Positions 1-64,000 of a stretch of 64,000 bases of DNA are shown piece by piece; position 1 is the first letter of the stretch; every line of letters starts with the position of its first letter. Location of the stretch: positions 868,001 through 932,000 of the forward strand of contig NZ_CP076545.1 in assembly GCF_018889955.1 (NCBI RefSeq), read 5' to 3'. The notes beneath the pieces were generated by a model that saw nothing but the letters and a program-made list of their open reading frames with translations, was not told the DNA's origin and ran no database searches. A program made the translations under genes and the position numbers. The DNA comes from Collinsella sp. zg1085. Lineage in GTDB: Bacteria; Actinomycetota; Coriobacteriia; Coriobacteriales; Coriobacteriaceae.

Positions 1-2329
1 TGCCGCAGCTGCTGAGGCCGAGGCGCGTCGCCAGGCAGAAGAAGCACGCCGTCAAGCCGAGCTTGAAGCAAAACGCCGCGCCGTTCCAGCAAGCGATTCG
101 GGTTCGCGTTTCCGCTCGCTTCTCGATCAAATTGCGGCACAAGAAGCCGCACTTAAAGAAAAAGAAGAGACGGTAGCACCTGCTCCGTCCGCTGAGCCAC
201 GCAAGAGCGGGCGTTCACGCAAGGGTGAGCGAAACGAGCGTAAAAACGAAAGCCCTCGTGAGGCAGCCCCGCGTCGTCGTAGCAGTGCACAACCTGCAAT
301 TCCTGCAGGTCTTGATGTTCCCTCACCAGAAAAAGCCTCCAAGAAAAAGCGTCGTGGACCTGCTCATACCGAGGAAGACCATTATGCTCGTATGGCACGC
401 GAGGCAGAAGAATACAGCCGCGAGCGGGTTCTTGAAGAAGCACGCGCAGCAGTTGAGGAAGCAAGTCGCGAGAGTACGGGCCGTCGTAAAAAGCGCAAAG
501 AGAAGCGTGAGCGTGAAGCTGCAGCCGCTCAGCAAGAGCGCAAGATTGAAGAGGCAAAAGCACAAGGTCTCTCACCAGATGAGCTGGATGCAATTCGTGT
601 AACTGAAGGCATTACGGTTGCTGAGCTTGCAGAAGCTATGGATGTCAATCCAAACGACATTATCAAGCGCCTCTTCTTGCTGGGAACACCGCTCACTATG
701 ACGCAAACGATGTCAAATGAGCTTGTTGAGCTTGTGGCTGATGATATGGGGCGCCAAATCAAGATTGTGAGCCCCGAAGAAGAGAATAGCTTTAGCTTCT
801 ACGATGACCCCAATGACTTGGTGCCTCGCCCGCCTGTTGTTACGGTTATGGGCCACGTTGACCACGGCAAAACATCGCTTTTGGACGCAATTCGCCATAC
901 GGGCGTTACAGCAACTGAGGCAGGCGGCATAACGCAGCATATCGGTGCTTCGCAGGTTTCAATCAACGATCGCATTATTACGTTTGTTGATACACCTGGT
1001 CATGAGGCATTTACGGCTATGCGTGCCCGTGGTGCTAAGGTAACAGACGTTGTTGTGTTGGTTGTTGCTGCTGATGACGGCGTTATGCCGCAAACTGTTG
1101 AGGCTATCAACCACTCTAAAGCAGCTGGGGTACCTATTGTAGTTGCGGTAAACAAATGCGATAAGCCAGATGCTAACCCTGATCGCGTTCGTCAAGAACT
1201 AACCGAATACGGCGTCATTCCTGAGGAATGGGGCGGTCAGAACATGTTTGTTAACGTAAGTGCTAAGCAGGGTGAAGGCATTGATGATTTGCTTGAAACC
1301 ATTTTGCTGCAATCAGATGTACTCGAGCTTAAAGCTAACCCGGATACCTTTGCCTCTGGTTATATCTTAGAAGGAAAACTTGATCGCGGTCGTGGCTCGG
1401 TGGCAACCCTTTTGGTTGCACGCGGTACACTGCATGTTGGCGATGCCTTGGTGGCAGGTCAGTGCTGGGGTCGTGTGCGTGCTATGCTCAACCCGCGTGG
1501 TGAGCAGGTAAGCGTTGCTACACCATCAGACCCTGTTGAGATTTTGGGTCTCTCGGCGGTGCCGGGCGCAGGCGATGAGTTCCGTGTCTTTGAAGATGAC
1601 CGTGATGCCCGTGATTTGGCTGAGCAACGTGCTCTCAAAGCGCGTATCGAGGAGCAAAATAAGGTCAAGCACGTAACCTTAGAAACGCTCTTTACTGAGA
1701 TGAACAACAACGAACTAAGCGAGCTTAACCTAGTGGTTAAGGCTGATGTTCAGGGCTCCATTGAGGCACTTGCCGATGCACTAGCCAAGATGGACCAGTC
1801 TGAGGTTCGCATTAACATCATTCACTCAGCAGTAGGCGCCATCTCAGAAACCGATGTTACGCTCGCTGCTGCTTCAAACGCCATTATTGTTGGCTTTGGT
1901 GTACGCCCGCAGGGTAAGGCACGTGACCTAGCTGAGCGGGAGCAGGTGCAAATTAAGACCTACTCCATCATCTACAAGGCAATTGAGGATATTGATGCCG
2001 CGCGTATTGGTATGCTCAAGCCCACCGAAGAAGAGATTCAAACTGGTTCTGCTGAGGTTCGCGATACCTTCCGGGTACCCAAGGCTGGCCTCATTGCAGG
2101 TTGCATGGTTATCGAGGGAGAAATTTCACGTGACGACAAGGTTCGCGTTGTGCGTGACGGTGTGGTTATCTTCGACGGTGTCTTTGGCTCCATGCGTCGC
2201 TTCAAAGACGATGTAAAGGTAGTCAAGTCTGGCTATGAATGCGGTCTTGGTATCGAGAAGTACCAGGACATCAAAGTGGGCGATATCCTTGAAGCATATA
2301 AGATTGTTGAGGTTGCTCGTACCGAGTAG
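1..2329 (+). CDS. infB: Translation initiation factor IF-2 (5' end cut by window)
   Basis: GTPase that places initiator fMet-tRNA on the 30S subunit and promotes subunit joining. The frame is already open at base 2, so the gene starts before the window; about 775 residues are visible. They begin with the charged, Ala/Glu/Arg-rich N-terminal region typical of IF-2. An IF2_N-like segment follows at about 570-690, then the G domain with GHVDHGKT (about 851-874), DTPGHEAF and NKCD, and then the beta-barrel and C-terminal tRNA-binding domains. The first internal ATG is at 392, but the coding character continues upstream of it, so it is not the start. rbfA follows after 15 bp, as in the widespread nusA-infB-rbfA operon. 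No frameshift is seen. Confidence 0.97.
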
Positions 2330-2344
2330 GGGAGCTGAGAGTCG

Positions 2345-2764
2345 ATGAAGCAAACACAAGTCACTCGCCGCTTAGGGCATCAACTTCAGGAGAAGTTAGG
2401 TTATCTGCTGTTGTTTGAGATTGCAGACCCGCGTCTTGAGCTGACTACCATTACCGGTGTTGAGGTCTCCCTTGATAGGAGTTATGCCCGCGTATATGTC
2501 AGTGCTGACCCCGCCTCATATGATGAGGTGCTCGAAGCACTCGACTCAGCAAAAGGGCATCTACGGAGCCTTTTAGCGCGCTCGCTTGATTGGCGCGTGG
2601 TGCCCGACCTCGATTTTCGCATTGATGCAACAACGGATGAGGCCGAGCGAATTACTCGAGCACTTGAAGCACGTCCTTCAACGCTTGACATTGAGAAGGA
2701 CGAGGCAGGCTACCCGCTCAAGGCCGAGACTACGCCAGATACAGCTGATGCATATGAGTGCTAA
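2345..2764 (+). CDS. rbfA: 30S ribosome-binding factor RbfA
   Basis: Small KH-fold protein that binds the 30S subunit during late 16S rRNA maturation and helps cold-shock growth. The 139-residue product matches the family in length. It shows the expected opening helix with RRLGHQLQEKLGYLL, then DPRLELTTITGVEVSLD and YARVYVS, and the closing segment with PDLDFRID. A purine-rich GGGGAGCTGAGAG stretch precedes the ATG. The gene lies between infB and the DHH phosphoesterase, the usual neighbourhood. Its 3' end overlaps the start of the next gene by about 11 bp, which suggests translational coupling. Confidence 0.95.
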   Translation: MKQTQVTRRLGHQLQEKLGYLLLFEIADPRLELTTITGVEVSLDRSYARVYVSADPASYDEVLEALDSAKGHLRSLLARSLDWRVVPDLDFRIDATTDEAERITRALEARPSTLDIEKDEAGYPLKAETTPDTADAYEC

Positions 2765-3803
2765 CTCAACATGTACCCAAGCTCGCATGACCACAGTTCA
2801 GCTGTGGGAGCGAGCTTGGTCACTCATTGAAGCTGCTGAGCTCATCGTCATTTCGGGGCATACTAACCCTGATGGAGATGCGTTAGGCGCTGGTCTTGGT
2901 CTTGGTCTTGCACTGCGTGAGACCTTTCCCTTAAAGCGCATCGTCAATTTACTTGCAGATGATGCTTCGGTGCCTCGAATATATCGCTTTATGGCAGGTA
3001 CAGCCGATATGATTCCAGCTTCTGCCTTTGAGGAGACGCCTGATGTATTTATATCGGTTGATGTACCAACGCTTGAGCGCCTACACTATGCTGCCTCAGT
3101 TGCCAAGCGTGCGCGCTCGATTATTGCAATTGATCATCACCCGTGTGAGCATGAGTTTACCGAGCATGTGATACGTATTCCTGAAGCTGCTTCTACCGCG
3201 TCTCTCATTGAAGAGATGCTTGCGGCATACGGAATAACACCCTCACCTGAGGCAGCAACCTGCTTGATGACAGGCTTGGTTACCGATACCGGACGTTTTC
3301 AATATCAAAACGCCAATCCTGCTGCCTTTGCCTGTGCCGCTCGCTTAGTAGATGCGGGAGCAGAACCTGCGCGCATTGCACTTGAGGTATACCAAAGCCA
3401 GCGTCTTGAGTATCTTCAACTTGAGTCACTGGTGATGGGGCGCATTCGCACGCTTGCACACGGATTAATTGCATATAGCTATGTGTATGCGTCTGACCTT
3501 GAGATTTGCGGAGTATCACTCGACGAATGCGATGGTCTTGTTGATGTGGTTCGTTCCGTTGGCGGCACCGAAGTTTGCCTCTTTTTGAAAGAAACCGAGC
3601 CCGGCAATATTCGAGGAAACCTACGCAGTAAAGGAAGCCTTGATATATCGCCCATAGCTCGGTATCTCCAGGGCGGTGGTCACGCGGCGGCGGCTGGTTT
3701 TAGCTTTGCTGGAAGCATCGATGAGGCACTTGTCCACATTTTACCTCGTCTCATCGCACTTGTTGACGAAGCCGGTTTGATGGATACTGAGGTATCGGAA
3801 TAG
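2754..3803 (+). CDS. nrnA: DHH/DHHA1 phosphoesterase, NrnA-like oligoribonuclease / pAp phosphatase
   Basis: Members of this family degrade 2-5 nt RNA fragments (nanoRNase) and dephosphorylate pAp; some act on cyclic dinucleotide products. Motif I is GHTNPDGDALG near residue 35. The name-giving motif IDHHPCEHEFT lies near residue 125. The C-terminal DHHA1 RNA-binding loop is GGGHAAAAGFSF. ATG 2754 (349 residues) is chosen because it overlaps the rbfA stop; ATG 2748 and ATG 2787 are in-frame alternatives, and none has a strong Shine-Dalgarno sequence. The infB-rbfA-nrnA-truB-ribF order is common in Gram-positive bacteria. The exact substrate cannot be read from the sequence. Confidence 0.88.
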   Translation: MSANSTCTQARMTTVQLWERAWSLIEAAELIVISGHTNPDGDALGAGLGLGLALRETFPLKRIVNLLADDASVPRIYRFMAGTADMIPASAFEETPDVFISVDVPTLERLHYAASVAKRARSIIAIDHHPCEHEFTEHVIRIPEAASTASLIEEMLAAYGITPSPEAATCLMTGLVTDTGRFQYQNANPAAFACAARLVDAGAEPARIALEVYQSQRLEYLQLESLVMGRIRTLAHGLIAYSYVYASDLEICGVSLDECDGLVDVVRSVGGTEVCLFLKETEPGNIRGNLRSKGSLDISPIARYLQGGGHAAAAGFSFAGSIDEALVHILPRLIALVDEAGLMDTEVSE

Positions 3804-3806
3804 CAT

Positions 3807-4757
3807 ATGGCAAAAAAATCTGTAGTTTCGCCCATCAACGCTTTGGTGGCTGTTGATAAACCGCTGCATATGAGTTCGCATGATGTCGTTGCCAATGCAC
3901 GGCGCTCCTTGTCGATTCGGCGTATTGGGCACGCAGGAACTCTCGATCCAGCGGCAACAGGCGTCATGATTTTGGGCATTGGGCAGGCTACACGCTTGCT
4001 TGGTCAAATTACCCTCGACAAAAAAAGCTATGTGGCACAAATTAGCTTTGGCATACAAACCACAACAGATGATGCAGAAGGTGACGTAGTGCTGCGCGCT
4101 CCTGTGCCTGATGTGCTTTCAAGTTTTGATTATGCAGCTCGCTTTGTTTCTGGTCTTGTTGGTACATCTAAGCAGGTACCACCGGTGTACTCAGCCATCT
4201 CGATAGATGGCGTGCGTGCATATCGGCGAGCACGCCAAGGTGAAAAGCTTGAGCTTTCGCCACGTCCGATTGAGATTTTTGATGCTCAGCTCATCAATAT
4301 CTCACCTGCTGGAGCAGAACACGCACTTACTTGGACGCTCGCGCTTACCGTAAGTAAGGGAACCTACATACGCGCACTTGCCAGAGACATAGGGCGCAAT
4401 TTAGGGAGTGCAGCTCATATCTCGGCACTTCAAAGAACCGCTTCAGGTTCGATTAGCTTAGATGTGGCGCTTTCGCTTGATAGGCTCAGTGTTGATACGG
4501 TTAAAACACATGCGCTCAATCCGTTAGCTGTGCTTAATATTCCAAGCTTTGATGTGAATGAAGCGCAGCTCATTGATGTTCATGTTGGCCGTTCACTCAC
4601 CGATTTATCTGATTGTCCCGTGGGTAGAATTGGGCTTACCTGTGCAGGCCAGCTGCATGCACTTGCAGCATACGATGGTAAGCACTGTGTTATGGAAACG
4701 GTATTTCCGCAAGCCTTAGATGGCTGTGATGAACATAGACTGAGAGAGGGTCGGTAG
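3807..4757 (+). CDS. truB: tRNA pseudouridine(55) synthase TruB
   Basis: Converts U55 in the T-loop of most tRNAs to pseudouridine. The N-terminal lysine motif is AVDKPLHMSSHDVV. The catalytic aspartate lies in GHAGTLDPAATGVM near residue 45-50. The KSYVAQISFG, PPVYSAISIDG and SKGTYIRALARDIG motifs are all present in order. The 316-residue length allows a PUA-like C-terminal domain after about residue 235. It starts 3 bp after nrnA stops and is followed 3 bp later by the GTG of ribF, so it is co-transcribed with both. No oddities are seen. Confidence 0.96.
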   Translation: MAKKSVVSPINALVAVDKPLHMSSHDVVANARRSLSIRRIGHAGTLDPAATGVMILGIGQATRLLGQITLDKKSYVAQISFGIQTTTDDAEGDVVLRAPVPDVLSSFDYAARFVSGLVGTSKQVPPVYSAISIDGVRAYRRARQGEKLELSPRPIEIFDAQLINISPAGAEHALTWTLALTVSKGTYIRALARDIGRNLGSAAHISALQRTASGSISLDVALSLDRLSVDTVKTHALNPLAVLNIPSFDVNEAQLIDVHVGRSLTDLSDCPVGRIGLTCAGQLHALAAYDGKHCVMETVFPQALDGCDEHRLREGR

Positions 4758-4760
4758 CGC

Positions 4761-5744
4761 GTGGAGTTCTCCCACGATTTTATACCACAAGAATATAGGG
4801 CTCCTGTCATATTCTTTGACGATTCTCAAAGCCCTGAACCAATTAACGCAGTGCTTGCGCTGGGTGTTTTTGATGGTGTGCATCTTGGACATCAACATCT
4901 TTTGCGCGCCGCCATACTCGATGCCCACAATCGTGGAGTTAAAGCTGTTGCGGTGACCTTTGTGCCCGATCCAGATGAGCTTGTATCTGCCAACCCTGCT
5001 CAAAAACTTATGGACACCACCGATCGCTTGCGCGCTCTTAGCCATACAGGGGTTGATGCGGTGTATGTGGTGAGCTTTACTCCTGAGCTTGCCGCTTTCA
5101 ACCACGTTTCTTTTTTTGATAAGGTCATAGGTTCTCGCCTTAATCCGCTCAGCATTCATCTTGGACGTGATGCACGTTTGGGGCGCGCGGGTACTACTAA
5201 CCTTGATGCGCTTAAACGTTGGGGAGCCACTCGTGGTATAGCTGTTGTTGGTCATCAGCTGGTTGAAGATAGTGGTGCCATTATTTCTTCAACACGTATA
5301 CGTCGGGCTTTGCAGGAAGGGCATCTTGAAGAAGCAGAGCGTCTCTTGGGTCGTAATTACGTGGTTCGTGGCTCTGTTGTGCGTGGCCGTGGAGAAGGAA
5401 CTGCTATGGGATTTCCCACAGCAAATATTGCTCGCGCGGCGCATATTCAGTTGCCTAAAGATGGTGTCTATGCCGGTTATGCCTTAACTGAGCAGCAAGG
5501 TATTTGGCCTGCTGCCATTAACGTTGGCGTACCTCCTATGTTTGCTGATAATCCTGATTCAGCTAGTTTAGAGGCAACACTTTTGGGCTTTTCAGGTGAC
5601 TTATATAATCAGCAGCTTTCTATTTGCTTTATGGAGCGTATACGTGCCTCATATAAGTTTAGCTCTATTGATGAGCTTATCCATGCAGTTCAAGCTGATA
5701 TGACAGCAATCCGTGATAGCTATGGGGAAGCGCCCATCAACTAG
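4761..5744 (+). CDS. ribF: Bifunctional riboflavin kinase / FAD synthetase
   Basis: Makes FMN from riboflavin and FAD from FMN. The N-terminal FAD synthetase half carries the nucleotidyltransferase motif GVFDGVHLGHQHLL (about residues 35-48) and SSTRIRRAL near residue 180. The C-terminal riboflavin kinase half carries GRGEGTAMGFPTANI (about residues 210-225) and the later DGVYAGYA segment. It begins at a GTG three bases after the truB stop, with GAGAGGG just upstream inside truB. The 327-residue length fits the fused bacterial enzyme. The truB-ribF pair is highly conserved in bacteria. Confidence 0.95.
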   Translation: MEFSHDFIPQEYRAPVIFFDDSQSPEPINAVLALGVFDGVHLGHQHLLRAAILDAHNRGVKAVAVTFVPDPDELVSANPAQKLMDTTDRLRALSHTGVDAVYVVSFTPELAAFNHVSFFDKVIGSRLNPLSIHLGRDARLGRAGTTNLDALKRWGATRGIAVVGHQLVEDSGAIISSTRIRRALQEGHLEEAERLLGRNYVVRGSVVRGRGEGTAMGFPTANIARAAHIQLPKDGVYAGYALTEQQGIWPAAINVGVPPMFADNPDSASLEATLLGFSGDLYNQQLSICFMERIRASYKFSSIDELIHAVQADMTAIRDSYGEAPIN

Positions 5745-5810
5745 CGCACACAGGTACTTCGGGTTAGGATAGATAAAGGTTTTCTCAATACAAGAAAGGT
5801 GGCAGATGCG

Positions 5811-7805
5811 GTGATTACCGACGAAGATCGTGAACGTGTTCGTGCTGCTACTGACTTGGTTGAGCTCGTGCAAGAAACAGTTGAACTCAAACCACGCGGA
5901 CATGAGTTTTGGGGCTGCTGCCCGTTTCATGGTGAAAAGACCCCAAGCTTTCATATTATTCCGGCAACACAGATTTGGCACTGCTTTGGCTGCGGTGAGG
6001 GTGGAGATATTTTTTCGTATATCATGCGCCGCGAAAACCTAGGCTTTGTTGAGGCTATCCACTATCTTGCTGAGCGTGCAGGAATTGAACTTCATGAAGT
6101 TGGCAACCAGCAACCGCGTGGCACAAAACGCTCTCGCCTGATTGCTGTTTGTGAGGCAACTCAGGCCTTTTATCACACCATGCTTATGCGCGGAAAAGAC
6201 GGGGCAGGGAGACAGTATTGTGCCGAGCGCGGTCTTGGTGCAGATATTTGCAAACGGTATCACCTTGGTTATGCACCGGGACACTCAGCGCTCGTTTCTC
6301 ATCTTACAAGCTTAGGCTTTAGTGCGCGTGAAATGATTGATGCAAACGTGGCGCTCGCTCGAGGTGGGCGTCGTTTAGTTGACCGCTTTTATGAGCGCGT
6401 CATGTTTCCCATCTTTGACGAGCAGAGTCATTGTATTGCTTTTGGTGGGCGCATTACTGGGGCAGGTGAGCCAAAGTATCTCAATACCGCTGAAACCACG
6501 CTGTTTCATAAGAAGAAAAACCTCTACGGCTTTAACTGGGCAAAAGAGGGGATAGTTGCCAAAAATGAGGTAATTGTTGTTGAGGGCTACACCGATGCCA
6601 TTGCCTGCTGGGAGGCAGGTATACATCATGTGGTGGCAACCTTGGGCACCGCTCTCACCGAGCATCACGTAAAAACCCTTAATCGTTTTGCAAAGCGCAT
6701 TGTGTATCTTTTTGATGGTGATGCTGCTGGTCAGGCTGCTGCCGAGCGTGCACTTCATGTCATTGAGCTTGGTGATATGGATTTGCGCTGTGTTATCTTG
6801 CCAGACAACCTTGACCCCTTTGATTTTTTGCAAACACATGACGCGGCTGAGCTTGAGAAACGTATCGAGACGGCAGAGCCTTTAATTGATTTTGTGCTGC
6901 GCAAACTAGGCGAACGCAGTGATACAACAACACCAGGCGGGCGTGCAAATGCACTTGAAGAGGCACTTCGCCTCATATATCCCCTGCGTGAGAGTTATTT
7001 GATTGATAGCTATTATGTTCAGATTGCTGATTTTATTGGTGTGGATAGCACATTGGTACGAGAGGCTGCACCCCGTGTTTTTCGTGAGGTAAACAAAGAG
7101 CGCTCGCGTGCAAAAGAACGAGAACAGCGTGCGCAATATACATCTCAAACACGTGCACAAAGCATGCCGCAAGCACAAATGAATAGCCAGCAAGCAACAG
7201 GTATTGCGAATTCTGAGGCAGGGCAAGTAAGAGACGCTCATCAAAACTCTCAAGAGACTCAGGCACAAGCATATACAGAAGCAGTGGCTCAGCCTTTGAT
7301 GTTATCCGATTTAGAGCGCCGTTCACTTCAATGTGAGCGTGAGCTACTATCACTCATGACGGCATTCCCAGATAGTTTTCGGTCCTTTGCGCATAGAATC
7401 AGCGACCTCACCTGGATTGATACGCGAAGTGAGGCTATTGCCTGGGCTGTGCTTGCAACACCTGAAGGAAGCTCGGTTGCAGACGTTATGCAGGCAGTTC
7501 GTTTGGTCTGTCCTCAGGTGGTTGAGCTGGCAGGAACCGGGACACTCGGCACAACGAGTGCACATCCAACCGATACCACCATTGCATTTTTGCTGGATAC
7601 ACTTGAGATGTACACCGTAAAGCGCCATCTTAAATCAATTCAAGCGCAGCTCAGGAGTAATCAAGTGGCCTCAGTTGATGAGCGACGCACACTTACCATT
7701 CAAGCAACACAAGAGGCACGCCGGTTGCGCGAGCTTGAACAATCAGTTGAGGGTGTTGCCAACCCATTTCGAGTAAACCTAGATACCTCTCATTCCTCTG
7801 CATAA
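5811..7805 (+). CDS. dnaG: DNA primase DnaG
   Basis: Synthesises RNA primers for chromosome replication. An N-terminal CHC2 zinc finger is visible (CCPFHGEKTPSF followed by WHCFGCGEGG, about residues 35-65). The Toprim domain carries VVEGYTDAI and LFDGDAAGQAA. After about residue 420 there is a Gln/Ala-rich linker and a C-terminal helicase-interaction region. An upstream GTG at 5799 is in frame. GTG 5811 is preferred because AAAGGTGG at 5796-5803 then sits about 8 nt away; this gives 664 residues starting MITDEDRERV. rpoD follows after 69 bp, repeating the classic dnaG-rpoD macromolecular synthesis pair. Confidence 0.95.
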   Translation: MITDEDRERVRAATDLVELVQETVELKPRGHEFWGCCPFHGEKTPSFHIIPATQIWHCFGCGEGGDIFSYIMRRENLGFVEAIHYLAERAGIELHEVGNQQPRGTKRSRLIAVCEATQAFYHTMLMRGKDGAGRQYCAERGLGADICKRYHLGYAPGHSALVSHLTSLGFSAREMIDANVALARGGRRLVDRFYERVMFPIFDEQSHCIAFGGRITGAGEPKYLNTAETTLFHKKKNLYGFNWAKEGIVAKNEVIVVEGYTDAIACWEAGIHHVVATLGTALTEHHVKTLNRFAKRIVYLFDGDAAGQAAAERALHVIELGDMDLRCVILPDNLDPFDFLQTHDAAELEKRIETAEPLIDFVLRKLGERSDTTTPGGRANALEEALRLIYPLRESYLIDSYYVQIADFIGVDSTLVREAAPRVFREVNKERSRAKEREQRAQYTSQTRAQSMPQAQMNSQQATGIANSEAGQVRDAHQNSQETQAQAYTEAVAQPLMLSDLERRSLQCERELLSLMTAFPDSFRSFAHRISDLTWIDTRSEAIAWAVLATPEGSSVADVMQAVRLVCPQVVELAGTGTLGTTSAHPTDTTIAFLLDTLEMYTVKRHLKSIQAQLRSNQVASVDERRTLTIQATQEARRLRELEQSVEGVANPFRVNLDTSHSSA

Positions 7806-7874
7806 ATTCGTGGCTGGTAGGGTAGAGAAAAATATGCTAAAGTGTCTGGTCTATGTCTATGGAGGGAGTTGTCT

Positions 7875-9215
7875 GTGCCGAAAAAAACCGGAAGCACGGA
7901 TTCTGAACTTGATTCCTATGTTGCCAAGCTGATAAGCACTGGCGATGCCAAAGGAAGCGTCACAGAAGACGATATTCAAATCGCTCTCAAAACTATTGAC
8001 GTCACTGATAAACAGTTGAGTGCTGTATATCAGACGCTTCGCAATAACGGTATTGAGATTATTTCAGCGGTAGAAGATGACGACGCGGTAAGCGATTTAG
8101 ATGATGACCCCGTAGTCCATCATGATGATATTGATTTGGACGGCGAGGGTGAGTCAACAGAGGACCATGACATCAGAGTTGCCAAGATGGCTGATGCTGA
8201 GATGTCAAGCGAGAAGCCTAAGAAGAAGGCTCGAGCGCGTACCACGCGCGCACGGTCGAGGGTTCGCGGAATTGATGCAACCACTGTTATGCTTACCGGT
8301 GACCCGGTACGCATGTACCTCAAAGAAATTGGAAAGGTTGACCTGCTAACAGCAGCAGATGAGGTTGACCTTGCTATGAAAATCGAGGCTGGTCTTGAGG
8401 CTGCCGATAAACTCGAAGCACAAGATGCTGGCGAGCTAACGCTTACGCGTGCTGAGATGCGCCGCTTAATGCGCGTTGAGCAAGTAGGTCTTGATGCTAA
8501 GCAAGCACTTATTAGTGCAAATCTTCGCCTTGTGGTTTCAATTGCAAAGCGCTATGTTGGGCGCGGCATGCTGTTTCTTGATTTGATTCAAGAGGGCAAT
8601 TTGGGCTTGATTCGCGCGGTTGAAAAGTTTGACTACGAAAAAGGCTTTAAGTTCTCAACCTATGCAACATGGTGGATTCGCCAAGCTATTACCCGTGCTA
8701 TTGCAGATCAGGCTCGTACTATCCGTATTCCTGTTCATATGGTTGAAACCATCAACAAGCTTGTGCGCGTTCAGCGGCAGCTGCTTCAAGATTTAGGGCG
8801 CGACCCGTCTCCTGAAGAGATTGGTGCTGAGATGGATATGAGCGCCGATCGAGTACGTGAGATTCAAAAGATTAGCCAAGAGCCCGTATCTCTTGAAACA
8901 CCCATTGGTGAAGAAGAAGATTCGCAGCTAGGCGACTTTATCGAAGATGCACAAGCGGTTGTTCCGCCTGAGGCAGCAAGTTTCTCTATGCTGCAAGAAC
9001 AGCTTACCCAGGTGCTTGATGGTTTGGCTGAGCGCGAGCGCAAGGTTATTGAGCTACGCTTTGGTTTAGCTGATGGACATCCTCGCACGCTGGAAGAAGT
9101 TGGCCGTGAGTTTGGTGTGACGCGCGAGCGTATTCGCCAAATTGAAAGTAAAACCTTGGCGAAGCTGCGCCATCCCAGTCGCTCAAGCAAGTTGAAAGAC
9201 TATATCGAAGGCTAG
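7875..9215 (+). CDS. rpoD: RNA polymerase primary sigma factor (sigma-70, RpoD/SigA)
   Basis: Housekeeping sigma factor that directs RNA polymerase to -35/-10 promoters. A divergent, acidic N-terminus and a Lys/Arg patch precede region 1.2 ([16 protein letters not shown]). Regions 2.1-2.4 read [20 protein letters not shown] through [14 protein letters not shown]. Region 3 follows, and region 4.2 holds [23 protein letters not shown] 7875 is chosen over the upstream GTG 7842 because GGAGGGAG at 7861-7868 fits it; the product is 446 residues. A TATGCT at 7833-7838 between dnaG and rpoD could be a -10 of an internal promoter, but no good -35 is seen. A strong terminator follows. Confidence 0.96.
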
Positions 9216-9251
9216 TTTTTCAAGTATTGCTATTGCTATATGTACGTATTG

Positions 9252-9285
9252 ACGTGCGCAGGCATAGGGTCTGCGCACGTTTTTT
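9252..9285 (+). terminator. Rho-independent terminator after rpoD
   Basis: A perfect 10-bp stem (9252-9261 with 9271-9280, ACGTGCGCAG / CTGCGCACGT) and a 9-nt loop are followed by a run of T beginning within the stem end. It lies 36 bp after the rpoD stop and closes the infB-to-rpoD run of genes. Confidence 0.93.
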
Positions 9286-9302
9286 ATTTAGGTCATGTAT
9301 CT

Positions 9303-9329
9303 TAAATAAAAAAACCCGCCGAAGCGGGT
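9303..9329 (-). terminator. Rho-independent terminator of tRNA-Asn
   Basis: Read on the - strand: a 6-bp stem ACCCGC / GCGGGT closed by a TTCG tetraloop (9314-9329), then a run of seven T and ATTT. It lies 11 bp beyond the CCA end of the tRNA and faces the rpoD terminator, so convergent transcription is blocked from both sides. Confidence 0.9.
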
Positions 9330-9339
9330 ATGAAAGTTC

Positions 9340-9414
9340 TGGCTCCTCGGGTAGGACTCGAACCTACAACAGCGCGGTTAACAGCCGCGTGCTCTACCAT
9401 TGAGCTACCGAGGA
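9340..9414 (-). tRNA. tRNA-Asn (anticodon GTT)
   Basis: On the - strand the acceptor arm TCCTCGG (9414-9408) pairs with CCGAGGA (9350-9344). The D-loop has AGCTCAATGGTAGAGC. The anticodon loop is CTGTTAA (9384-9378), giving anticodon GTT. The T arm contains GTAGGTTCGAGTCCTAC. The terminal CCA is encoded (9342-9340). The tRNA has its own promoter and terminator. Confidence 0.96.
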
Positions 9415-9444
9415 ATTCGGCGTTGTTCGCAAAGAACGTAGTTA

Positions 9445-9472
9445 AGTATAAGGATTTCAAAGAACAATACAA
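9445..9472 (-). promoter_or_regulatory. Sigma-70 promoter for tRNA-Asn
   Basis: On the - strand TTGTAT (9472-9467) is separated by 16 bp from TATACT (9450-9445). The -10 lies 30 bp before the first tRNA base. Sequence match only. Confidence 0.65.
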
Positions 9473-9678
9473 GCCCCAAATTCAAATTTTTTCGAGCCTC
9501 AGTTTTCGCATGGGTCTAACACGTAAGGCATGTGTTGTCTTGAAGCTGTGAAGCATTCATACGTTTTGGTTTTAGCCCGCGCAAGGCCTGAAGAGATGCT
9601 ACACTTGCCACGACCTTTAAGCGTCGGTACGAGATACCCGCAAGGTGCCATAGAATAGCTGCGTGCTATATACCTGCT

Positions 9679-9717
9679 GATGTCTCGCCGTATGTGGTCG
9701 GGCATCTATTTTTTTTT
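9679..9717 (+). promoter_or_regulatory. pyr operon leader with intrinsic terminator/attenuator
   Basis: The 355 bp between tRNA-Asn and pyrR hold no gene. Near the end, GATGTCTCGCC (9679-9689) pairs, with G-U wobbles and one mismatch, with GGTCGGGCATC (9696-9706). A run of nine T (9709-9717) follows, all 53 bp before the pyrR start. No gene needs a terminator here on the + strand, so it most likely acts as an attenuator of the pyr operon. Upstream, CACTTGC near 9603 and GCAAGGTG near 9640 can pair into an alternative hairpin. An exact match to the Bacillus PyrR-binding loop was not found, so PyrR control is inferred from context. Confidence 0.65.
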
Positions 9718-9769
9718 GGCGCATGGATAGACTCAGCACCATGTGTCAAGAACAAAAGAAAGGGGTCTC

Positions 9770-10354
9770 GTGGCTACGTTAGCTCCCAAGGCAACCATCA
9801 TGGATGAGATTGCCATCAAGCGCGCATTGCGCCGCATTGCGCATGAAATTATCGAGCGAAATGAAGGTTCAGAGCGTCTTGCAATAGTGGGTATCGTGAC
9901 GCGCGGTGATATTCTCGCTCGCCACCTTGCTGAAGAAATTGCTGCAATTGAGGGTACCCAGGTGCTATCCGGCAGCCTTGACATTAGCTTTTATCGTGAT
10001 GACTTTGCCACCAACTTCTCACCTGAAGTACATGCGACTGACATTTCTTGGGACGTTGATGGCAAGCGCATTGTACTGGTTGACGATGTGCTGTATACCG
10101 GCCGCACAATCCGCGCTGCACTTGATGCGATTATGGACATGGGTCGCCCCTCAAAGATTGAGTTGGCAGTGCTTGTAGACCGCGGGCATCGTGAACTTCC
10201 TATTAGCCCCGATTTTGTGGGCAAAAACGTACCTTCTTCTCGTGAAGAAAATGTTCGTTTGTTTATGGCTGAAGTAGATGGCCGCACAACTGTTGAAATC
10301 TCGCAAGTTGAGCCGGGAAGCCGCATTGGTTCAGCGCCGCTGGGAAAGGAATAA
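9770..10354 (+). CDS. pyrR: Bifunctional pyr operon regulator / uracil phosphoribosyltransferase PyrR
   Basis: In Gram-positive bacteria PyrR binds pyr mRNA when UMP is high and causes attenuation; it also has uracil phosphoribosyltransferase activity. The PRPP-binding motif [17 protein letters not shown] lies near residue 95-115, and a conserved SFYRDD segment precedes it. GTG 9770 is chosen over an upstream in-frame GTG at 9743 because AAAGGGG lies 5 bp before it; the product is 194 residues, near the family's usual 180. It is first in the operon and sits just after the attenuator-like hairpin. pyrB follows after 4 bp. Confidence 0.95.
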
Positions 10355-10358
10355 ATCT

Positions 10359-11303
10359 ATGGCTTTTAATCACAAGCATCTCATTGATATTACCGAGTAT
10401 TCCGATACCGATATCATGATGATTTTAGATGCAGCACGGGCCTTTAGCTCTGTGAATGAGCGAGCTATTAAAAAGGTTCCCACGCTTAAAGGCAAAACCA
10501 TTGTCAATATGTTCAATGAACCTTCAACGCGAACCCGCTCGTCTTTTGAGTTAGCAGAAAAACGTTTAAGCGCTGATACCATGAACTTTGGGGGGTCATC
10601 AACCAGTACCGTCAAAGGTGAAAGTCTCATCGACACCGTCATGACGCTTGATGCCTATAAAATCGATTGTATTGTTGTGCGCGATAAACACGCTGGTGCT
10701 CCTTATATGGTATCTCAGGCATCTCCTGCGGCAGTAATCGATGCAGGAGATGGCAAGCATCAACACCCAACACAGGCCTTGCTTGATTTATATACCATTC
10801 GCGAGCATAAGGGTGATTTTCATGGTTTGCGCGTCGGTATCGTAGGTGATATTGGACACTCGCGGGTATGTGGCTCGCTTGTTCCGGCACTCACAATTAT
10901 GGGAGCAGAGGTAACCCTCGTGGGTCCAGGTACCCTTATGCCGCCGCGCCCCGATGTGCTCGGTGCTGACCATGTTTCGGCGAGTCTGGATGATGTGCTG
11001 CCCGATTTAGATGTTGTATACATGCTTCGTGTGCAGATGGAGCGCCTTGAAGGTGCACCGTTCCCGAGCATTCGCGAGTATCACAAGCTCTATGGTCTAA
11101 CACGTGAGCGCGAACGTCTTATGCGTCCCGATGCCATCATTTGTCATCCGGGCCCCATTAATCGCGGTGTTGAATTTGATAGCTATATGGCAGATCACCC
11201 CGAGCGCTCTGTCATTCTTGAACAAGTGTATGCAGGCATCTGCGTACGTATGGCTGTCCTGTATTTGTTACTTGGAGGTTCTGATAATGGCCTATCTGCT
11301 TAA
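10359..11303 (+). CDS. pyrB: Aspartate carbamoyltransferase catalytic chain
   Basis: Catalyses carbamoyl phosphate + aspartate to carbamoyl aspartate, the first committed step of UMP synthesis. The carbamoyl-phosphate loop NEPSTRTRSSFELAEKRL lies near residue 50. HPTQALLDLYTI near residue 130 and the later PGPINRG segment are also present. ATG 10359 has GGGAAAGGA at 10342-10350 and gives 314 residues; a longer in-frame extension to 10278 only overlaps pyrR. No regulatory pyrI chain is seen nearby. The last 17 bp overlap pyrC, suggesting coupled translation. Confidence 0.96.
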   Translation: MAFNHKHLIDITEYSDTDIMMILDAARAFSSVNERAIKKVPTLKGKTIVNMFNEPSTRTRSSFELAEKRLSADTMNFGGSSTSTVKGESLIDTVMTLDAYKIDCIVVRDKHAGAPYMVSQASPAAVIDAGDGKHQHPTQALLDLYTIREHKGDFHGLRVGIVGDIGHSRVCGSLVPALTIMGAEVTLVGPGTLMPPRPDVLGADHVSASLDDVLPDLDVVYMLRVQMERLEGAPFPSIREYHKLYGLTRERERLMRPDAIICHPGPINRGVEFDSYMADHPERSVILEQVYAGICVRMAVLYLLLGGSDNGLSA

Positions 11304-12579
11304 ATCTGCTCACGTTGTTGACCCGGCGGCACAGCTTGATGAGATATGTGACGTGCTTATCGATGGTGAGCATATTGTTGAAGTGGCGCACAACATTCAA
11401 AGCTCTAACGATGTTAACGTGATTGACCTGAGTGGCAAATATCTTGTGCCTGGCTTAGTTGATATGCATGTGCATTTGCGCGACCCTGGCTTTGAATACA
11501 AAGAAGATATTGAAAGTGGTACACGCTCAGCGGTAAAAGGTGGTTTTACCGGTGTATGCGCAATGCCTAACACCGACCCGGTAACCGACACCGGTTCTGT
11601 AGTGTCCTACATTTTAGCGCGCGCTGCCAAGCGTGGATACTGTCGCGTATATCCGTCTGGTGCTATGACACATGGTCTTAAGGGCGAGGCTCTATCAGAA
11701 ATGGGCGACATGGTTGAGTGCGGTGCTGTGGCATTCACCGACGATGGCCATGGTATCCAAAATGCTGGCATGGTGCGTACCTGTATGGATTACGGCAAAA
11801 TGTTTGGCAAAGTCTTTATGAGCCACTGCCAAGACAACAGTATCGTTGGTGCAGGTCAAATAAATGAAGGCGCTGTTTCAACGCGTTTGGGTATGCTTGG
11901 CTGGCCTGCCGAGGGTGAAGAAATTCAAATTGCGCGCGATATTGCTATTGCACGTCTAACGGGTGCACGCTTACATATTCAGCATATAAGCACTGCCCGC
12001 GGGCTTAATTTGGTTCGCGCGGCAAAAGCAGAAGGTCTGCCTGTCACCTGTGAAGTAACACCACATCATTTATTCCTAACCGAGGATGCAATTGATGAGA
12101 CTTACAACACGGTATACAAGGTTAATCCGCCACTGCGCACCAGCAGTGATGCTCAAGCACTGCTAGAGGGTCTCCAAGATGGAACCATTGATGCGATTGT
12201 GACCGATCATGCTCCACATGCTGCTTGGGAAAAGGCGCGTGAGTTTGATTTTGCACCCTTTGGTATGACCGGACTTGAGACCTCTCTTGCTTCTGTGCTA
12301 ACTCATTTAGTGCATACAGAAAAAGTTAGCTATGCCCGCTTGGTTGAGTTGATGTCTATTGCTCCACGCCGCATTTTGGGAATTGAGACAGTATCTATTG
12401 CTGAGGGCAACACCGCTGATATTACGGTTTTTGACCCCAATTACACGTGGACTGTTGGCGCGGATGGCTATGAGAGCAAAGCTACAAACTGTGGCTTTGC
12501 AGGCGAACAGTTTGTGGGCCTAGCAACTGAGGTCTTTGTTGGTGGCAAACATGTTTTGTCGCAAGGCAAGATATGCTAA
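11287..12579 (+). CDS. pyrC: Dihydroorotase (type I)
   Basis: Zinc amidohydrolase that cyclises carbamoyl aspartate to dihydroorotate. The metal motif DMHVHLRDPG lies near residue 55. NTDP follows, and further metal-site segments include TPHHLFL, the HIQHIST histidine and VTDHAPHA. ATG 11287 has GGAGG at 11274-11278 inside the pyrB end; the product is 430 residues, normal for the class I enzyme. An upstream in-frame extension to 11104 is only a pyrB shadow. The 99-bp gap to pyrK carries a perfect inverted repeat. Confidence 0.96.
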   Translation: MAYLLKSAHVVDPAAQLDEICDVLIDGEHIVEVAHNIQSSNDVNVIDLSGKYLVPGLVDMHVHLRDPGFEYKEDIESGTRSAVKGGFTGVCAMPNTDPVTDTGSVVSYILARAAKRGYCRVYPSGAMTHGLKGEALSEMGDMVECGAVAFTDDGHGIQNAGMVRTCMDYGKMFGKVFMSHCQDNSIVGAGQINEGAVSTRLGMLGWPAEGEEIQIARDIAIARLTGARLHIQHISTARGLNLVRAAKAEGLPVTCEVTPHHLFLTEDAIDETYNTVYKVNPPLRTSSDAQALLEGLQDGTIDAIVTDHAPHAAWEKAREFDFAPFGMTGLETSLASVLTHLVHTEKVSYARLVELMSIAPRRILGIETVSIAEGNTADITVFDPNYTWTVGADGYESKATNCGFAGEQFVGLATEVFVGGKHVLSQGKIC

Positions 12580-12630
12580 GAAGAACAACTTAGCTACTGC
12601 TCTACAATAGATATAGTTTGCTCACACATA

Positions 12631-12656
12631 GTCGGGTATCTATCCAGATACCCGAC
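12631..12656. repeat. Perfect 11-bp inverted repeat between pyrC and pyrK
   Basis: GTCGGGTATCT (12631-12641) and AGATACCCGAC (12646-12656) flank a 4-nt loop. No T run follows, so it is not a standard terminator. It lies 22 bp before the pyrK ATG and could be an mRNA-stability hairpin, a pause site or an operator. Confidence 0.85.
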
Positions 12657-12678
12657 ATACATTCAGAAAGAGGGGTTT

Positions 12679-13485
12679 ATGCCAACGCCTTCACCGGCAC
12701 GTATACATGACGTGTGTGTTGTCTCTAATGAAGAAATAGCTGAGGGTATTTTTTCATTGGTAATTGAAGCACCTCGTCTTGCACGTGCCTTGCAACCTGG
12801 TCAGTTCATTAATGTTGAGGTGCCAGGAAACGCGATGTCCTTATTGCGTATTCCTTTGAGTTTTGCCTCAATGCAAGTTAAGGAAGGTGTTGTTGAGCTT
12901 TGGTATGCTGTTGTGGGCGAGGGCACACAACGCCTAAGCCGCATGCAAGCAGGGGATACCACAACGGTTTTGGGTCCAGGTGGTCATGGCTGGACGGTAC
13001 CAGAAGATACCAATGCCTGCTCACGTGCACTTTTAGTTGGTGGTGGTATTGGTATTCCACCTATTGTGGCGCTGGCAAAGGCACTCTCAGAGCGTCATAT
13101 TCCTTTTGATGCTTGTCTAGGCGCCTCAAGCGCTGCCAAGCTTGTAGGTCTACCCGAGCTTGAGTGCCTAGAAACTTGTGGAGAAGTATATGTTTGCACT
13201 GATGATGGAAGTGCGGGCGAAAAAGCTTTTTGTACCGATCCGGCAGCCTTATTGCTTGGACGAGGTGGATATGACTACGTGGCAACCTGTGGGCCTGGTC
13301 CTATGATGAGAAAGGTTGCCGACGCTGCAACAAAGGCTGAAGTGTATTGCGAGGCGTCGCTTGAACGTATGATGAGCTGCGGTTTTGGTGCGTGTGCAAC
13401 GTGTAATGTAGAAACAACAAGCGGCATGAAGGGAGCCTGCATGGCAGGCCCTGTTATGGACGCGCGTACGGTGGTGGTCTGGTGA
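12679..13485 (+). CDS. pyrK: Dihydroorotate dehydrogenase B, electron transfer subunit PyrK
   Basis: Carries FAD and a [2Fe-2S] cluster and passes electrons from PyrD to NAD+. The FAD-binding segment LRIPLSFASM lies near residue 55, and the NAD-binding GGGIGIPP near 121-128. The C-terminal cysteines 234, 239, 242 and 254 match the PyrK cluster ligands. An SD-like AGAGGGG precedes the ATG. The stop overlaps the pyrD GTG by 4 bp (GTGA), so the two subunits are translationally coupled, as expected for a PyrD2K2 enzyme. Confidence 0.95.
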   Translation: MPTPSPARIHDVCVVSNEEIAEGIFSLVIEAPRLARALQPGQFINVEVPGNAMSLLRIPLSFASMQVKEGVVELWYAVVGEGTQRLSRMQAGDTTTVLGPGGHGWTVPEDTNACSRALLVGGGIGIPPIVALAKALSERHIPFDACLGASSAAKLVGLPELECLETCGEVYVCTDDGSAGEKAFCTDPAALLLGRGGYDYVATCGPGPMMRKVADAATKAEVYCEASLERMMSCGFGACATCNVETTSGMKGACMAGPVMDARTVVVW

Positions 13486-14405
13486 CACAGGTGCAAATGG
13501 CCGTCAATTTTGGCGGCGTACACATGAAAAATCCTCTTAATACTGCGAGTGGAACCTTTGGTTTTGGCTGGCAGTTTAGCGAGCTTATGGACGTATCGCG
13601 TCTGGGCGCTATTACAACTAAGGGTTGTGCCGCTACCCCTTGGAGTGGCAACCCTGCACCTCGTATGACAGAGGTACCCGGTGGCATGATGAACTCGGTT
13701 GGTTTACAAAACCCGGGTGTGCGCGCCTTTGCATTGGAGTCTGGACCTTGGCTCGAAGACTTAACGACAAAAGGTACTCAGGTTATTTGCCAAGTTGCCG
13801 GTCATTCAACACAAGAATATGTTCAAGCACTTGAACTATTCTGCGAACTTTGTCCTTGGGCAGCGGGCTTTGAAATAAATGTGAGTTGTCCCAACCTTGC
13901 TGCAGGTGGTGTTGCATGCGGTTCTACTCCTGAGGGAGCACGTGAGGTAATGCGAGCCTGTCGTAAAGTAACTACGCGTCCACTCTTTGTAAAAATGGCT
14001 CCAACGCGCGTACCTGAGATTGCTGTAGCACTTGAAGCAGAAGGTGCAGATGGTCTAACCATCATCAACTCAATTCCCGGTATGGCAATTGATGTGCATA
14101 CCCGCCGCTCAAAGCTCTCTAAGCCCACCGGTGGGCTTTCAGGTCCTTTATGTCATCCTATCGCGGTTCGCATGGTGTGGGAGGCAGCACAAGTTGTTGA
14201 CATTCCAATATGCGGTGTCGGTGGCATTATGAATGGATATGACGCAGCTGAGTTTATCTTGGCGGGGGCAACGTGTGTGGCTGTAGGCATGGCAAATTTT
14301 GCTGAGCCAGACGCGAGCGTGCGCATCTTAGAAGAGCTTGAGGCATGGGCAGCCTCGCAAGGAGTGCATGACATCAACGAGTTGATAGGAGCCTTTGAAT
14401 GGTAG
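13482..14405 (+). CDS. pyrD: Dihydroorotate dehydrogenase B, catalytic subunit PyrD (class 1B)
   Basis: FMN enzyme that oxidises dihydroorotate to orotate using NAD+ through PyrK. The product is 307 residues. The FMN-site segment is KNPLNTASGTFGFG. The conserved NSVGLQNPGV lies near residue 71-80. The catalytic cysteine is Cys136 in NVSCPNLAAGG, followed by the lysine in LFVKMAPT and the glycine-rich phosphate loop GVGGI. The catalytic Cys, rather than Ser, marks class 1. It starts at a GTG overlapping pyrK and ends over the pyrF start. Confidence 0.95.
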   Translation: MTQVQMAVNFGGVHMKNPLNTASGTFGFGWQFSELMDVSRLGAITTKGCAATPWSGNPAPRMTEVPGGMMNSVGLQNPGVRAFALESGPWLEDLTTKGTQVICQVAGHSTQEYVQALELFCELCPWAAGFEINVSCPNLAAGGVACGSTPEGAREVMRACRKVTTRPLFVKMAPTRVPEIAVALEAEGADGLTIINSIPGMAIDVHTRRSKLSKPTGGLSGPLCHPIAVRMVWEAAQVVDIPICGVGGIMNGYDAAEFILAGATCVAVGMANFAEPDASVRILEELEAWAASQGVHDINELIGAFEW

Positions 14406-15139
14406 CGCATCAACTCGCTCATAACATTATGGTAGCGCTTGATACCGATGCTTCGCGTGCATTAGAACTTGCACATATGTTAAGTGGGCAAGCGCGGTGG
14501 GTGAAAGTTGGTATGACCCTTTTTTACGCCGAGGGTCCACGCATTATTACGTCCCTAAAACAGCTTGGTTACCAGGTATTTTTAGACCTTAAGCTTCACG
14601 ATATTCCGCACCAGATTGAAGGTGCGCTGGTATCCGCTGCATCAACGGGGGCAAACCTTATAACGGTACACGGACTGGGTGGCAAGGCTATGCTTGAAGC
14701 AGCAGCACGGGGAGCAAAGCGTGCACGTTCTCTCAATCACCCTGTTCAAGTTATTGCTGTGACCGTGCTTACTAGTATGGATGCATCTGAGCTTGGCTCC
14801 ATAGGCATTGCAGACTCAGAGCAAACAGAAGCACTTCGCTTGGCTGAGCTCGCACGTAATGCAGGGCTTCATGGGGTAGTATGCTCAGCTCATGAGGCGC
14901 ATGCCATGCGCACACTTTTGGGACCTGACGCCCTTGTGGTAACACCAGGCATTCGCCCGGCAGGTACAGATACAGCCGATCAGCGCCGGGTGGCAACAGC
15001 TACAGAGGCGATTAAAGCTGGTGCTAGTCACCTTGTCGTAGGGCGTCCCATCACCAATGCACAAAATCCCTGTCAGGCATTTGAAAAGATTTCACAGGAG
15101 CTTAACGGTCTTGATTTTGCGTCTCACCTGCATCTTTAA
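14399..15139 (+). CDS. pyrF: Orotidine 5'-phosphate decarboxylase
   Basis: Last step of UMP synthesis, OMP to UMP. The catalytic array FLDLKLHDIP (Asp-x-Lys-x-x-Asp) lies near residue 60-70. TVHGLGG and the phosphate-loop VTPGIRPAG follow. ATG 14399 has AGGAG seven bases upstream and overlaps the pyrD stop by 7 bp; an in-frame ATG at about 14429 is an alternative. It ends the pyr operon. pyrE and the carbamoyl phosphate synthetase genes are not in this window. Confidence 0.95.
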   Translation: MVAHQLAHNIMVALDTDASRALELAHMLSGQARWVKVGMTLFYAEGPRIITSLKQLGYQVFLDLKLHDIPHQIEGALVSAASTGANLITVHGLGGKAMLEAAARGAKRARSLNHPVQVIAVTVLTSMDASELGSIGIADSEQTEALRLAELARNAGLHGVVCSAHEAHAMRTLLGPDALVVTPGIRPAGTDTADQRRVATATEAIKAGASHLVVGRPITNAQNPCQAFEKISQELNGLDFASHLHL

Positions 15140-15192
15140 CACGTTTGTTCTGTGAAATTAACCTAGTTATGTGGATTTTCCTGCTCAAATGC

Positions 15193-15221
15193 TTGAACTT
15201 TGCTCACGCTTAGACTAGTCT
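15193..15221 (+). promoter_or_regulatory. Sigma-70 promoter upstream of mihF
   Basis: TTGAAC (15193-15198), 17-bp spacer, TAGTCT (15216-15221), about 90 bp before the mihF start. The -35 is good and the -10 is weak (3 of 6). It fits a new transcription unit after the pyr operon. Confidence 0.45.
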
Positions 15222-15311
15222 AGTTGAGCGTTCACGGTTACGACCTGCAGATTTGTGCAGAAACTAACCCTAACACAGGTTTTTAGTAGTCATCCAACAT
15301 TGGAGGTTCTA

Positions 15312-15620
15312 ATGGCTCTTCCTCAGCTCACAGATGAGCAGCGCAAGGCTGCCCTTGAGAAGGCTGCTGCCGCCCGCCATGCCCGCGCCGAGCTTCGTGA
15401 GAAGATTAAGATGGGCGAGGTTTCTCTTGACTCTGTTCTCAACTCTGAGGATCCTATCGCTTCGCGCATGAAGGTTTCTACGCTTATTGAGTCGCTGCCT
15501 GGTTATGGCAAGGCTAAAGCTGCAAAGATTATGGACGAGCTGGGCATCTCTGCAACCCGTCGTGTTCAGGGTCTGGGCGTTCGTCAGCGCGAGCAGCTGC
15601 TTGAGCAGCTCACTAAATAA
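15312..15620 (+). CDS. mihF: Integration host factor, actinobacterial type (mIHF)
   Basis: Small basic nucleoid-associated protein that is unrelated in sequence to the enterobacterial IHF and found in actinobacteria. After a Lys/Arg/Ala-rich helical N-terminus comes the helix-two turn-helix segment LPGYGKAKAAKIMDELGI. The C-terminus reads RRVQGLGVRQREQLLEQL, a family signature. ATG 15312 with TGGAGG at 15301-15306 gives 102 residues, the expected size; the longer frame from 15255 lacks support. The mihF-gmk-rpoZ order is typical of actinobacteria and supports the taxonomic placement. Confidence 0.93.
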   Translation: MALPQLTDEQRKAALEKAAAARHARAELREKIKMGEVSLDSVLNSEDPIASRMKVSTLIESLPGYGKAKAAKIMDELGISATRRVQGLGVRQREQLLEQLTK

Positions 15621-16190
15621 GTGAGCTCGTTTACACCTAAGCTCTTTGTAATTTCTGGGCCGTCAGGTGCTGGCAAGGGGACACTGCTTGCGCGTGTGCG
15701 TGAGCATATGCCTCAGCTAGGCCTGACGGTTTCCGCTACTACACGCGCACCACGAGTTGGTGAAGTTGATGGTGTTTCTTATCACTTTTTAACTCCTAAA
15801 GAGTTTGAACGACGTGTATGTGCGGGGGAATTTCTTGAATGGGCTCAGGTACATGAGCACTGCTATGGCACCCTGCTCTCTGATGTTAAGGAGCAACTAG
15901 CTTCTGGTTCATCTGTTATGTTAGAGATTGATGTTCAGGGAGCTTTGCAAGTTAAAGATAGATATCCTGATGCCGTCTTGATATTTATCGAGCCGCCAAC
16001 GCTTAATGAGCTTCGTCGTCGTTTGGAGTCACGCGGAACCGAGTCGGCTCAATCTATTGATACGCGTATGGCAAATGCTGTTCATGAGCTTGAACTTGCA
16101 TCGCGCTACGATGAGCGTATTATAAACGACGAGCTAAACGAGGCGAGTGCTTCACTTATTTCTTTGCTCACCCGCTACGAAAGGTCTTGA
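15621..16190 (+). CDS. gmk: Guanylate kinase
   Basis: Phosphorylates GMP to GDP. The product is 189 residues. The P-loop GPSGAGKGT lies near residue 13-21. The GMP-binding segments TTRAPRVGEVDGVSYHF and FLEWAQVH follow, and then the conserved LEIDVQGALQV. It starts with GTG immediately after the mihF stop codon and has no clear Shine-Dalgarno, so translation probably depends on mihF. rpoZ follows after 4 bp. Confidence 0.95.
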   Translation: MSSFTPKLFVISGPSGAGKGTLLARVREHMPQLGLTVSATTRAPRVGEVDGVSYHFLTPKEFERRVCAGEFLEWAQVHEHCYGTLLSDVKEQLASGSSVMLEIDVQGALQVKDRYPDAVLIFIEPPTLNELRRRLESRGTESAQSIDTRMANAVHELELASRYDERIINDELNEASASLISLLTRYERS

Positions 16191-16194
16191 GTAC

Positions 16195-16473
16195 ATGTCA
16201 GTTGTCAAACCATCCATTGATTCTCTGCTTGAGAAGACCGACAATAATCGATTCTTACTGGCGTCGTTGGCGTCCAAACGTGCGTGCGATATTAACAGCA
16301 TGCTTCGCGACCAACATAGTCGCGTTTTAGCAGTTCAAGATATTGATGACATCACGGTTGCATTGTCAGGCAAAGATACAATTTCCATGGCATTGGATGA
16401 GCTTGTCGATGGTGAAATCTCGTATAACGAGTCAATGTATGAGGAGGCGCTTGGCCACCGCGCCGAGGCGTAA
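16195..16473 (+). CDS. rpoZ: RNA polymerase omega subunit
   Basis: Small subunit that assists assembly of the beta' subunit into RNA polymerase. ATG 16195 has GAAAGG 10 bp upstream and gives 92 residues. The N-terminal segment KPSIDSLLEKTDNNRFLLAS, the KRACDIN helix and an acidic C-terminal half fit the family. The assignment also leans on its position directly after gmk, the usual place for rpoZ in Gram-positive bacteria. The longer frame from 16147 overlaps gmk and is not needed. Confidence 0.88.
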   Translation: MSVVKPSIDSLLEKTDNNRFLLASLASKRACDINSMLRDQHSRVLAVQDIDDITVALSGKDTISMALDELVDGEISYNESMYEEALGHRAEA

Positions 16474-16476
16474 TCT

Positions 16477-17733
16477 ATGGCAGAACGTGTATGCTTGGTG
16501 CACTATCACGAGATAGGGCTTAAGGGCAAAAACCGCGCTTACTTTGAGCGTATTCTCATGGATAATCTTGAGGCGGCTTTGGCCGCCTTTTCCGTTGCAG
16601 CTATTGAGCGTATCTCGGGATACATTCTTGTGCGCTTTAGAGATGCATCTTGTATAGATTCAGCAGCAGCAACTATTACCAAGGTTCCAGGAGTTGCTCG
16701 GGTTTCACGCGCGTGGCGCTGTCCGCGCGATGTAAGCTCCTATGGTAGAGCTGCTATTGAGGCTTTGCATGAGTTTGGACCATTTGGCTCCTTTAAGGTA
16801 CATGCGCGGCGTTCAAACACCGACTTTGAACTTGGATCGCTTGAGCTTAATCGCCAAGTAGGCGAGATATTGTGCGAAGCCTTCCCTGAGCATCCCGTTG
16901 ATGTGCACACACCTGATGCAACGGTTTATGTTTTGGTTGTTCAAGGTAGTGTATATGTGTATGCCAAGAGTATGCGCGGTATTGGTGGTTTGCCTGAAGG
17001 CTCTGCTGGCAAGGTTGTAACCTTGTTGTCATCAGGCATTGATTCGCCGGTAGCAACTTGGATGATGGCGAGGCGCGGAGCAATTCCTGTTCCTATTCAT
17101 TTTTCAGGACGTCCTCAAACGGCGGACACAAGTGAATACCTCGTAGAAGATATTATTCGTGCCTTGGCTCCCGCTGTTCAAATTGGGCGTTTATACGTTG
17201 TGCCTTTTGGTGATGCACAACGCGAGATTTCTATTGCATGCCCCAATAAGCTCCGTGTAATTATGTATCGCCGCGTTATGTATGCAATGGCAGAGCGTAT
17301 CGCGCGTATCGAAGGCGCACGGGCGATTGTTACAGGCGAGAGCTTGGGTCAAGTTGCATCTCAGACACTTGAGAATATTATGGCAGTTGACGAAGTAGTT
17401 CATATGCCTGTTTTTAGACCCTTGATTGGTTCTGATAAGCAGGAGATTATTATACGCGCAGAAGAAATCAATACCTTTGATATTTCAACGCAAACAGCGC
17501 CAGACTGCTGCACCTTATTTATGCCTAAAAAACCCGAAACTCATGCACGGCCTGATGAGGTACATGAGGCATGGGAAGCCTTTGACCATCAGGCGATGAT
17601 TGAGTCACTCCTTGAACATATTGAATATTTGGACTTTGATGCACCTCGATATAAACCACCGCGTATGATGCGCGAACGACACGACACGCTTCGCGTGCGT
17701 GATTATGTGCGTGGGCAGCTGCAGGCAGAATAG
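16477..17733 (+). CDS. thiI: tRNA 4-thiouridine synthase ThiI (no rhodanese domain)
   Basis: Adenylates and thiolates U8 of tRNA; in some bacteria it also supplies sulfur for thiamine. The N-terminal ferredoxin-like part and THUMP domain span about residues 1-165. The PP-loop is SSGIDSP at residues 185-191, where the first residue is Ser in place of the usual Gly. TGESLGQVASQT and the DCCTLFMPKKPETHA segment follow. At 418 residues it lacks the C-terminal rhodanese domain found in enterobacterial ThiI, as is usual in Gram-positive bacteria. It starts 3 bp after rpoZ; 241 bp of AT-rich sequence follows. Confidence 0.93.
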   Translation: MAERVCLVHYHEIGLKGKNRAYFERILMDNLEAALAAFSVAAIERISGYILVRFRDASCIDSAAATITKVPGVARVSRAWRCPRDVSSYGRAAIEALHEFGPFGSFKVHARRSNTDFELGSLELNRQVGEILCEAFPEHPVDVHTPDATVYVLVVQGSVYVYAKSMRGIGGLPEGSAGKVVTLLSSGIDSPVATWMMARRGAIPVPIHFSGRPQTADTSEYLVEDIIRALAPAVQIGRLYVVPFGDAQREISIACPNKLRVIMYRRVMYAMAERIARIEGARAIVTGESLGQVASQTLENIMAVDEVVHMPVFRPLIGSDKQEIIIRAEEINTFDISTQTAPDCCTLFMPKKPETHARPDEVHEAWEAFDHQAMIESLLEHIEYLDFDAPRYKPPRMMRERHDTLRVRDYVRGQLQAE

Positions 17734-17940
17734 CTTCACCTCCATAGAAACTCCCAGTTTTATTTCTAGGCATGGGCACGGGAACTAGCTTGCCTATTAA
17801 TACAGTTTTTAATATATGTACTTTATTTTACTCTTGTAAGAGTATTCATAGTTTTTGTTTATCTACCTGCTGTATTAGCTGCGTTAGCACTATATTACAG
17901 ATGCTCACATACTCTTTTTAATTATCACGATATGGTGCTG

Positions 17941-17969
17941 TCACCTCATACACGATAGATATGAGGTGA
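17941..17969 (+). promoter_or_regulatory. Inverted repeat covering the comEA ribosome binding site
   Basis: TCACCTCATA (17941-17950) and TATGAGGTGA (17960-17969) form a perfect 10-bp dyad with a 9-nt loop. The right arm contains GAGGTG (17963-17968), the likely Shine-Dalgarno of comEA 6 nt before ATG 17975. In mRNA the hairpin would hide the ribosome binding site; in DNA it could be an operator. The 231 bp before it (17734-17940) are AT-rich and gene-free. Confidence 0.7.
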
Positions 17970-17974
17970 TGTGC

Positions 17975-18676
17975 ATGCAGCAGTCAAACAAATATCTACG
18001 CCTGCGTAACAAATGCATACAGTATGCGAAAGAACATACCGGTTTTGTGCTTATCCTAGCTTTACTCAGCATGACGCTTGTAGCCGGTGCTTGGCTGCTG
18101 GCGCGCCCGATAGGTGGGGGAGTGGTACTTGAGAGAGCGCATCAATTTGGCTCAACAGCTCAAGAGTTTACATCAACACACCAAAATCTGGGGTCTCATG
18201 AAGAGGAGCCTAAGCTTACTCAAGAGCTTGTAGTTGATGTGAGTGGTGCTGTGCACTCACCAGGTGTTGTGCATCTCGGTGAGGGCTCAAGAGTTGCAGA
18301 TGCTATTACAGCAGCAGGTGGTGTACGTGATGATGCAGCACTTGATGCCATAAATCAGGCAGCGCCCGTGGTTGATGGCTCAAAGGTGGTGGTGCCCACT
18401 ATACAAGATAGTACGGCTGGCACCACATCAAAGCTCTCTAAGGGTGAATCTGCTCCAGAACAAACAAACACTTCGGCTGGCTCTTCACACATCAATATCA
18501 ATCAGGCAAACCGTGACCAGCTGCTCAGTTTACCTGGGGTGGGACCCAACACCGCAGATGCCATAGTACAAAATCGTGAAACATATGGCCCGTTCAAAAA
18601 TGTTGATGATTTGATGCGGGTGCCAGGCATAGGGAAAAAGAAATTTGAAAAACTCAAAGACTCAATAACTATATGA
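17975..18676 (+). CDS. comEA: Competence protein ComEA, membrane-anchored DNA receptor
   Basis: Binds double-stranded DNA outside the membrane and hands it to the ComEC channel. A short cytoplasmic start and one membrane helix (about residues 22-44) come first, then a Ser/Thr/Glu-rich linker. An SLBB-type domain follows (VDVSGAVHSPGVVHL to VVVP, about 88-148). The C-terminal helix-hairpin-helix pair has ININQANRDQLLSLPGVG and LMRVPGIGKKK. ATG 17975 is chosen for its spacing to GAGGTG; GTG 17966 and ATG 17969 are alternatives. The stop overlaps the comEC ATG by 4 bp (ATGA). Confidence 0.93.
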   Translation: MQQSNKYLRLRNKCIQYAKEHTGFVLILALLSMTLVAGAWLLARPIGGGVVLERAHQFGSTAQEFTSTHQNLGSHEEEPKLTQELVVDVSGAVHSPGVVHLGEGSRVADAITAAGGVRDDAALDAINQAAPVVDGSKVVVPTIQDSTAGTTSKLSKGESAPEQTNTSAGSSHININQANRDQLLSLPGVGPNTADAIVQNRETYGPFKNVDDLMRVPGIGKKKFEKLKDSITI

Positions 18677-20976
18677 AACCCGCGATTTGTTTTCCTGCCC
18701 GTCCGTATATTTCACCCATTTGTGCCGCTGCGCTATCTATGGTTATGTGCTCTGGTTTTATGATGCAGCTTGCATGGAAGAGCTACCTTGCACAACAAGT
18801 GTTTCCTATAAGTGCAGCAGGACTGTTTGCAGGACTATCACTAAGCGCTTGCCTTGGTTTATACATAGTGCGCTTACGTACAGCTTTTTGTGCTAGCGCA
18901 TATCCGTATCTCGTTTGGATTGGTATAGGGCTGTGCATAGCATCACTCAGCTGTGCTCTCTGGATGTATCGGCAAACAAGTGCACTACATTGGCTTGATA
19001 GCACAACACACAAAAGCTATCAGCTTGAAACTAAAGGCGACCCTCAGATACATGAATACGGAGCTACGCAAACTGCCACGCTCATTGACAGCTCAGGCTT
19101 TTCTATAGGTACGGTGCACCTAAAAACACCTCAAGCCCTTGAGGCAGGAGTATGTATGCAAACAAGTGTTGTTCCGCAACGCTTTGATGATAGTCCATGG
19201 AGCCAAAATCGCTTCATGCAGGGAGAGTTTGCTGAAGTTTCACTTCGTGTCGTTCCATCTCAAGAACTCACTCTTAAACAAGATGCACTAACAAATTTTC
19301 GGCAAGTTATTCTGAGGATGCTTCAAGCGGATAAGGGAGAGGCTGAGGCTCTCTTAGCAGGTGTAATTTGTGGGCGCACCACTGAGCTTCATGGCACTGA
19401 TGTGAAGCAATGCTTTTCTGATTGCGGTCTTTCACACTTAATTGCTATATCAGGCGGACATCTCATTGTATGCATAAGCCTTGTTGAGCACCTACTTTTG
19501 TGCTTACATATCCCTCTCCGTCCTCGTTTGACTATGCTTATAGGGTTCATGTCTATATATGTTGTGTTTAGCGGTATGGCACCCTCAGCTATTCGGGCAC
19601 TTCTTATGATGAGTTCAAGCATGGTGGTGCGCTCATATGGGAGACGTCCGCACCAGATTTCAGGGCTTGCCTTTGCCGTCATGGTTTTGTTGGCGATACA
19701 GCCAGGCCTTGTTTTTGACTTAGGTTTTCAGCTTTCAGCACTATCGGTTTTAGGCCTAAGCATATTTGGTCCATATCTGCGCCATCATCTCAAGCAACTT
19801 CATATGAGTACCGGACTCACTGAAGCACTCTCTGCAACGCTAATTGCCATGCTCATGACAGCGCCACTAACCATTCCTCTCTCAAATAGCTTTTCTATTA
19901 TCGCTCCACTTGCAAATGTAGTGGTAGGGCCTCTTATAACGCTGGTTCTCACGATAGGCTTTATCGCGGCTCCTCTGGCCTATGCTATTCCGTTTGTACT
20001 TACTCCTGTGTTATACCTCGCTAGAACGGCAATATTTTTTGCACAGCTATTAGCTTCATTCCCGTTTGCCCAAATGAACGCCACTTTAGAGTGGTGGGGA
20101 GTAGCTCTTTGGTATTGCGCCATAGGTATGACCTATGTTTTATGGGATGCATTACGCCTACGACATATAGTGGTGCTTGTTTCATTGAGTGCATGTTTGG
20201 GCGTGAGCTTTTGTATCTATTGGCGCTACTTGGCTCCGCCCATGGTAGGCATATTGCAGATTGGACAGGGCGATTCTATTCTTATTCGCGATCATGACCA
20301 AGCAATATTGGTTGATGCGGGGGTTGATGATAAAGCAGCTCAAGCCTTAGCTCGCCAGCATGTTACTCATCTTGATGCAGTAGTGATTACTCACTGGGAT
20401 AAAGACCACTGGGGTGGTCTTCCTAAAATATTACAAACGGTGTCAGTTGATATGCTCTATGTTGCTCGTGGTGCAACAGCGCATACTCCGCTTCCTATTC
20501 GTTGGGCTTGGCGACACCATATTGCAGAGCTTATAAGGGGAGATAAACTATCGATAGGAAGTTTTAAGGCTGAGGTTATTTGGCCTATATCTAAAACCGA
20601 TGGAGAAGAAAATGCTTCCTCAGTATGTATGGTGGTGAGTTATACGCATGAGAAAAATCGACTTCGGGTGCTTTTAACAGGCGATACCGAGCTCGAACAG
20701 GAGCTTAAATATGCTCAAAGTGTTGGCGATATAGATGTTTTGAAGATAGGACATCATGGCTCAAAGGTTTCAACAAGCAAAGAGCTGCTTGACATACTAA
20801 CACCTGAGCTTGCGGTTGCAAGCGCTGGTAAACATAATCGTTATGGGCATCCCAGTCAAAAGTGCCAAAACGCCTGCCGCGAGGCACGGGTTCTGTTTAT
20901 GTGTACGAAAGACGTTGGTGACGTGCAGCTGTATCCATCGCCTTCTGGTGTTGTTGTTCAAACGCAATTCGAGTAA
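18673..20976 (+). CDS. comEC: ComEC/Rec2-family DNA uptake channel
   Basis: Polytopic membrane protein that passes single-stranded DNA into the cytoplasm during transformation. N-terminal helices lead to a DUF4131-like soluble part, followed by the Competence domain with many helices (about residues 215-500; ISGGHLIV marks its start). A C-terminal metallo-beta-lactamase-like domain carries LQIGQGDSILI, the metal motif THWDKDHWGG and GDTELEQE / GHHGSKVS. The 767-residue length is full size. The coding sequence looks intact. Competence itself would also need a pilus and ATPase, which are not in this window. Confidence 0.93.
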   Translation: MKPAICFPARPYISPICAAALSMVMCSGFMMQLAWKSYLAQQVFPISAAGLFAGLSLSACLGLYIVRLRTAFCASAYPYLVWIGIGLCIASLSCALWMYRQTSALHWLDSTTHKSYQLETKGDPQIHEYGATQTATLIDSSGFSIGTVHLKTPQALEAGVCMQTSVVPQRFDDSPWSQNRFMQGEFAEVSLRVVPSQELTLKQDALTNFRQVILRMLQADKGEAEALLAGVICGRTTELHGTDVKQCFSDCGLSHLIAISGGHLIVCISLVEHLLLCLHIPLRPRLTMLIGFMSIYVVFSGMAPSAIRALLMMSSSMVVRSYGRRPHQISGLAFAVMVLLAIQPGLVFDLGFQLSALSVLGLSIFGPYLRHHLKQLHMSTGLTEALSATLIAMLMTAPLTIPLSNSFSIIAPLANVVVGPLITLVLTIGFIAAPLAYAIPFVLTPVLYLARTAIFFAQLLASFPFAQMNATLEWWGVALWYCAIGMTYVLWDALRLRHIVVLVSLSACLGVSFCIYWRYLAPPMVGILQIGQGDSILIRDHDQAILVDAGVDDKAAQALARQHVTHLDAVVITHWDKDHWGGLPKILQTVSVDMLYVARGATAHTPLPIRWAWRHHIAELIRGDKLSIGSFKAEVIWPISKTDGEENASSVCMVVSYTHEKNRLRVLLTGDTELEQELKYAQSVGDIDVLKIGHHGSKVSTSKELLDILTPELAVASAGKHNRYGHPSQKCQNACREARVLFMCTKDVGDVQLYPSPSGVVVQTQFE

Positions 20977-21046
20977 GAACACTACCTCAGCTATGATAGA
21001 TACTCATACCATGAGTGATGTATGTAAGACCAAGGACAGGAGTATT

Positions 21047-22018
21047 GTGGCATCAGATGCTTTGCTTCCAGCTTATTTAGTGCTTGGAACCAACGAATTA
21101 AAGCGCCAGCGTGTAATTGCAAAGATGAAAGCACGTTTAGAGGCAAGCGGTATGCTTGATTTCAATCTGGACGAGCGTGAACTAAGCGCCGATACTCCTA
21201 TTGATGATATCGTGAGCTCACTTAATACCTTTCCCATGGGTGCAGATTTTAGGCTGGTTATTTTATATGGCTGCGATCGGCTTCCTAAGACAATTTCTGA
21301 GCCCTTAATTGACTATCTAGCGTCACCCGCCGCAACTACCGTATGCTTACTTGTTGCTGGTAGTTTGGCAAAAAATACGCGCTTATATAAAGCAATTGCA
21401 GCCCTTGGAAAGCAAGCTATTCTTGACTGCTCACCCACAAAGGCATATGAACTCCCACGTCTAGCAATTAAACAAATGCAAGGGCTCTATCAAAAGCAGC
21501 TTGATATGTCTGCCGCACAGGAACTCATTACGCGTATTGGTGATGATGAGCGCCTATTAGCAACAACACTTGAACGCTTAGCGCAACAAGTGAATGTGCC
21601 CCAGGTTTCAAAACATGATATTGAACGTTTAGTTGCTCGAACCGCAGAAGCACAGCCCTGGCCTTTCCTTGATGCGGTAAGCGCGCGTGATGCAAAGCAA
21701 GCAATGCTTTTACTGCGTCGTATGCCACAAGGGTCTGAAGTATATCTGCAGAGCTTAGTGGTTCGGCGTTTGCGTGAGCTTTTGATTGCGCAGTGTTTGG
21801 ACGAACGCCGAGAGTCAGGCAGCTTATCAAAACGTTTGGGTCGTCAGGACTGGCAGGTTAAACATCATATTCATTGGGCACGGGGTTTTTCGCATGACGA
21901 GTTAATTAACGCGCTCAGAACAGCAGCAGACCTTGAGCAGACACTTAAAGGCTCCGGTGATTCAGCTCTAGCCTTTGAGCTATGGGTGATGAATATTTGC
22001 ACAAAGCAGAGTGTTTAA
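21047..22018 (+). CDS. holA: DNA polymerase III delta subunit
   Basis: Clamp-loader subunit that opens the beta sliding clamp. The frame reaches back to 20810 but overlaps comEC there. GTG 21047 is chosen because AGGAG lies 4 bp before it; the 323-residue product then begins ASDALLPAYLVLGTNELKRQ, matching the family's opening strand. ATG 20993 and 21011 are alternatives. The domain-2 segment TTVCLLVAG and the C-terminal helical collar (MLLLRRMPQGSEVYLQSLVVRRLRE region) are recognisable. comEC-holA-(rpsT, opposite)-lepA is a common Gram-positive arrangement. Confidence 0.88.
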   Translation: MASDALLPAYLVLGTNELKRQRVIAKMKARLEASGMLDFNLDERELSADTPIDDIVSSLNTFPMGADFRLVILYGCDRLPKTISEPLIDYLASPAATTVCLLVAGSLAKNTRLYKAIAALGKQAILDCSPTKAYELPRLAIKQMQGLYQKQLDMSAAQELITRIGDDERLLATTLERLAQQVNVPQVSKHDIERLVARTAEAQPWPFLDAVSARDAKQAMLLLRRMPQGSEVYLQSLVVRRLRELLIAQCLDERRESGSLSKRLGRQDWQVKHHIHWARGFSHDELINALRTAADLEQTLKGSGDSALAFELWVMNICTKQSV

Positions 22019-22176
22019 TTATTTATTTATGCGCGCAACGCTGCTGCTAGAACCAGATAGTCCTTATACATCACCTTGTTTTTATGCCCAGAACACCCCA
22101 CATAAAGAAGAGGTTAACAAGGATAGGTTTAATTGGGCATTACATTATTAGACGCTTGTACCAGATGTCGCAGCAC

Positions 22177-22204
22177 AAAAAACCCGACATACGAGATGCC
22201 GGGT
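22177..22204 (-). terminator. Rho-independent terminator of rpsT
   Basis: On the - strand ACCCGGCAT pairs with ATGTCGGGT (22204-22196 with 22190-22182), followed by six T. One pair is G-U on the - strand but A-C on the + strand, which supports - strand use. The 261 bp between holA and rpsT (22019-22279) hold nothing else recognised. Confidence 0.88.
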
Positions 22205-22279
22205 ATACAAACGTGTTGATGCTCAAGCTCCCATAGAAAGCCTTTGAAAAGCTTGAGCGAGAGTTTAGAAAGCAAGCGC

Positions 22280-22540
22280 TTAGAGGGAGTTGACCAAGTG
22301 CTGAACGCCGCTCTTGCGATTAGCAGCTTGATTCTTATGAATCACACCTTTGGCAACAGCCTTATCAAGTGCACGATAGGCACGAGTTGCTGCTGCTTGG
22401 GCGGCAGCTTTATCGCCAGCCTCCACGGCAGCATGGACATGCTTAACGAGTGTTTTGAGCTCGGAGCGAACCGCCTTGTTGCGTACGCGAGCAACTTCGC
22501 TGGTGCGGATGCGCTTCTTCTGAGACTTGATGTTAGCCAC
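22280..22540 (-). CDS. rpsT: 30S ribosomal protein S20
   Basis: Primary 16S rRNA-binding protein of the small subunit. It starts at GTG (22540-22538) and reads MANIKSQKKRIRTSEVARVR. AAGGA lies upstream on the - strand. The 86-residue length and very high Lys/Arg/Ala content match S20, including KNQAANRKSGVQHLVN at the end. The open frame continues upstream to 22675 but that part is not S20-like. It is divergent from lepA and convergent with holA, with its own promoter and terminator. Confidence 0.96.
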   Translation of the reverse strand: MANIKSQKKRIRTSEVARVRNKAVRSELKTLVKHVHAAVEAGDKAAAQAAATRAYRALDKAVAKGVIHKNQAANRKSGVQHLVNSL

Positions 22541-22613
22541 TTCTTGGTTCCTTTCTGGATGAAGCTTTGTTTGAGTGTGGACACTGAGACACGGTTCCTT
22601 CAAACAGTAGATG

Positions 22614-22641
22614 AGTATAACATCAAATTTCCTGCTTGCAA
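22614..22641 (-). promoter_or_regulatory. Sigma-70 promoter for rpsT
   Basis: On the - strand TTGCAA (22641-22636), 16-bp spacer, TATACT (22619-22614). This leaves a 5' leader of about 65 nt before the rpsT GTG. Confidence 0.7.
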
Positions 22642-22719
22642 CAGGAAAAGCCTGTGGAATAGCCGTGACGACCACGATTTATGCACGACTTCACTCTCAC
22701 CGTTGCGCGTGTAATTCGC

Positions 22720-22733
22720 TATCATATCGCTTA
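22720..22733 (+). promoter_or_regulatory. Candidate -10 element for a leaderless lepA transcript
   Basis: TATCAT (22720-22725) is separated by only 7 bp from the lepA ATG, so transcription would begin at or next to the start codon. No Shine-Dalgarno-like sequence precedes the ATG. No good -35 is seen at 16-18 bp (TCACCG region), so the call is tentative. Confidence 0.4.
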
Positions 22734-24541
22734 TGAATACAACAGACACCACACATATCAGGAACTTTTCCATTGTCGCCCATATTGACCATGGTAAGTC
22801 CACTATCTCAGACCGCATCCTTGAATTTACGCGCACCGTTGAAGAGCGTGATATGGAAGCGCAGTTATTGGATACGATGGATATTGAGCGTGAGCGCGGT
22901 ATCACCATCAAATCTAACGCTGTTCGCGTCATGTATGATGCCGACGATGGAGATTCTTATCAATTCAATCTCATTGATACACCGGGTCATGTTGACTTTA
23001 CGTATGAAGTATCACGCTCGCTTGCTGCATGCGAAGGTGCAGTGCTGGTGGTTGATGCAACGCAGGGTGTTGAAGCGCAAACCGTTTCAAATGCCAATCT
23101 AGCAATGAACGCTAATCTTGACATCGTGCCAACCATCAACAAGATTGACCTTCCAAGTGCTCATCCTGAAGAAGTAAAACTTGAGATTGAAGATGAACTT
23201 GCAATTCCTGCCGATGATGCGGTGTGCGTATCTGGCAAAACAGGTGCTGGTATTCATGATTTGCTTGAAGCTATTGTATGTCTCATTCAAGCACCTACCG
23301 GGTCGAGCGAGGCTCCACTCAAGGCGCTTATCCTCGACTCATATTTTGACGAATATCGTGGTGTTGTCGCTATGGTTCGCGTCTTTGATGGCATCATAAA
23401 AAAGGGCGACACGTTAAGCCTTATGCAGGCAGGCATCGACTTTTTAGTCGATGGAGTAGGTGTAAAGCAACCCGCCGAAACCCCCGTTGCACAGTTGGGT
23501 GTTGGTGAGGTTGGCTTTGTAGTTACTGGTCTTAAAGACCCTGAGGCGGTACATGTAGGTGACACCCTTACCTATCGCGACCGTGCTTGTGATGCCCCCT
23601 TAAGTGGGTATCGCGAGGCAAAGCCTATGGTATACACCGGACTGTTTCCCATAGACAACAAAGAGTATGAGAACTTGCGTGATGCTCTTGAAAAACTGCA
23701 TGTCAACGATCCATCGCTCACGTGGACCCCTGAAACTTCGGTAGCGCTCGGCTTTGGTTTTCGCGTGGGCTTTTTAGGGCTCCTTCATATGGAAGTAGTC
23801 AAAGAGCGTTTGGAACGCGAGTTTGACCTTAATCTCATTGCCACCAGCCCAAGCGTTGACTATCACGTCTTTAAAACCGATGGCAGTATGCTTGCTGTCA
23901 GAAGCCCTCAGGATTTACCTGATGTTACCCGTATTAATCATATTGAGGAGCCATATCTCAGAGCAAAGGTTATTTGCCCACCTGAATATACAGGCGCGGT
24001 TATGCAACTTGCAATTGAGCATCGTGGTATCACAACAGACATTATTCATCTATCGCAGCGCTCGGTTGAGATGCGCTTCGACATTCCCTTGGCTGAGCTC
24101 ATCTTAGATTTCTTTGATCAACTCAAAAGCCGCACCAAGGGCTATGCCTCGCTTGACTATGAATTTAGCGATTACCGCCAAAGCGATTTGGTCAAACTTG
24201 ATATTTTGCTTTCAGGTGATGACGTTGATGCCCTGTCTTTTATTGTGCATAAAGATAAGGCATACGGACTTGCACGCGCCCTGTGTGACAAGCTAAAAGA
24301 AATCATTCCACGCCAGCTCTTTGAGGTTCCTATTCAAGGTGCTATCGGAAACAAAATCATTGCCCGCTCAACAGTTAAGGCTCGCCGTAAGGACGTGTTG
24401 GCAAAATGCTACGGTGGTGATATTTCGCGCAAGCGCAAGCTCTTGGAGAAGCAAAAAGAAGGAAAGAAACGCATGAAGGCAATTGGAAGCGTTGAGGTTC
24501 CACAAGAAGCGTTCTTAGCAATCCTTAAGGTCGATGAGTAA
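22733..24541 (+). CDS. lepA: Elongation factor 4 (back-translocase LepA)
   Basis: Ribosome-binding GTPase linked to translation quality and 30S assembly. G1 is AHIDHGKST near residue 17, followed by [16 protein letters not shown] and NKID. Domains II and III and the EF-4-specific C-terminal domain follow, ending with the signature [20 protein letters not shown] (about residues 565-585). The 602-residue length is normal. The start is firm from homology to family N-termini ([13 protein letters not shown]). dusB begins 3 bp after the stop, so the two genes are co-transcribed. Confidence 0.97.
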
Positions 24542-24544
24542 CCT

Positions 24545-25573
24545 ATGACATCACCATATCCTCAGGCTATACGGGATAGGTTGAATGAGCAGCCTTTTCT
24601 TTTAGCTCCTATGGCAGGTGTCACCGATGCGGCATATCGTATGATGTGTTACCGTCATGGTGCTCAGCTTGCATATTCTGAGATGGTTTCGGTTGCGGGT
24701 CTTGCGTTTGCAAGTGAAAAAACATGGGATTTAGTTTTACCTGCAGATGAGGAGCCGCATATTGCTGTGCAGTTGTTTGGCTCAAAGCCTGAACAGTTTG
24801 CGTCAGCGGTGCATGGTATCCAGAACCGTTTACAAGAAAAGCTGGCACTCATCGATATTAATATGGCTTGTCCAGCTCGTAAGGTTATTACAAAAGGGGA
24901 GGGCTCTGCCTTACTTGATCAGCCTGAGTTGGCTGAGGCGATTGTACGTGCTTGTACGCGTGAAGCGCAGGTTCCGGTAACAGTTAAGCTGCGACGCGCA
25001 TTTCGGTCTGGTCCAGATGTAGCACCTGACATTGCGGCACGCCTTGAGGCGGCAGGTATTGCTGCTGTGGCAATTCATGGTCGCACAGCCAGCCAGCTCT
25101 ATACGGGACGGGCTGATTGGTCGGTTATTGATGCTGTGGCTGCTCGGGTGCAGGTGCCAGTTATTGGTAGCGGTGATGTTATGTCTGCAGCAGATGCCGT
25201 GCATATGCTGAGCTCAACCAAGGCATCTGGTGTCATGGTTGCGCGGGGAAGCTACGGTAATCCCTGGATTTTTGAAGATGCATTACAACTTTTACATGCT
25301 GGTACTATACCTCGTGATAAGCAGATGCATGAGCGCCTTGATGCACTAGCAGAACATATTGACCTAACCCATAAAACCGGTGCTCATATGCGGCGCGCTC
25401 GAAGCTTTGCCAGCTGGTACTTAAAGGGTATGCCTCACGCTGCCGCTTGGCGTGCCTCGGTTGTGAAATGCGAAAGCTATGAAGATTTCCGCCGTCTCAT
25501 TGATGATATGCGCACGCATCTATCCAATGTAGATGACTCTCAAACTGAGCACCATTCATCACGCGACGCATGA
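24545..25573 (+). CDS. dusB: tRNA dihydrouridine synthase, DusB-like
   Basis: FMN enzyme that reduces specific uridines in the tRNA D-loop. The TIM-barrel N-terminus carries the FMN-site LLAPMAGVTDAAYR. The catalytic cysteine lies in NMACPARKVITKGEGSALL near residue 105. HGRTASQLYTG and the phosphate-binding IGSGDV and MVARGSYGNPW follow. The product is 342 residues. Which D-loop position it modifies cannot be read here, so the DusB subtype is a best guess. Its stop overlaps the hemW ATG by 4 bp. Confidence 0.92.
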   Translation: MTSPYPQAIRDRLNEQPFLLAPMAGVTDAAYRMMCYRHGAQLAYSEMVSVAGLAFASEKTWDLVLPADEEPHIAVQLFGSKPEQFASAVHGIQNRLQEKLALIDINMACPARKVITKGEGSALLDQPELAEAIVRACTREAQVPVTVKLRRAFRSGPDVAPDIAARLEAAGIAAVAIHGRTASQLYTGRADWSVIDAVAARVQVPVIGSGDVMSAADAVHMLSSTKASGVMVARGSYGNPWIFEDALQLLHAGTIPRDKQMHERLDALAEHIDLTHKTGAHMRRARSFASWYLKGMPHAAAWRASVVKCESYEDFRRLIDDMRTHLSNVDDSQTEHHSSRDA

Positions 25574-26805
25574 TAGAGGGTCTGTATCTACATATTCCTT
25601 TTTGTCATGCCAAATGTGCTTACTGCGATTTTTGTAGCTCTGCGGAACGTGCCGAACTTGCTCACGCAGATGCATATGCAGAAAAACTGCGGGCACTGAT
25701 AGAGCAGTTGAGCGGTCTTGGATTGTTTGAGAATATGCGCAGTGCCTATATTGGTGGCGGAACGCCAAGCCTGCTTATGCCAGATTCCCTCCATCTGCTG
25801 GTATCACAGATTAATACCTTGTCTCAGAGCTCGCTTTCTGAGCTAAGCGTTGAAGCAAATCCTGAGTCTCTTGATGATGAACGTTTAGCTGCGCTGGTAG
25901 CATCTGGTGCTACCCGTATTTCTATGGGACTACAATCAACGCATAAGCTTGAGCTAGCTGCACTGGGGCGCATCCACAGTGCAGAGCAAGGCCTGATGCG
26001 TGCACAAGCGGTGCTACAAACCCCACTTACACTCTCTCTCGATGTAATGTGTGGGATTCCCTACCAAACACCAAAGAGCTGGTCAGATACCTTAGACAAT
26101 CTAATAGCTCTCAAGCCGCATCATATAAGCTGCTATCCTTTAATTATTGAGGAGGGCACAGGTTTTGCTGCTGCTGTAAACAGGGGTGATATAGATGAGC
26201 CTGATGAAGATTTGCAAGCTCAGTATATGGAGTATGCACAATCGGTTTTAACAGATGCAGGTTATGCACGTTATGAAGTTGCTTCATATGCGCTTGATGG
26301 TGCTCTTTGCTTGCATAACCTGATGTATTGGTCAGGAGGCGAATATCTAGGCCTTGGCAGCTCGGCGGCAAGCATGCTAAGCCCCACATCGTATAAGCGC
26401 TTGCAAACAGTTTTTGTACAACTACCACAGCTGCAAACTGATACGGCGCGGGTACGCCTACGCATGGAAAGTATGGCGTCTGAACTTATAGAGGTACATG
26501 ACTTCTCAGAGATACGCTTTGAGCTTGAAGAACTTAACGAATGTGAGGCAGTAGCAGAAGATTTTATGCTTGCATGCCGAACTGCCGCTGGCATTTCGCA
26601 GCAGTTGCTCGAACGTGGTGCGGATGTAATTGATGCAGATGCTCTGAGGCGCACAATCGATATGGTAATTGCACAGGGTCTCGCACGCTGGGAGAGCAAC
26701 TCGCTGGGTCAGGCTCTTATACCAACACACACTGGTTGGCTTTTAGGCAATCAGCTCTATGGTGCATTTTGGGATTTGCACGAGCACCCAAAAGCTTTTT
26801 GTTAA
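25570..26805 (+). CDS. hemW: Radical SAM heme chaperone HemW-like protein
   Basis: HemW-type proteins (once called oxygen-independent coproporphyrinogen III oxidase-like) bind a [4Fe-4S] cluster and deliver heme. The cluster motif CHAKCAYCDFC lies near residue 12-22, with the extra cysteine typical of HemN/HemW. YIGGGTPSLL, SVEANPES and RISMGLQS follow. The C-terminal HemN_C-type domain is present. The length of 411 fits. It lacks any sign of the longer HemN N-terminus, so HemW is favoured. lepA-hemW linkage is common in Gram-positive bacteria. Confidence 0.88.
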   Translation: MIEGLYLHIPFCHAKCAYCDFCSSAERAELAHADAYAEKLRALIEQLSGLGLFENMRSAYIGGGTPSLLMPDSLHLLVSQINTLSQSSLSELSVEANPESLDDERLAALVASGATRISMGLQSTHKLELAALGRIHSAEQGLMRAQAVLQTPLTLSLDVMCGIPYQTPKSWSDTLDNLIALKPHHISCYPLIIEEGTGFAAAVNRGDIDEPDEDLQAQYMEYAQSVLTDAGYARYEVASYALDGALCLHNLMYWSGGEYLGLGSSAASMLSPTSYKRLQTVFVQLPQLQTDTARVRLRMESMASELIEVHDFSEIRFELEELNECEAVAEDFMLACRTAAGISQQLLERGADVIDADALRRTIDMVIAQGLARWESNSLGQALIPTHTGWLLGNQLYGAFWDLHEHPKAFC

Positions 26806-26816
26806 TGCTCGTTTTT
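26781..26816 (+). terminator. Possible terminator at the hemW end
   Basis: CGAGCA (26781-26786) pairs with TGCTCG (26806-26811), followed by TTTTT. The loop is long (19 nt) and the stem short, and it spans the stop codon. The next 190 bp before dnaJ hold no recognised feature. Confidence 0.45.
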
Positions 26817-27009
26817 AGCTCATTACTCCCAATCTGTTCAGCGCTTCATAGAGCTATTCGTTATCAATTCTATGCACATAAGAAGTGCGCAAAGCTCATT
26901 TTTTCCTTATGCTTTTATATCTAAGCTACGTCTTTGCTCAAAACGGGGTATCCTTGTGCATCTCTATTGTTCATACATGAGCAACGCCTGCGAAAGGATT
27001 TAAGCGCTT

Positions 27010-28047
27010 ATGCCTCATATGAACCAGAAAGATTACTATGCTCTTTTAGGTGTTGCATCCACAGCAACCAAGAAAGAGATACAAAAGGCGTTTCAGAAAA
27101 AAGCGCGCACCTTGCATCCTGATGTCAATAAAGCGCCTGATGCTGAGGCTCAATTCAAGGAGGTATCAGAGGCATACGCCGTGCTATCTGACGATCAAAA
27201 GCGTGCCCGCTATGATGCGCTCCGTGCTGGAAATCCATTTGCTGGCTACAGCAATACTGCTCCAAGCTCTGCGGGTGGAGCATATACAGCAGGTGGGTTT
27301 GGCGCCTTTCCCTTTGGATTTCCCTTTGATATGGCTCATTCAAACCGCCCTCGAAGCTCTGCATATCACCCTGAGCACGGGGCAGATGTAGTCATTGAAC
27401 TTGAATTGAGTCATGAAGAAGCGCAAGCAGGTGTAACACGCACCATTAGCTATCAACGCTTTGAGCCGTGTGACGCCTGTCAAGGTAGCGGGTCTGTTGC
27501 GACTGAGCACGCACGCAGGTGTCCCACCTGTAACGGTATGGGCTCCATTGCCGTTGATTTGTCATTCTTATTTGGAAGTGGCGCTGCTCAGATGCAGTGT
27601 CCCGAGTGCGAGGGAAGTGGCCAGGTTGTGGCAGATCCGTGTCCTGCATGTACCGGATCAGGGCGGCAGCGGCACCTTGACCATGCCCAGATTCACTTTG
27701 AGGCCAATACGCACGACGGTGATGTGGTGCGCCTACCCGCAAAGGGCAATGCAGGTACAAACGGTGCTGGAGCCGGTGACTTTGTAATTCGCGCGCACGT
27801 TGCAGCTGAGCGCCTTGATGCGCGGGCGCGCATGGGTTTTGGTATGATTGGTGTGGCACTACCGTTTCTTGTTCTTGCAATGGTATCTGGTTCCATAAAC
27901 ATATTTTCAATCGTCTCCATGCTTCCGCTTATCTATGGTGTTGTTTCAATTTTGTCATCAAGGCCTCATACGCACACCAGCCTCTGGTGGCGCAGAGGCG
28001 CTCAAACACTTGTACAAGGTATGAGTAATAGCTTGATTTGGGCATAG
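27010..28047 (+). CDS. DnaJ-like co-chaperone with C-terminal membrane helices
   Basis: The N-terminal J domain (about residues 7-72) has the HPD motif at 36-38, needed to stimulate DnaK ATPase. A Gly/Phe-rich linker follows (about 75-110). A complete four-part zinc region has C154/C157, C171/C174, C197/C200 and C211/C214. Only part of the client-binding C-terminal domain follows. The second C-terminal domain and dimerisation region of classical DnaJ are replaced by two hydrophobic stretches (about 275-293 and 296-316) and a short basic tail. The protein is therefore probably membrane-tethered. A normal DnaJ is encoded just downstream, so this is a specialised paralog. An in-frame ATG at 27019 is an alternative start. 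Confidence 0.85.
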   Translation: MPHMNQKDYYALLGVASTATKKEIQKAFQKKARTLHPDVNKAPDAEAQFKEVSEAYAVLSDDQKRARYDALRAGNPFAGYSNTAPSSAGGAYTAGGFGAFPFGFPFDMAHSNRPRSSAYHPEHGADVVIELELSHEEAQAGVTRTISYQRFEPCDACQGSGSVATEHARRCPTCNGMGSIAVDLSFLFGSGAAQMQCPECEGSGQVVADPCPACTGSGRQRHLDHAQIHFEANTHDGDVVRLPAKGNAGTNGAGAGDFVIRAHVAAERLDARARMGFGMIGVALPFLVLAMVSGSINIFSIVSMLPLIYGVVSILSSRPHTHTSLWWRRGAQTLVQGMSNSLIWA

Positions 28048-28110
28048 CTGCTCGTTTGGTTTACGAGCTGTAGCCAGAGCATGTTACTCTATTAGCAAAG
28101 GTGTTATAAA

Positions 28111-28175
28111 CCGAAACCTTCGGGGCATAATGGCGCTAGTTACAATAAACACCTCGGGATACGTCCTGAGGTGTT
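28111..28175 (+). promoter_or_regulatory. Hairpins in the intergenic region before dnaJ
   Basis: CCGAA-ACC-TTCGG (28111-28123) is followed by a 12-bp hairpin (28148-28159 with 28164-28175, one G-U pair, TACG loop). The tail is T-rich (TTCTTCT) rather than a pure T run. It may terminate the upstream gene or attenuate dnaJ. No CIRCE or HAIR heat-shock operator was found. Confidence 0.6.
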
Positions 28176-28203
28176 CTTCTGCCATAAGAGAGGACGTTTT
28201 CAG

Positions 28204-29352
28204 GTGGCTGATTCAAAGGACTACTACGAGATATTAGGCGTCGAGCGCGATGCTGATCAGCGTACTATTAAGCGTGCATTTTTGAAACGCGCCCGCGAAG
28301 TCCATCCCGATGTATCGGATGCCCCTGATGCAGAAGAGCGATTCAAAGAACTTAACGAGGCATATTCGGTTTTATCAGACGAAGAAAAGCGTGCCATGTA
28401 TGACCGCTATGGCTCAGCCGCAGGTCCTGGTATGGGAAGTGGATATGTAGATATCTCCGACATTTTTGGCGGCATGGGCATGGAGGATATTTTCTCCTCC
28501 TTTTTTGGTGGTGGTACCGGGGGTGGACGTGCACAGCAGGCGCGTACGCGGGGACGTGACATGTCTATTCACGTGAGCATTACCCTTGAAGAAGCGGCGC
28601 TTGGAACCACTAAAACGATTAGTTTTGACCGTATGGCGCCCTGTGATGACTGTAATGGGTCAGGTCTAGCAGAAGGTGCACAAGAAGAGGATTGCTCGCG
28701 CTGTCATGGCTCTGGTTTTGTGACACAGGTACAACGCTCTATTTTTGGACAGGTGCAATCAAGTGCCCCGTGTCCTGATTGTCATGGCGAGGGAAGAATT
28801 ATCGACCATCCCTGTGAGATGTGTCAGGGTCAGGGTCGCACCCCCTCTCACGAAACAATTGATGTTCACATTCCTGCAGGAATTGGTTCTGGTCGGCAGC
28901 TTCGTGTTCAAGACTTTGGTGAAGCAGGGTATCGCGGTGCTGCCTCTGGTGATTTGCTTGTCAGCGTTGAAGTTGAAGCGCATGAACGTTTCCAGCGGCG
29001 CGGCAACGATTTGTACCTTGAACAGCGCATATCAATGGTTCAAGCAGCTCTAGGTACCACGCTTGAGCTCCCCGGCATTATGCCCGATGAGATGGTAACC
29101 GTTGAGGTTCCTGCTGGCTCCCAATTTGGCGATTTGATTACCGTAAACGAAAAGGGTATGCCGCGCATGGGTGGCGGTGGTTCACGTGGCCGCTTTATAG
29201 TTTCATTGGCGATAGAAATTCCTCGGACTCTGTCAGCAGAAGAGCGTGAATTGCTTGAAAAGTTAGCTCAACTCGCTCAAACCCCTGTAAACACTAAACG
29301 GAGTGTGGGCGAATATATCAGGGATACCATTGACGATATCTTTAATGACTAA
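28204..29352 (+). CDS. dnaJ: Chaperone protein DnaJ
   Basis: Classical type I Hsp40 that delivers unfolded proteins to DnaK. The J domain carries HPD near residue 33. The Gly-rich linker is followed by a four-motif zinc finger (CDDCNGSG, CSRCHGSG, CPDCHGEG, CEMCQGQG). Both C-terminal domains are complete, including PAGIGSGRQLR and the VPAGSQFGDLI segment. GTG 28204 is preferred over ATG 28171 because GAGAGGA (28188-28194) lies 9 nt before it; the product is 382 residues starting MADSKDYYEILGV. Its stop overlaps the mtaB start. Confidence 0.95.
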   Translation: MADSKDYYEILGVERDADQRTIKRAFLKRAREVHPDVSDAPDAEERFKELNEAYSVLSDEEKRAMYDRYGSAAGPGMGSGYVDISDIFGGMGMEDIFSSFFGGGTGGGRAQQARTRGRDMSIHVSITLEEAALGTTKTISFDRMAPCDDCNGSGLAEGAQEEDCSRCHGSGFVTQVQRSIFGQVQSSAPCPDCHGEGRIIDHPCEMCQGQGRTPSHETIDVHIPAGIGSGRQLRVQDFGEAGYRGAASGDLLVSVEVEAHERFQRRGNDLYLEQRISMVQAALGTTLELPGIMPDEMVTVEVPAGSQFGDLITVNEKGMPRMGGGGSRGRFIVSLAIEIPRTLSAEERELLEKLAQLAQTPVNTKRSVGEYIRDTIDDIFND

Positions 29353-30628
29353 GTCTATGCACACACTACATGCTGAGGTTATCAATTTAGGATGTCGCGT
29401 TAATCGTGTTGAGTCAGACATGATTGAGCGTGATTTAGTGCGTGCGGGATTTTCGCTGGCAGCAGCTGATACACGAGACGTAGTTGTTATCAATACCTGC
29501 GCGGTAACCGGTGAGGCTGAGGCAAAAACACGCAAGGCGGTTCGCCGCGCCCTTGCGCTTCCCGGTAATCCCTTGGTACTGGTAACAGGTTGTGCAGTGA
29601 ACTTAAACGCTGCAGCGTATGAGTCCTTGTCGCACCGCGTATTGGCAGAGCCACAAAAAACTCGTGTCGTCTCTCGTTTGTGTTCAGCACTCAAGATAGA
29701 CGTTACGCATCTGAGAGGGCATGCACCAGTAGATATGCTATCTATGGCGCGTGTTGGCATCAAAATTCAAGACGGCTGTAATCATCGCTGCAGTTATTGT
29801 ATTGTGTGGAAGGCACGCGGGCGCGAACAGTCAATGGCGGTAGACGATATTCTTCGCGACGTAGAAGAGGCTGCTCAGCGTGGAGCAGCTGAGGTAGTTT
29901 TAACCGGTGTAAACCTAGGAACCTATCACGCATTAACGCCAGCGGGCGCGCGTATAGACCTTGCGGAACTTCTATATATCATTGCTGAGAAAACAACTAT
30001 TCCGCAAATTCGCATTTCATCAATTGAACCCATGGATGTTCATGAGCGATTGATTGAGGCGATGGCTACGCTGCATCAAAAGGTGGCACCGTTTGTGCAC
30101 CTACCCTTGCAATCGGGCTCTAACGCAACACTTAGACGTATGCACCGCCCATACTCAGTCGAGCGTGTGTTTGCGCTTGCAGAGCAACTACGCGCTCAAG
30201 TTCCACAGATTGCCTTATCAACTGATGTCATCGCTGGATTTCCAGGAGAAACAGACGATGAATTTGAAGAGAGTCTTTCTACGTGCAAACAACTTGGGTT
30301 TTCTCGCATGCATGTCTTTCGTTTTAGTCCGCGTCCAGGTACTCCTGCGGCCGATATGGAGAACCAAATCGCACCTGAACTCAAAGCTGAACGCGCGCTC
30401 CGTCTCCGTGTTTGTGCTGAGCAGATGGCACGCGCAGATGCCCTCAAGCGCGTAGGAAGCGTTGAGCGTGCTATCTTTGAGACAGGACGCATGGCAACAT
30501 TAGGCTCGTTTCATCGAGTAATCTGTGATGATGAAGATTTTAAGCTCGATGTACCCGCGCTCCATCAAGTTCGCTTGCACTCAATTGATGAACAGGGCAC
30601 GCTCTATGCTTCGCTCTGTCATGCATAA
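29345..30628 (+). CDS. mtaB: tRNA (t6A37) methylthiotransferase, MtaB-like
   Basis: Radical SAM enzyme that adds a methylthio group to t6A at position 37 of ANN-decoding tRNAs. The N-terminal UPF0004 domain has the cysteine segments NLGCRVN, NTCAVTG and VTGCAV. The SAM [4Fe-4S] motif is CNHRCSYC near residue 142. LPLQSGSN and the FPGETDDEF segment are present. After the cluster motif this copy reads IVWKARG, where the family usually has a Pro-Tyr-Ala/Val-Arg-Gly run. ATG 29345 overlaps the dnaJ stop by 8 bp; ATG 29357 is an alternative. The product is 427 residues. Confidence 0.88.
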   Translation: MTKSMHTLHAEVINLGCRVNRVESDMIERDLVRAGFSLAAADTRDVVVINTCAVTGEAEAKTRKAVRRALALPGNPLVLVTGCAVNLNAAAYESLSHRVLAEPQKTRVVSRLCSALKIDVTHLRGHAPVDMLSMARVGIKIQDGCNHRCSYCIVWKARGREQSMAVDDILRDVEEAAQRGAAEVVLTGVNLGTYHALTPAGARIDLAELLYIIAEKTTIPQIRISSIEPMDVHERLIEAMATLHQKVAPFVHLPLQSGSNATLRRMHRPYSVERVFALAEQLRAQVPQIALSTDVIAGFPGETDDEFEESLSTCKQLGFSRMHVFRFSPRPGTPAADMENQIAPELKAERALRLRVCAEQMARADALKRVGSVERAIFETGRMATLGSFHRVICDDEDFKLDVPALHQVRLHSIDEQGTLYASLCHA

Positions 30629-30637
30629 GGGAGACAT

Positions 30638-31621
30638 ATGGAGTCTGCTACCATCAAACTTGTTGTTCCAGAAGATGTTGACCTTAAGCTCTTGGTAGGT
30701 CCTGCTGATACGCATTTGCGACGTATACATGCCTTGAGCCCAGCGCGTGTGGTGCTTCGCGGGCGCATGCTTATTTTGAGTGGCTCCAGTCATGACCTTG
30801 AGTATCTGCATCAACTTTTTATGCAGCTCTTTGACCTACTCCGTCACGGAGAGCATATTAATGACGCAGATATTGAGCGTTACTACCAAAGCATTCAATC
30901 AAGCGCTGCGCCGGCACTTGGTTTTTCAACGGATGCTATTTTGATGCAAAACTCTCAATCCATTCGACCTAAAACACCTCATCAACAGGCATATATATCA
31001 GCTATGACTCAAAACACTATGACCTTTTGTTTTGGACCTGCCGGTACGGGCAAAACCTATCTGGCTATAGCGATGGCGCTATCTATGCTCAAGCAACAAA
31101 CAATTAGTCGCATCGTACTCACGCGACCGGTTGTAGAAGCAGGGGAGAGCTTAGGTTTCTTGCCAGGAGGCTTAGAAGAAAAACTTGACCCGTATGTGCG
31201 TCCTCTTATGGATGCACTAATTGACCTCACCGATACTGAGCGTGTTACAGAATATCTTGAGCACGGTATCATTGAAATTGCACCGCTTGCATATATGCGC
31301 GGACGCACACTCAACGATGCTTTTGTTATTTTAGATGAGGCACAAAACACCACGCCTGAGCAGATGAAAATGTTTTTGACGCGCCTAGGCTTTAATGCAC
31401 GTTTTGTTATTACCGGTGATACAACACAGCGAGATTTAGCACGCCCCATTGGCGGCTTAACCCATATTGAGCGTATTTTGCAGGGTATTTCTGATATTGC
31501 CTTTGTTCATTTGGGACAAGAAGACGTGATTCGCCATCAGCTTGTTGGCAATATTGTTGCTGCCTATGAGCACTTTGAACAACACCGACGTGAGGAGTCT
31601 CATGAACACACAAGCGCTTGA
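30638..31621 (+). CDS. phoH: PhoH-family ATPase (PhoH/YbeZ)
   Basis: P-loop NTPase thought to act with YbeY in ribosome or RNA metabolism. A KH-like N-terminal region spans about residues 5-70. The Walker A motif GPAGTGKT lies at 133-140. TRPVVEAGESLGFLPG follows, then the Walker B segment VILDEAQNTT and the sensor-like TGDTTQRDL. The length of 327 fits. GGGAGACAT precedes the ATG. The phoH-ybeY-dgkA-era-recO order is one of the most conserved Gram-positive gene strings and is complete here. Confidence 0.94.
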   Translation: MESATIKLVVPEDVDLKLLVGPADTHLRRIHALSPARVVLRGRMLILSGSSHDLEYLHQLFMQLFDLLRHGEHINDADIERYYQSIQSSAAPALGFSTDAILMQNSQSIRPKTPHQQAYISAMTQNTMTFCFGPAGTGKTYLAIAMALSMLKQQTISRIVLTRPVVEAGESLGFLPGGLEEKLDPYVRPLMDALIDLTDTERVTEYLEHGIIEIAPLAYMRGRTLNDAFVILDEAQNTTPEQMKMFLTRLGFNARFVITGDTTQRDLARPIGGLTHIERILQGISDIAFVHLGQEDVIRHQLVGNIVAAYEHFEQHRREESHEHTSA

Positions 31622-32159
31622 GATTGATGTGATTATTGAAGACGGTCAGGTATGTCCGCTTGAGCATGAAGAGCTGCGCATAGCAGGAGAGCTGTGTCTT
31701 CAAGAACTGGCAATTGAGCGTGCGTGTTGCTTATCTGTAAGTGTGGTAGGCGCTACTACTATTCAGGCGCTCAACCTTGAATGGCGCCAGATTGATGCGC
31801 CGACCGATGTCTTGTCATTTGCCTGTGATTCACCCTTTGATGAGGACATACCTTGTAATGAAGTACTTGAGCTTGGTGATATTGTGCTCGCCCCTGAAAT
31901 TATTGCCGCGCAAGCCCCTCAATTTGATACAAGTTTTGAAGATGAGTTTCGCTTGATGTTTGTACATGGGCTTCTGCATATATTGGGCTTTGACCACCTC
32001 AATGAAAGCGATGCATGCATTATGGAAGCACACGAACTTGCTGTTCTGCAATCCCTTGCCCGTTGGCGGGGGGATGACCCATCGTCTGTGCTTATTGGCC
32101 CAACCACCCATCACGAAGATGAATATCTTCAGCTAAAACGATTGAGAGAGCAGCTATGA
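31602..32159 (+). CDS. ybeY: Endoribonuclease YbeY (rRNA maturation factor)
   Basis: Zinc-dependent endoribonuclease of 16S rRNA 3'-end maturation and 70S quality control. The metal motif HGLLHILGFDH lies near residue 118-128, preceded by PTDVLSFACD and GDIVLAPE, both family hallmarks. ATG 31602 has GTGAGGAG 4 bp upstream and overlaps the phoH 3' end; the product is 185 residues with a C-terminal extension of about 40 residues beyond the core. Its stop overlaps the next gene by 4 bp (ATGA). Confidence 0.94.
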   Translation: MNTQALEIDVIIEDGQVCPLEHEELRIAGELCLQELAIERACCLSVSVVGATTIQALNLEWRQIDAPTDVLSFACDSPFDEDIPCNEVLELGDIVLAPEIIAAQAPQFDTSFEDEFRLMFVHGLLHILGFDHLNESDACIMEAHELAVLQSLARWRGDDPSSVLIGPTTHHEDEYLQLKRLREQL

Positions 32160-32533
32160 TTCCGGGTTCCCAAAAAGACCATCCAAGTTTTGTCCGCTCA
32201 TTTGCCTTTGCGCTTGAGGGCTTTATGACAGCGGTAAAAACCGAGCGCAATATTAAAATTATGCTGGTGATAGGAGCGGCTGCGCTAAGTTTAGGTATTG
32301 TGCTTCAACTTGATGTCATCTCCTGGATTATCATTTTGTTTTGCTGTGGTTTAGTTTTACATGCTGAGCTTGCAAATACCGCACTTGAGGCGGTGGTCGA
32401 TCTTGCTTGCCAAGACATTCACCCACTCGCAAAACGTGCGAAAGATATTGCAGCGGCGAGCGTATATGTGCTTTCGTGCGTGGCAGCTATTGTAGGCTGT
32501 TTGGTATATGCTCATGCCTTGGGCTGGGTCTAG
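32156..32533 (+). CDS. dgkA: Diacylglycerol / undecaprenol kinase family membrane protein
   Basis: Small integral membrane kinase. In Gram-positive bacteria the DgkA homolog phosphorylates undecaprenol, recycling the cell-wall lipid carrier. Of 125 residues, three hydrophobic segments are visible (about 35-50, 53-70 and 100-122). The signature ELANTALEAVVDL with its catalytic Glu lies near residue 75-87. An amphipathic N-terminus with RSFAFALEG is present. Position between ybeY and era supports the assignment. The substrate (undecaprenol or diacylglycerol) is inferred from the Gram-positive context. Confidence 0.88.
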   Translation: MIPGSQKDHPSFVRSFAFALEGFMTAVKTERNIKIMLVIGAAALSLGIVLQLDVISWIIILFCCGLVLHAELANTALEAVVDLACQDIHPLAKRAKDIAAASVYVLSCVAAIVGCLVYAHALGWV

Positions 32534-32557
32534 GTATGCAACAGTAAGGAAACATGT

Positions 32558-33586
32558 ATGACAAAGCATCAAAGCATCAATGAGACACCAGACCATGAGC
32601 TGAGCTTTGCTGATTTTGAAGCATTGAGTGATGAGGAGCTTGATGCCTATCTGTCCAAGCACGAGGATTCGGTATCGCTTCAGGTTGACTCAAACTTCAA
32701 AAGTGGTTTTGTAGCACTAATTGGTCGCCCAAATGCAGGCAAGTCAACCTTGCTCAATGCGTGTATGGGACAACGCATTGCAATTACCTCACCAGTTGCA
32801 CAAACAACGCGTCGCCGCATGCGTGCTGTTATCAATCGGCCAAATACACAAATAGTTATCGTAGATACTCCTGGACTTCATAAGCCAAAAGATGGCTTAG
32901 GTACCGAGCTAAATCGTGTTGCCTTGGCTGAGATTCAAGATGTTGATGTTATTGCCTTTGTGGTTGATGCGTCTGCGCCCTTTGGACGCGGCGATGAGTG
33001 GGTAGCCAAGCATTTGGCTCACACTCATGCCTATAAACTGCTGGTACTCACCAAGGCCGACAAAGTAGGAAGCACAGAAATTGAAGCTCAGATTAGTGCA
33101 GCGCGCTCAGTCATCGCGTTTGATGAGGTCTTAGTGGTATCTGCGCACGTTGGCTTTAATGTGGAGTCCTTTGTGCAACTCGTGACCGAGCATTTGCCTT
33201 CTGGACCTAAATGGTTTCCTGAGGATATGGATACCGATGAGCCTGATGAGATGCTCGTTGCTGAGTTTATTCGTGAGAAGGTACTGTTGCGTACCAGTGA
33301 GGAGATTCCTCATTCGGTGGGTGTCCTTTGTAACACGCTTGAGGCAGGAAAGCATGGTTTGCTGCGCATCAATGCAACAATCTTTGTTGAACGCGAGGGG
33401 CAAAAAGGCATTCTTATTGGCAAAAAAGGTGCCATGATTAAGCGCTTAGGAAGTGAAGCGCGCGAAGATTTAGAGCGCCTGTTTAATCGCCGCGTATTTC
33501 TGGAGCTTTCGGTAAAGGTTAAGCCTCACTGGCGTGATTCTGCACGTGACATTCGTTTGTTCGGCTATTCGTTAGAAGATGAATAA
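32558..33586 (+). CDS. era: GTPase Era
   Basis: Essential GTPase that binds 16S rRNA during 30S assembly. G1 is GRPNAGKST near residue 55; then QTTRRRMRAV, DTPGLHKP and TKAD. The C-terminal KH domain carries GQKGILIGKKGAMIKRLG. An acidic N-terminal extension of about 45 residues precedes the G domain; other Era proteins begin almost directly at it. TAAGGA at 32545-32550 sits 7 nt before ATG 32558, which supports this start. The length is 342 residues against about 300 usually. Confidence 0.95.
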   Translation: MTKHQSINETPDHELSFADFEALSDEELDAYLSKHEDSVSLQVDSNFKSGFVALIGRPNAGKSTLLNACMGQRIAITSPVAQTTRRRMRAVINRPNTQIVIVDTPGLHKPKDGLGTELNRVALAEIQDVDVIAFVVDASAPFGRGDEWVAKHLAHTHAYKLLVLTKADKVGSTEIEAQISAARSVIAFDEVLVVSAHVGFNVESFVQLVTEHLPSGPKWFPEDMDTDEPDEMLVAEFIREKVLLRTSEEIPHSVGVLCNTLEAGKHGLLRINATIFVEREGQKGILIGKKGAMIKRLGSEAREDLERLFNRRVFLELSVKVKPHWRDSARDIRLFGYSLEDE

Positions 33587-33588
33587 AC

Positions 33589-34338
33589 ATGCCTGGAACC
33601 AAGACATATCGCGAAACTGCCTTGGTGCTTAAAAAAACCAAGCTTAAAGAAACTGATGTAATTCTCACCATGCTTGCTCACACCGGACGACAAATTCGTG
33701 CTGTGGCAAAAGGTGCTCGAAAACCCGGTTCGCGCTTGGCTGCACGCTGTGACTTATGCTGCATTGTTGATGCCTTATTTGCTAAAGGCCGCAATTTAGA
33801 TATAGTCTCGCAGGCAGAGCTTATAGCCGCTCCTTTGGGTGCTGCTCCGAGCTATGAGCTGTTAAGTGCCGCAAGTGTCATAAATGATATTGCGCTTCTT
33901 GCAAGCTCAGAAGACATAGAAGACCCTTTTTTGTTTGCCATTACAACGCGGGTGCTTGAGCTGTTAGCGCAGGTTTCTAGCAGCACGCAATTTGACATGT
34001 TAGTTGCTGCCTACATATTTAAGGTTGTAAGCCACATGGGCTATCGACCAGACTGGGATAGCTGTGTGTCATGTGGAGATGTGTCTGTTTCTTATATCTC
34101 AACAGCGGCTGGTGGCAGTTTATGCGCGTCATGTGCACATTCGGTAGCCGGTGCAGAAGAGGTGGATGCTTCTCTTTTTAGTTGGCTCACGTTTTATATC
34201 AACGCGAGCTTTACGCAGCTACTATCTACAGAGCTCGATGCTGTATCTGCTACAACACTTCTGCATATTGCACATATGTGGGCTGAAACTCATCTTGATA
34301 CCCGAATACGTTCACTTGAATTTAGCCTGAGCTTGTAG
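33589..34338 (+). CDS. recO: DNA repair protein RecO
   Basis: Helps load RecA on SSB-coated single-stranded DNA in the RecFOR pathway. The N-terminal OB fold carries YRETALVLKKTKLKETDVI and VAKGARKPGSR. A zinc-binding pair, CVSCGD near residue 158 and CASCAH near 180, is followed by the helical C-terminus. The length of 249 fits. It starts 2 bp after the era stop (era-recO is conserved). The 170 bp that follow contain the rpsO promoter region. Confidence 0.93.
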   Translation: MPGTKTYRETALVLKKTKLKETDVILTMLAHTGRQIRAVAKGARKPGSRLAARCDLCCIVDALFAKGRNLDIVSQAELIAAPLGAAPSYELLSAASVINDIALLASSEDIEDPFLFAITTRVLELLAQVSSSTQFDMLVAAYIFKVVSHMGYRPDWDSCVSCGDVSVSYISTAAGGSLCASCAHSVAGAEEVDASLFSWLTFYINASFTQLLSTELDAVSATTLLHIAHMWAETHLDTRIRSLEFSLSL

Positions 34339-34387
34339 ATTATCTCCTTGCTATGTACATGCTCGGCGCGCTCCTTCTGTGTGTATC

Positions 34388-34416
34388 TTGGGGTGATGGA
34401 GTTCCTGTGGTAAAGT
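34388..34416 (+). promoter_or_regulatory. Candidate promoter for rpsO
   Basis: TTGGGG (34388-34393), 17-bp spacer, TAAAGT (34411-34416). A leader of about 95 nt would follow before the rpsO ATG, containing paired-looking CCCAGTTCGAGG / GGCGAATTGGG segments that could fold. S15 autoregulation through such a leader is known in other bacteria but is not shown here. Confidence 0.4.
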
Positions 34417-34517
34417 TGTCTGCTGTTGGTACCTCGTACTTGGTTGTTCGCTCCACCGGCGACTACCCAGTTCGAGGCGAATTGGGATATATTCCCCTGA
34501 TATGAAAGGTGGCACAT

Positions 34518-34796
34518 ATGACCATCTCCAAAGAGCGCAAGGCTGAACTCACGCTTAAGTTTGGAAAGAATGCCCAAGACACTGGTAATTCTAAGGTTCA
34601 GGTGGCAATTCTGACCGATCGCATCAAGGAGCTCACTGAGCACATGAAATCTCATCAGAAAGACTTCCATACCCGTCGTGGTCTTTTGATGCTTGTTGGT
34701 AAGCGCCGTCGTCTGCTTTCGTACATCAAGAAAAACGACATTAACGAGTATCGTGAGCTGATTCACGAACTCGGTATCCGCGATAACATTCAGTAG
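34518..34796 (+). CDS. rpsO: 30S ribosomal protein S15
   Basis: Binds 16S rRNA in the platform of the small subunit and forms a bridge to 23S rRNA. ATG 34518 has GAAAGGTGG 5 bp upstream; a GTG at 34509 is in frame but lies on that site. The 92-residue product has the S15 signatures [35 protein letters not shown] and KRRRLLSYI. rpsO-pnp is a near-universal pair. A hairpin with a short T run follows. Confidence 0.97.
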
Positions 34797-34810
34797 AAAC
34801 TGATCATGGT

Positions 34811-34839
34811 GAGGCGCGTCTTTGGTACGCGCCTCTTTC
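34811..34839 (+). terminator. Terminator-like hairpin between rpsO and pnp
   Basis: GAGGCGCGT (34811-34819) and ACGCGCCTC (34827-34835) form a perfect 9-bp GC-rich stem, then only TTTC. The T run is short, so it may be a leaky terminator or 3'-end stabiliser that lowers pnp expression relative to rpsO. Confidence 0.75.
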
Positions 34840-34869
34840 ATGTAGGGGCCAAAACTGGTCTCACCATTG

Positions 34870-34916
34870 CTCGGAAATCCGAGCCAGATGTTTCCCGTAT
34901 ACGATGCGGTATACGG
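34870..34916 (+). promoter_or_regulatory. Two hairpins in the pnp leader
   Basis: CTCGGA (34870-34875) pairs with TCCGAG (34878-34883). CCGTATAC (34895-34902) pairs perfectly with GTATACGG (34909-34916), ending 4 nt before the GAGAGGGA ribosome binding site. In E. coli a pnp leader hairpin is cut by RNase III for autoregulation; similar control here is only inferred. Confidence 0.6.
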
Positions 34917-34930
34917 AGATGAGAGGGAAT

Positions 34931-37177
34931 ATGACACTCGTATCCAAGTCCTTTGAGCTGTATGGCAAAACCTACACCTTTGAGGCAGGTGAGCTTGCAA
35001 AGCAGGCCACCGGTGCCGCGCTTGTAAAGCAAGGCGACACCACCGTTTTAACCACCGTTGTTGTTTCGCGTGAGCGTAAAAACTACGACTTCTTCCCCTT
35101 GACGGTAGATTTTATCGAGAAAATGTATGCGGTAGGCCGTATTCCAGGAGGCTATCTCAAGCGTGAGAGCCGACCCTCTGAAAAGGCTACCTTAACTTCA
35201 CGTATGATTGACCGTCCTATTCGTCCAAGCTTTCCTGATGGCTTTCGCAATGAGGTACAAATTGTTGCTACTTCATTGGTTGCAGATCAGATAAATCCTA
35301 CCGATGTCATATGCACTATGGGTGCCTCTTTAGCCATGACACTTGGAGGAGTGCCCTTTGAGGGGCCTTTGGCTTGTGTGCGCATTGGCCGCAATCGTGA
35401 GACCCATGAGTTTATCGTTAACCCCACCTATGAGGAGCGTGCAAACTCCGACCTCGATTTAGAGCTTGCAGGTACGCGTGACTTTATTTCTATGGTTGAA
35501 GCCTCTTCTGATGAGATTACCGAAGAAGATATGCTTGCCGCCATGAAGTTTGGACAAGAAGCTATCGGCGCGTTCTGTGATGCTCAGCTTATGTTTGTTG
35601 AGGCGTATGAAGAGCTCAACGGCGCCATTGTTCAGCGTGAATATCCGCTCGATGAGCCTTCTGCAGAAGTTCATGAGCGTGTGTTTGCACACTATGATGA
35701 GATGGCATGCGCCCTTGCTGATGCTGATAAGCTAGCACGTCAAGATAAGGTTGCTGCACTTAAAGAGGCTATCATCGCTGAGTTTAGCGATGAGGAGCAA
35801 GAGCTTTTTGAGCGCGATTTGCCCGTTCAGCTCAAAAAACTTGAGAAGCAGGCAATGCGTATGATGGTAGTTGAGACTGGCGAGCGTGTTGATGGTCGCC
35901 GTGCCGATGAAATTCGTCCGCTTATGGTGAAACCCAACTATCTGCCCCTCGTACATGGCTCTGGTTTGTTCCAGCGCGGACAAACGCAAGTCCTTTCAGT
36001 GCTCTCGCTCGGCATGCTCAATGAGGCGCAGCGTCTTGATACCATTGAGCCTGAAGAGACAAAACGCTATATGCATCACTACAATTTCCCGCCGTATTGC
36101 ACCGGTGAGACTGGTCGCATGGGTGCACCTAAGCGTCGAGAAATTGGTCATGGCAACCTTGCTGAGCGCGCGCTCTTGCCCGTACTGCCCACTGAGACCG
36201 ATTTCCCGTATGCCATTCGTGTTGTATCTGAGGTTATGGAATCAAACGGCTCTAGTTCAATGGCATCTACCTGCGGTAGCACGCTAGCACTTATGGATGG
36301 TGGCGTGCCGCTTAAACGTCCGGTCTCAGGAATTGCTATGGGTCTTATTCAGGAGGCGGGTAAGACCGTTGTGCTTTCTGATATTCAAGGCCTTGAGGAC
36401 TTCCTCGGTGATATGGACTTTAAGGTATGTGGTACCGAGCGTGGTATTACCGCGTTGCAAATGGATAACAAAGCAACGGGCCTCACCTTTGAGATTCTAG
36501 CTCAAGCCTTGCAACAGGCAAAAGAGGGTCGTGCCCATATTCTTAACACCATGCTTCAAGCTATTTCAATGCCGCGCGAGACAACACGTCCTACTGCTCC
36601 GCGCATTGTATCTATCACGGTTCCGGTTGACAAAATTCGTGAGGTTATCGGTACAGGTGGCAAGGTAATCCGCGCTATTCAAGACGAGACTGGCGCTTCG
36701 GTTGATATTCAAGAAGATGGTACGGTCTATGTAGGTGGCACGGGCGATACCGTTGAGATGGCTATTGAGCGTATTCAGCTGATTGTGAAGGTGCCTGAGG
36801 TAGGCGAGACCTATTCGGGTCGTGTGGTAGCGCTTCAACCATTTGGTGCATTTGTTAATCTGTTACCTGGTAAAGACGGACTCCTGCATATTTCACGTGC
36901 TGCTAAGGGACGTGTTGAAAAGATTGAAGATGTGCTCAACGTTGGCGATGAAGTACAGGTAGAAGTAATTGAGGTTGATGACCGCGGCAAGATTTCATTA
37001 GACCGCCTTGATAAGCCGGAAGCTCCCGGTAGCGCAAACGCGGATGCTCCTCGTCGTGAGCGCAGCGATCGTCCGCGTCGTAGCCGCGCGCCGCGTGAGT
37101 TTGACTATACCGATCGTCGAAGCCCCGGAGATGGTGGTGGACGCACGCCACGCCGTCGTCATGTTGAGAGCGAGTAA
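34931..37177 (+). CDS. pnp: Polyribonucleotide nucleotidyltransferase (PNPase)
   Basis: Phosphorolytic 3'-5' exoribonuclease of the RNA degradosome. Two RNase PH-like domains are present (first with TTVVVSRERKNYDFFPLTVDF and RDFISMVEASSDEI, second with EVMESNGSSSMASTCGSTLA). A KH domain (IREVIGTGGKVIRAIQDETG) and an S1 domain (GRVVALQPFGAFVNLLPGK) follow. An Arg/Asp-rich tail of about 45 residues follows the S1 domain. ATG 34931 follows GAGAGGGA and gives 748 residues; the frame upstream to 34904 runs through the leader hairpin and is not used. A strong terminator follows. Confidence 0.97.
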   Translation: MTLVSKSFELYGKTYTFEAGELAKQATGAALVKQGDTTVLTTVVVSRERKNYDFFPLTVDFIEKMYAVGRIPGGYLKRESRPSEKATLTSRMIDRPIRPSFPDGFRNEVQIVATSLVADQINPTDVICTMGASLAMTLGGVPFEGPLACVRIGRNRETHEFIVNPTYEERANSDLDLELAGTRDFISMVEASSDEITEEDMLAAMKFGQEAIGAFCDAQLMFVEAYEELNGAIVQREYPLDEPSAEVHERVFAHYDEMACALADADKLARQDKVAALKEAIIAEFSDEEQELFERDLPVQLKKLEKQAMRMMVVETGERVDGRRADEIRPLMVKPNYLPLVHGSGLFQRGQTQVLSVLSLGMLNEAQRLDTIEPEETKRYMHHYNFPPYCTGETGRMGAPKRREIGHGNLAERALLPVLPTETDFPYAIRVVSEVMESNGSSSMASTCGSTLALMDGGVPLKRPVSGIAMGLIQEAGKTVVLSDIQGLEDFLGDMDFKVCGTERGITALQMDNKATGLTFEILAQALQQAKEGRAHILNTMLQAISMPRETTRPTAPRIVSITVPVDKIREVIGTGGKVIRAIQDETGASVDIQEDGTVYVGGTGDTVEMAIERIQLIVKVPEVGETYSGRVVALQPFGAFVNLLPGKDGLLHISRAAKGRVEKIEDVLNVGDEVQVEVIEVDDRGKISLDRLDKPEAPGSANADAPRRERSDRPRRSRAPREFDYTDRRSPGDGGGRTPRRRHVESE

Positions 37178-37220
37178 GCGTATCGGCTTAGCAATTTGTA
37201 TGGCACAAGTGATGTAAACA

Positions 37221-37246
37221 AACGACCCCAAACGGGGTCGTTTTTT
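37221..37246 (+). terminator. Rho-independent terminator after pnp
   Basis: AACGACCCC (37221-37229) and GGGGTCGTT (37234-37242) form a perfect 9-bp stem with a 4-nt loop, followed by six T in total. Confidence 0.93.
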
Positions 37247-37359
37247 CTGGTAGGCAAACGTACGTAATTCATATACAAATCTCGTATGGCAGTTCTAGGA
37301 ATATATAACACGGGTAAACTATAGGCAATTGTGCCTCGAGCACCTGCACTATCTTAGAA

Positions 37360-37378
37360 ATGATGGAGTAGCCATCAT
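37360..37378 (+). promoter_or_regulatory. Hairpin in the RNase J leader
   Basis: ATGATGG (37360-37366) and CCATCAT (37372-37378) form a perfect 7-bp stem, 39 bp before the RNase J ATG. Upstream, GGCA-ATTG-TGCC (37324-37335) adds a smaller one. A weak promoter (TTCTAG, 16 bp, TAAACT) lies near 37290-37320. Regulation by this hairpin is a guess. Confidence 0.5.
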
Positions 37379-37417
37379 GTACATAAAGAAACGATTGAAA
37401 GGACTGTTGGTCTAACT

Positions 37418-39118
37418 ATGACAACAAGCGAACGAACGCATGCACCCCGCCGGATGCGTGAAGATGCTCCCTTAAAGATTATTCCTTTGGGCGGCCTTGA
37501 TGGTATTGGCAAAAATATGACACTCTTTGAGTGCGGCAATGATATGGTTTTGGTTGATGCGGGTCTTATGTTTCCCGATGATTCTCAGCCCGGAATTGAC
37601 CTTGTTTTGCCCGACTACACCTATGTACTCGAGCATGAAGATAAGCTTCGAGGAATTATTATTACTCATGGGCATGAAGACCATATTGGTGCTCTGCCAT
37701 ATTTGTTGCGCGACCTTAATACCCACGTTCCCATTTATTCGAGCAAGCTAACCATTGGCATGATTCAGGGCAAAATTGCTGAGTTTAAGATTAGAGGTCA
37801 AAAGTTTCGCGAGGTACAGAGCCGCTCACATATTACGCTGGGCTGCTTGAGAATAGACTTTGTATCCATCACTCACTCAATTCCAGGCGCTTTTTCACTG
37901 CGTATCAAAAGTCCACAAGGCACTGTTTTTCACACCGGCGATTATAAGCTTGACCAAACTCCCATTGATGGTATTCGTCCTGATTATGCAGCAATTACTC
38001 AGTTTGGCGCTGAGGGAATTGATCTCTTGCTCGCTGATTCAACCAACTCCGTGCGCCCCGGTTTTACTCCCTCTGAGGCAGCGGTTGGGCCTTACTTATT
38101 TGACGCTATTAAAAACGCCCGTGGCCGCGTGTTTGTAGCAACATTCTCAAGTCAGATACATCGCCTCCAACAGGTATGTGATGCTGCACGGGCCTGCAAA
38201 CGTAAGGTAGTGGTAACAGGTCGCTCCATGCTCACCAATACGCGTGTGGCTCGTGAGCTTGGCTATCTCAAGCTCGATGACGCTGATTTGATTGATGCGT
38301 TTGACTTGCACGGTATTCCTGATGAACAAATTGTTGTGCTTTGCACAGGTTCTCAGGGAGAACCGCTCTCAGCGCTTTCACGCATGGCAAACGGCGAGCA
38401 TAAAACACTTTCTATTCATGAGGGTGACACAGTAATCCTCTCTGCCACTCCGGTTCCCGGAAATGAAAAGGCAGTGCAGCAGGTTGTTAACAGCTTAGCT
38501 AAGCTTGGGTGCGATGTGTACGATAAGAATCGCTGCTTAATACACGTATCAGGACACGGAAGCCAAGAAGAGCTTAAGCTCATGATTGGTATGGTTAATC
38601 CACGCTACTTTATGCCGGTGCATGGCGAAGCGATTCATTTGCGAGCTCATGCCAAGCTAGGAGAGCAGATGGGTATTCCGCGCGAGCGTATTTTCATTGT
38701 TGACAATGGTGATACGCTTGAGATTAAGCACGGCAGAGTAAAGCGTGGTCGAGCGGTTGAATCGGGTGTTGTCTATGTTGATGGTCTCCGTATTGGTGAT
38801 ACCGACCCCATCGTCTTGCGCGACCGCCAAAAGCTCGCGAGCGATGGCATGGTAACTGCAGTTGCTGTTATCAATATGAAGCGTCGATGCGTCGATAAAG
38901 TTGATTTTTCATCCCGCGGTGTATCGTTTAGTGTTGATGATGCCTTTAGTGCTGATGCCGCAGAAACTATCAAAAACACAATTGCTCGTGGTAAATTTAA
39001 CTATACAGCCAGCGGAACCGATGCGCTCAGAAAGGCGCTGCGCGATTCCTTGTCAAACTATATCTGGAATCACACGCGCACACGTCCCATGATTATTCCT
39101 GTGGTAATGGAGGTCTAA
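37418..39118 (+). CDS. rnj: Ribonuclease J
   Basis: Metallo-beta-lactamase/beta-CASP nuclease with 5'-3' exonuclease and endonuclease activity in mRNA and rRNA processing. IIPLGGLDGIGKN opens the fold. The metal motif is HGHEDHIG near residue 85, with further ligands in HSIPGAF, HTGDYKLDQTP and DSTN. The beta-CASP part has VVTGRSM, and the C-terminal HVSGHGSQEEL and PVHGEAIHL complete the site. The product is 566 residues. A basic N-terminal extension of about 20 residues precedes the core. AAAGGA lies 14 bp upstream of the ATG, a slightly long spacing. ftsK follows after 1 bp. Confidence 0.95.
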   Translation: MTTSERTHAPRRMREDAPLKIIPLGGLDGIGKNMTLFECGNDMVLVDAGLMFPDDSQPGIDLVLPDYTYVLEHEDKLRGIIITHGHEDHIGALPYLLRDLNTHVPIYSSKLTIGMIQGKIAEFKIRGQKFREVQSRSHITLGCLRIDFVSITHSIPGAFSLRIKSPQGTVFHTGDYKLDQTPIDGIRPDYAAITQFGAEGIDLLLADSTNSVRPGFTPSEAAVGPYLFDAIKNARGRVFVATFSSQIHRLQQVCDAARACKRKVVVTGRSMLTNTRVARELGYLKLDDADLIDAFDLHGIPDEQIVVLCTGSQGEPLSALSRMANGEHKTLSIHEGDTVILSATPVPGNEKAVQQVVNSLAKLGCDVYDKNRCLIHVSGHGSQEELKLMIGMVNPRYFMPVHGEAIHLRAHAKLGEQMGIPRERIFIVDNGDTLEIKHGRVKRGRAVESGVVYVDGLRIGDTDPIVLRDRQKLASDGMVTAVAVINMKRRCVDKVDFSSRGVSFSVDDAFSADAAETIKNTIARGKFNYTASGTDALRKALRDSLSNYIWNHTRTRPMIIPVVMEV

Positions 39119-39119
39119 G

Positions 39120-41867
39120 GTGGCAGCTGCCTCCGCTAAAAAGAACAACAACAAAAAACGCTCAGCTACAACAGGTAGCCGCTCAAACCAATATACAGGA
39201 GCAGGTCTTCGCGCTCGACAGACACCGAGCGCAAAAGCCCCAGCTGCCGCTCCAGTAGAGCCCTTACTCGATAGGGGCGCTTACCGCGATATAGCAGGCG
39301 TTATACTTGGAGTACTTGCGCTTGCGTGTTTTTTAGCAGTTATAGCACCTAGTACCGCTCCCATTACGCGAGCCATTTCTGAGTTCTTCCACCTAGGATT
39401 TGGTCTTGGTGCCTATGTGGTACCGCTTGTTTTGCTTGCCGGTGCTGCTCTGCTCTTTATACCAGACTCATCGTTAGTGGGTGGGCGCACCGCACTCGGT
39501 GGGCTACTTATTTTTGTGGCCATATGCACAGTGTTGTCACTCATGGTGCCCGGAACCGATGCTATTACCTCACCGATGTTTAGCGCCCAAAACCTGAGCA
39601 GTTCAGGAGGCTATCTCGGAGCAAGTCTGGCATCGCTTCTACAATCAGCCTTTGGTAAATCAATTGCTCTGGTGCTTGTATCAGGGCTCATTTTGCTCGG
39701 TCTTGTTTTGCTTGGCTTTTCTATTGGAGGGCTTATTGAAGCCGTTCGTACCCGTATTCAGGGGATTCGTCACCGGCCAAGCATTGATGTTAATGAAGCA
39801 CCTTGGGGAGAAGAGACTTCTGAGAGTGCGCTGCTCAAAGCTATGCCTGTACGCGGGGCTCAGTCGCAGCTTTTTGAGGAACCAGCAGGTGTCACAAGCT
39901 TCATTGGTAGCCGTAAAACAAGTGTCCGTGAGCATTTTGCCCACACATCTGAACCTGATGAAGACCCTCTTGTCACGATTGATGAAGCCACCGCTCAAGA
40001 TGTATCACCGTCGCTCACAAGTGCTGAGTCTGCGTCCACTGCTACAACAAGGCTTATTCCTATTGAAAATAACTATGTAAATGAAGAGAATACAGATAAT
40101 GCAGCTCCTGCAACGCAGCTTTTGCATGATGGGCCGTCCTCTCAAATAGAGCTCTCAGACGTAGATTCCGATGCAGAGCCGCCTTTGACATACGTTAGCA
40201 CCAAAACCAGTACCAATGATACTGAGCCACAAACGGTGCTTGATGCATTAACGGGAACACAGCGGCCTATTCCCAGTTTTTTGAAGACTCACGAAGTCTC
40301 TTCACCAGCGTCTGCCACTCAAATTGCATCTACGCAGGTAGCAGCTGCCCCACATTCAGATGAAGCAGAAGCGGCCACAGAGCCTATGCTTCCGCCCATG
40401 TCTATGTTGCGTCATAACCCTCAGTCAAAACAAACTGCGTCAAGCTCTAAAGAGCTTGAACAGACAGCGGCAAATCTTGAATCAACGCTTCATGAATTTG
40501 GTCTCAAGTCTGCTGTGGTGGGTTGGATTGCAGGACCGACGGTTACTACGTTTAAGGTGCAGCCCGGTGAGGGCGAGCGTGTTAGTCGCATAAATAGTCT
40601 TGAAGATGATATTGCGCTTACCCTTGCAACTGATTCGGTACGCATATTTGCACCTATTCCTGGAACTTCACTTGTGGGTATTGAGATTCCCAATAGAACT
40701 CGTCAAACCGTTACCTTTGGTGATATTTTGCCCTATGTAAGTGGAGGACCACTTGAGTTTGCGCTTGGTCGCGATGCCGAGGGCTCACCCATGGTAGCTG
40801 ACCTTGCAAAAATGCCTCATCTTTTGATTGCTGGCACCACAGGGTCAGGTAAGTCAGTTGTTATCAGCTCAATTGTTATGTCGCTTTTAATGCGAACCTT
40901 CCCTGAAGATGTACGACTCATCATGATTGACCCCAAACGCGTAGAGTTTGCGCCCTACGATGGCCTACCTCATTTGTATGTTCCCGTGGTAACTGAGCCA
41001 AAACAGGCGGCAAGCGCTCTTCAATGGGCGGTGTCTGAGATGGAGCGTCGTCTCAAGATATTTGAACGGATTGGCGTTAGAAAGATTGCTACTTTCAACG
41101 AAAAACAAGCCGCCGGTGAGTTTGAGCATTATGACAATCCACCCAACAAGATGCCCTATCTTGTTATTGTTATTGACGAGCTGAGCGATCTTATGATGGT
41201 TGCCGGTAAAGACGTTGAAGCAAGTATTGTTCGCATTGCACAACTTGGTCGTGCGGCTGGTATCCATATGATTGTTGCGACGCAACGGCCGAGTTCTAAT
41301 GTAGTTACAGGCTTAATTAAAGCAAATATCACCAATCGAATCGGATTAACGGTTGCAACCGGCATTGACTCACGCGTAATCCTCGACCAAACTGGCGCAG
41401 AGAAGCTTACCGGTCAGGGAGATATGCTCTTTTCGCGCGTTGATTGGGGTAAGCCTAAACGTATTCAGGGCTGCTATGTATCTGATGAAGAAATTGTTTC
41501 GGTTGTCGATTTCATTAAAGAACATAGTCACGTTGAATATCACGAGGAGATTTTATCGCAGGTCACACCTGCTACTGTTGCAGGCAAAATCGATGCTCGT
41601 GATGCAAGTGATGATGACCCGCTGCTTTGGGACGCAGCGCGTATTGTGGTTGACTCGCAACTAGGTTCTACCTCAGGCCTGCAGCGCCGTCTCAAAGTTG
41701 GCTATGCTCGAGCTGGTAGAATCATGGATATGTTAGAGGAGAAGGGGATTGTAGGTCCCCCCGATGGCTCAAAACCCCGTGAGGTCTTGCTTGACATGGA
41801 GGCACTACAGGCACTTGAAGCGCTTGAGACGCCACTAAGCGAAGATGAACTAGGAGGTGGATACTGA
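39120..41867 (+). CDS. ftsK: DNA translocase FtsK/SpoIIIE
   Basis: Septal DNA pump that clears chromosome termini during division. It starts at GTG 39120, one base after the RNase J stop, with GGAGG just upstream. A Lys/Ala-rich N-terminus is followed by about four membrane helices (residues 55-210) and a long low-complexity linker (about 230-440). The motor domain has Walker A GTTGSGKS near residue 575 and Walker B VIVIDELSDLMM. A C-terminal winged-helix gamma domain (RRLKVGYARAGRIMDMLEEKG) reads KOPS sites in other species. The length of 915 is normal. The stop overlaps the next gene by one base. Confidence 0.95.
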   Translation: MAAASAKKNNNKKRSATTGSRSNQYTGAGLRARQTPSAKAPAAAPVEPLLDRGAYRDIAGVILGVLALACFLAVIAPSTAPITRAISEFFHLGFGLGAYVVPLVLLAGAALLFIPDSSLVGGRTALGGLLIFVAICTVLSLMVPGTDAITSPMFSAQNLSSSGGYLGASLASLLQSAFGKSIALVLVSGLILLGLVLLGFSIGGLIEAVRTRIQGIRHRPSIDVNEAPWGEETSESALLKAMPVRGAQSQLFEEPAGVTSFIGSRKTSVREHFAHTSEPDEDPLVTIDEATAQDVSPSLTSAESASTATTRLIPIENNYVNEENTDNAAPATQLLHDGPSSQIELSDVDSDAEPPLTYVSTKTSTNDTEPQTVLDALTGTQRPIPSFLKTHEVSSPASATQIASTQVAAAPHSDEAEAATEPMLPPMSMLRHNPQSKQTASSSKELEQTAANLESTLHEFGLKSAVVGWIAGPTVTTFKVQPGEGERVSRINSLEDDIALTLATDSVRIFAPIPGTSLVGIEIPNRTRQTVTFGDILPYVSGGPLEFALGRDAEGSPMVADLAKMPHLLIAGTTGSGKSVVISSIVMSLLMRTFPEDVRLIMIDPKRVEFAPYDGLPHLYVPVVTEPKQAASALQWAVSEMERRLKIFERIGVRKIATFNEKQAAGEFEHYDNPPNKMPYLVIVIDELSDLMMVAGKDVEASIVRIAQLGRAAGIHMIVATQRPSSNVVTGLIKANITNRIGLTVATGIDSRVILDQTGAEKLTGQGDMLFSRVDWGKPKRIQGCYVSDEEIVSVVDFIKEHSHVEYHEEILSQVTPATVAGKIDARDASDDDPLLWDAARIVVDSQLGSTSGLQRRLKVGYARAGRIMDMLEEKGIVGPPDGSKPREVLLDMEALQALEALETPLSEDELGGGY

Positions 41868-43111
41868 TGGGTTTAAGCTTTGGTGATATGCTGGTTAATC
41901 GTCGTCGTCAGATGGGTCTTTCTATTCAGCAGGTGGCTAACACCATCAAAATGCGCCCACAGATTATCGAGTACTTTGAGACAAGCAACTTTGAAGCCAT
42001 GCCACCGCGCGGGTATGCACAGGGCATGATTTCGAGCTATGCACGTTTTTTAGGACTTAACCCGCGCGAAGTAGTTGATGCCTATTATGAGGGACTGTAT
42101 CTGTTTGAACATTCAGCGGCAGGTGCTAGCTCCTCAAATTTTACCGGAGCGATGGACGCGCGTCCTCGAAGTGCCAACGATGCAGGGCGCTACCTCATGG
42201 TTGATGGGCGAGAAGCTGGTTCTCGCTTTGCACAGCGTCCTCCCCAGGCGGGTTATGTGACCGAAATTGATCACCCCACTTCCACGCCAACTCCCACACG
42301 CTCGTGGAGGTCTCAGCAAAACCCTGGACTGGTGCCCGCGCGTAATGCTGCTCAGATTCGTGGTGGGGAGCGTACACAGCAGATGCATCCCGCGCGCGGA
42401 CGCACCGGGCACATGTTGGCACAGCGAGGCCGGGCTAATTCTCGTCCAGCGCGTGAGAGGCGTAACAGCTATGCTGGCACACGCCAGCAAGGAGCTCGCG
42501 CGCGGAATACACAACGTGGGTTTAATATGGGCACTCTGCTGAGTGACCGTCGCTTTATAGTTGGCTGTCTCGCACTTATAGCACTCCTTTTGATTGCGGT
42601 GTTTATATTGTCCCTTCGCGCGTGTACAGCTCCTGCCACCACCACAACAGTAGTGTCGAGTGCTGATAGTGGAAGTACAACCACAACAGATGCAAAAACA
42701 CGTGAAGCTACTACCACAGGAAACACCGCTAGCTCCGAGCAGCTACAACAAGCACCTGCTCAGGAGCAGCCACAAGCGCCAAGCGAATATCATGTCAAAG
42801 TTGCCTATACCGGGTCTAGTACCGCGTGGATTGAAATACGTGTTGATGGTCAGCTTGTTGCTGAGTCGGGAAACGTAGTAAAAGGCTTTAGCCATGAATA
42901 CATTGTTAAACAGTCGATTGAAATATCAACGAATGCACCCGCTGATGTTGAAGTCACCAAAGATGGTGAACGCGTGCGATATGATTCTAAATCGTCTGGT
43001 ATTGGAAAGATTTTAATCCGGGTACCTGCAGCTAGCTCGCCGGCTCCCGAGGCTCCTGCCCAAGAGGGACAAGATGCGGCTCAGCAGCAAGAATCGACGG
43101 GCACAGCGTAG
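41867..43111 (+). CDS. RodZ-like membrane protein with N-terminal helix-turn-helix
   Basis: RodZ-type proteins link the cytoskeleton and cell-wall machinery; in cocci or short rods the role is less clear. An N-terminal HTH (FGDMLVNRRRQMGLSIQQVA, residues 5-75) resembles the RodZ HTH_25 domain. A long disordered Arg/Gln/Pro-rich linker follows (about 85-225), then one membrane helix (230-251) and a Thr/Gln-rich stretch. A C-terminal beta domain (about 313-395) resembles DUF4115. It starts one base before the end of ftsK, so the two are coupled. The linker is unusually basic. The RodZ function is inferred from architecture. Confidence 0.82.
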   Translation: MGLSFGDMLVNRRRQMGLSIQQVANTIKMRPQIIEYFETSNFEAMPPRGYAQGMISSYARFLGLNPREVVDAYYEGLYLFEHSAAGASSSNFTGAMDARPRSANDAGRYLMVDGREAGSRFAQRPPQAGYVTEIDHPTSTPTPTRSWRSQQNPGLVPARNAAQIRGGERTQQMHPARGRTGHMLAQRGRANSRPARERRNSYAGTRQQGARARNTQRGFNMGTLLSDRRFIVGCLALIALLLIAVFILSLRACTAPATTTTVVSSADSGSTTTTDAKTREATTTGNTASSEQLQQAPAQEQPQAPSEYHVKVAYTGSSTAWIEIRVDGQLVAESGNVVKGFSHEYIVKQSIEISTNAPADVEVTKDGERVRYDSKSSGIGKILIRVPAASSPAPEAPAQEGQDAAQQQESTGTA

Positions 43112-43200
43112 TGTTTGAGTGTACATAAGCTTTGATGCCTCTCATTGAGAGATTCTAGTTCTGAAAACTTCGATACAACGTATGATAGTGAGGGATACTA

Positions 43201-43698
43201 ATGGCAAAAGATTCAAGCTTTGATATTGTTTCAGAAGTCGATATGCAAGAAGTTGACAACGCCTATCAACAAACGGCACGTGAAATTACCCAGCGCTATG
43301 ACCTGAAAGATTCAGGTGCAAGCATAAGCTTTTCTAAGCCTGAAAAAACTATAACAATCAATGCACCCGCAGATTTTGTAGCACGCCAGATTATTGATGT
43401 CATGGGTTCAAAACTTATTAAACGCAGTATTGAACTTTCTGCCATAAACTGGGATGCACCACTTGCAGCCTCTGGTGGTACCGTGCGAGTTGTGGGTCAC
43501 CTCATTGCTGGTATTGACCAAAGTTTGGCAAAGCGTATTAACAAAGATATTAAAGACCTCAAAGCAAAGGTTAAGGTTACTATTGAGGGAGACCGGCTCC
43601 GCGTGTCGTCGGCTTCAAAAGATGCCTTGCAATCAATTATTGCGTTTGTACGCGAACAAGACTATGGTCAGCCTCTACAGTTTGTAAATTATCGCTAG
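43201..43698 (+). CDS. yajQ: YajQ-family nucleotide-binding protein
   Basis: YajQ proteins are small cytoplasmic proteins; some bind cyclic di-GMP. The family start SSFDIVSEVDMQEVDNA and the internal DLKDSGASISF are both present. The second domain with RVVGHLIAGIDQSLAKRINKDIK and the end QDYGQPLQFVNYR also match. The 165-residue length is exact. GTGAGGGAT precedes the ATG. It stands 89 bp after the RodZ-like gene and 10 bp before rimO. Ligand binding here is not established. Confidence 0.93.
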   Translation: MAKDSSFDIVSEVDMQEVDNAYQQTAREITQRYDLKDSGASISFSKPEKTITINAPADFVARQIIDVMGSKLIKRSIELSAINWDAPLAASGGTVRVVGHLIAGIDQSLAKRINKDIKDLKAKVKVTIEGDRLRVSSASKDALQSIIAFVREQDYGQPLQFVNYR

Positions 43699-43708
43699 GA
43701 AAATATTC

Positions 43709-45058
43709 ATGTCACTTGGTTCACTTCACTATATAACCCTTGGTTGTGCAAAAAATGAGGTCGATACAGACCGCATGCGCTCGCTGTTGAGCGCCGCAGG
43801 ATACACTGAGACAGATTCCCCGCAAGAGGCGGCGGCAGTACTCATTAACACCTGTTCGTTTTTGGCAGCAGCCACCACCGAAAGTCTTGAAGCAACCTTT
43901 GAAGTTGCGCGTGAAGCAGATGGTCTCACACGCCGCCCGCAAATTATCATGTGCGGCTGTGTTCCTTCGCGCTATGGTCAAGAACTAAACGCAGAGCTTC
44001 CCGAAGTTGCTGCCTTTGTGAACACCCGTGAAGAAGACGCTATTGTGTCGGTGGTTGATTCGGTACTTGGTATCAAGCGCAGTGAACCTCCTCATCTACC
44101 TAAGGTTAAGCGTACGGTTGAAAGCGCAGTAGCCTATCTCAAAATCTCTGATGGATGTGATCGTTTTTGCAGCTTCTGCGCAATTCCTTATATTCGCGGA
44201 GCCTACCAATCACGCTCAGCTGCACAAATTCTTGCTGAGGCACAAGAGCTGGTTGCAGGTGGTGTTCGTGAGCTCGTTCTCATTGGTCAAGATACCGGTG
44301 TTTGGGGCAGTGATTTTGATGAACGCCAAGGCGCAACAGGTCCCAAAAATCTCGCCCAGTTGCTTGTTTATTTGGCAGAGGCTTTGCGTGAGCAGCAGGT
44401 TTGGATACGCGTTTTATATCTGCAGCCAGAAGGCATGACAGAAGAGCTTGTTGCAGCAATTCGCGATACTCCAGAGGTGTTGCCATACATCGATATTCCG
44501 GTACAGCATGTAAGCAAGCATGTGCTGGCAGACATGAACCGAACAGGGTCAGAGGCGGAGCTTCGTGAATTGTTCCGGTGGCTACGTTCAGAAATTCCTC
44601 ATATGGTTATTCGCACCACGTATTTAGCTGGATTTCCTGGTGAGACCGATAAAGACGCTGAGGATATGCTGCACTTTATGACCGATTTATCCTTTGACTA
44701 CACGAGCGTTTTTGCGTATTCGCGCGAAGAAGGTACCAGTGCCTATGATATGGATAATCAGGTTGCGGATGATGTTATCTTAGCACGTACCCAAGCGGGA
44801 CTTGATGTAGCAGAAGAGCTCGGATTTGCATCAACTGCTGCCCATGTGGGTGAGACTGCACTGGTGTTGATTGATGGCATCGATGAGGGCGATGAGGGGC
44901 CAGAGCTTATTGGACATGCATGGTTTCAAGCTCCTGATAGCGATGGTGCTGTACATCTTCCACTTGGCGAGGCTTCGGTGGGCGATATAGTAATGGTCAA
45001 GTTTGACGACAGTGTTTGCTATGAGCTTATGGGTCATGTAGTGAGAGGTACTGAGTAA
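43709..45058 (+). CDS. rimO: Ribosomal protein S12 methylthiotransferase RimO
   Basis: Radical SAM enzyme that methylthiolates Asp88 (E. coli numbering) of ribosomal protein S12. The UPF0004 domain begins YITLGCAKNEVDTDRM, the RimO-specific opening. NTCSFL and MCGCVPSRYG supply more cluster cysteines. The radical SAM motif is CDRFCSFCAIPYIRG. A C-terminal TRAM domain follows after about residue 375. It is 449 residues long, complete, and the third methylthiotransferase type in this window besides MtaB and MiaB. The stop shares a base with the pgsA ATG. Confidence 0.94.
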   Translation: MSLGSLHYITLGCAKNEVDTDRMRSLLSAAGYTETDSPQEAAAVLINTCSFLAAATTESLEATFEVAREADGLTRRPQIIMCGCVPSRYGQELNAELPEVAAFVNTREEDAIVSVVDSVLGIKRSEPPHLPKVKRTVESAVAYLKISDGCDRFCSFCAIPYIRGAYQSRSAAQILAEAQELVAGGVRELVLIGQDTGVWGSDFDERQGATGPKNLAQLLVYLAEALREQQVWIRVLYLQPEGMTEELVAAIRDTPEVLPYIDIPVQHVSKHVLADMNRTGSEAELRELFRWLRSEIPHMVIRTTYLAGFPGETDKDAEDMLHFMTDLSFDYTSVFAYSREEGTSAYDMDNQVADDVILARTQAGLDVAEELGFASTAAHVGETALVLIDGIDEGDEGPELIGHAWFQAPDSDGAVHLPLGEASVGDIVMVKFDDSVCYELMGHVVRGTE

Positions 45059-45690
45059 TGTCGCAGCAGCGTAAAGTAGAAAAGGCTGGCCCCACAAGCA
45101 TTTGGACACCGGCTAATATCGTAACCTGTATTCGTATAGTTTGTATTCCTATCTTTATGTTTGTTGCTGAGCTTCGCACCTCTATACCGGCAGACACAAG
45201 CTCCGAGGTAGGATTTGCAGGTGTTGAGCTTGCTGCATTTATACTCTTTGTGCTGCTCTCGCTAACCGACAAAGTCGATGGAACCTTAGCACGCCGACGG
45301 GGAGAAATAACCGACTTCGGAAAATTTCTTGACCCCATTGCTGATAAGCTCCTTGTTTTTTCAGCATTACTTATCTTGCTTCAGCAAGGCATGGTTGGTA
45401 TAGCAGGGGTCTTTATTATTTTGTTGCGTGAGTTTTTAGTAAGTGCGCTTCGTATGCTCGCGGGTTCTCAAGGAAGAGTTATTGCTGCAGATACCTTAGG
45501 TAAATGGAAAACAGCAGCCACCATGGTATCGATTTCCTGCTTTTTATTATGGCGTGCCTTACCGCCTGTGGCATACGCTGATGCACTTTGGTGGGTTTCT
45601 AACATCATCTACGCTATCGCCGTTTTGTTAACCATTGTTTCTGGTCTTCAGTACTTCTACAATGCACGCGATGTTGTTTGTAAAGTGTAG
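45058..45690 (+). CDS. pgsA: CDP-diacylglycerol-glycerol-3-phosphate 3-phosphatidyltransferase
   Basis: Membrane enzyme that makes phosphatidylglycerol phosphate. The CDP-alcohol phosphotransferase signature is complete: D-K-V-D-G-T-L-A-R then G-K-F-L-D-P-I-A-D-K, near residues 72-100. The first part ANIVTCIRIVCIPIF matches the first membrane helix of PgsA, and several later helices follow. The length of 210 is usual. It overlaps rimO by 1 bp, and pncC follows after 6 bp; rimO-pgsA-cinA-recA is a conserved Gram-positive order. Another CDP-alcohol enzyme cannot be excluded, but the length and context favour PgsA. Confidence 0.9.
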   Translation: MSQQRKVEKAGPTSIWTPANIVTCIRIVCIPIFMFVAELRTSIPADTSSEVGFAGVELAAFILFVLLSLTDKVDGTLARRRGEITDFGKFLDPIADKLLVFSALLILLQQGMVGIAGVFIILLREFLVSALRMLAGSQGRVIAADTLGKWKTAATMVSISCFLLWRALPPVAYADALWWVSNIIYAIAVLLTIVSGLQYFYNARDVVCKV

Positions 45691-45696
45691 ATTCAT

Positions 45697-46194
45697 ATGT
45701 GTGCACACACGGATAATGAGACGCAAGAACAGCAAGCCCAAAAACTTGTAGATGCCCTTGTGCGGCATAGTTATACCATCTCGACTGCCGAGTCATGCAC
45801 CGCAGGTCTGATTGCAGCTGGTATCGCTGATGTTGCCGGTGCGTCAAGGGTTTTGCGAGGTGGGGTAGTAAGTTATTGTGATGAGGTTAAAGAACAAATA
45901 CTTGGCGTAGAGTCATCATCACTTACACAATACAGTGCCGTATCTGAGGTGGTGGCACTGGAGATGGCTACACGTGCGCAGCAGCTATTTGCGACAGACG
46001 TTGCCATAAGTGCCACCGGCTATGCAGGGCCTGGTGGCGGCACTGAGTTAGACCCGGTTGGCAGTGTATACCTTGGTTTAGCCATGTGTAACCACACCCG
46101 CGTAAAACGTTATTGCTTTTCAGGCAGTCGAGCTGAAGTACGCCGCGCGGCTGTTCAGGCTGCTTTTGAGCTAATTTGTGAGGTGCTATCATAG
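45697..46194 (+). CDS. pncC: Nicotinamide-nucleotide amidohydrolase PncC (CinA C-terminal type)
   Basis: Deamidates nicotinamide mononucleotide to nicotinic acid mononucleotide in NAD salvage. The product corresponds to the C-terminal half of CinA only. TISTAESCTAGLIAA, the GGVVSYCDEVK segment and SATGYAGPGGGTELDPVGSVYL are present. The 165-residue length means there is no CinA N-terminal (MoCF-like) domain, and nothing upstream encodes one. No Shine-Dalgarno is evident at the ATG, so translation may depend on pgsA. It is followed by 270 bp of non-coding sequence containing the recA promoter. Confidence 0.92.
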   Translation: MCAHTDNETQEQQAQKLVDALVRHSYTISTAESCTAGLIAAGIADVAGASRVLRGGVVSYCDEVKEQILGVESSSLTQYSAVSEVVALEMATRAQQLFATDVAISATGYAGPGGGTELDPVGSVYLGLAMCNHTRVKRYCFSGSRAEVRRAAVQAAFELICEVLS

Positions 46195-46405
46195 ACTTGG
46201 CAAGCGCCAATTTAATTCAACACAGAGATATTGTGTTGCTCTTTTCTAAATCTTATGAAGAAACTCAAACAATCTGCGTCTTAGATAGTGCGCTGAGCTG
46301 CAAAAAGTAGAAATGTGAGAGTTTTGAATGAGTTTCACGCTAGATGTTTGATAGATATGTTGAAAAAAGATGCAAGTTGTACTCGGTATGATTCCCGTAG
46401 GCTTC

Positions 46406-46434
46406 TTGCAACGAACGCCTGTTCGATGTAAGAT
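46406..46434 (+). promoter_or_regulatory. recA promoter
   Basis: TTGCAA (46406-46411), 17-bp spacer, TAAGAT (46429-46434), 30 bp before the recA ATG. The spacer contains a perfect SOS box, so LexA would block polymerase directly. The rest of 46195-46405 shows no gene. Confidence 0.75.
46412..46425 (+). promoter_or_regulatory. SOS box (LexA operator) of recA
   Basis: CGAAC-GCCT-GTTCG is an exact match to the Gram-positive LexA/DinR operator CGAAC-N4-GTTCG. It lies between -35 and -10 of the recA promoter. Confidence 0.9.
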
Positions 46435-46464
46435 ACAACTGTCCGGTTTGAAAGAGAGGGTTTC

Positions 46465-47562
46465 ATGGCTAAAAGCTCAGGTCAGTCTAAAGAGGTTCAT
46501 CAACCTAGTACGGGCGAAGATCGCGACAAGATGATTGAAGTAACCAAGACTGCTATTCTTAAAAAATTTGGCGATGGCTCTATTATGAAATATGGCGATG
46601 GGGGTCCCTTACTTGAGGTTGAAGCCATTTCAACAGGTGCTTTATCGCTTGATTGCGCACTTGGAATTGGTGGTGTACCTAGAGGGCGCATTATCGAGAT
46701 TTACGGACCTGAATCCTCAGGCAAAACTACCCTATCGCTTGAAATTTTGGCTGAAGCACAAGCTGCTGGCGGAGTAGTAGCGTTTATCGACGCTGAGCAC
46801 GCACTCGATCCAAACTACGCCGCACGAATTGGTGTTGATATTGATGAAGTATTAATTTCTCAACCCGATACCGGTGAGCAGGCACTTGAAATCTGTGACA
46901 TGCTTGTACGTTCAGGCGCTATTGATGTTGTGGTTGTAGACTCGGTTGCGGCTCTCGTTCCACGTGCGGAGATTGAGGGCGAGATTGGAGATACTTCTGT
47001 AGGACTTCAAGCTCGTCTCATGAGCCAAGCGCTCAGAAAGCTTGCAGGCTCTTTGTCTAAATCAAAAACTACCTGTATTTTTATTAACCAGTTGCGCGAA
47101 AAAATTGGTGTCATGTTTGGTAGTCCTGAGACAACAACCGGTGGTCGTGCTCTTAAATTCTTCTCTTCAGTTCGCATTGACATTCGCAAATTTGAAAGCA
47201 TCAAAAATGGTCAGGATATTATTGGCAACCGTGTACGCTGTAAGATTGTCAAAAACAAAGTAGCTGCACCATTTCGACAAGCAGAGTTTGACATTATGTA
47301 TGGAACGGGCATTTCAAAAGAAGGCTCTATTGTAGATATGGGTGTAGACTTCGAGATTGTCCATAAATCAGGTGCTTGGTATACCTATGAACAAGAGCGA
47401 CTTGGACAAGGTCGTGAAGCTGCAAAAGAGTTTTTACGAACACATCCTGAACTTGCAGAAGAAATTGAACATCGTATTCGTGTTGCCTGTGGTCTCGATT
47501 TTGATGATGCGCCGGTTGGTGAACTGGTGGATACAGCACCTACCCTTCAAGATGAGGCTTAA
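46465..47562 (+). CDS. recA: Recombinase RecA
   Basis: DNA strand-exchange ATPase and co-protease for LexA cleavage. Walker A is GPESSGKTT at residues 81-89. Walker B lies in [12 protein letters not shown]. The DNA-binding loop L1 and [11 protein letters not shown] are followed by [20 protein letters not shown]. The 365-residue length with an acidic C-terminus is normal. AAGAGAGGG precedes the ATG. recX follows after 5 bp, as in most bacteria. Expression should be SOS-inducible from the operator described above. Confidence 0.98.
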
Positions 47563-47567
47563 GAAAC

Positions 47568-48260
47568 GTGCTTCAACTCGTTCGGTTTCAGGTCTTTTTC
47601 CCAACTAAAGACGAGCGCGCGCACTATAGTGGGTTTTCTCATTCAAAACCCCGTGCGCGTCTTATCTTTGAGCTCGATGATTCGAGTGAACGTGAGCTCA
47701 AAATTCCTGTGCGTGTAGGTAGGCAATTGGTAGAAGAAGGTTTAGAGCTACCACAAGAACTTGAGGCGGGGTTTCAAGAGCTGTATGCCCTTGAAACCAA
47801 AGTTGCACTTCAAATGATAGGGGAGATGCTCTCGCGTCGTGACTATGCCACACAAGAAATTCGCCAGAAGTTGTGTGGCTATGGTTTTCGAGACACAGAA
47901 ATTGAGCGCAGCATTGAGCGAGCAGTTGAACTTGGCTTTTTGAACGATATACGTTTTGCAAGCTTTTTTATAGAGTCGCGTAAGCGACAGGGATTAGGAC
48001 AGCTCAAAATTGAGCTTGAACTTAGACGTCGAGGTATTTCAATTGAAGATATACCGGGATATCCTGAGGTCTTTTTCTCTCAAGAAGATGATTATGAACG
48101 TGCTTATAGTCTTCTCAGAAAAAAGTCAATTCCCTCACTGCGTGCCTATGAAAAGCTGCTACGTTTTCTTATTTCAAAAGGATTTAGCTATGCACTTGCA
48201 AAGGATATAGTAGGACGGTATTTAAACGAGCAAGATACAGAGCATGAAGATTTGATATAA
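47568..48260 (+). CDS. recX: Regulatory protein RecX
   Basis: Inhibits or remodels RecA filaments. It consists of repeated three-helix units. Recognisable parts are LSRRDYATQEIRQKL, the RAVELGFLNDIRFASFFIESR segment and LGQLKIELELRRRGI. A C-terminal repeat with LLRFLISKGFSYALAKDIV follows. A beta-rich N-terminal extension of about 75 residues precedes the helical core, as in several actinobacteria. It starts with GTG 5 bp after the recA stop, without a strong Shine-Dalgarno. The product is 230 residues. Low-level expression by read-through from recA is likely. Confidence 0.9.
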   Translation: MLQLVRFQVFFPTKDERAHYSGFSHSKPRARLIFELDDSSERELKIPVRVGRQLVEEGLELPQELEAGFQELYALETKVALQMIGEMLSRRDYATQEIRQKLCGYGFRDTEIERSIERAVELGFLNDIRFASFFIESRKRQGLGQLKIELELRRRGISIEDIPGYPEVFFSQEDDYERAYSLLRKKSIPSLRAYEKLLRFLISKGFSYALAKDIVGRYLNEQDTEHEDLI

Positions 48261-48306
48261 GAAGCTTAAAGCCGCAGTTAGCATCTTGTAGCTCAATACC
48301 TATAGT

Positions 48307-48335
48307 TTGACAAAATCCCCCCAGCTAGCTAGGAT
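48307..48335 (+). promoter_or_regulatory. Strong promoter for rny
   Basis: TTGACA (48307-48312, consensus), 17-bp spacer, TAGGAT (48330-48335), followed by an ATAAT run. A leader of about 150 nt would follow. Confidence 0.7.
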
Positions 48336-48363
48336 AATAAGGTCATTTGTTTGATTCTTTGTG

Positions 48364-48458
48364 CTCATCATCGATGAGATTGATACCGTCTCTTGGCATC
48401 TTGTTTCTTAGATGCTGACACATAAGCAAATGCAACACCTGCCTTCGGGCGGGTGTTT
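48364..48458 (+). promoter_or_regulatory. Structured leader of rny (three hairpins)
   Basis: Three stems follow one another: CTCATC/GATGAG (48364-48378), GCATCT/AGATGC (48396-48415), and a 10-bp stem AACACCTGCC / GGCGGGTGTT closed by TTCG (48434-48457). The last is followed by TCC, so it is at best a weak terminator. It could be an attenuator or an RNase Y target for autoregulation. Confidence 0.55.
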
Positions 48459-48491
48459 CCTGTTACGTATGAACTTTGAAGGAGACTCGTC

Positions 48492-50042
48492 ATGGAAATC
48501 GTGATTGGCCTCATCTGCCTTTTGGTAGGTGCAGGTGTCGCGGTGATTGTCATGCGCAGTGCTAAAACCGGAAGCATTCGTGAAGCAGACCTTAAGGTAC
48601 AGGCCGCTCAATCGGAAGCTGAACAGGTAGTGCATGACGCACAACGCCAAGCAGACACACTCAAAAAAGAGGCCTTACTTGAGGCAAAAGAGGAGATTCT
48701 TAAGAATCGCCAAGCTGCTGAGGAAGAAAACCGTCAGCGCAAGCATGAAATTCACACCCTTGAGCAGCGTGTTATGCAGCGAGAAGAGACGCTTGATAGA
48801 CGCAACTCTGCTCTCGATAAACGTGAACATCAGCTTTCAGCACAACAAGGTTCACTTGACCGCAAAGCGCAAGAGATTGACCAACTCTATACCAAGCAGC
48901 TGAGTGAACTTGAACGTATTGCCGAGCTTTCGCGTGATGAAGCGCATCGTGAGCTACTTGATACCGTTCGCTCAGAAGTAACGCATAAGGCAGCTACAAT
49001 TATTCGTGAGTCAGAGCAGCGCGTGCGCGCTGAAGTTCAAAAGACTGCGCAAGAGATTATTTCAATTGCTATTCAGCGTACGGCATCAGATCATACTGCT
49101 GAGCTCACGGTTACATCAGTGCATATTCCCTCAGATGACCTAAAGGGTCGCATTATTGGACGTGAGGGTCGCAACATTCGTACCTTTGAGCAGATTTCTG
49201 GAGTTAATCTCGTTATTGATGACACGCCAGAAACAGTTGTATTATCAAGCTTTGATCCGGTGCGGCGTGAGACCGCACGAGTTGCACTTGAAAACCTCAT
49301 TGCTGATGGTCGTATTCACCCTGCACGAATTGAAGAGATGTATCAAAAAGCTGCCTCTTTAGTAGCTGAGCGCGTGCAAGAAGCCGGTGAGCAAGCTGCT
49401 TTTGATTGCGGTATACATGATCTTCACCCTGAAATTATTAAAACGCTTGGAGCGCTACGTTATCGTACGTCCTACGGTCAAAACGTTTTACGCCATTCAA
49501 TGGAAGTCGCTGAACTTGCCGCTATTATGGCAACTGAGCTTAAGGTTGACATCCACGCTGCTAAGCGGGCAGGTCTTCTTCACGACCTTGGTAAAGCAAT
49601 TGACCACGAGGTTGAAGGACCACATGCTGTTATCGGTGCTGAGCTCTGTCGCCGCTATGGTGAAAAGCCGCATATTGTTCATGCCATTGAAGCACACCAT
49701 GGTGACATCGAACCAAATACCGTTTTGGATATTTTGGTTCAAGCAGCAGATGCCATCTCAGCTTCTCGCCCAGGAGCTCGTCGTGAATCGGCGGAAAACT
49801 ATATTAAACGCCTAGAGAAGCTTGAGTTTATTGCTAACTCGCATGATGGCGTTGATCGAACCTATGCTATGCAAGCAGGTCGCGAAGTTCATGTTATGGT
49901 TCAGCCTGATAAAATCTCTGATGCAGATTCGGCAGTTCTTGCGCATGATATTGCTCGCCAGATTGAAGATGAGATGGAGTATCCCGGACAGGTTCGTGTG
50001 GTGGTTATCCGCGAAAGCCGTGCCACTGATATCGCAAAATAA
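48492..50042 (+). CDS. rny: Ribonuclease Y
   Basis: Membrane-anchored endoribonuclease that starts mRNA decay in Gram-positive bacteria. An N-terminal membrane helix (residues 1-22) is followed by a long Glu/Gln/Arg-rich coiled coil (about 30-190). A KH domain has DDLKGRIIGREGRNIRTFEQ. The HD domain has HSMEVAELAAIMATEL and the metal pair in LLHDLGKAIDHEV. The product is 516 residues, full length. AAGGAG precedes the ATG. A GHKL ATPase gene and spoVS follow, where Bacillus has ymdB and spoVS. Confidence 0.96.
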   Translation: MEIVIGLICLLVGAGVAVIVMRSAKTGSIREADLKVQAAQSEAEQVVHDAQRQADTLKKEALLEAKEEILKNRQAAEEENRQRKHEIHTLEQRVMQREETLDRRNSALDKREHQLSAQQGSLDRKAQEIDQLYTKQLSELERIAELSRDEAHRELLDTVRSEVTHKAATIIRESEQRVRAEVQKTAQEIISIAIQRTASDHTAELTVTSVHIPSDDLKGRIIGREGRNIRTFEQISGVNLVIDDTPETVVLSSFDPVRRETARVALENLIADGRIHPARIEEMYQKAASLVAERVQEAGEQAAFDCGIHDLHPEIIKTLGALRYRTSYGQNVLRHSMEVAELAAIMATELKVDIHAAKRAGLLHDLGKAIDHEVEGPHAVIGAELCRRYGEKPHIVHAIEAHHGDIEPNTVLDILVQAADAISASRPGARRESAENYIKRLEKLEFIANSHDGVDRTYAMQAGREVHVMVQPDKISDADSAVLAHDIARQIEDEMEYPGQVRVVVIRESRATDIAK

Positions 50043-50047
50043 CCCAT

Positions 50048-51124
50048 ATGAGCGACTCAAATGAACTGATAGACTTCATCGCGTCAATGTCAGGTGAAGG
50101 CAATCTTCGTGTTGAAGAAAACCTTGGTGAAGGCTTTGTTCGTTTGCGTATTTCTGAGGCAGAGCGTCGCCAAGCTCAACACGATATCCAGCACGTTGAA
50201 GATATCGTTATTGAGATGTTACGCAACGCACGCGACGCTGGGGCTCAAGCTATATATGTTGTAAGTACCAAGGAGGGGCAGCGGCGCACGCTGCTCTTTC
50301 TTGATAATGGTAATGGTGTGCCCGAACATCTTCATGAGCGAATCTTCGATGCTCGCGTAACCTCAAAATTAGAAAGCATGAAGATGGATCGCTGGGGCGT
50401 GCATGGACGCGGCATGGCTCTGTTTTCAATTCGACAAAATACCGAACAAGCTCGCGTTGTGAACAGTATGGTTGATGGCGGCTCGGTCTTTGAAGTGCTC
50501 ATTGATACCGAGCATTTGCCTGAGCGCGCTGACCAGTCAAGCTGGCCACAAGCGCATAAAGTTGATGGTGTGTGGACCTGCGCAAAAGGTCCACACAATA
50601 TCATTCGCACGGTCTGTGAGTTTGCGTTAGAAGAACTGCACGCCTGTGATGTATACCTCGGCACACCAACAGAAATTGCAGCTACTTTATTTGCTCATGC
50701 AAGTTCTCACTTAGATGCAAGCCGTTTGCTTTTTATTGATGACCCACATGATCTGCCTATTATTGAACGCTTGGGTATGAGTTCTGATGCGCAGGAGTTT
50801 ATCGAGATTGCTAGTAGCTTAGGCCTCACGCTTTCTGAACGAACTGCCCATCGTATTTTGGCTCAGCAAATGCCACCCTTAAAGTCAGTCTCAGCCCGTC
50901 TTTTGCGCCAGCGTGACCCAGAACAGATGCGAGAACTTGACCTACTACAAGATCGGCGGGGCTTAAAAATTGCAAAGGATGATTTAGCATCCTTCTCCCG
51001 CGCGCTTGAACGTGATTTTTTAAGTTTAGCCGAGCGATATTATCTATCGCTTAATGGTGAGCCGCGTATTCGTGTTACACGAGGAAAAATCACCGTCAGC
51101 TTTGATATTTCGCACGAGGAATAG
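50048..51124 (+). CDS. MutL-like GHKL-fold ATPase of unknown function
   Basis: I do not recognise a named family. The N-terminal half carries the Bergerat ATP-binding motifs: N-box VEDIVIEMLRNARDAGA (Glu56 as likely catalytic base, Asn60 for Mg), G1 box DNGNG at 86-90, and G2 box GVHGRGMAL at 117-125. The segment VTSKLESMKMDRWGVHGRGM resembles the MutL lid, where TSK and GFRGEAL stand at similar positions. No kinase, histidine or receiver domain is present. The C-terminal 170 residues are helical and charged and match nothing I know. It starts 5 bp after rny and is followed by spoVS after 86 bp. It may serve in RNA turnover, DNA repair or signalling. Confidence 0.75.
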   Translation: MSDSNELIDFIASMSGEGNLRVEENLGEGFVRLRISEAERRQAQHDIQHVEDIVIEMLRNARDAGAQAIYVVSTKEGQRRTLLFLDNGNGVPEHLHERIFDARVTSKLESMKMDRWGVHGRGMALFSIRQNTEQARVVNSMVDGGSVFEVLIDTEHLPERADQSSWPQAHKVDGVWTCAKGPHNIIRTVCEFALEELHACDVYLGTPTEIAATLFAHASSHLDASRLLFIDDPHDLPIIERLGMSSDAQEFIEIASSLGLTLSERTAHRILAQQMPPLKSVSARLLRQRDPEQMRELDLLQDRRGLKIAKDDLASFSRALERDFLSLAERYYLSLNGEPRIRVTRGKITVSFDISHEE

Positions 51125-51210
51125 CGCAAGCCTCATAGTTTGAACTTGCTGAATGACGTGCTATGGGGTACAGTAGCGCTATTAAAAATAGCTCAAACGC
51201 AGGAGAACCC

Positions 51211-51534
51211 GTGGAGTTCCTTAAGATCTCTTCTAAATCATCCCCCGCATCGGTTGCGGGCGCGATTGCCGGTATGGTCAAAGATGGCGTTCCGGTTAAT
51301 ATGCAATGTGTTGGTGCCGGTGCAGTTAATCAGGCAATTAAATCTATAGCCATTGCACGAGGTTTTCTTATTCCTATTGGATTTGATATCTCGTGTGCGC
51401 CTGTTTTTTCTGACATCCTTATTAACGGAGAGATGCGCACAGCTATTAAACTTGCAGTCTATGTACACAAGCTTTCTGTCTCTGGTCTTGATTCATCCCT
51501 CATATCAGATGATCAGGCTCAACAGGTAGGATAA
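51211..51534 (+). CDS. spoVS: Stage V sporulation protein S (SpoVS) family, Alba-like
   Basis: SpoVS proteins are small Alba-fold, probably nucleic-acid-binding proteins, needed for late sporulation in Bacillus but found in many non-sporulating bacteria. The core has LKISSKSSPASVAGAIAGM, GAGAVNQAIKSIAIARGF and NGEMRTAIKLAV, a near-perfect family match. GTG 51211 with AGGAG 5 bp upstream gives 107 residues, including about 20 extra C-terminal residues compared with the roughly 86-residue Bacillus protein. The longer frame from 51163 lacks support. miaB starts 2 bp after the stop. Confidence 0.92.
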   Translation: MEFLKISSKSSPASVAGAIAGMVKDGVPVNMQCVGAGAVNQAIKSIAIARGFLIPIGFDISCAPVFSDILINGEMRTAIKLAVYVHKLSVSGLDSSLISDDQAQQVG

Positions 51535-51536
51535 CA

Positions 51537-52898
51537 ATGCCCCAATTAGAAATCCTTACAGGTAAAACCTATTGCATCAAAACCTTTGGATGCCAGATGA
51601 ATCTACACGACTCTGAGCGTGTAAGCGGACTTTTAGATTCCTTAGGTGCTTTTGAAGCTCAAGATTTAGAGCATGCCGACATTGTGGTCTTTATGACATG
51701 TTGCGTCCGTGAAGCTGCTGATACGCGCCTCTATGGTCAGTGCAACTCGTGTAAGAGTTTACCTGCACCTCCCAGCGGCAAGCGCGTTATTGCCGTGGGA
51801 GGCTGTATTGCACAGCGCGATGGAGAGGGTCTTTTAACTAACGTTGATAATGTTGACGTTATTTTTGGTACGCACGCAATTGCTCATGTCGGTGAACTCT
51901 TGGCTGCAGCTTTTGAAAAGGGTGAACGCCAGATTCTCACCAACGAAGATGAGGAACATGGTGCAACGAGCATGCCATGGCATCGGGCAAGCAATTACCA
52001 TGCATGGGTTCCTATCATGACTGGGTGCAATAATTTCTGTAGCTATTGCATTGTTCCATACGTACGTGGTCGCGAAAAGAGTCGCCCTATGGAGGAGATT
52101 CTTGACGAGGTGCGTATTTTGGCACGTAAAGGTGTGCGTGAGATTACCCTCTTGGGTCAAAACGTTAACTCGTATGGGCGTAATATATATGGCAAGCCAC
52201 GCTTCGCTGAGCTGTTGAGACATGTGGGTGATACCGGAATCGAGCGCATTAGCTTCACCTCCTCGCATCCAAAGGATTTACTTCCAGAAACTATCGATGC
52301 TATGGCTGAGGTTGATGCAGTTGTTCCTCATTTGCATCTTGCTGTTCAGTCTGGATCGAGTCGCGTGTTAAAACTCATGAATCGGCGATATACCCGTGAA
52401 CACTATATCGATGTAATCGATCAGGTTCGTGCACGCATACCGCGTATCGCACTTACCACGGATATCATTGTTGGTTTTCCCGGAGAAACCGAAGAGGACT
52501 TCCTTGAGACCCTCAGCCTTGCCGAGCGCGTTGCCTACTCGCAAGCCTTTACCTTTATCTATTCAAAACGTGAAGGCACACCTGCAGCCGAGATTGAAGA
52601 TTCAACAACACGTGAAGAGATTCTTGACCGCTTTAACCGGCTGGTTCATGTCATTGAGCATACGGCATATGCCTACAATCAAAACTTCCTTCATGAGTGT
52701 GTTCCATCTCTCATTGAAGGCCCCTCTAAAAAGGATCCAAATAAACTCCAAGGTAAAAGCCCTTGGAATCAAACCGTTATTTGTCCGATTCCTGAGGGTC
52801 TACATGTGAAAGACTGTGTTGGCAAAATACTTGACGTTCAAGTTGATACTTCGCGAACCTTTTATCTGGCAGGTACTGCACAGGGTCTTCCTCGATGA
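51537..52898 (+). CDS. miaB: tRNA (i6A37) methylthiotransferase MiaB
   Basis: Converts i6A37 to ms2i6A37 in tRNAs reading UNN codons, acting after MiaA. The UPF0004 domain opens YCIKTFGCQMNLHDSERV, the MiaB signature. TCCVREAA and GGCIAQRDG hold further cluster cysteines. The radical SAM motif is CNNFCSYCIVPYVRGRE, followed by LLGQNVNSYG and VGFPGETEEDF. A TRAM domain closes the 453-residue protein. The next gene, miaA, makes its substrate, and the two overlap by 4 bp (ATGA). Confidence 0.96.
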   Translation: MPQLEILTGKTYCIKTFGCQMNLHDSERVSGLLDSLGAFEAQDLEHADIVVFMTCCVREAADTRLYGQCNSCKSLPAPPSGKRVIAVGGCIAQRDGEGLLTNVDNVDVIFGTHAIAHVGELLAAAFEKGERQILTNEDEEHGATSMPWHRASNYHAWVPIMTGCNNFCSYCIVPYVRGREKSRPMEEILDEVRILARKGVREITLLGQNVNSYGRNIYGKPRFAELLRHVGDTGIERISFTSSHPKDLLPETIDAMAEVDAVVPHLHLAVQSGSSRVLKLMNRRYTREHYIDVIDQVRARIPRIALTTDIIVGFPGETEEDFLETLSLAERVAYSQAFTFIYSKREGTPAAEIEDSTTREEILDRFNRLVHVIEHTAYAYNQNFLHECVPSLIEGPSKKDPNKLQGKSPWNQTVICPIPEGLHVKDCVGKILDVQVDTSRTFYLAGTAQGLPR

Positions 52899-53833
52899 GT
52901 CAGTTGCCGGTCATTGCCCTGTGTGGACCTACGGCTGTTGGCAAGTCAGCACTTGCTGATCGAGTTGCTGCTCACATGGGCAGCTCGGTTATCTCTGCAG
53001 ATGCCATGCAAATCTATCGTGGTATGGATATTGGCACCGCAAAAACACCAATTGAGACGCGTCTTGTTCCGCTTGAAATGGTTGACATTGTTTCTCCAGG
53101 GACTGCTTATTCAGCTGCATTGTTCCAACGCGATGCTCGCGTATGTATTGAACGTGCCCTTACTGAAAAACGCGTGCCCATTCTTTGTGGTGGTACGGGC
53201 TTATATTTACGCGCAGCACTCGATGTAATGCAATTTGCACATGGCGAGCTTGAGAGTGCAACACGCTTGCGTCTTCAGGCAGAGGCGCAAGAGCTTGGTG
53301 CCCACGCACTCCATGAACGCCTAGCAGCTCTTGATCCAGCAAGTGCGGCTCTTATTCATGAACATAATGTTGTGCGTACCATTCGTGCTTTGGAGCTGTA
53401 TGAGCAAGGGCTTTCATATGCGCAACAATCTCAAGGCTTCCAACAACCTCAGTCATATTATCCCACGCTCTGGTTTGCACTGACCTGTAATCGCGAAAAG
53501 CTATATGCGCGCATTGATGCACGGGTTGACGCAATGATTGAGCAGGGACTTGTTGATGAGGTTGATGTCTTGATAGGGGATGGCTATGCCCATGCCTTAA
53601 CTGCACAGCAGGCAATTGGCTATAAAGAATTAATTGCGTGGCGAGAAGGACAATCTAAGCTTCATGAGGCAATTGCCCTCATTAAACAGCGTTCACGTCG
53701 CTATGCAAAGCGACAACTCTCGTGGTGTCGAAGTGATAAACGCTTTATATGGCTTGATATGGATACGCTCACCCTTGATGAGGCATGTTCTTTAATCCTC
53801 AGGCACTGGCAGGCTGCGCATGAAGCAAACTAA
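52895..53833 (+). CDS. miaA: tRNA dimethylallyltransferase MiaA
   Basis: Adds the isopentenyl group to A37 of tRNAs reading UNN codons. The P-loop is GPTAVGKS at residues 11-18. SADAMQIYRGMDIGTAKT follows, with the catalytic Asp and the tRNA-binding segment. GGTGLYLRA, the YKELIAWREG stretch and RSRRYAKRQLSWCR near the C-terminus are all typical. The length of 312 is normal. It lies directly after miaB and overlaps hflX by 14 bp. In Clostridia mutS and mutL often lie between miaB and miaA; they are absent here. Confidence 0.95.
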   Translation: MSQLPVIALCGPTAVGKSALADRVAAHMGSSVISADAMQIYRGMDIGTAKTPIETRLVPLEMVDIVSPGTAYSAALFQRDARVCIERALTEKRVPILCGGTGLYLRAALDVMQFAHGELESATRLRLQAEAQELGAHALHERLAALDPASAALIHEHNVVRTIRALELYEQGLSYAQQSQGFQQPQSYYPTLWFALTCNREKLYARIDARVDAMIEQGLVDEVDVLIGDGYAHALTAQQAIGYKELIAWREGQSKLHEAIALIKQRSRRYAKRQLSWCRSDKRFIWLDMDTLTLDEACSLILRHWQAAHEAN

Positions 53834-55127
53834 TACCAAACTGATTGAAACCGCGTTGAAGCCTGAGCGGGCTCTTCTTATGGGTATTGAGACACCTTAT
53901 GCAACTTGGCCGCTCAACCGCTCCCTTGAAGAGCTTGCGCGCCTAGCTGATACGGCAGGGGTTGAGGTAATCTCACATCTAAGTCAAAGGCTTGTTCATC
54001 CACACCCGCGCTCCTTTATTGGATCGGGCAAGCTCGAAGAACTCAAGCATAAGATTGATAGACTATCAATTGATGTTGTTATTTTTGATGATGATTTAAG
54101 CCCTGCCCAGCAATCTCATATTGAAAAGGCGCTTGGTGAGCCTGTTAAGGTAATTGATCGTACTGCCTTGATTTTAGACATATTTGGCAGACATGCTGTT
54201 ACGCGGGAAGGTCGGCTGCAGGTTCAACTTGCTCAATTGCAATACTTGCTTCCACGTTTGCGCGGTATGTGGAGCCATTTAGCAAATGAACAAAGTCGTG
54301 GTGGTATTTGTTCTCGTTTTGGACAAGGTGAGAGTCAGCTTGAGATAGACCGACGCTTAGTGCGCGATAGAATTTCTGCTTTACAGCGCCAGTTAAAGGA
54401 GCTTGAGCGCCGGCGTAGGGTACAGGCTCAAAAGCGGCTTGGGTCGGATATTTTTCGAGTTGCGCTTGCGGGATATACCAACGCTGGTAAATCCAGTCTG
54501 CTAAATCGTCTTACTAATGCACAGGTTCTTGCAGAAGATAAATTGTTTGCAACACTTGATGCAACAACACGCACACTCGTATTACCGGGAAATCGTCGTA
54601 TTACCATAACTGATACCGTTGGGTTTATTCAAAAGCTACCACATAAGCTCGTCGAGTCCTTCCGCTCAACTTTATCAGAAGTGTTATCGGCAGATCTTAT
54701 TCTGATTGTGGTAGATGCTTCTGATGTCGATGCTGAACGACACCTCGTAGCAGTGCAATCCGTGCTCAGAGAAATTGGCGCTGATGAGCATATAAGTGTT
54801 GTGGTCTATAACAAAATAGATGCGCTCAACTCGTTAGAACGTGACCATATTACTGCTGTTCACCCTGATGCAATATCTTGCTCAGCGCTTGATGGAAGAG
54901 GTATAGATACGCTCTTAAAGCGGCTAAGTCTTGAAGCGCGCACACATGAAAAGCTCATGAGTATACGTATTCCGTATAGTAGAGCAAACTTGCTCGACCA
55001 AATACATCGTGAGGCTCATGTACTTCAAGAAGAGTATCAAGCCGAGGGGATATATGTAGTAATACGTTGCGGTAAAAAGCTCCAACATGTGCTTGAGGGT
55101 TATCAGGAAGAAGCAAAAATAATGTGA
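53820..55127 (+). CDS. hflX: GTPase HflX
   Basis: Ribosome-splitting GTPase active in stress. The N-terminal HflX domain has HPRSFIGSGKLEELK and the helical linker with MWSHLANEQSRGGICSRFGQ. The G domain shows G1 GYTNAGKSS, then LFATLDATTR, DTVGFIQKLP and YNKID. The length of 435 fits. The ATG lies 14 bp inside miaA. The 3' end overlaps the convergent membrane gene by 25 bp. The last in-frame segment (VLEGYQEEAKIM) looks complete. Confidence 0.95.
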   Translation: MKQTNTKLIETALKPERALLMGIETPYATWPLNRSLEELARLADTAGVEVISHLSQRLVHPHPRSFIGSGKLEELKHKIDRLSIDVVIFDDDLSPAQQSHIEKALGEPVKVIDRTALILDIFGRHAVTREGRLQVQLAQLQYLLPRLRGMWSHLANEQSRGGICSRFGQGESQLEIDRRLVRDRISALQRQLKELERRRRVQAQKRLGSDIFRVALAGYTNAGKSSLLNRLTNAQVLAEDKLFATLDATTRTLVLPGNRRITITDTVGFIQKLPHKLVESFRSTLSEVLSADLILIVVDASDVDAERHLVAVQSVLREIGADEHISVVVYNKIDALNSLERDHITAVHPDAISCSALDGRGIDTLLKRLSLEARTHEKLMSIRIPYSRANLLDQIHREAHVLQEEYQAEGIYVVIRCGKKLQHVLEGYQEEAKIM

Positions 55128-55873
55128 GTCATACCTATACAGACGCTAAAAATGATTGGCTGATGGAAAACATAAATCAAAAGGCTTCTTGTGCCCAGCT
55201 TAGCAAGAAATGGAAGCGGATTAAAAGTTAGAATCTCTGGGAAATGTGTCGTAAGGGGCTTTTGTAGTGCATGCCATAAAAGAGCACCTGCTCCATACAT
55301 GAGACTATATGGGATAAGCGGATAATAATCACCTGAACTAAATGATGCATCGGGAAATCCAAGCCAACTAAGACCGGCTACTTCATAGTATGTATACGGA
55401 ATAGGCAAACAGCAAGCAAATATAATAAGCACTACAACAAAACAAATTCCTGCTTGTTTATGACGTAAGGTTTTAATAAGGGGTGCAAGTGGCACTATGA
55501 TAAGCGTGCTTGCCGCCATGCAGAACATTATGCCAAATGATATGGGTGTATCAAGAGCTGCTATGCTGGTTACAACCCAAAGAAGCAGTGACACAGCGGC
55601 ATAGCGAATAGCGCGCTTAAAATTATTTCGTGAACATAGAGCCATACTGCCTGCTATAAGTAAAAAGGTCCAGCTAATACTCGCGCGCCAAACATCTTGA
55701 ATATAAGGATTCTCAAAAAAGGGAAGTGAATATCCACAGATATATACCAAGTCATAGGCAGTATGAAATAGAAGCATGGAAAGCATAGTAATGCCGCGCA
55801 CGCTATCAATAAGCGGAATGCGTGACCCCGCTAAAGACTCATCTGAGTGTTTGTATGCGGTTGGCAAGCGCAT
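55103..55873 (-). CDS. Heparan-alpha-glucosaminide N-acetyltransferase-like (DUF1624) membrane protein
   Basis: Membrane protein of 256 residues with six or more hydrophobic segments. The N-terminal RIPLIDSVRGITMLSMLLFH, with Asp-Ser-Val-Arg-Gly and the membrane histidine, is the signature of the HGSNAT/DUF1624 acyltransferase family, as is LIYVFHQPII near the end. The likely role is transfer of acetyl or other acyl groups across the membrane to an envelope sugar; the acceptor is unknown. It begins 16 bp after the lexA stop on the same strand, so it is probably co-transcribed with lexA. It converges with and overlaps hflX. Confidence 0.8.
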   Translation of the reverse strand: MRLPTAYKHSDESLAGSRIPLIDSVRGITMLSMLLFHTAYDLVYICGYSLPFFENPYIQDVWRASISWTFLLIAGSMALCSRNNFKRAIRYAAVSLLLWVVTSIAALDTPISFGIMFCMAASTLIIVPLAPLIKTLRHKQAGICFVVVLIIFACCLPIPYTYYEVAGLSWLGFPDASFSSGDYYPLIPYSLMYGAGALLWHALQKPLTTHFPEILTFNPLPFLAKLGTRSLLIYVFHQPIIFSVCIGMTHIIFASS

Positions 55874-55889
55874 GGGTCAAAGCTCTCGT

Positions 55890-56525
55890 TTAGAGACGAC
55901 GCATCAAGGCAACAACCTTGCCTAAAATTGTTGGGTTTTGCGCATAAATTGGTTCCATTGCATCATTTTCTGGTTGCAGACGCACACGCCCTTGCTCTTT
56001 ATAGAACGTTTTAACAGTTGCTTCGCCATCAATGAGAGCAACAATAATTTCACCATTCATAGCACTATGCTGTTCGCGAACCACAATATAGTCACCGTTA
56101 TAGATGCCTGCATTAATCATTGAACTTCCATGGACTTCCAAAATAAACGAGCTGCTATCGGTTGCAATCTCGGTAGGAAGCGTGAAGGTATCCTCAATAT
56201 TTTGTTCAGCAAGAATTGGCATGCCCGCAGCAACACGACCAACCAGCGGTAGCGCCACGGTTGAGCTTCTACTGTCAAGAGGGGAGATGGCTGTAGTTGA
56301 GCTTCCATCTTGGTTAAATACCTCAAGCGCGCGCGGTTTAGAGGCATCTCGAAGAATGAGTCCATGATCTTCTAAAGCACGAAGATGCGCGTGAACGGTC
56401 GAGGGGGAAGAGAGTCCTACGGCCTGAGCCATCTCGCGCACACTTGGTGGATAACCATTTTCAAGCTGATAGCCTTTAATGTAGTCATAAATCTGTTGCT
56501 GGCGCTTGGTAATCTTGCGTGCCAT
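55890..56525 (-). CDS. lexA: SOS repressor LexA
   Basis: Represses SOS genes and cuts itself when RecA is activated. ATG 56525 has AAGGGAG upstream on the - strand; the product is 211 residues starting MARKITKRQQQIYDYI. The N-terminal winged HTH (to about residue 68) contains PPSVREMAQAVGLSSPSTVH. The cleavage site is Ala100-Gly101 in VGRVAAGMP. The catalytic pair is Ser135 in HGSSMINAGI and Lys172 in ATVKTFYK. Its upstream region holds three SOS boxes, implying autoregulation. A membrane acyltransferase-like gene follows. Confidence 0.97.
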   Translation of the reverse strand: MARKITKRQQQIYDYIKGYQLENGYPPSVREMAQAVGLSSPSTVHAHLRALEDHGLILRDASKPRALEVFNQDGSSTTAISPLDSRSSTVALPLVGRVAAGMPILAEQNIEDTFTLPTEIATDSSSFILEVHGSSMINAGIYNGDYIVVREQHSAMNGEIIVALIDGEATVKTFYKEQGRVRLQPENDAMEPIYAQNPTILGKVVALMRRL

Positions 56526-56545
56526 GGACACTCCCTTCAACTAAG

Positions 56546-56559
56546 CAAACAAATGTTCT
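56546..56559 (+). promoter_or_regulatory. Degenerate SOS box near the lexA start
   Basis: CAAAC-AAAT-GTTCT has two mismatches to CGAAC-N4-GTTCG. Its centre is 29 bp from the perfect box at 56575, matching the 28-bp step of the third box. It lies in the lexA 5' leader. Confidence 0.55.
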
Positions 56560-56567
56560 ATTTTTTG

Positions 56568-56596
56568 TTGACTGCGAACTTTTGTTCGAGCATAAT
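56568..56596 (+). promoter_or_regulatory. Promoter for the LysM gene, overlapping an SOS box
   Basis: TTGACT (56568-56573), 17-bp spacer, CATAAT (56591-56596) on the + strand, about 92 bp before the LysM ATG. The spacer contains the perfect SOS box, the same layout as at recA. Confidence 0.75.
56575..56588 (+). promoter_or_regulatory. SOS box (LexA operator) between lexA and the LysM gene
   Basis: CGAAC-TTTT-GTTCG is a perfect LexA/DinR operator, centred in the LysM promoter spacer and upstream of lexA on the other strand. Confidence 0.9.
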
Positions 56597-56602
56597 CATA
56601 CA

Positions 56603-56616
56603 CGAACATTCGTTCT
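56603..56616 (+). promoter_or_regulatory. Second SOS box in the lexA-LysM region
   Basis: CGAAC-ATTC-GTTCT has one mismatch to the consensus and is centred 28 bp from the perfect box. It overlaps the expected transcription start of the LysM gene. Confidence 0.8.
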
Positions 56617-56687
56617 TATACCAGTTATTTTTGTCCAGACGCCGAGTTATAACAGCTGTAGACAAACAATGACTGAGAGGAGCAGAT

Positions 56688-57170
56688 ATGCCATATATTC
56701 ACCAAAGCCTAGGTAATCTTGCGCTAGCCCTAAACTACGAGAAACCTCAGCAGCACTTTGAGGTGTATCAAGGTGGTGTTGCGCACTCACTTCAACCATC
56801 CGGAAATACATTTCAATTGGTTTTTGATGCTCAGCACGCTCCTCAAGCAGTAGAAGATACTCAGCCATCCGCTGCGCCAAAGACACGTGTATCCCATGTT
56901 GTACTAGCTCTTCTTGTGTGTGCTTCACTTTTGTTTGCATTTGGTGCGTATGTGTATATGCAAGCAACATCAACTGCTGAGGCACGTGCAGCAATTCGCT
57001 ATACAACCATTGAAGTACAGACAGGAGATTCTCTCTGGTCACTTGCTCAAAAGCATCCGGCGCGCAATATGAGTACTAACGAGCTTGTATATACTCTAAT
57101 GGAGGTTAATAATTTATCAATTGCAGGGCTTACCCCCGGACAGATCTTGCAAGTTCCCGCATCGTCATAG
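56688..57170 (+). CDS. LysM-domain membrane protein, probable SOS cell-division suppressor (YneA/DivS/ChiZ-like)
   Basis: 160 residues: a cytoplasmic N-terminal region of about 68, one membrane helix (69-91), then an outside LysM domain (about 107-157: TIEVQTGDSLWSLAQKH to LTPGQILQVP). Bacillus YneA, Corynebacterium DivS and mycobacterial ChiZ (Rv2719c) have comparable small membrane layouts and lie beside lexA; the last also precedes nrdR, as here. The gene is divergent from lexA with an SOS box in its promoter. It should therefore be made on DNA damage and delay division. The function is inferred from context and domain layout; sequence similarity outside LysM is not obvious to me. AGAGGAG precedes the ATG. 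Confidence 0.82.
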   Translation: MPYIHQSLGNLALALNYEKPQQHFEVYQGGVAHSLQPSGNTFQLVFDAQHAPQAVEDTQPSAAPKTRVSHVVLALLVCASLLFAFGAYVYMQATSTAEARAAIRYTTIEVQTGDSLWSLAQKHPARNMSTNELVYTLMEVNNLSIAGLTPGQILQVPASS

Positions 57171-57232
57171 TTTAGGCTTACTTGCGTGGTATCCTTCCTT
57201 CTATAGAGTTCTTAAAATGTTTTGGAGGATAC

Positions 57233-57676
57233 GTGCTCTGCCCTCGTTGTAGTCATGAAAATACCCGCGTCATTGATTCACGCATGCAAGCTTCCACCAA
57301 CGCTATAAAACGTCGTCGCGAGTGCCGAAAGTGCCACACACGTTTTACAACCTATGAGCGCTGTGAAGACCCGCTTGAGGTGGTTAAGTCATCTGGTGTT
57401 CGTCAGCCCTTTGACCGAACAAAACTGTTTGCAGGAATCATGCACGCAAGCTCAAAGCGTGATATTGATGTTAACCAGATTAACGCTTTAATTGATGACA
57501 TTGAGCAAGAGCTCAAAAGCCATGCACGCACCACGGTAAGCTCTCATGAGATTGGCGATATGGTTCTTAAGCGCTTGGAAACACTTGATAAGGTGGCCTA
57601 TATTCGTTTTGCTTCGGTGTATCGCGATTTCAAAGATATTGATGAGTTTCTTTCTGAGTTGGGAAAGCTGAGGTAG
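57233..57676 (+). CDS. nrdR: Transcriptional repressor NrdR
   Basis: Represses ribonucleotide reductase genes in response to dATP/ATP. An N-terminal zinc ribbon has CPRC and CRKC (residues 3-34, with SRMQASTNAIKRRREC between). An ATP-cone follows with VVKSSGVRQPFDRTKL and VAYIRFASVYRDFKD. GTG 57233 with GGAGG at 57224-57228 gives 147 residues, the family norm, starting MLCPRCSHENT; the frame reaching back to 57182 is not used. dut follows after 2 bp, joining two dNTP-pool genes. Confidence 0.95.
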   Translation: MLCPRCSHENTRVIDSRMQASTNAIKRRRECRKCHTRFTTYERCEDPLEVVKSSGVRQPFDRTKLFAGIMHASSKRDIDVNQINALIDDIEQELKSHARTTVSSHEIGDMVLKRLETLDKVAYIRFASVYRDFKDIDEFLSELGKLR

Positions 57677-57678
57677 TA

Positions 57679-58122
57679 ATGAAACCAGTAACTATATATA
57701 TGCAACGCCTCGATAAACGAGCCGAGTTACCCGCTCAAGCCTATAGTGCAGATGCTGGCTTTGATTTACGCGCGCTTGATGCGCTCGAGATTAAACCCTT
57801 TGAGCGTGTGCTCGTTCCAACTGGCCTTGCTATGGCTTTGCCTGATGGATATGCAGGACTTGTGCTCCCGCGCAGTGGCATGGCATTAAAACGCGGGCTT
57901 ACCATTGCAAATACCCCTGGGCTTATTGACGCACATTATCGCGGCGAGCTCAAGGTTATCTGTGTCAACATTAATCCAGACCAAGTTATTACAATTGAAG
58001 CTGGTGAGCGTATTGCTCAGCTGGTAATTCAAGAAATTCCAGCTGTCACCATTCATGAGCTTGATGAACTTGATCAAACTGACCGAGGCGCAGGCGGCTT
58101 TGGATCAAGTGGTAGCGCGTAG
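57679..58122 (+). CDS. dut: Deoxyuridine triphosphatase (dUTPase)
   Basis: Hydrolyses dUTP to dUMP, keeping uracil out of DNA and feeding dTMP synthesis. All five trimeric dUTPase motifs are present: SADAGFDLRA, PRSGMALKRG, GLIDAHYRGELKV, GERIAQLVIQ, and the C-terminal P-loop-like DRGAGGFGSSG. The length of 147 is standard. It begins 2 bp after nrdR, with GAGGTAG just upstream. A long hairpin shared with the convergent glycosyltransferase gene follows. Confidence 0.96.
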   Translation: MKPVTIYMQRLDKRAELPAQAYSADAGFDLRALDALEIKPFERVLVPTGLAMALPDGYAGLVLPRSGMALKRGLTIANTPGLIDAHYRGELKVICVNINPDQVITIEAGERIAQLVIQEIPAVTIHELDELDQTDRGAGGFGSSGSA

Positions 58123-58163
58123 GCTATATGAGCTCGTTAGTACCTTAGAGCACATCGCCCTAT

Positions 58164-58204
58164 AAAGCCTGCATACGAGCTTAGCGAACGTGTGCAGGCT
58201 TTTC
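58164..58204 (+). terminator. Terminator after dut, overlapping the convergent gene end
   Basis: AAAGCCTGCATACG (58164-58177... start at 58164) pairs with CGTGTGCAGGCTTT (58189-58202) over 14 bp with one G-U pair on the + strand, then T. The loop is 11 nt. The right arm lies inside the last codons of the - strand glycosyltransferase gene; AT-rich sequence on the other side may let it work in both directions. Confidence 0.8.
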
Positions 58205-59437
58205 ACCCCAATAAAACTCAACAAAGTGAACTTCACGGTCACGTTTAATGCCAACAAGCTCCATGGTTGCTCGAACAATATCTTGTGCAGCATGGGGTTT
58301 TCTAAGAGCGCGTGCATTGGTAAGAAGCGCTTGCAGTGCTTCGGGGTTATTATGCAGACGCTCAAGGGTGCTCACCAACTCATGTGGTGTTGTTGCATGC
58401 ATACTGGCACCATATGAGGTCAAAAGTGTTGTGTTTGCTTTTTCTTGTCCATATGATTTGCCAACCAACACCATAGGCAGCTCGGCGCATAAGCACTCAG
58501 TTACGGTGAGACCGCCCGATTTGAGGATTGCCAAATCGGAGCTTTGCATTAGAGTTGCCATATCATCAACGTAATCAAAAACTGATACGTTGCCAAGCTT
58601 CATACCCTTAAACAGCGCTTTGAGCTTATGGGCATATTCATAATCACGACCTGGCAGAAAAACAAAATGCATTGAATCAAGACGGCGCAAATAGGGAATT
58701 GTTTGCTCAATTGCCGCACGAAATAGCACGTAGGGCTGTGGCAAGCTAGCTCCTGCCATAATTAACACAATTTGTTTGTCCTGAGGCAGCTGAAACACAT
58801 CGCGACATGCCTCACGATTAACATGCTCGGTAAAACCATGGCGCACAGGGATGCCCGTTATCCTGATACGCTCAGCCTCAACCTTGCGCGGACGAAGTGT
58901 CTCTGCCATAAACTCTGTAGCAACACAAAACAAATCAGTCTCTTTATGAGGCCACCAGCCCTCAACTTCGTAGTCAGTGGGTACACAAATTATTGGATAT
59001 TCAATGCCTGTAATCATGCGCGCGCCAACAGCAACATTTGCCGCCGTAATATGCGTACAAATAACTGCTACGGGCTGTTTAGCGCGAATATATTCATTAA
59101 AGGCGGGAAACATCACCTTTGACCAACCGGTTCCGCCGCCCCAAAGAACGCGCCCAGTGAGTGTATAGCGCCATTGAATGTCATAAATAGGACGTCCAGC
59201 ACCGGTAAACGATGCAGCGGTCTTGTTGCCGTCAAAGTGAATACGACCAAAATCAAGAATATCTATAACTTCAACAACGGCATTCTCAGGTACGCCATCA
59301 CGACCTTTAAGATAATTCACCGCGTCAGCAATCGCATGAGCTGCAGCCTTATGACCAGAGCCCACCGAGGCATGCATAATCGTTATCAAAGGCGCTGCGG
59401 CTGATTGAGACGCTCCCGCAGGTAACAATTCTGGCAT
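58181..59437 (-). CDS. MGDG-synthase / processive diacylglycerol glycosyltransferase-like (GT28)
   Basis: Transfers a sugar from a nucleotide donor, most likely to diacylglycerol, forming membrane glycolipids that can anchor lipoteichoic or lipoglycan polymers. The N-terminal MGDG-synthase domain has MHASVGSGHKAAAHAIADAV. Histidine and Glu residues follow in ICTHITAANVA and VPTDYEVEGWW. The C-terminal GT28 domain has VLIMAGASL, the long DLAILKSGGLTVTECL and GKSYGQEKANT. The product is 418 residues. AAGGAG precedes the ATG on the - strand. Lipid acceptor and sugar are inferred; MurG is less likely because the N-terminal motif differs. Confidence 0.87.
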   Translation of the reverse strand: MPELLPAGASQSAAAPLITIMHASVGSGHKAAAHAIADAVNYLKGRDGVPENAVVEVIDILDFGRIHFDGNKTAASFTGAGRPIYDIQWRYTLTGRVLWGGGTGWSKVMFPAFNEYIRAKQPVAVICTHITAANVAVGARMITGIEYPIICVPTDYEVEGWWPHKETDLFCVATEFMAETLRPRKVEAERIRITGIPVRHGFTEHVNREACRDVFQLPQDKQIVLIMAGASLPQPYVLFRAAIEQTIPYLRRLDSMHFVFLPGRDYEYAHKLKALFKGMKLGNVSVFDYVDDMATLMQSSDLAILKSGGLTVTECLCAELPMVLVGKSYGQEKANTTLLTSYGASMHATTPHELVSTLERLHNNPEALQALLTNARALRKPHAAQDIVRATMELVGIKRDREVHFVEFYWGEKPAHVR

Positions 59438-59470
59438 TCACAATCTCCTTGAGACACTACGTTCTTTCCA

Positions 59471-59498
59471 TTGTATGCGTAATTGAGAAACCTATCAT
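59471..59498 (+). promoter_or_regulatory. Promoter for trxB
   Basis: TTGTAT (59471-59476), 16-bp spacer, TATCAT (59493-59498), about 50 bp before the trxB start. Confidence 0.6.
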
Positions 59499-59549
59499 GT
59501 ATAGAAATGGGTATGAGGTGCATATATGAACATGAATGGAGGAAAAACC

Positions 59550-60500
59550 ATGAGTCAATCAACAACGTATGATTTAGCCATTATCGGTGGTGGTCCGGCT
59601 GGTTATGCAGGAGCCTTATATGCAGCGCGAGCCAGTCTTAAAACCTTGGTTCTTGAGCAAGGAATGCCTGGTGGTCAAATTGCCACTTCAGATGAAATTG
59701 ATAACTACCCAGGTATTCCACTCATTAGTGGAGCCGAAATTGGTATGAAGATGCAAGAACATGCAGAACATGCTGGCGCTACAACAGAGTACGCCATGGT
59801 AACCAAACTTGAGCGAACCGAGAACGGGCGTTTTTTGATTCATACTGATACCAACTCTATTGAGGTACCCGCTGTTGTTGTGGCAACGGGTGCCAGTCCA
59901 AGGCCAGGTGGTTTTGTAGGGGAGGACACGTATCGCGGGCGTGGCGTATCGTATTGTGCAACCTGCGACGGCATGTTCTATCGCGGTAAAGATATTTTTG
60001 TTATTGGTGGTGGTAATACCGCGTGTGAAGAGGCCTTGTATCTTGCGCGCATAGCAAAATCCGTCACGATGGTTGTTCGCCGTGATGTATTTAGGGCACC
60101 GCGTGGAATGGTACAGCGGGTATTAGCTCAGGATAATATTAAAGTAAGGTACCAAACTAGTATTGTTGAAGTAGGGGGCGCTGGACTCCTTAACTCCATT
60201 ACCTTTAAGAACAACGCAAGCGGTGAGCTCAGTGTTGAAAACTTTGATGAAGGTTCATTTGGTATTTTTGTTGCAACCGGCTATATACCACGTGCCGATT
60301 TGGTTGCTGATTTTGTAGAACGAGCAGCCGATGGTGGTGTTATAACCGATGAACTGATGAATACACAAACACCTGGCTTGTACTGCGCCGGTGACATGAG
60401 AACCAAGAGCCTGCGCCAAGTTATTACTGCAGCGGCTGACGGTGCACAGGCAGCTACAACGGCATATCATTATTTGGAAGAGCATGGTCTGCTCAACTAA
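59550..60500 (+). CDS. trxB: Thioredoxin reductase
   Basis: FAD enzyme that reduces thioredoxin with NADPH. The FAD site is GGGPAG at residues 13-18, then GGQIATSDEIDNYPG. The redox-active pair is Cys136/Cys139 in SYCATCDG. The NADPH site is VIGGGNTACEEALYL, followed by VRRD. The C-terminal FAD motif is GLYCAGDM. ATG 59550 is chosen because GGAGGA (59538-59543) sits 6 nt upstream; ATG 59526 and 59532 are in frame but lie at or before that site. The product is 316 residues. No thioredoxin gene is adjacent. Confidence 0.95.
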   Translation: MSQSTTYDLAIIGGGPAGYAGALYAARASLKTLVLEQGMPGGQIATSDEIDNYPGIPLISGAEIGMKMQEHAEHAGATTEYAMVTKLERTENGRFLIHTDTNSIEVPAVVVATGASPRPGGFVGEDTYRGRGVSYCATCDGMFYRGKDIFVIGGGNTACEEALYLARIAKSVTMVVRRDVFRAPRGMVQRVLAQDNIKVRYQTSIVEVGGAGLLNSITFKNNASGELSVENFDEGSFGIFVATGYIPRADLVADFVERAADGGVITDELMNTQTPGLYCAGDMRTKSLRQVITAAADGAQAATTAYHYLEEHGLLN

Positions 60501-60560
60501 CATCATATTGCGTGTATATAGGTAATGTGGGCAATTAATATACGCTACATACGAGCTTCT

Positions 60561-60603
60561 AAGGGCGCTAGTGAAAACAAAATCACACAGCGCCCTTTAT
60601 TAT
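60561..60603 (+). terminator. Rho-independent terminator after trxB
   Basis: AAGGGCGCT (60561-60569) pairs with AGCGCCCTT (60589-60597), with an inner GTGA/TCAC extension, then TTATTATAT. It lies 61 bp after the trxB stop. Confidence 0.82.
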
Positions 60604-60894
60604 ATGTCCCGTCATTCATATATTTACGATAATATATCTTATGTAAAGTAATGAAATTAGATAGGAACTTTTGTAAGTTAAGCTCTTACTCAAATGCTAG
60701 GGGTCAGACTCCCCTACGTGCCGCTGCACGACTCGCGAACAACCGATAGACAACATCTGCTCATTCATAATCTATAAACAATATCGCTCACGTGAAATCG
60801 ACAGGCTGCATCGATAGACTATACATGTGTCATAGACAGCAAATTGATAACAGGTCAGCTTAATGCTCTGAGTTTGTATGCTGCAGGGCTCAAC
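60604..60894. other. AT-rich gene-free region between trxB and degV
   Basis: No credible coding frame, tRNA or promoter was found. It contains a short inverted repeat, TAGGGG-7 nt-CCCCTA (60698-60716), without a T run on either strand. It may hold the end of the degV transcript or a decayed gene. Confidence 0.6.
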
Positions 60895-61776
60895 TTAGCG
60901 TTGTGTTTCTGATTCAAAGGCGATAATAATACCTGAGACCTCAGCATAGTATGAACATAGTCCACGACACGCACAGATATGAATTTCAGCCTCGGGCCAG
61001 ATGTTTACTATCTCTTGTTTCAGCAGTAATGCGGTTGGCTCATTATTAACGTGGTCAATGTAGACAACACCACCGCCAAAATTATCATGTACAAGACAAT
61101 CGATTATTTTTTTGAAGGTTTTCTTTTCACCGCGCGTGGGTCCAACTGCACGAAGGGCGCCATCTGCAGCAGTGCTTCCCAACAGACGGATATTGAGTTT
61201 TGATGCAAGCGTGCCTACAAGACGAGGTAAGCGACCTGCCTTAACGAGATTGTCAAAACTACTGAGCGAGTAATACACATGGGTTGTTTCAATAAAAGCC
61301 TCCATGTTGGAAACAATTTCATCAAAACTCAAACCTTGTGCAATATAGCTATCGAGGCGATGGATTAAAACTTCAAGCTGTGCGCCAGCGCCTTTAGAGT
61401 CAATTACATGAATGCGCTTACCGCCCTCTTGGTCTGGATGCAAAGACTCATATTCATCCATGACGATTTGCTTTGCTGTTAGAGCGCAGTCATAACTTCC
61501 TGAGGTTTTAGAACCAATGGTGACACAGATTACATTATCAGCGCTGCGCATAAGCTTTGCCCAATCTCCAGGGCTTGGACAGGCGCTTGAAGTTGACATG
61601 GCGTGCGGGCTGGTAAAGGCTGCAATAAGCTCTTGTACAGACAAATCATCAGAGTCAACATATTCAACCCCATCAACCAAAATGCTCAGTGGTGCAACAC
61701 CATAGATGCAATCAGGTGATGTTGGGGTAAATGACAAAAAATTGCAACTTGAGTCTGCAGCGATACACCATGACAT
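60895..61776 (-). CDS. DegV-family fatty-acid-binding protein
   Basis: DegV/FakB-type proteins bind a fatty acid, and FakB proteins present it to the kinase FakA. Typical elements are the opening IAADSSCNF, VAPLSILVDG, the first Ser/Thr loop STSSACPSPGDW, the second loop TIGSKTSGSY, and VIDSKGAGAQ. The later LVKAGRLPRLVGTLASKLNI and VVYIDHVNN are also typical. The length of 293 fits. Several loops carry Cys or Ser where many members have Gly, so the exact ligand is uncertain. AAGAAGGG precedes the ATG. It is divergent from the DUF1836 gene. No fakA is in the window. Confidence 0.87.
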   Translation of the reverse strand: MSWCIAADSSCNFLSFTPTSPDCIYGVAPLSILVDGVEYVDSDDLSVQELIAAFTSPHAMSTSSACPSPGDWAKLMRSADNVICVTIGSKTSGSYDCALTAKQIVMDEYESLHPDQEGGKRIHVIDSKGAGAQLEVLIHRLDSYIAQGLSFDEIVSNMEAFIETTHVYYSLSSFDNLVKAGRLPRLVGTLASKLNIRLLGSTAADGALRAVGPTRGEKKTFKKIIDCLVHDNFGGGVVYIDHVNNEPTALLLKQEIVNIWPEAEIHICACRGLCSYYAEVSGIIIAFESETQR

Positions 61777-61850
61777 AAGAACACCCTTCTTCTTAAGATA
61801 GTCACAGTATAGCGCTCATTAGATAAGCTCATATTAAAAACTACATCAAT

Positions 61851-61859
61851 TGATATAAT
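61851..61859 (+). promoter_or_regulatory. Extended -10 promoter for the DUF1836 gene
   Basis: TGATATAAT (61851-61859) combines a TGn extension with a consensus TATAAT, 43 bp before the ATG; there is no good -35. On the other strand TATACT (61811-61806) may be the degV -10. Confidence 0.55.
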
Positions 61860-61902
61860 ATGCTCTATAGATACAAAGCATAAGCATGTTTAAGGTGGTA
61901 GC

Positions 61903-62526
61903 ATGACAACACAAGCTTCAGTTATACCCATGTCAGATGTCTCTGACACCATTACTGCATCCGATTTAGCTCCACATGTACTGCCTGATAGCTTTTTAAG
62001 TTCAAGCTCGGTTCAGCAGATTTTGGATATGTCACTTCCCCGCTTTGAAGAATTGCCTGATATAGGCCTGTATCGAGAGCAAGTGGTAAGCTACATTGAA
62101 TCAGCTTTAGCACCACTTTCAACGCCTGCACATGAGGCATGGATTACACCTGCCATGATTAACAACTATGTAAAGGCACAACTTGTGCAAGCTCCTACAA
62201 AAAAGCTGTATCATCGCCGTCAAATTGCCAGGTTCATTATCATTTGTCTTTTTAAGCAATTTATGCCTATTGCTGCTATTCATAAGATTTTTCGGATGCA
62301 GCAAGTGAGTTACCCCGATCATGTTGCATATAACTATGTCATTCATGAATTGAAAGCAGCGCTCACCACAGCTTTTATACCGGGTAGCGCAATACCTGCT
62401 GATAGTGCCACTATCATTACACGTGAGTCACTGCTTGTTCGCTCAGCCGTTGCAGCATTTGCATCACGCAGTTTTTTGATGACGTATTTGCAGTTTGCGG
62501 GCTACGAAGGGGCAAAATCCTCATAA
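61903..62526 (+). CDS. DUF1836 domain-containing protein
   Basis: Family of unknown function with a MerR-like helix-turn-helix flavour, common in Firmicutes and coriobacteria and often linked with degV genes. The core is recognisable from LPRFEELPDIGLYREQVVSYIES, then ITPAMINNYVKAQLV, KKLYHRRQIARFIIICLFKQFMPI and IHKIF. The product is 207 residues. The N-terminal 45 residues are Ser/Thr-rich and variable. The C-terminus ends in a hydrophobic helix. AAGGTGG precedes the ATG. It may regulate degV, from which it is divergent; this is only inferred. Confidence 0.82.
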   Translation: MTTQASVIPMSDVSDTITASDLAPHVLPDSFLSSSSVQQILDMSLPRFEELPDIGLYREQVVSYIESALAPLSTPAHEAWITPAMINNYVKAQLVQAPTKKLYHRRQIARFIIICLFKQFMPIAAIHKIFRMQQVSYPDHVAYNYVIHELKAALTTAFIPGSAIPADSATIITRESLLVRSAVAAFASRSFLMTYLQFAGYEGAKSS

Positions 62527-62585
62527 CGCAATGCTCAAATCAAGGACTCAAATACTATCGATATGCGAAAGCTTTTGCTGCTCAC

Positions 62586-62617
62586 AAAAAAGGGAGCACT
62601 CAGATTAGAGCACTCCC
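62586..62617 (-). terminator. Rho-independent terminator of the M20 peptidase gene
   Basis: On the - strand GGGAGTGCTC (62617-62608) pairs with GAGTGCTCCC (62601-62592), with two G-U pairs, then six T. The same pairs are mismatches on the + strand, so it serves the - strand gene. Confidence 0.87.
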
Positions 62618-62676
62618 CTTGTATGTGTCTTAAGCTAAGCTGATACAAGCATCATATACGCTCATGCAGCACATGC

Positions 62677-64000
62677 TTATGCGTAGTTAATTTCCATAAT
62701 CTCTCGTATGCCTAAGATATAAATCTTGAGAGACTTCTTGAGCAACTCCTCAGATACTCCCTCATCATCGCCGTGCATAGGACCTACCCAATCAGGGTCT
62801 TTAATCCAAGGCATCTCCGGGCCAAAGGCTGCAGCATTCTTAAACTCACGCGCATAGGTACCTCCACCAATGGTAAAAGGCTTGCGGTCATCGCCGGTTA
62901 CTTCATTGTAGACGCGAATGAGACGTTGAATCTCCTCGCCTGATGGATCGATGTAGAACGGCTCCGTATCATTATCGGTTTCATAGCTTGCACCAAATCG
63001 CTTGGCAGCAAGGGAGAGCTGCTCTTCAAATTGAGCGCGTGAGAAAGTTGTAGGATAGCGTGAGTCAACCGACTGATGCAGGCGTCCATCTTCTAGCCAT
63101 GCCATGCCACCAATAATAGTGAGCTTACCAAAGAGTTCGTCCTCTGCTGCAACGCCAACACCAGCACCCGTATAGTCATCGATAAGCGTTTTTTGTAGCG
63201 TTAAGAATTGCTCCTCACCAGCGGAGACAAGGTGATTTGTTAGGAGATAATCTACCAGCATGCCAATAGCATTTTTTGTGCCAGCCGGTTGACTAGCATG
63301 TCCACCACGTCCCTTAGCTGCAATGCGAACATGCCCTGGTGCTTCCTGAGAAATAGTTAGACCCTCAGCAGCAGGCAACTTTTCTACTTCACCAGAGATG
63401 ATGATATGCGCATCGGTGGGAATTGCATTGAAAGCCTCGCCTGCATGCCACTCAATAATTTTGCCATCAACAATAGGGCCTGACGTAAAGACACCTTGAT
63501 AAATCCCCTTTTCACCATAACACACAGGAAACTCAGCGTCAGGGGTAAAGAGAAATGTTGGCTGGTCAAAATGCTCAAGATAATACTCAACATCTTTGAG
63601 TGAGGTTTCCTCGTTGGTACCAATAATCATACGCATGGTATAGGGAAACCTCACACCCTGTTCATGCCAAAAACGCATGGCATATAGACCAACAACAAAG
63701 GGACCTTTATCGTCAAGCGTTCCGCGCCCCATAAGATAGCCCTCACGGCGCGTCATAACATGCGGATCTTGAGTCCAACCAGGGCCGCAGGGTACGGTAT
63801 CAAGATGTGCAATTTGACAGATGGTCTTCGTTGGGTCTGCTCCTGGATAATCGGCAATACCGACATAACCTTCATGGTTTTCGGCATGCATGCCAAGGCG
63901 CTTGCATAGGTCTAATCCAGCATCAAGAGCCTTGCGAGGACCCGGTCCAAAGGGCATACCAGGGCCTGCATGCTCTAAATCCTCTTGGCTTGCAATACCA
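62677..64000 (-). CDS. M20 family metallopeptidase, PepV/Sapep-like dipeptidase (5' end cut by window)
   Basis: Zinc dipeptidase for peptide use. The frame stays open through base 64000 (upstream residues read IASQEDLEHAGPG), so the first ATG at 63957 is internal and the N-terminus is missing. M20 metal-site segments are present: HLDTVPCGPGW, GRGTLDDKGP with the bridging Asp, NEETSLKDVEYY with the catalytic Glu, and PDAEFPVCYGEKG. A dimerisation-like insert and the closing GGGTYAREF with MPWIKDPDWVGPMHG follow. About 440 residues are visible. The exact peptide specificity cannot be read. Confidence 0.88.
   Translation of the reverse strand, partial: GIASQEDLEHAGPGMPFGPGPRKALDAGLDLCKRLGMHAENHEGYVGIADYPGADPTKTICQIAHLDTVPCGPGWTQDPHVMTRREGYLMGRGTLDDKGPFVVGLYAMRFWHEQGVRFPYTMRMIIGTNEETSLKDVEYYLEHFDQPTFLFTPDAEFPVCYGEKGIYQGVFTSGPIVDGKIIEWHAGEAFNAIPTDAHIIISGEVEKLPAAEGLTISQEAPGHVRIAAKGRGGHASQPAGTKNAIGMLVDYLLTNHLVSAGEEQFLTLQKTLIDDYTGAGVGVAAEDELFGKLTIIGGMAWLEDGRLHQSVDSRYPTTFSRAQFEEQLSLAAKRFGASYETDNDTEPFYIDPSGEEIQRLIRVYNEVTGDDRKPFTIGGGTYAREFKNAAAFGPEMPWIKDPDWVGPMHGDDEGVSEELLKKSLKIYILGIREIMEINYA

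Follow-up and report, generated by a model that had tools for sequence, protein, structure and literature searches.

A gene for a 358-amino-acid (aa) ATPase is wedged between rny, which encodes RNase Y, the enzyme that initiates mRNA breakdown, and spoVS in Collinsella sp. zg1085, an arrangement that raises the question of what the protein does and with which of its neighbors it works. Most of the RNase Y partners known so far belong to Bacillus and related bacteria. The stretch of DNA that was analyzed, hereafter the window, spans 64,000 nucleotides (NZ_CP076545.1, positions 868,001 to 932,000). Its initial annotation described the protein as an uncharacterized MutL-like ATPase that occupies the slot of ymdB and proposed it as an ATP-driven partner of either RNase Y or the Alba-like SpoVS. 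The present analysis confirms this observation and supports its interpretation in part. It identifies an RNase Y-linked GHL-type ATPase: the superfamily is known, but the family is new, its genomic partner is unexpected, and its function is hypothetical. The link to RNase Y is firmer than that to SpoVS.

Gene order at the rny locus

The ATPase is encoded by an intact open reading frame (ORF) at 50048..51124 (+ strand, as are all window features described below), whose ATG lies 5 nt behind the rny stop codon. The upstream gene rny (48492..50042) is recognized by TIGR03319 with 698.7 bits against a cut-off of 454.35. On the 3′ side follow spoVS, miaB, miaA, and hflX, the last two named from the gene order of an annotated Collinsella aerofaciens record. 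That record has the same order, including the tRNA methylthiotransferase gene miaB (51537..52898; Radical_SAM and UPF0004), and names the relative of the ATPase merely “ATP-binding protein”.

The interval first given for the observation (50048-51534) takes in spoVS as well (PF04232, E = 1.1e-32). The listed spoVS ORF starts at 51163, and the Pfam SpoVS match covers residues 18-99 only. The true start is probably the GTG at 51211, which stands behind an AGGAG, so that spoVS would occupy 51211..51534 and 51163-51210 would be excess.

The ATPase core

GHKL ATPase is the sole domain type over the Pfam cut-offs. HATPase_c (E = 1.3e-7) delimits a GHKL (Bergerat) ATP-binding core at residues 46-154 (50183..50509), HATPase_c_3 (E = 3.4e-7) covers residues 50-128, and both exceed their curated cut-offs; in the Pfam scan, HATPase_c was matched in all 41 members. 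Conservation, counted over 41 diverse sequences (alignment A3), is concentrated in four motifs that lie exactly where they were first placed: (i) the N-box, E56 to N60 (50213..50227; E56 40/41, N60 41/41), in which Glu precedes Asn by four residues, a GHL ATPase trait, (ii) the G1 box DNGNG, residues 86-90 (50303..50317; D86 41/41, G88 40/41, G90 41/41), (iii) the TSK lid motif, residues 105-107 (50360..50368; T105 41/41, S106 39/41 with T in two, K107 36/41 with R in five), and (iv) the G2 box GVHGRGMAL, residues 117-125 (50396..50422; G117 40/41, G120 40/41, G122 41/41). An N-box Asn with an upstream Glu, a DxGxG, and a lid GxxGxG are the features that define the GHKL/GHL superfamily, and all are present. 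The Glu at N-box position -4 is the catalytic base in GHL ATPases, while histidine kinases usually have Asn there, and the TSK and GxxGxG motifs are MutL/Hsp90-like. Judged by these motifs, the Bergerat ATP site is complete and belongs to the GHL class of ATPases.

The closest characterized relative is the N-terminal ATPase domain of MutL (TIGR00585; PDB 9n2k, 1b62), which shares the GHKL core, the E-x3-N N-box, DxGxG, and TSK. MutL is the best NCBIfam match, with histidine kinases close after, and also the top sequence relative among solved structures in PDB sequence searches. The likeness is, however, confined to the ATPase core: the 358-aa protein aligns to MutL positions 21-101 of 555 only, scores 30.3 bits against a cut-off of 180, and has no sequence match past the core. 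A model of the whole protein (mean pLDDT 76.0, pTM 0.68) was compared with known structures, as the initial annotation had suggested. In VIA-align the best match is the MutL N-domain (162 aligned, model residues 28-288, Z 11.8, rmsd 3.6), and topoisomerase VI-B and the Hsp90-type TRAP1, which share the GHL ATPase fold, reach Z 9.6-11.2; relative to these the protein is much shorter, the aligned part ending near model residue 288. In the Foldseek ranking, human MLH1 and MutL come shortly after the leading histidine-kinase ATP domains (E from 1.1e-4).

MORC and paraMORC proteins share the GHKL ATPase motifs and, in excerpts of PMC2292703, are presented as stand-alone MutL-type ATPases of prokaryotes. 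The MORC S5-domain motif GhXhhpXXRhl, as defined in those excerpts, occurs in none of the 41 sequences. The same excerpts describe MORC/paraMORC genes as sporadic and situated in restriction-modification operons, and restriction-modification or helicase neighbors count as a further MORC trait; as far as the recognized genes show, all 40 loci of the GHKL gene considered here are at rny. No PADLOC anti-phage defense model was matched at E ≤ 1. The description as an uncharacterized GHKL ATPase stands, with no full-length match to a characterized family in Pfam, NCBIfam, PADLOC, PHROGs, or PDB sequence searches.

Regions flanking the core

Residues 1-45 (50048..50182) form a conserved N-terminal arm in which G29, L33, E37, and R41 are found in 41 of 41 sequences. 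Strong conservation before the core is as expected of a dimerization arm, a role known from GyrB and MutL, and by this analogy the segment is a possible dimerization arm; the model is poor there (pLDDT < 50 for residues 1-33).

The C-terminal half, initially annotated as unknown, indeed finds no HTH family match and no confident structural match in the libraries searched, but it is not featureless. A predicted helix-turn-helix (HTH)-like segment, residues 243-282 (50774..50893), contains S263, R265, and R269 in 41 of 41 sequences and has modeled helices at 248-257 and 264-271, with weak structural matches to HTH and non-HTH proteins alike. No HTH Pfam family was matched among the 41 members scanned, and in one member the segment is overlapped by a Nif11 match that stays below the cut-off. 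When the C-terminal half is modeled alone (pLDDT 69.7, pTM 0.47), Foldseek returns no confident match (a ribosomal protein and PEX14 head the list, best E 0.34), and the best VIA-align result, Z 4.5, comes from phage baseplate proteins aligned to the final 50 residues. Across model residues 44-122 (protein 200-278), sigma-54, ArgR, NanR, BusR, VanR, Fur, and Mur score Z 2.2-3.3, and Slx4, leucyl-tRNA synthetase, and calmodulins score like these HTH proteins. An S5 transducer was not recognized among the structural matches listed for this pTM 0.47 model. Matches to the modeled C-terminal half are too weak to claim a fold.

Distribution

Within the class sample, 194 of 197 genomes hold a relative, every best match having E < 1e-50 (mostly one match per genome, in some two or three), and a chance ORF is thereby excluded. 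Among the matches listed, the own genome aside, relatives in the class are 45-72% identical. Two of the three genomes without a match are incomplete (59% and 74%) and likewise lack rny over the cut-off. The third, G163 (locus L159), is a one-contig, reduced genome of 1.4 Mb that has rny, spoVS, and miaB in a row, as well as ricT, and no GHKL gene; it amounts to a natural knockout.

In the phylum sample, 118 of 296 genomes from many family groups carry the gene at E ≤ 1e-10, a count from which 26 of 144 genomes with a best match between 1e-10 and 1e-3 are left out. In the most divergent branch, group f33, what can still be recognized is mainly the ATP domain, along with the HTH-like segment and a few later residues. 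One f33-type member (L116:6983-7909) may bind yet not hydrolyze ATP because Gln stands in place of the catalytic-type Glu.

Beyond the phylum, seven rny-carrying records of Bacillota, Fusobacteriota, and Bacteroidota were searched with the family profile and show no relative at rny. Five of them have matches elsewhere, eight in total with a best E of 4.8e-8; seven of the eight cover the ATP domain only, and five are frames of 630-650 aa, MutL-like by length.

A search of 50,697 phage records gave no match at E ≤ 0.01, none of six pattern matches in viral contigs was confirmed, and tblastn of a plasmid collection found a single match, in the Collinsella record NZ_OY725717.1. This record (L162), labeled “plasmid 6”, measures 899,693 bp, holds pgsA, recA, rny, miaB, and lexA, and looks like a mislabeled piece of chromosome. 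A mobile or phage origin was rejected on the grounds that no phage or viral match was confirmed and that the lone plasmid-collection match is to a chromosome-like record. The gene may have been mostly vertically kept in several Actinomycetota lineages, which is suggested as part of the clamp proposal below and with the same doubt.

Linkage to RNase Y

RNase Y is found in 208 of the 296 phylum-sample genomes at E ≤ 1e-50. Both genes occur together in 117 genomes, the GHKL gene occurs alone in one (a 79%-complete assembly), rny occurs alone in 91, and 87 have neither; this co-occurrence follows lineage, which the Fisher tests ignore. Cut-offs for co-occurrence differ by family, being 1e-50 for rny, 1e-60 for MutS, 1e-20 for YmdB, and the curated cut-off for SpoVS.

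Conservation of the neighborhood, on which the initial annotation relied, was surveyed in relatives and extends beyond the class. Among the 92 genomes listed with both places (of the 117 that hold both genes), the GHKL gene lies directly 3′ of rny on the same strand in 91, and in the 92nd rny stands at a contig end. The gap between the matched stretches in these 91 genomes, for which < 700 nt was required, ranges from -8 to 550 nt with a median of 33, and in many same-order loci rny and the GHKL gene are 1-21 nt apart. In 40 of 40 neighborhoods rny is the nearest recognized upstream gene, a 180-aa frame intervening at L125.

Adjacency has to be read against the stability of the region. In 20 rny loci of non-carriers, no frame matches the family profile, which recovers 40 of 40 known members, and most of these loci keep recA/recX upstream and miaB/miaA downstream. 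Since the block is kept even without the gene, adjacency is partly regional inertia and by itself makes weaker evidence of function. More informative is that the rny side stays constant while the SpoVS side varies. The existence of 91 rny-positive genomes without the gene, together with the complete class member G163, implies that RNase Y has no general need of the protein.

Rate covariation was examined by mirror-tree analysis of 36 shared loci, which gave partial correlations of 0.44 for rny, 0.58 for miaB, and -0.21 for recA; leaving out the four f33 loci changes these to 0.31, 0.62, and -0.12. As support for rny this approach failed, favoring miaB over rny.

Other lineages have additional genes in the same block. 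Between spoVS and miaB, other classes and families carry a gene of ~270-280 aa (L099:8499-9320, L103:5718-6566, L125:5754-6587, L134:8483-9328) that is, by eye, presumably a PHP-domain phosphoesterase (TrpH/YciV-like) and not YmdB; it is absent from the order to which the window belongs. A gene of ~460-500 aa between miaB and miaA (L103:2803-4206, L134:10679-12064, L125:2947-4464), again in other classes and families, resembles by eye what we take to be a MEMO plus AMMECR1 fusion.

The cofactors RicT (YaaT), RicA, and RicF of RNase Y, treated in excerpts of PMC10470536, possibly share the same process, and RicT is described there as binding RNase Y in B. subtilis. RicT/PSP1 is present in 39 of 41 carriers versus 11 of 39 rny-positive non-carriers in a set of 80 hand-picked genomes (41 of the 118 carriers, 38 of the 91 rny-positive non-carriers, and G163), a test that ignores phylogeny. 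Counted by family group, where any member counts, the figures are 19 of 19 carriers versus 9 of 24 rny-positive non-carriers. Because RicT is a separate gene in carriers, the GHKL protein is no stand-in for it; the 358-aa protein itself has no PSP1 match in Pfam. RicT/PSP1 frames (e.g., G000:C1:1387979-1388236 in the genome of the window) measure 447-613 aa in nine of the ten genomes listed from the own genome and its order, 340 aa in G163, and 205-422 aa elsewhere.

Proposed function and alternatives

The best reading of the observed linkage, favored here with reserve, is that an ATP-gated dimeric GHL protein with an HTH-like segment regulates RNase Y, presumably through physical contact. On ATP binding the dimer would close in the manner of MutL, GyrB, and Hsp90; the conserved N-terminal arm would lie at its interface, and the conserved C-terminal helical segment would bind RNA, DNA, or RNase Y. 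The closed clamp could then set the substrate choice or holding time of RNase Y, and ATP hydrolysis would reset it. Within this scheme the GHKL protein would act beside the RNase Y-RicT machinery and not instead of it. The specific proposal of an ATP-gated clamp, in which the ATPase would shut as a dimer around RNA or RNase Y and so make mRNA decay depend on ATP state, is a possibility that we regard with considerable doubt.

A MutL- or topoisomerase-type clamp that acts on DNA in a chromosome or repair role is unlikely, though it has several points in its favor. The gene would then lie near rny because an old recA-recX-rny-miaB-miaA block keeps its order, and recA and recX do belong to that block, as the third and second genes upstream. 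Among solved structures MutL is the best relative by structure and by sequence, the partial correlation of rates with miaB exceeds that with rny, and the HTH-like segment could bind DNA. Against a DNA clamp, the gene sits directly 3′ of rny, and not of recA or recX, in the 91 of 92 listed genomes, and the partial correlation with recA is negative (-0.21). The distribution of mismatch-repair genes bears on the same point. MutS (E ≤ 1e-60) occurs in 21 of the 296 genomes, all f33 carriers, and its absence from 97 of the 118 carriers makes a role in mismatch repair unlikely. MutL over its cut-off was found in none of the 21 genomes searched (relatives, with the genome of the window, G000, included), and the best MutL match in each is, by position, the GHKL gene itself (19 beside spoVS or within the known place; G473 and G474 checked separately). 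The absence of mutS and mutL noted in the initial annotation is thus borne out, no mutS being present in G000 at E ≤ 1e-60. Mismatch repair was rejected as the main reading, MutS being confined to f33 and MutL over cut-off being absent from the 21 genomes.

It is improbable that the protein is instead a partner of SpoVS, in which case Alba-like SpoVS would bind RNA or DNA and the GHKL protein would remodel it using ATP. SpoVS lies ≤750 nt downstream in 33 of 40 loci, and it exceeds the cut-off in 94 of the 296 genomes, namely 83 of the 118 carriers versus 11 of the 178 non-carriers (gene only 35, neither 167; the match in G276 is below the cut-off and not counted). The 35 carriers without SpoVS over the cut-off and the 11 genomes with SpoVS but without the gene nevertheless speak against such a partnership, as do two Bacillaceae records with rny-ymdB-spoVS and no GHKL gene. 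In G473, recA-recX-rny-GHKL lie on one contig and spoVS-miaB-miaA on another (L170, L171), neither segment being near a contig end; G474 has a 588-aa frame between the GHKL gene and spoVS. Of the two neighbors initially called constant, RNase Y has proved so, with rny in 117 of 118 carriers, and SpoVS has not.

Quite improbable is a GHKL sensor or signaling kinase, whether of the histidine-kinase or the SpoIIAB-like serine-kinase type, with RNase Y or some other protein as its phosphorylation target. Many histidine-kinase ATP domains appear among the matches, and SpoIIAB aligns with Z 9.6 over 99 residues. However, the 23 Pfam families matched by the 41 members at E ≤ 10 include no HisKA/DHp, the phosphoacceptor-His domain that precedes the ATP domain in sensor histidine kinases, Glu occupies N-box position -4 in 40 of 41 sequences, and the TSK and GxxGxG motifs point to MutL/Hsp90.

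Replacement of YmdB (TIGR00282) in the rny-ymdB-spoVS slot, with the same job, is hardly credible: the slot is the same in the two Bacillaceae records, and YmdB is found in 0 of 26 class members of the phylum sample at E ≤ 1e-20, but the two proteins are unrelated (metallophosphoesterase versus ATPase), and 32 of the 118 carriers, among the 63 phylum-sample genomes with YmdB, have a YmdB match as well. In the places listed, these YmdB matches of carriers are not at rny. The positional part of the original ymdB comparison therefore holds, and simple replacement is rejected as a rule because both occur in those 32 genomes.

Significance

The open-access literature searched yielded no paper that joins RNase Y with GHKL and, among the titles listed, nothing on a GHKL family at rny, nor is such a family described in the excerpts considered of PMC11621453 and PMC3814617. 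The gene order and distribution described above concern an uncharacterized protein that is nearly universal in its class, to which the gut genus Collinsella belongs, and that is linked with rny across the phylum sample. Should the ATP-gated clamp proposal be true, no earlier member of the GHKL superfamily would, to our knowledge, have had a part in bacterial mRNA turnover. Control of RNase Y by such a protein would provide an ATP-driven control point for mRNA decay in these bacteria, and it would extend to RNA the work of a fold familiar from DNA repair, topology, and chaperoning.
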